Shown: positions 1 through 11,982 of the stretch, piece after piece
How the letters are laid out: every line of letters begins with the position of its first letter
Numbering within the stretch: the first letter of the stretch is position 1
NCBI GenBank assembly: GCA_016928395.1
Contig: JAFGKV010000162.1
Location: 1-11,982, forward strand
DNA length: 11,982 bases
From: Candidatus Fermentibacterota bacterium
GTDB taxonomy: Bacteria; JAFGKV01
Reading direction: 5' to 3'
Position numbers and translations under genes: made by a program
Notes under the pieces: generated by a model
Databases searched by the model: none
What the model saw: the letters and a program-made list of their open reading frames with translations, nothing else
What the model was told of the DNA's origin: nothing

Positions 1-93
1 CCGATCTATTTATCCTCCGGACGGGATGACCGGATTGCCGGGTGCTCAGCGTTGGTCCATCCATCCTTCTGTCAAAGCGGTGCCTAGGCCGCC
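1..93. other. Left-edge sequence, possible 3' end of an upstream gene
   Basis: No gene can be assigned here. One plus-strand frame is open from the edge to a TGA at 95-97, which overlaps the GTG start at 94 in a GTGA arrangement typical of translationally coupled genes. A second plus-strand frame is open to a TAG at 85-87. Either could be the tail of an upstream gene, and about 30 codons are too few to decide. No convincing promoter or Shine-Dalgarno sequence is visible before 94, which mildly favours coupling to an upstream cistron. Confidence 0.25.
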
Positions 94-2799
94 GTGATTC
101 CGTTCGAGACCTTTCTGGCCCGGGCCGACCAGGAGGCTGGTCGATACGGCGATGATCCCTGGGTGTTTCTCCGAGAGCTGGTGCAGAACAGCCGCGATGC
201 CCACGCCCGGCATATCGAGTTCACGGTGACGAGCACCGATGCCGGTGTAACTCTTGTGTGCGAGGATGACGGGGTGGGCATGAACGGGGATATTGCCGAA
301 CGCTACCTGCTGCGCCTCTATGCCTCCACCAAAGGCGAGAACGGCAGTGTCGGATTCTTCGGCGTCGGGTTTTGGTCGATCCTCCGGTTCAACCCCCGCA
401 CAGTCACCATCATGTCGCGCAGTACGGAAGGTGAGATTTCCTTCGAACTCGACGTGTCGAGCGGAACCATGATGCCTTTAGAATCAGCACTGAAGGGGCT
501 CGGCACTCGGGTGGTCATCACCAGAGAGCCGGGTGCCGGGCCAGGTGCCGCTGATGAGTTTGAGGCTCTCGTGCGGGAGAGACTCCTGTGGTATGCGGCC
601 CACGTTCGACCTTTCCCCGGAGAAGACCCCATCGAGCTGACGGTGAATGGCGAGCGCCTGGATCGGGAGTTTCCTCTTCCGCCCCATGGCGGCCGGCGCA
701 TCCGGGGGAAAGGGTTCTCCGCGGTGGTTGGGTTCGGTTCCCAGCCCTCTGTGAAGATCTACACCTCAGGAATCCTCGTGCGTGATCTGGTGAGTCTCGA
801 CGAGGTGATACCGTCCCACGGGGCCCGGGCGCCGCGGGGCGGGTGGGGGCTCTACCCGGTGGTCAAGATCAATGCCGACGGGCTCCGGTTGCTCATGGAC
901 CGTCAGGCGGTGTACGAGGACGAAGTCCTCAAGAGGGCTGTTCGGCGTTGCGAGACAGAGCTTCTGAGCATCCATCGGCGCGTGCTCCATGGGATGTTGC
1001 CCATGGATCTTCGCAACCTGTGGTGGAGGATGCGCGACCGCGTTCGACTCCTGCATGTTGTTACCGCAGGGTTCTTCTTGGTAACCCTGGTCGCAGCCGG
1101 GACCGGACTCGGATCGCTCGCGTTCCGGGGTATACCCGCCATGGGCAGGCCCAGCCCCGCGTCGGGCCGAGCTGCCCCGTCCGCAGCCGGCCCGAAGACC
1201 ATCGACTGCATAGAGATGGGTCTACGGAACGGGGCTGCGCCGGGCTCTGAGGATCAAATCTTTCCGCTGGCCTTCCTCTTCGACGGCCCTCCCACGGTGA
1301 TGTTCATCGCGAGGTTTCTCACGGGCTACGACCAGGTGCTCGGCTTCCAGGTCGAGCCACTTCTCGTTCAGGAGCCCTATCCGAGTTTTCCCGAGGGTGA
1401 TGGGGAAACGATGGCCGCGCGCATGTATGTAGCGGGAGGGCGCAACCTTGTGCTGCCTGTGCCTCCGGGGCATGGGGTGGTGGCCCGTTCAGTTCTCCAC
1501 GAGGGCTTATCTCTTGAGGTGTGGCGAGACCGGCTTGGCCAGCCGGTGGTCGTGCCGCCTGGGCCTGGATGGGTTTCCTACTCGATGGTCCGGCGGCACA
1601 ATCCAGTCTCCTGCTCGAACCCCTCCCCGACAGTGCTGCCGTGGTCTCCCCGATTCCGCCGTGCGCTGGCTTCGGTAAGCGGCAGCGATATCGCTGCCAC
1701 GGTCGAGAGTTTGGCCGCACCGGTGCGGGAGTCCTTTGTCTATGCTCGGGCCGATGCGACCGATGGCGACCGGAGCCCTTGGCTGGAGCGTGCTCTCTCT
1801 CGCGGCACGGGTGACTGCGATGTCATCAACGGCGTCATGGCCCTGTTGCTCCGCTCAGCCGGTATTGAGGCGCATCTGGCGGTGGGCATCATAGGGGAAC
1901 ACGGGCGGGCCGTGTCGCCGCTGCACGCCGTGACGGCATACTGCGATAGTGGGTGGCGATTCCTCGACCTGAGCACCGCGGTACCCAGCGAACCCCTCTC
2001 CTCCCCGGACGCACCCGCTGCGGATCACCCCCACGTTTCTCCCACGTCACCCGGTGACGGCACTGGGGGCCGCGCACTGCGGGGAATACTCATCGCAACC
2101 ATCACGAGTGCCATGGCCGTCCTCGGTATCAGCGTTCTAGAACTGCGAACCAGGCGGGCAAAGCCCGATCCGAGCCATGTCCGGTACCTGTTCGGCCATC
2201 TCTATGACGGGCGCGATCGTGGCACCGATCTGGCATTCCGGCCGGTCGTTCCCCTGATCGGGGGGCGGAGAGTCAGCCTCTATGAGCTGGAGCGCATGGC
2301 CTCTCGCGGCCCAGTGCTGGGAGCAAAGCCCGGGGCGCCTCTTCTCTCACTCATTCGCGCGAGCGCCGTGATTGACGGATCGGCGGATGTTGTCGGCCAG
2401 GTTGAGCCTTTCCTCCCACCGATCACATGGCTGGATGATCTGGACATCACGCGTCACGAACTACCCCCCTTTCTCTCCCGCATCGAGCACGCCATTGCCG
2501 CGCTGGACCCGGCTTTCAGGATTTATCTTGCCTCCGGTGCAGCGATTCGCATCGTGGAAGTCCCGCTGCGGGATCACCGTGGGGATCGTCACGTATTCCT
2601 GGGCCGGGAGCATCCCCTATATGCCACCATGGAGGCCTCGGCAGAGAGGGGTGTGGTGGGGCTCATGGAAGCAGCGGCCCGGCTTATGAGGGCAGTACCG
2701 ACCTACGTCCACTGCGCCGATCGGTTCCTGGAGGTCGTGGCCAAGGCCACACATCCAGGTCTCAGTCCAGGGGCTACGGGCAAGGAAACGCATGGCTGA
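94..2799 (+). CDS. Membrane-anchored HSP90/GHKL-type ATPase with transglutaminase-like domain
   Basis: 901 residues, GTG start; the same frame is closed by a TAG at 85-87, so this is the first possible start, and it keeps the whole ATPase fold. Residues 1-300 resemble the N-terminal and middle domains of HtpG/HSP90: E28 and N32 in the ExxxN motif, D35, the DxGxG motif at D58-G62, the glycine-rich lid GFFGVG at 87-92, and GT at 137-138. A hydrophobic helix lies at about 319-345 and a second at about 661-684. The segment between them contains a transglutaminase-like core: GDCD with Cys575, then LHAV with His611 and an Asp at 625, in the usual Cys-His-Asp order and spacing. The tail from 685 onward (about 215 residues) is not recognised. 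With the ATPase in the cytoplasm, the transglutaminase-like domain would face the periplasm or exterior and the tail would return to the cytoplasm. Known: transglutaminase-like folds are peptidases or crosslinkers. Inferred: ATP-driven changes are relayed across the membrane. The substrate is unknown. The next gene overlaps it by 8 nt. Confidence 0.85.
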   Translation: MIPFETFLARADQEAGRYGDDPWVFLRELVQNSRDAHARHIEFTVTSTDAGVTLVCEDDGVGMNGDIAERYLLRLYASTKGENGSVGFFGVGFWSILRFNPRTVTIMSRSTEGEISFELDVSSGTMMPLESALKGLGTRVVITREPGAGPGAADEFEALVRERLLWYAAHVRPFPGEDPIELTVNGERLDREFPLPPHGGRRIRGKGFSAVVGFGSQPSVKIYTSGILVRDLVSLDEVIPSHGARAPRGGWGLYPVVKINADGLRLLMDRQAVYEDEVLKRAVRRCETELLSIHRRVLHGMLPMDLRNLWWRMRDRVRLLHVVTAGFFLVTLVAAGTGLGSLAFRGIPAMGRPSPASGRAAPSAAGPKTIDCIEMGLRNGAAPGSEDQIFPLAFLFDGPPTVMFIARFLTGYDQVLGFQVEPLLVQEPYPSFPEGDGETMAARMYVAGGRNLVLPVPPGHGVVARSVLHEGLSLEVWRDRLGQPVVVPPGPGWVSYSMVRRHNPVSCSNPSPTVLPWSPRFRRALASVSGSDIAATVESLAAPVRESFVYARADATDGDRSPWLERALSRGTGDCDVINGVMALLLRSAGIEAHLAVGIIGEHGRAVSPLHAVTAYCDSGWRFLDLSTAVPSEPLSSPDAPAADHPHVSPTSPGDGTGGRALRGILIATITSAMAVLGISVLELRTRRAKPDPSHVRYLFGHLYDGRDRGTDLAFRPVVPLIGGRRVSLYELERMASRGPVLGAKPGAPLLSLIRASAVIDGSADVVGQVEPFLPPITWLDDLDITRHELPPFLSRIEHAIAALDPAFRIYLASGAAIRIVEVPLRDHRGDRHVFLGREHPLYATMEASAERGVVGLMEAAARLMRAVPTYVHCADRFLEVVAKATHPGLSPGATGKETHG

Positions 2800-3955
2800 C
2801 CGGTTCGTCCTGAGCATCGACTTGGAGGCTGAGCTGCAGAAGATCGCGCAGCGCCAGCATCTGAACAATGTCCACTATCTCGTTCAACTCACGCGGCACG
2901 CCCTGAGGCATGACCCGGGCGTCATTCACATCGAAAGCACCCGACGACATCTCACAATCACTCAGGATGGCACTCCTTTCTACGATTCGGAACTGGCCTT
3001 GCTCCACGTGATCACGGGCGGCGACGATTTTCTGCGGAGGCAGGAGGCGTTGGGCATTCTTGAGCAGGAGCACGGCATTGCCATACTGTCCGCGATCCTC
3101 TCGTTTCCCAAGGTCGTGGTGGCGTCGGGCGGATGGATCATGGTCGCCTCTGGAGGTCGCTTCCGGGTGGAGGCGACCTCGAACAAGGCGCCCGGCTATC
3201 GCATCGTGATCCACCGCTGCGCACCCAGACGACGCGTAGAACGAAAGGAACTCGATTTTTTCTGCGCCGGATGCGCCGTGCCGATTCACTACAATGGCGG
3301 CCAGATAAACCGTCCCATGGCTCTGCGAGGGCAGGTACTCGCCGCGGCGCTTTGCCGTGAGGATGGCAACGGGGAACTCGGCATCCCATTCAAGGCTGAA
3401 CTGAGCGCCATGTCATACTTCAAGAGGGGAGTTCGGTTCGGGTTCAGGCGGTTTCTCGATCCGCACGGTATCACACTGGAAGGCTACTGGGATTCATCCC
3501 ACCGTGCATTCGAGCCACGCTACGAGCAGAGCATAGGAGCCGGCGAGGAGTTCCTCCATGAGGCCAAAGAAGGGCTCTGCCGCGAGGCTGCAAGCCAGTT
3601 TGCGGCTCTTGACGTCAAGGCGAAAGAACGCGTCCGAAGGGCGGGCCTTCGGCTGCTGTCTCATCGGCCGGAGTGGCGGGACGCCCCGCTGTTCGATTCT
3701 GTGTGGCGGGCGTTTTCCTTTTCTATGGCTCATCTCGAGAACCTGGAAAGACAGTTTGGCGTCATACCCTGTTCGTTGCGGTCCAGCAGACGGCTCCCTT
3801 CCTGGGTGCCCAGGCTTTCATCGGAGCAGATCCACGTGCTCCGAGACATGGGACACCCTGTGGCGCTGCTCTCAGTCACACCACCCCGACTGCGATGGCG
3901 CGGTCTTGCGGCGAGGCTTCGCCGGCTGGTTACGGCTACAGACGAGAGGTCATGA
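2792..3955 (+). CDS. Degenerate HSP90/GHKL-like protein (probable pseudo-ATPase)
   Basis: 387 residues. The ATG at 2792 has an AAGGA Shine-Dalgarno at 2782-2786 and lies inside the end of the preceding gene, indicating coupled translation. The N-terminal part can be laid on the ATPase domain of that gene almost without gaps: YLVQLTRHA (29-37) against ELVQNSRDA, and TQDG (57-60) against EDDG. The residues that hydrolyse or bind ATP in the partner are all changed (E to Y29, N to L33, D to H36, D to Q58, and the second glycine of DxGxG to P62), and the glycine-rich lid is not preserved. Residues near 195-290 resemble the HSP90 middle-domain region. No membrane segment or signal peptide is seen. 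A CAGC pair lies at 158-161. Inference: a non-catalytic partner, perhaps forming a heterodimer with the active ATPase, as GHKL proteins often act as dimers. The homology is read by eye and is moderately secure. The product may be soluble or held at the membrane by its partner. Confidence 0.75.
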   Translation: MADRFVLSIDLEAELQKIAQRQHLNNVHYLVQLTRHALRHDPGVIHIESTRRHLTITQDGTPFYDSELALLHVITGGDDFLRRQEALGILEQEHGIAILSAILSFPKVVVASGGWIMVASGGRFRVEATSNKAPGYRIVIHRCAPRRRVERKELDFFCAGCAVPIHYNGGQINRPMALRGQVLAAALCREDGNGELGIPFKAELSAMSYFKRGVRFGFRRFLDPHGITLEGYWDSSHRAFEPRYEQSIGAGEEFLHEAKEGLCREAASQFAALDVKAKERVRRAGLRLLSHRPEWRDAPLFDSVWRAFSFSMAHLENLERQFGVIPCSLRSSRRLPSWVPRLSSEQIHVLRDMGHPVALLSVTPPRLRWRGLAARLRRLVTATDERS

Positions 3956-6130
3956 GGAAGCAGATGACGCCGAAGGGGTCCTCGGCGCCCTGGGGCTTTT
4001 TCGCTGCCGTTTGAGGAGCCGGGCAAAGGAGAGGGGGACATTGAAGAACAGATCGAACATGCAGTGCTCCAACAGCCCGCCGTGCTCGCCGAACACGGGG
4101 ACCACACGGACGACACGCCTGGTCCACCTCCCGGCCAGGAATCTGGCCAGCGCGGGGTTGTGCGTCACCATCTGGAATGGAAACGCCAGGTACCCCAAGA
4201 CATGGATGAACGAGATTGGGGCCGCGATGTAGTAGTTCTTGATGTCGCGTTCCTTGATCATCAGGTACAGCACGAATACGCCTCGGGTGATGGAACCGGG
4301 TGAAATGGGCAGGAGCTGGATGGTGGCGGCAGCGGCTGTGCCCAGCCCGAGGCTCTCCGCCCAGCTCAAACCCCGGTACAGCACACAGTACAGCGTCACC
4401 GCCACGCCCACGACAATCATTACCACCTGGGTGATGGGTACCGTGCACACATGGACTGCGAGGCATCGCAGGTATTTTTGGATGTAGGGGTCCTTGATCT
4501 GGGCGATGACCCGCTCCGCCTCGGTGTCGGTCAGCATGCCTTCCTCACGGCCGGCCGTGACTTCATCGAGAAGCTGTTGCTCGCGGTAGGCGGGATCCCT
4601 CAGGAAGCGTAGGGCACGGCCGAACTTGGCTTTCAGGGCCGTCCAGGCCCAGGAAGGTTCGGTGAACGATCGATGCCACAGGGGGGGCTGCCATGCCAGC
4701 AGCATTCGTTCCAGGGCGAAGTGAAGGGGACGCTCCAGCAGCCGCTGTGCCCGGGATACGGACACCCTGCCACCTCTGACCCATCCGATGAGAGACGCCG
4801 CACGATCTCCCCGGAATGCCCTACCCAGATAGGCCGTGCTGGTGAGGCATCGCTTCAGGTGAATCCGGGTCGGCTCGTGGCCCCAGAACCGGATGATACG
4901 GGATCCCAGCAGGGGAATCCACGAGGCGGCATACATGGCGGCATAGAGACCCGCTCGCCGACGCAAGGCGGCGGCATGGGTCTCATCGATGCGGCGCAGA
5001 TGCAGCCATGCAAGGATGGTAGCCTCCCGGATGGATGCGCGGAGGGCTTTGTCGGTGAGGAGGTGGTGCCTATGATGGGTCACATCCGGCAGCGATGCCC
5101 TGTACCGTGGTTCAATGGCGGCCAATTCCTCTACGGCATCCTTCATCCCGGACAGGGCAGTAGGGTCTCTGGCGCTGAAGGCCCGCAGCCGGGTGAGATC
5201 GCCCCGGTCGAACTGCACCAGCCTTCCCCGAGCCAACCCCCGCCCGATGAGCTTGAAGTCGGCTGGGCTCATGGGAAGAAGAGGCATGAGCACCAAGCCC
5301 GATGCGAAATCGATGGCGGTGAGGCCTCCGGGGCCGTCGTCCGCATCGATGCGTTTGAGCGCGTTCGGTTGGCTCTTGCAGGTCCACCATTCGTATTGCC
5401 GGGCCAGTTCACCCGCGCCCATTTCATGGAGTAAGCCCACCAGCCGGCGCATGAACAGGCGCTTGCCCACATACTCCGGGCATTGATGATCCGCAGGCAC
5501 ATCGCCCTTGAACTTCCAGCGTCGAAAGAGGCGATCGTCCACCTCGAACTTCCACATCCTGCCGTCCACCCATTCATTCAGAACACCAAATGCACCGATG
5601 CGGCGGTCGAACAGCGTGGCGTGCGTGTCGCACACGGCGCGCTCATCGCCGAAGTGTGTTTGTGCCGCGCGACGGATTAGCTTGTGCCATACTGCCATGG
5701 TTCGTACTGCCGCTTCATTCACCTGCGGGGCGAAATGCGCCTGATAGCCAAGGGCATAGAGTAGATTGCGGAAGCGCGCCGCGCTGGGTCTCGGGGGCAG
5801 GAGGAGCTTCAGGGCATAATGGCTACCCACTGCCAGGTCGGGAACCTCGCCGATGGAGGCCTCGTGCAGGCATTCAAGACGGGTCAGACACACACGGTAC
5901 ACTTGTCCCGCGAAGCCTCCGCCCACAAAACGGTCCACACTGAGCGTGGCCTGGGCATTGTAGCGGGGATGAATCCCTCGCAGATCGTAGGTGAGGAGGT
6001 CGCCCGGATCATACCGGCAGGGCTGGTAGGGCACAGCCAGGCCGCAGTGACCGTATGCCTGCAGGAGTTCGTCCCGCAGCTCGAGAAAGGAGAGTGTGGA
6101 TACGGGTTCTCCGTCGGCGGGATCGGGCAT
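3950..6130 (-). CDS. Divergent protein-kinase-like protein with C-terminal membrane segments
   Basis: 726 residues from the ATG at 6130. This start is chosen over an in-frame ATG at 6403 because it has an AGGAG Shine-Dalgarno (6138-6142) at 7-nt spacing, and the extra upstream residues look non-protein-like. The N-terminal half resembles a kinase N-lobe: a glycine loop GGGFAGQVY (70-78), an AxK-type lysine in YALK (K108), and a hinge-like VLNEWVDGR (about 183-191). The C-lobe is divergent: the expected HRDxKxxN loop is represented by a conserved-looking stretch ending in SQPN (253-256) with no aspartate at the catalytic position, while an IDF (D274) may stand for DFG. Residues 556-584, about 596-625 and 632-655 are hydrophobic and predicted to cross the membrane. 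The basic tail (about 705-720) is rich in Arg, Lys, Pro and Ser. It may be a pseudokinase or an atypical kinase with an alternative catalytic site. Its 3' end overlaps the convergent gene by 6 bp. Confidence 0.7.
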   Translation of the reverse strand: MPDPADGEPVSTLSFLELRDELLQAYGHCGLAVPYQPCRYDPGDLLTYDLRGIHPRYNAQATLSVDRFVGGGFAGQVYRVCLTRLECLHEASIGEVPDLAVGSHYALKLLLPPRPSAARFRNLLYALGYQAHFAPQVNEAAVRTMAVWHKLIRRAAQTHFGDERAVCDTHATLFDRRIGAFGVLNEWVDGRMWKFEVDDRLFRRWKFKGDVPADHQCPEYVGKRLFMRRLVGLLHEMGAGELARQYEWWTCKSQPNALKRIDADDGPGGLTAIDFASGLVLMPLLPMSPADFKLIGRGLARGRLVQFDRGDLTRLRAFSARDPTALSGMKDAVEELAAIEPRYRASLPDVTHHRHHLLTDKALRASIREATILAWLHLRRIDETHAAALRRRAGLYAAMYAASWIPLLGSRIIRFWGHEPTRIHLKRCLTSTAYLGRAFRGDRAASLIGWVRGGRVSVSRAQRLLERPLHFALERMLLAWQPPLWHRSFTEPSWAWTALKAKFGRALRFLRDPAYREQQLLDEVTAGREEGMLTDTEAERVIAQIKDPYIQKYLRCLAVHVCTVPITQVVMIVVGVAVTLYCVLYRGLSWAESLGLGTAAAATIQLLPISPGSITRGVFVLYLMIKERDIKNYYIAAPISFIHVLGYLAFPFQMVTHNPALARFLAGRWTRRVVRVVPVFGEHGGLLEHCMFDLFFNVPLSFARLLKRQRKSPRAPRTPSASSASS

Positions 6131-6137
6131 CCGGATT

Positions 6138-6142
6138 CTCCT
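6138..6142 (-). promoter_or_regulatory. Shine-Dalgarno deciding the start of the kinase-like gene
   Basis: On the minus strand this reads AGGAG, 7 nt before the ATG at 6130. It is the reason for preferring this start over the in-frame ATG 273 nt upstream. Confidence 0.8.
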
Positions 6143-6254
6143 GGCGGTCCTGGGTCTGCGGGCGCTCCTGCCGGCGAAGGCGCGGGGGGAGAGGCCGTTC
6201 TCTCGGGGGTGTAGATGAGATGCGAGGAACCATGCGCGCGGGGTCTGCCCGGTC

Positions 6255-6276
6255 AAGCGAAACTGCGCGTTCGCTT
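6255..6276. repeat. Perfect 7-bp inverted repeat with 8-nt loop
   Basis: AAGCGAA at 6255-6261 is matched by TTCGCTT at 6270-6276 with ACTGCGCG between. No T-run follows on either strand, so this is not a standard intrinsic terminator. It abuts the direct repeat starting at 6277 and may be part of a regulatory region between the two divergent genes. Confidence 0.5.
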
Positions 6277-6305
6277 CGTTCGACGTGCACGGTGCACCGT
6301 TCGAC
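6277..6305. promoter_or_regulatory. Candidate operator: 12-bp palindrome flanked by direct repeats
   Basis: ACGGTGCACCGT at 6289-6300 is a perfect 12-bp palindrome. The 8-mer CGTTCGAC occurs at 6277-6284 and again at 6298-6305, 21 bp apart (two helical turns). This is the layout expected for binding of a dimeric regulator, but no regulator gene is in the window and a role is only inferred. Confidence 0.35.
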
Positions 6306-6465
6306 TTGCCTTGCTCACACCTCTCAAAGGGGCCACCGAGCGCGAGGGTCTTCAGGCCCTTTGGAGTGAGAGAATGGAATCCTAAAGCATCAGGACAGCA
6401 CACTAAGGGGGATGGGAATGACAGGACGAGTGGACGAAGGGAGGGAGGACAACGATCGGGGAGGC

Positions 6466-6483
6466 CTTCGAACTCGTTCGAGG
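6466..6483. repeat. Short hairpin
   Basis: CTTCGAA (6466-6472) can pair with TTCGAGG (6477-6483) across a CTCG loop, with one G-T wobble. No U-tract follows. Function unknown. Confidence 0.3.
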
Positions 6484-6810
6484 AGTCATGATCTGGCGAC
6501 TCGCCTGCGAAACCGATTGACCCGAGATCTCAGGATTCCCTCCTCTCATACACGTTCTCAGTCATGGGCTGCCGGCTCTTGCCGCATCCATCACTCAAAT
6601 CATCCAATACGCCATGCTGGATGCGTCTGATTGCCTGATCATGACCGCACGCTCGTACCTGTTCCCAGGAGATGCGGCCTTGACCGGCGCGGCGAAGGCA
6701 CGAAACTGTAAGCCTTGCTGCAGTGTTGAAGGAGAGAACACAGCCTTCGGCCGATCGCGGTTGTGTGCCGATGGGGATACTCCCGTCGGGCCGCACGGCA
6801 GGCTTCGAGC

Positions 6811-6822
6811 GGGAGAGGGAGC
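6811..6822 (+). promoter_or_regulatory. Purine-rich Shine-Dalgarno deciding the start of the pseudo-cyclase gene
   Basis: GGGAGAGGGAGC ends 7 nt before the ATG at 6830. The in-frame ATG at 6614 has no comparable site, and the additional residues it would add do not resemble the cyclase fold. Confidence 0.75.
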
Positions 6823-6829
6823 GCAACCA

Positions 6830-7987
6830 ATGTCCAAGGGATCCTCGGCACCGGATCGGCGGAAGACGATTGCGGTGCTGTCCACCGGCATCGTGGAGTA
6901 TGACCGTCGCATCCTGGAGGATGAAGGGCGCGCCCAGTCACTGGCCCGGAGGGACCTGACGCTTATCGGAGCCCTCTGCGAGGGTTTTCGGGGCGACGTC
7001 GTGGGGCGTACAGATAGTGGGGTTGTGGCTACTTTCGTCAGTGCCGCGGATGCGGTGGAATGTGCCCGGGAGGTGCAGAGGCAACTTGCCGAATCCGCCC
7101 GGGTGCTACCGGAACGAGAGGTGCTTTGCCACCGCATCGGCCTTCATCTGGGAGACGCCCGTGGGAGTGACGGTCAGCTCTTGGGAGACAGTGCACAGGT
7201 CGCCACTCTGGTTCAGGGGCACGCACCTCCTGGTGGCATCTGTCTCTCGGAGACGCTTTTCGATGCGGTAGGTCATCGGCTCGTTCTCCGCACTGTGGAC
7301 CTTGGCCTTCACCAGCTCTCCCCGGGGGGCGGGGGCGTGCATGTGTATCAGATGGTGGTATCCGGCCTGCTCGTCTCCGGCCAGGGTGAGTCGCGCGCAG
7401 GACAGTCCTCGAGCGCAGTGCAGAAGGTATTTGCGGTGCTGGGGATTGCGGGGATCGTTTTGGTGGCCGGTGGCGCCTTTCTGGCTGTGAAGGCCCTCCG
7501 ATGTGCATCTACCGAGGGCGATATCCCCTTGATGGAAATGGTTGAAATGGAGCCCGAGCCGGAGCCCTCCGCCGCCCACGAACCCGTATCGCCTCCTCAG
7601 CAGACTCCGCCCCGCGTCACGCCCGCGCCTCTTCCACGAAGTACTCCACCCAGCAGTTCGCAGCCAGCCTCGCCTCTGGCTTCTTCTCGACGTTCGGGGA
7701 CCGCCCAGCCTTTTGAGAGGTCTCCTCGGCACGACGGCACACCGCAGGCATCAGTGCCGGCTCTGTCGGATGTCTCGGGCCTGACCGTCGACGAGATTGA
7801 GCAGTTTCGGGAGCTTGACTTCAACCGTGACGGCATGCTTAGCCGACAGGAGATCCCCTTCGAACTCCGCAGCAAGATCATGTGGGCAGACGCAGATGGC
7901 GACGGGGTGGTGACTCTCGAGGAACTGAAGGCTTCGCGGGGCCGGCGTCTCACCCAAAGGAGATCGTCGGGCGTCACTCCGGAGTAG
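6830..7987 (+). CDS. Pseudo-nucleotidyl cyclase with one membrane helix and paired EF-hands
   Basis: 385 residues from the ATG at 6830. Residues 12-175 match the fold of bacterial class III adenylate/guanylate cyclases (the type with an N-terminal LEDE-like segment, a middle AxxAxECAxExQ helix, an RIGxHLGD strand and PPGGICLS at 133-140). The catalytic residues are gone: by alignment the first metal aspartate is Gly20, the second is Ser63 (TDSG in place of TGDG), the transition-state Asn is Gln123 and the Arg is Leu127. Cyclase activity is therefore unlikely, and a ligand-binding or protein-binding role is inferred. A hydrophobic helix spans 199-221, followed by an acidic then Pro/Ser-rich linker. 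Two canonical EF-hand loops lie at 330-341 (DFNRDG...E) and 354-365 (DADGDG...E), with all calcium-ligand positions filled. With the cyclase domain inside, the EF-hands would lie outside the membrane, as predicted for the transglutaminase-like domain of the first gene. Transcribed divergently from the kinase-like gene. Confidence 0.8.
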   Translation: MSKGSSAPDRRKTIAVLSTGIVEYDRRILEDEGRAQSLARRDLTLIGALCEGFRGDVVGRTDSGVVATFVSAADAVECAREVQRQLAESARVLPEREVLCHRIGLHLGDARGSDGQLLGDSAQVATLVQGHAPPGGICLSETLFDAVGHRLVLRTVDLGLHQLSPGGGGVHVYQMVVSGLLVSGQGESRAGQSSSAVQKVFAVLGIAGIVLVAGGAFLAVKALRCASTEGDIPLMEMVEMEPEPEPSAAHEPVSPPQQTPPRVTPAPLPRSTPPSSSQPASPLASSRRSGTAQPFERSPRHDGTPQASVPALSDVSGLTVDEIEQFRELDFNRDGMLSRQEIPFELRSKIMWADADGDGVVTLEELKASRGRRLTQRRSSGVTPE

Positions 7988-8333
7988 GTGCTGTCGCGCT
8001 TGGCGGCAGGTTCAGCTCGTTCCCCAAGTAGGGTTCAGGGACCGGCGGAGAGCCGCCCCGCTCTCCCAGGTTCTGTCGGGCCCCGGCACCGACAGGTTGC
8101 CGTAGCACCGGGCGCGACGGATCTTGGCTGCCGCCGCGGAGGGCGAGGTTCTGGCGGTCGAGATCTGAGTACGCCTCGTTCGAGTTGAAGGACGCCTTCG
8201 TAGCCTTTCATTCTTCTCGGGCCGCCTTTCCTGCTGACGCCGCTTCCCCGGGCCGGGGAGTGGCCGAGGTATGCGGTTCGTCGGCCCAGGCGCACACAGG
8301 CTGCGCCTCTTCCCAGCGACGAGAGGACAGGGG
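7988..8333. other. Intergenic region of 346 bp with several GC-rich hairpins
   Basis: No convincing gene on either strand. Visible inverted repeats are GGCGG/CCGCC (8044-8057, AGAG loop), CTGTCGG/CCGACAG (8073-8095, 9-nt loop), GAAGG/CCTTC (8187-8199) and TCCCC/GGGGA (8245-8259). None is followed by a clean U-tract, although the third is followed by a pyrimidine-rich stretch. The region should contain the end of the pseudo-cyclase transcript and the promoter of the next gene. A TTGAAG at 8185-8190 has only a poor -10 partner. Confidence 0.5.
8073..8095. repeat. Perfect 7-bp stem, possible transcript end
   Basis: CTGTCGG (8073-8079) and CCGACAG (8089-8095) pair perfectly around a GC-rich 9-nt loop, 85 bp after the pseudo-cyclase stop. 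It lacks a U-run, so at best it is a non-canonical or Rho-assisted terminator or an RNA-stabilising structure. Confidence 0.3.
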
Positions 8334-11300
8334 ATGAGGATTGTTGCCGACCTGCACGTGCATGGCCGCCACTCCGTGGCCACCAGCCGGGCACTGAGCT
8401 TGGAATCGTTGTACGGGTGGTCGGTGCGCAAGGGCATCGACTTGGTGGGCACCGGTGACATTGTGCATCCTGCCTGGCGAGGTGAGGCACGGGAGCTGCT
8501 CGTTCCCGCGGAAGACGGGTTGTTCCAGCTCGATCCAAGGCGGACCGGGGCGATTGATATCGGAAGGGTTCCCAGGCGGCCTGTCCGTTTCATGCTCGCG
8601 GTGGAGATCAGCACCATCTACTCTGACGGCGGTCGTGTTCGTAAAGTGCATCATCTGGTGCTGCTGCCTTCCTTCGACGCAGCCGATACACTCTCGGATG
8701 CACTCTCGGGCATCGGATCGATCTCATCTGACGGCAGGCCCATTCTCGGGCTGAGTTCCCGGAATCTCCTGGAGACGGTCTTGGAGTGCGACCCCAAGGC
8801 GGTGCTCATTCCGGCCCATATCTGGACGCCGTGGTTCTCGGCTCTGGGATCGAAGAGCGGGTATGACACTATAGACGAGTGCTATGGCGATCTCTCTCCC
8901 CACATCTTCGCCATTGAGACCGGGCTTTCATCCGACCCCGCTATGAACTGGCGGCTGTCCTCATTGGATCGGTTCGCCATCATCTCCAACTCCGATGCCC
9001 ATTCCGCAGAGAAGCTCGGCCGTGAGGCAACGGTGTTCGAGTGCGATTTCTCCTTTGACGGGATCTGCGGCACGATGAGGGGCAAAGGCGGAGCCATAGA
9101 GAGTACCGTTGAGTTCTTCCCGGAGGAGGGCAAGTATCATCTGGATGGGCACCGCGCCTGCAGGGTTCGGCTTGAGCCGAGGGAAACGCGGCGCCATGGA
9201 GGCCGATGCCCGACCTGCGGCAAACCGGTGACAGTGGGGGTAATGCACAGGGTCGAGGAACTGGCAGATCGTGCCGGAGGCTTCCGACATCCAAAGCGTC
9301 CCGGCTTCGTGCGACTGGTGCCTCTGGTGGAGGTGCTGGGACAGGTGCTGGGAGTGGGTCCGTCTACTCGATGCGTGCGCAGGGCCTACGACCATCTGTT
9401 GGGAGCGCTGGGATGTGAATTCTCGATTCTTATGGATGCCTCTCCAGATGATCTAGAGAGGCTTGGAGGAGACCGCTTGGCCGAGGCGGTCGTCAATATC
9501 CGGGCCGGCCGGGTCATCACGGAGGCAGGGTATGACGGCGAGTATGGAACGGTACATGTCTTGGTGCCAGAACCGGAGGCGGTTGATGCTCCAGTCGTTG
9601 CCGCGCAGCTTGACCTGGTCTTGACCGACGCCCCGGCGGTTCGGATGAAGGAGGGGCAACGCAGTATCATCGCGGCGCCAGATCGTTCACTCGCGGTGAT
9701 TGCCGGGCCGGGCAGCGGCAAGACCCATCTCCTGACGCAGCGGATGGCCCAGGCTGTCACCCGGGGTGATGCACCCGTCATCGGCATCACCTTTACCCGG
9801 GCTGCGTCCCGGGAACTGGAAGCGCGGCTTCGATCAACGTCGTCCCATCACGATTCCCTGTGGACCGGGACTCTTCACCAGTTCGCCCACGAGCTGCTCT
9901 GCCGTAGCGGAGAAGAGCCTGATGTGTTGGATGACCGGCAGCGGGCTGCAATGCTGCAGTACGCACTGCACCGGGAAGGGTACACGGTCTCATTCTACCG
10001 CGCCTTGAGGCTGACCCAGCGGGCATCGGCGCTCAGACACGGCACGCAGAGGCCTGAGTCGTCCTCAGTCAGCGATGGAATGCTGATGGAGACGTATCAG
10101 CGGACAAAAGAGAACGCTCGAGCCATGGATTACGATGATCTCATCGACCGGGCTATCGCACGGGCGGCTCAGCCAGGTGTCACCACGGCGGCGCATGTCT
10201 TCGTGGACGAGTTTCAGGATCTTGACGCCGCGCAGTATCGCTTGGTGCAGCGCATGGCGCGCGGGCCCTCCATCATGGTCATCGGAGATCCTTACCAGGC
10301 CATCTATGGTTTTCGCGGAGGAGATCCGCGATTGAGCGAACGATTCATTCGCGAAACTGCCCACACGCGGGTGGAGCACCTCACCTCCAGTTATCGCTGC
10401 GGCGAGACCATCCTCCGGGCCGCAGATGGTGTGGCACGTCGGGATCCAGCCATGACTTCGGCACGGGGGGAACCGGCGATGGTCGAGGTGCTGCGAGCCG
10501 GCTCTCCGGCGAAGGAAGCCCGGATGATCGCGGGGCGCGTGCGGGAAGTCTTGGGAGGGCTCACATCCAGAGACACGCCGAGCGGGCAGACCCCATGGGC
10601 TGCGGGTTTCGGCGACATTGCAGTCTTGGTGCGAACAAGCCATATGATCGGCCTGTTCGTCAAGGCCCTCGCCGAGGTTGGCATACCGTGCCGATCCGCC
10701 CGTGCCACAGCCCTCTCAGAAGATCCGGCTGTGTCCAGAGTTCTTGCCTGGCTGCGTCTTGGTCTCAACCCTGAAAGCCCGGCCGATGTGCTGATCGCCC
10801 GAGCCTGGCGTCCCGGCGATGCCCTACCCGCGGGCCTTGGCCTCTCCGAGCGCAAAGAGGTAGAGGAACTGGCGTTGGTCAGCACCGCGGAGGCTCTGGA
10901 TCGCCTGGCGCTGAGGGGAATCAGCGTGGGCGTGGATGCCGATCGGATGAGGATTCTTCGCCGGCTTGCGGAGGAATGCCCGCGGGTGTCGAGTTTTGTC
11001 ACACGGGTGATGTCGGAGCGGGAGGCGGGGGTCGTGGATGGGAGGGCGGAGGCGGTGCGCGTGATGACCATGCACGCTGCCAAGGGATTGGAGTTCGGTG
11101 CGGTGTTTGTCACCGGGTTTCGGGAGGGCCTGCTTCCCCTATGCGGTTCGGATCCGGAGGAAGAACGGAGGCTCTGCTACGTCGCCATGACCAGGGCCCG
11201 TTCGTATCTGGCTCTGACCTATGCCGGCGAGGTCAGCCAGATATCACGATTTGCAGGCGATATCCCCGCGGAGGCTCTCGCCTCGCCGAGACGACCACGC

Positions 11301-11336
11301 CGCAGTGCTGTTCAGCTCGAGCTGGACCTGTGGTGA
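8334..11336 (+). CDS. Endonuclease Q-like PHP nuclease fused to UvrD/PcrA-type SF1 helicase
   Basis: 1000 residues. The ATG at 8334 follows GAGAGG (8321-8326) and sits just ahead of the first PHP motif; an in-frame ATG at 8271 adds only 21 unrelated residues. Nuclease half: DLHVH (D6, H8, H10), E91 in VEIST, KVHH (H106-H107), PAHIWTP (H162), IETGLSSDP (E195), SNSDAH (219-224) and GREA, the set typical of the COG1379/endonuclease Q group. A Zn-ribbon candidate follows (H273, C276, CPTC at 292-295), then HRVEELADR and a helix-hairpin-helix-like segment to about 393. Helicase half: Walker A AGPGSGKT (457-464), DEFQD (625-629), GDPYQAIYGFRG (651-662), SSYR, MHAAKGLEF (913-921) and YVAMTRAR (949-956), so all SF1A motifs are intact. 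The region that would form subdomain 2B is short. The last residues QLELDL (994-999) match the hexameric beta-clamp motif. Known: archaeal EndoQ nicks 5' of deaminated bases and AP sites. Inferred: coupled nicking and unwinding at damaged DNA. Confidence 0.92.
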   Translation: MRIVADLHVHGRHSVATSRALSLESLYGWSVRKGIDLVGTGDIVHPAWRGEARELLVPAEDGLFQLDPRRTGAIDIGRVPRRPVRFMLAVEISTIYSDGGRVRKVHHLVLLPSFDAADTLSDALSGIGSISSDGRPILGLSSRNLLETVLECDPKAVLIPAHIWTPWFSALGSKSGYDTIDECYGDLSPHIFAIETGLSSDPAMNWRLSSLDRFAIISNSDAHSAEKLGREATVFECDFSFDGICGTMRGKGGAIESTVEFFPEEGKYHLDGHRACRVRLEPRETRRHGGRCPTCGKPVTVGVMHRVEELADRAGGFRHPKRPGFVRLVPLVEVLGQVLGVGPSTRCVRRAYDHLLGALGCEFSILMDASPDDLERLGGDRLAEAVVNIRAGRVITEAGYDGEYGTVHVLVPEPEAVDAPVVAAQLDLVLTDAPAVRMKEGQRSIIAAPDRSLAVIAGPGSGKTHLLTQRMAQAVTRGDAPVIGITFTRAASRELEARLRSTSSHHDSLWTGTLHQFAHELLCRSGEEPDVLDDRQRAAMLQYALHREGYTVSFYRALRLTQRASALRHGTQRPESSSVSDGMLMETYQRTKENARAMDYDDLIDRAIARAAQPGVTTAAHVFVDEFQDLDAAQYRLVQRMARGPSIMVIGDPYQAIYGFRGGDPRLSERFIRETAHTRVEHLTSSYRCGETILRAADGVARRDPAMTSARGEPAMVEVLRAGSPAKEARMIAGRVREVLGGLTSRDTPSGQTPWAAGFGDIAVLVRTSHMIGLFVKALAEVGIPCRSARATALSEDPAVSRVLAWLRLGLNPESPADVLIARAWRPGDALPAGLGLSERKEVEELALVSTAEALDRLALRGISVGVDADRMRILRRLAEECPRVSSFVTRVMSEREAGVVDGRAEAVRVMTMHAAKGLEFGAVFVTGFREGLLPLCGSDPEEERRLCYVAMTRARSYLALTYAGEVSQISRFAGDIPAEALASPRRPRRSAVQLELDLW

Positions 11337-11355
11337 GAGAGAATCACATACACCC

Positions 11356-11384
11356 TTGACACAGGTGATCAGGGAGTGTAAAGT
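11356..11384 (+). promoter_or_regulatory. Sigma70-type promoter of the tRNA-tuf operon
   Basis: A perfect TTGACA -35 box (11356-11361) and a TAAAGT -10 box (11379-11384, four of six consensus bases) are 17 bp apart. Transcription would begin near 11391, about 40 nt before the first tRNA. The G-rich sequence just after the -10 box is of the kind often seen at stable-RNA promoters, so growth-rate or stringent control is plausible. Confidence 0.75.
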
Positions 11385-11429
11385 GAAGGGCTGTCCGTTT
11401 TCTGGCTGTCTCTGGGGCCTCGCTGGTGC

Positions 11430-11506
11430 GCTGGCGTAGCTCAATCCGGTAGAGCAGCTGACTTGTAATCAGCAGGTTGTAGGTTCAAGTCCTATCGCCA
11501 GCTCCA
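11430..11506 (+). tRNA. tRNA-Thr (TGT)
   Basis: Cloverleaf with acceptor GCTGGCG/CGCCAGC, D-arm GCTC/GAGC, anticodon stem GCTGA/TCAGC and anticodon TGT at 11464-11466, T-arm GTAGG/CCTAT with TTCAAGT loop (a G-T pair at one end), discriminator T and encoded CCA at 11504-11506. First gene of the tRNA-tuf operon. It reads ACA and, with wobble, other Thr codons. Confidence 0.97.
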
Positions 11507-11529
11507 TGGCCGGCTGGGTACTCTCTTGT

Positions 11530-11615
11530 GGGGGGGTTCCCGAGTGGTCAAAGGGGGCAGACTGTAAATCTGTTGGCTGACGCCTTCGAAGGTTCGAATC
11601 CTTCCCCCCCCACCA
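11530..11615 (+). tRNA. tRNA-Tyr (GTA)
   Basis: Class II tRNA with a long variable arm. The acceptor is seven G (11530-11536) paired with seven C (11605-11611), followed by discriminator A and CCA at 11613-11615. Anticodon GTA is at 11564-11566 in loop CTGTAAA, and the T-arm GAAGG/CCTTC encloses TTCGAAT. The seven uninterrupted G-C acceptor pairs are unusual. Confidence 0.97.
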
Positions 11616-11642
11616 CACATTTTTCGCAGACGCCAGCGCGTT

Positions 11643-11720
<78 letters not shown>

Positions 11721-11766
11721 CCCAGGGCGAGCCGAGACGGACGGCGTTTTCATGAGGCCTGTCGAG

Positions 11767-11843
11767 GCCCACGTAGCTCAGCTCGGTAGAGCACGTCCTT
11801 GGTAAGGACGGGGTCACCGGTTCAAGTCCGGTCGTGGGCTCCA
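11767..11843 (+). tRNA. tRNA-Thr (GGT)
   Basis: Acceptor GCCCACG/CGTGGGC, D-arm GCTC/GAGC, anticodon stem CGTCC/GGACG with anticodon GGT at 11801-11803, T-arm ACCGG/CCGGT, discriminator T and encoded CCA at 11841-11843. It reads ACC and ACU. Its 5' end overlaps a small GGCCT/AGGCC hairpin (11756-11769), which may aid or hinder 5' processing. Confidence 0.97.
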
Positions 11844-11908
11844 GGTATGTGAGGTACTTCACGGTAGGGTAGCTTTAGGCGCGCAACCCCAAGACGGAGG
11901 TCACGGAG

Positions 11909-11982
11909 ATGGCCCGAGCGAAGTTTGAGAGGCGCAAGCCGCACGTCAATGTGGGGACGATAGGGCACATAGATCATGGGAA
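11909..11982 (+). CDS. tuf: Elongation factor Tu, N-terminal fragment
   Basis: Partial: 24 codons are present and the gene runs off the right edge. The start [10 protein letters not shown] and the following [14 protein letters not shown], the lead-in to the G1 P-loop, are diagnostic of EF-Tu, the GTPase that delivers aminoacyl-tRNA to the ribosome. The ATG at 11909 has GGAGG at 11896-11900 with 8-nt spacing. It follows four tRNA genes, the arrangement of the E. coli thrU-tyrU-glyT-thrT-tufB operon, so it is probably cotranscribed from the promoter near 11356. Confidence 0.97.

Follow-up and report, generated by a model that had tools for sequence, protein, structure and literature searches.

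A predicted membrane-threaded Hsp90-like ATPase with a transglutaminase-fold insert is encoded together with a motif-degenerate paralogue

The locus and the gene 1 family

The window, by which we mean the whole analyzed stretch of 11,982 nt, is one whole contig (C205) of a 4.8-Mb draft genome, and it contains two overlapping genes near the start of its forward strand. Gene 1 (positions 94–2799, + strand) encodes a protein of 901 amino acids, which its open reading frame, Pfam matches and family alignment define as an Hsp90-like ATPase, predicted to be threaded through the membrane, with a transglutaminase-fold (TG) insert. Its start codon is GTG, and because an in-frame TAG is located at positions 85–87, the start cannot be farther upstream. 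Gene 2 (positions 2792–3955, + strand) encodes a protein of 387 amino acids, an Hsp90-like paralogue without the transmembrane (TM) helices and the TG insert, which is predicted to have no usable ATP site. Two Pfam families matched gene 1 above their curated cut-offs: HATPase_c_3 on residues 25–115 (E 5e-9, 36.6 bits, cut-off 25) and Transglut_core on residues 535–625 (E 1e-8, 35.6 bits, cut-off 23).

The search of genome contigs detected three relatives of gene 1, one each in bins assigned to "Eisenbacteria" (L009), "Deltaproteobacteria" (L010) and Thermoanaerobaculales (L011). Within the phyla of L010 and L011, profile searches found gene 1 in at least 13 of 195 and at least 17 of 396 genomes; both counts are lower bounds, as the best candidates per genome were scored, and some gene 1 copies are broken at contig ends. 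The plasmids searched gave no match to gene 1. Altogether, the family comprises about 30 proteins from three bacterial groups. The family alignment showed that C575, H611 and D625 of the TG triad, as well as R270 of the ATPase part, are kept in 29 of 29 members, and that E28, N32, D58, G60, G62, G87, G90 and G92 are kept wherever letters exist (27–28 of the 29 aligned). Transglut_core was recognized by Pfam in 28/28 members and HATPase_c_3 in 27/28. The fusion of an Hsp90-type ATPase with a transglutaminase is real, because its motif residues are invariant across about 30 proteins from three bacterial groups. These data agree with the initial annotation, which had located complete GHKL motifs and a Cys575/His611/Asp625 core at exactly these residues, and the fusion that it had suggested looking for in other genomes was found with the same architecture in about 30 of them, in three groups.

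As the window is a single contig of a draft genome, it could be argued that an assembly or gene-prediction artefact fused two unrelated genes. This explanation is extremely improbable, and it is refuted by the recurrence of the architecture and the invariant residues in three groups and about 30 genomes, all the proteins of which share one tree. Some irregularities of the draft data were observed in individual relatives. In the draft bin of the nearest relative (L009, 2359–5042), gene 1 is split between two frames and lacks about 30 residues, which may be an assembly error. The end of L010 and the start of L093, two different contigs of the same bin, carry gene 1 ends that are 92–93% identical, so that this bin may mix strains.

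Similarity of the N-terminal part of gene 1 to Hsp90

Gene 1 was compared with a reference set of 19 true Hsp90s, consisting of E. coli HtpG and proteins matching PF00183. Residues 1–145 (positions 94–528, + strand) are assigned to the GHKL/Hsp90 N-domain, in which E28, N32, D58, G60, G62 and the GxxGxG motif at 87–92 are intact, while residues 146–305 (positions 529–1008, + strand) are assigned by profile alignment to the first half of the Hsp90 middle domain, with the invariant R270 (positions 901–903) placed on R336 of HtpG. The profile comparison aligned residues 21–297 of gene 1 to residues 27–363 of HtpG (probability 99.1, E 1.4e-18, 253 columns). Because the E-values from such comparisons refer to a single profile pair, column-shuffled profiles were used as controls, and these scored at most 21, as compared with 144 for the match of the N-part to the Hsp90 profile. 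Gene 1 residues E28, N32, D58, G87/G90/G92, T138 and R270 corresponded to E34, N38, D80, G121/G124/G126, T174 and R336 of E. coli HtpG, respectively, and the mapping of the N-domain motifs also included G84 of HtpG (E34, N38, D80, G84, G121–G126). In HtpG, E34 is the catalytic base, and R336 is the middle-domain arginine that contacts the gamma-phosphate. The N-domain, the first half of the middle domain, the catalytic glutamate and the middle-domain arginine are common to gene 1 and the HtpG/Hsp90 proteins (E. coli HtpG, TRAP1).

The best PDB-chain match of the gene 1 profile was HtpG, and chains of MORC2, sacsin and MutL were matched too. The structure model of gene 1 was of low confidence, and in its residues 1–303 the N-domain of TRAP1 was matched with a Z score of 14.0 and an rmsd of 3.2 over 154 residues. 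The predicted structures of the two proteins had pLDDT values of 46 and 42, and their input alignments contained 5 and 2 rows. For gene 1, the fold search was informative over residues 1–303 only, where it supports an Hsp90 fold, and alignments reaching residue 889 with an rmsd near 18 were ignored. PF00183 (HSP90) did not match gene 1 at E ≤ 1 in hmmscan. Because PF00183 was unmatched and TM helices are present, the protein is named a divergent Hsp90 homologue rather than HtpG.

The matches to MORC2, sacsin and MutL chains, together with the MutL folds that matched the model, could indicate that the protein is not an Hsp90 but a GHKL motor resembling MutL, MORC or sacsin. However, HtpG was the best chain, the Hsp90 profile match extended over 253 columns including the middle-domain arginine, the soluble relatives described below match Hsp90 across 490 columns, and the sacsin NCBIfam score stayed under its cut-off, which together make such a motor very unlikely. 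The N-domain is also the part that gene 1 has in common with sacsin and the bacterial sacsin-like GHKL proteins. Pfam SACS was found at E ≤ 0.01 in 16 of 28 members, and the sacsin-type NCBIfam model NF047352 gave 41.1 bits for gene 1, under its curated cut-off of 50. Unlike sacsin, gene 1 contains the TM–TG insert, and no other sacsin domain was seen in it. A role in anti-phage defence was rejected, as the PADLOC matches covered only the GHKL part of the TmtA and MzaB models.

Predicted TM hairpin and external TG domain

Hydropathy analysis of the 29 members indicated two hydrophobic segments, TM1 at residues 317–335 (positions 1042–1098, + strand) and TM2 at residues 664–682 (positions 2083–2139, + strand), so that the two hydrophobic helices noticed in the window protein are a feature of nearly the whole family. 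The first segment is located about 45–60 residues past R270, and the second about 85–185 residues past C575, in nearly all 29 members; the exceptions were L082, with nothing above the threshold, and L091, with no second segment past the TG core. In most members the net charge was positive before TM1 and after TM2. By the positive-inside rule, this charge pattern makes it a well-supported prediction that residues 1–316 and 683–901 are inside, while the TG core is outside. The predicted extracytoplasmic region, delimited by the hydrophobic segments and the charge pattern, thus corresponds to residues 336–663 (positions 1099–2082, + strand). The initial annotation had proposed an external loop at 345–660, and the charge pattern favors its external location over a cytoplasmic one, while the bounds are corrected to about 336–663.

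The TG core is at residues 535–625 (positions 1696–1968, + strand), as defined by Transglut_core, the triad kept in the family, and a match to a PDB entry. The triad codons are located on the + strand at positions 1816–1818 (C575), 1924–1926 (H611) and 1966–1968 (D625). A transglutaminase fold had been anticipated at 540–630, and the Transglut_core match was significant. NCBIfam searches of the TG region gave nothing useful. The sole PDB match of this region was 6g49, a transglutaminase entry (E 1.2e-5), which we take to be TgpA. The TgpA protein of Pseudomonas aeruginosa is an inner-membrane DUF3488-transglutaminase with a periplasmic TG-superfamily domain and in vitro transglutaminase activity; its chain contains six TM helices along with DUF3488, but lacks a GHKL domain (PMC3507681). 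The location of its TG-superfamily domain at the periplasmic side of an inner-membrane protein resembles the predicted external location in gene 1. On the other hand, TgpA has a multi-TM region before the TG domain, while gene 1 has one TM segment before the TG core, and PF11992 (DUF3488) was absent from the Pfam scan of the window protein and from the families listed for 28 members. The predicted external domain of gene 1 may act as a peptidase, amidase or crosslinker.

The C-terminal part and the insertion site

Residues 683–901 (positions 2140–2796, + strand), which the initial annotation had left undefined from residue 685 on, were assigned by profile alignment to soluble relatives and gene 2 as the second half of the Hsp90 middle domain and the C-terminal domain, and they are predicted to be cytoplasmic. 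Residues 713–880 aligned to soluble Hsp90-like relatives with a probability of 97.2 (E 4e-11, score 86), and the C-part aligned to gene 2 with a probability of 94.1 (E 1.3e-7, score 58), while shuffled profiles scored at most 18 in either comparison. The soluble relatives themselves matched Hsp90 over nearly their whole length (probability 99.2, E 6e-20, 490 columns). When the C-part was compared directly with the 19-member Hsp90 set the match was weak (probability 37), the direct comparison with four HtpG sequences gave no significant match, and the PDB profile search with the C-part found nothing. Hence, the Hsp90 identity of this part is tentatively suggested by the soluble relatives, which serve as a bridge to a weak direct match, and the likeness of gene 1 to HtpG/Hsp90 in the second half and the C-part is seen through them.

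The two Hsp90-like halves are contiguous in the soluble relatives. Between the catalytic arginine and the point where the second half starts there are 443 residues in gene 1, as compared with 71 in the soluble relative L098 and 75 in HtpG, which indicates that about 370 residues, corresponding to TM1–TG–TM2, were inserted. By this alignment, the insertion site of the predicted hairpin with its TG domain is the linker that joins both halves of the Hsp90 middle domain. Thus, the proposal that an ATPase is joined to a transglutaminase across the membrane holds, with the TG domain predicted outside, while the head-to-tail fusion that it implied is replaced by an insertion, as the C-part appears to belong to the same Hsp90 scaffold. 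In the tree of the N-part a single branch (support 100/99) separates the TG-bearing proteins from the soluble relatives and HtpG, which fits a single TG insertion event.

Gene 2 encodes a motif-degenerate partner

The data showed that the unit at this locus is not a single protein, as first described, but two genes. In the window, the ATG of gene 2 overlaps the stop of gene 1 by 8 nt, and a gene 2 homologue follows gene 1 in 31 of the 31 loci where the contig continues, always with a 4- or 8-nt overlap between its start codon and the stop of gene 1; L010 and L011 are outside this count because their contigs end within or at the end of gene 1. In the 396-genome sample the genomes with gene 1 and those with gene 2 were the same 17, and no genome had one gene without the other, when the best candidates per genome were scored. 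Hence, the two genes are an obligate pair.

Gene 2 had no match in Pfam or NCBIfam. The profile comparison showed that it is homologous to the N-part of gene 1 (probability 98.3), and that its longer forms are homologous to gene 1 across the whole C-part (probability 94.1, 214 columns), while nothing in the gene 2 profile matched the TG region. The Mg-binding asparagine is absent from gene 2 in 31/31 loci, the neighboring glutamine is replaced by arginine or lysine in 31/31, the adenine-contacting aspartate is missing from 20/31, and no GxxGxG lid is left. On the basis of these losses, gene 2 is best read as a paralogue with a dead ATPase site. It is a probable clamp partner of gene 1, and we infer that the two proteins form a heteromer.

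Hsp90 is known as a soluble, homodimeric chaperone. The present system is different than HtpG/Hsp90 in having two predicted TM helices and a TG enzyme within the middle domain, in the lack of a PF00183 match to gene 1, and in the obligate second subunit that is predicted to be ATP-dead.

Other paired Hsp90-like genes

Pairs of this kind were also observed among the soluble relatives (L098–L104, L107), which have neither membrane helices nor a TG domain. In seven of these loci (L098, L099, L100, L101, L103, L104 and L107) an intact Hsp90-like gene is directly followed by a motif-degenerate one, as in the window, while L102 is a contig fragment. Since the soluble relatives are paired likewise, the pairing looks older than the TG insertion. 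Another Hsp90-like pair was found in L105 (1059–5001), L106 (1–3756) and L108 (1060–5000). The first gene of this pair contains a TM hairpin after an "LETADGG" segment, at a site other than that of the TG family, and its second gene has the N-box and GxxGxG motifs intact. This hairpin looks like a separate membrane insertion, and by this third group membrane insertion seems to have occurred at least twice. No description of paired soluble Hsp90-like genes was found in the open-access literature searched, the coverage of which was incomplete, and the wider set of such pairs appears to be undescribed.

Possible coupling of the cytoplasmic ATPase to the external enzyme

Hsp90s are ATP-driven clamps, which open and close as dimers. 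Genes 1 and 2 would form a two-subunit, membrane-anchored Hsp90-like machine, in which gene 1 would supply the working ATPase and, on a hairpin of two TM helices, display the TG-fold enzyme at the outer side of the inner membrane, where it would act on envelope material as a peptidase, amidase or crosslinker. Gene 2, with the same cytoplasmic scaffold and no hairpin, would most likely provide the other arm of the clamp. On binding of ATP the clamp would close, R270 acting as the sensor of the gamma-phosphate; the closure would move both TM helices and thereby switch the external enzyme, and hydrolysis would reset the system. We give about an even chance to the general proposal that the ATP cycle of a cytoplasmic Hsp90-like two-subunit machine controls an external cysteine enzyme through the membrane. 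The more specific proposal, that an asymmetric clamp with one live and one dead ATPase subunit mechanically switches the cysteine enzyme on the outer face via the hairpin, and so represents a new class of machine, is plausible at somewhat less than even chance. In both proposals the ATP-driven coupling, the direction of control and the substrate are inferred, and the outward direction is favored. The genes beyond gene 2 vary among loci (LiaF-like, lytic transglycosylase, Zn_peptidase_2, beta-lactamase fold, ribosomal L9), so that no pathway can be read from the context.

Because the hairpin is placed within the Hsp90 middle domain, force could run either way, and the architecture would also allow an inward sensor, in which the TG-like domain outside would bind or process a ligand of the envelope, and the state of this domain would be relayed by the TM helices to the Hsp90-like pair, which would then act on proteins inside the cell. 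The TG triad, kept in all 29 members, is more in keeping with an enzyme than with a domain that only binds, and no effector or response gene conserved beside the pair was found, which makes sensing unlikely.

The Hsp90 homology across the scaffold could alternatively reflect a membrane-anchored chaperone, the Hsp90 part of which would fold or hold clients, while the TG domain would stabilize or trim their exported part, with no tight coupling between the two. Consistent with this explanation, the search for PF00183 in the window genome and two kin (G000, G001, G002) gave no match, and the pair could be their only Hsp90-like protein. However, several other pair-bearing genomes also contain a true HtpG (G003, G004, G570, G214, G232, G281), and the location of the insert within the middle domain, rather than at an end, suggests coupling. 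An uncoupled chaperone is therefore also a rather improbable explanation, and control of the external enzyme from inside remains the favored reading.

The envelope contains no ATP; if the coupling is real, it would be a new way for cytoplasmic ATP to control envelope chemistry, and a natural experiment on force transmission by the Hsp90 clamp. The Hsp90 scaffold occurs here as an obligate pair with a paralogue that is predicted to be ATPase-dead, and in one branch it is predicted to cross the membrane on either side of an external enzyme. As the pair is obligate, the question of an asymmetric clamp can be addressed with two purified proteins. The initial annotation knew of no characterized protein joining the two activities, and our search of the open-access literature, within its incomplete coverage, returned only other systems: neither the fusion of a GHKL or Hsp90 domain with a transglutaminase, nor a bacterial Hsp90 threaded through the membrane, nor Hsp90-like proteins in obligate pairs were described there.

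Other genes in the window and the flanks

Directly upstream of gene 1, an extra gene of 510–640 amino acids was observed in some relatives of L010, namely in L066 (5000–6544), L069 (3472–5010) and L070 (6534–8459). This extra gene has N-terminal TM segments, and it overlaps gene 1 or is a few bases away from it. The copies in L066, L069 and L070 had no match in Pfam, and by eye they resemble an M48-kind metalloprotease without HExxH.

Downstream of the pair, the window contains a gene convergent with gene 2 (positions 3950–6403, − strand; 817 amino acids), which is kept at the same place in L009. Its protein had no match in Pfam, and inspection by eye showed kinase-like motifs (VGGGFAGQVY, YALKLL, IDFASG) and TM segments. 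The next gene (positions 6614–7987, + strand; 457 amino acids) shows weak similarity of the cyclase type, together with a TM segment, a stretch rich in proline and a pair of EF-hands, and it is followed by a gene encoding a PHP-type/TIGR00375 N-part fused to a UvrD-type helicase (positions 8271–11336, + strand; 1021 amino acids). Four consecutive tRNA genes, Thr-TGT, Tyr-GTA, Gly-TCC and Thr-GGT, are located at positions 11430–11843 of the + strand.
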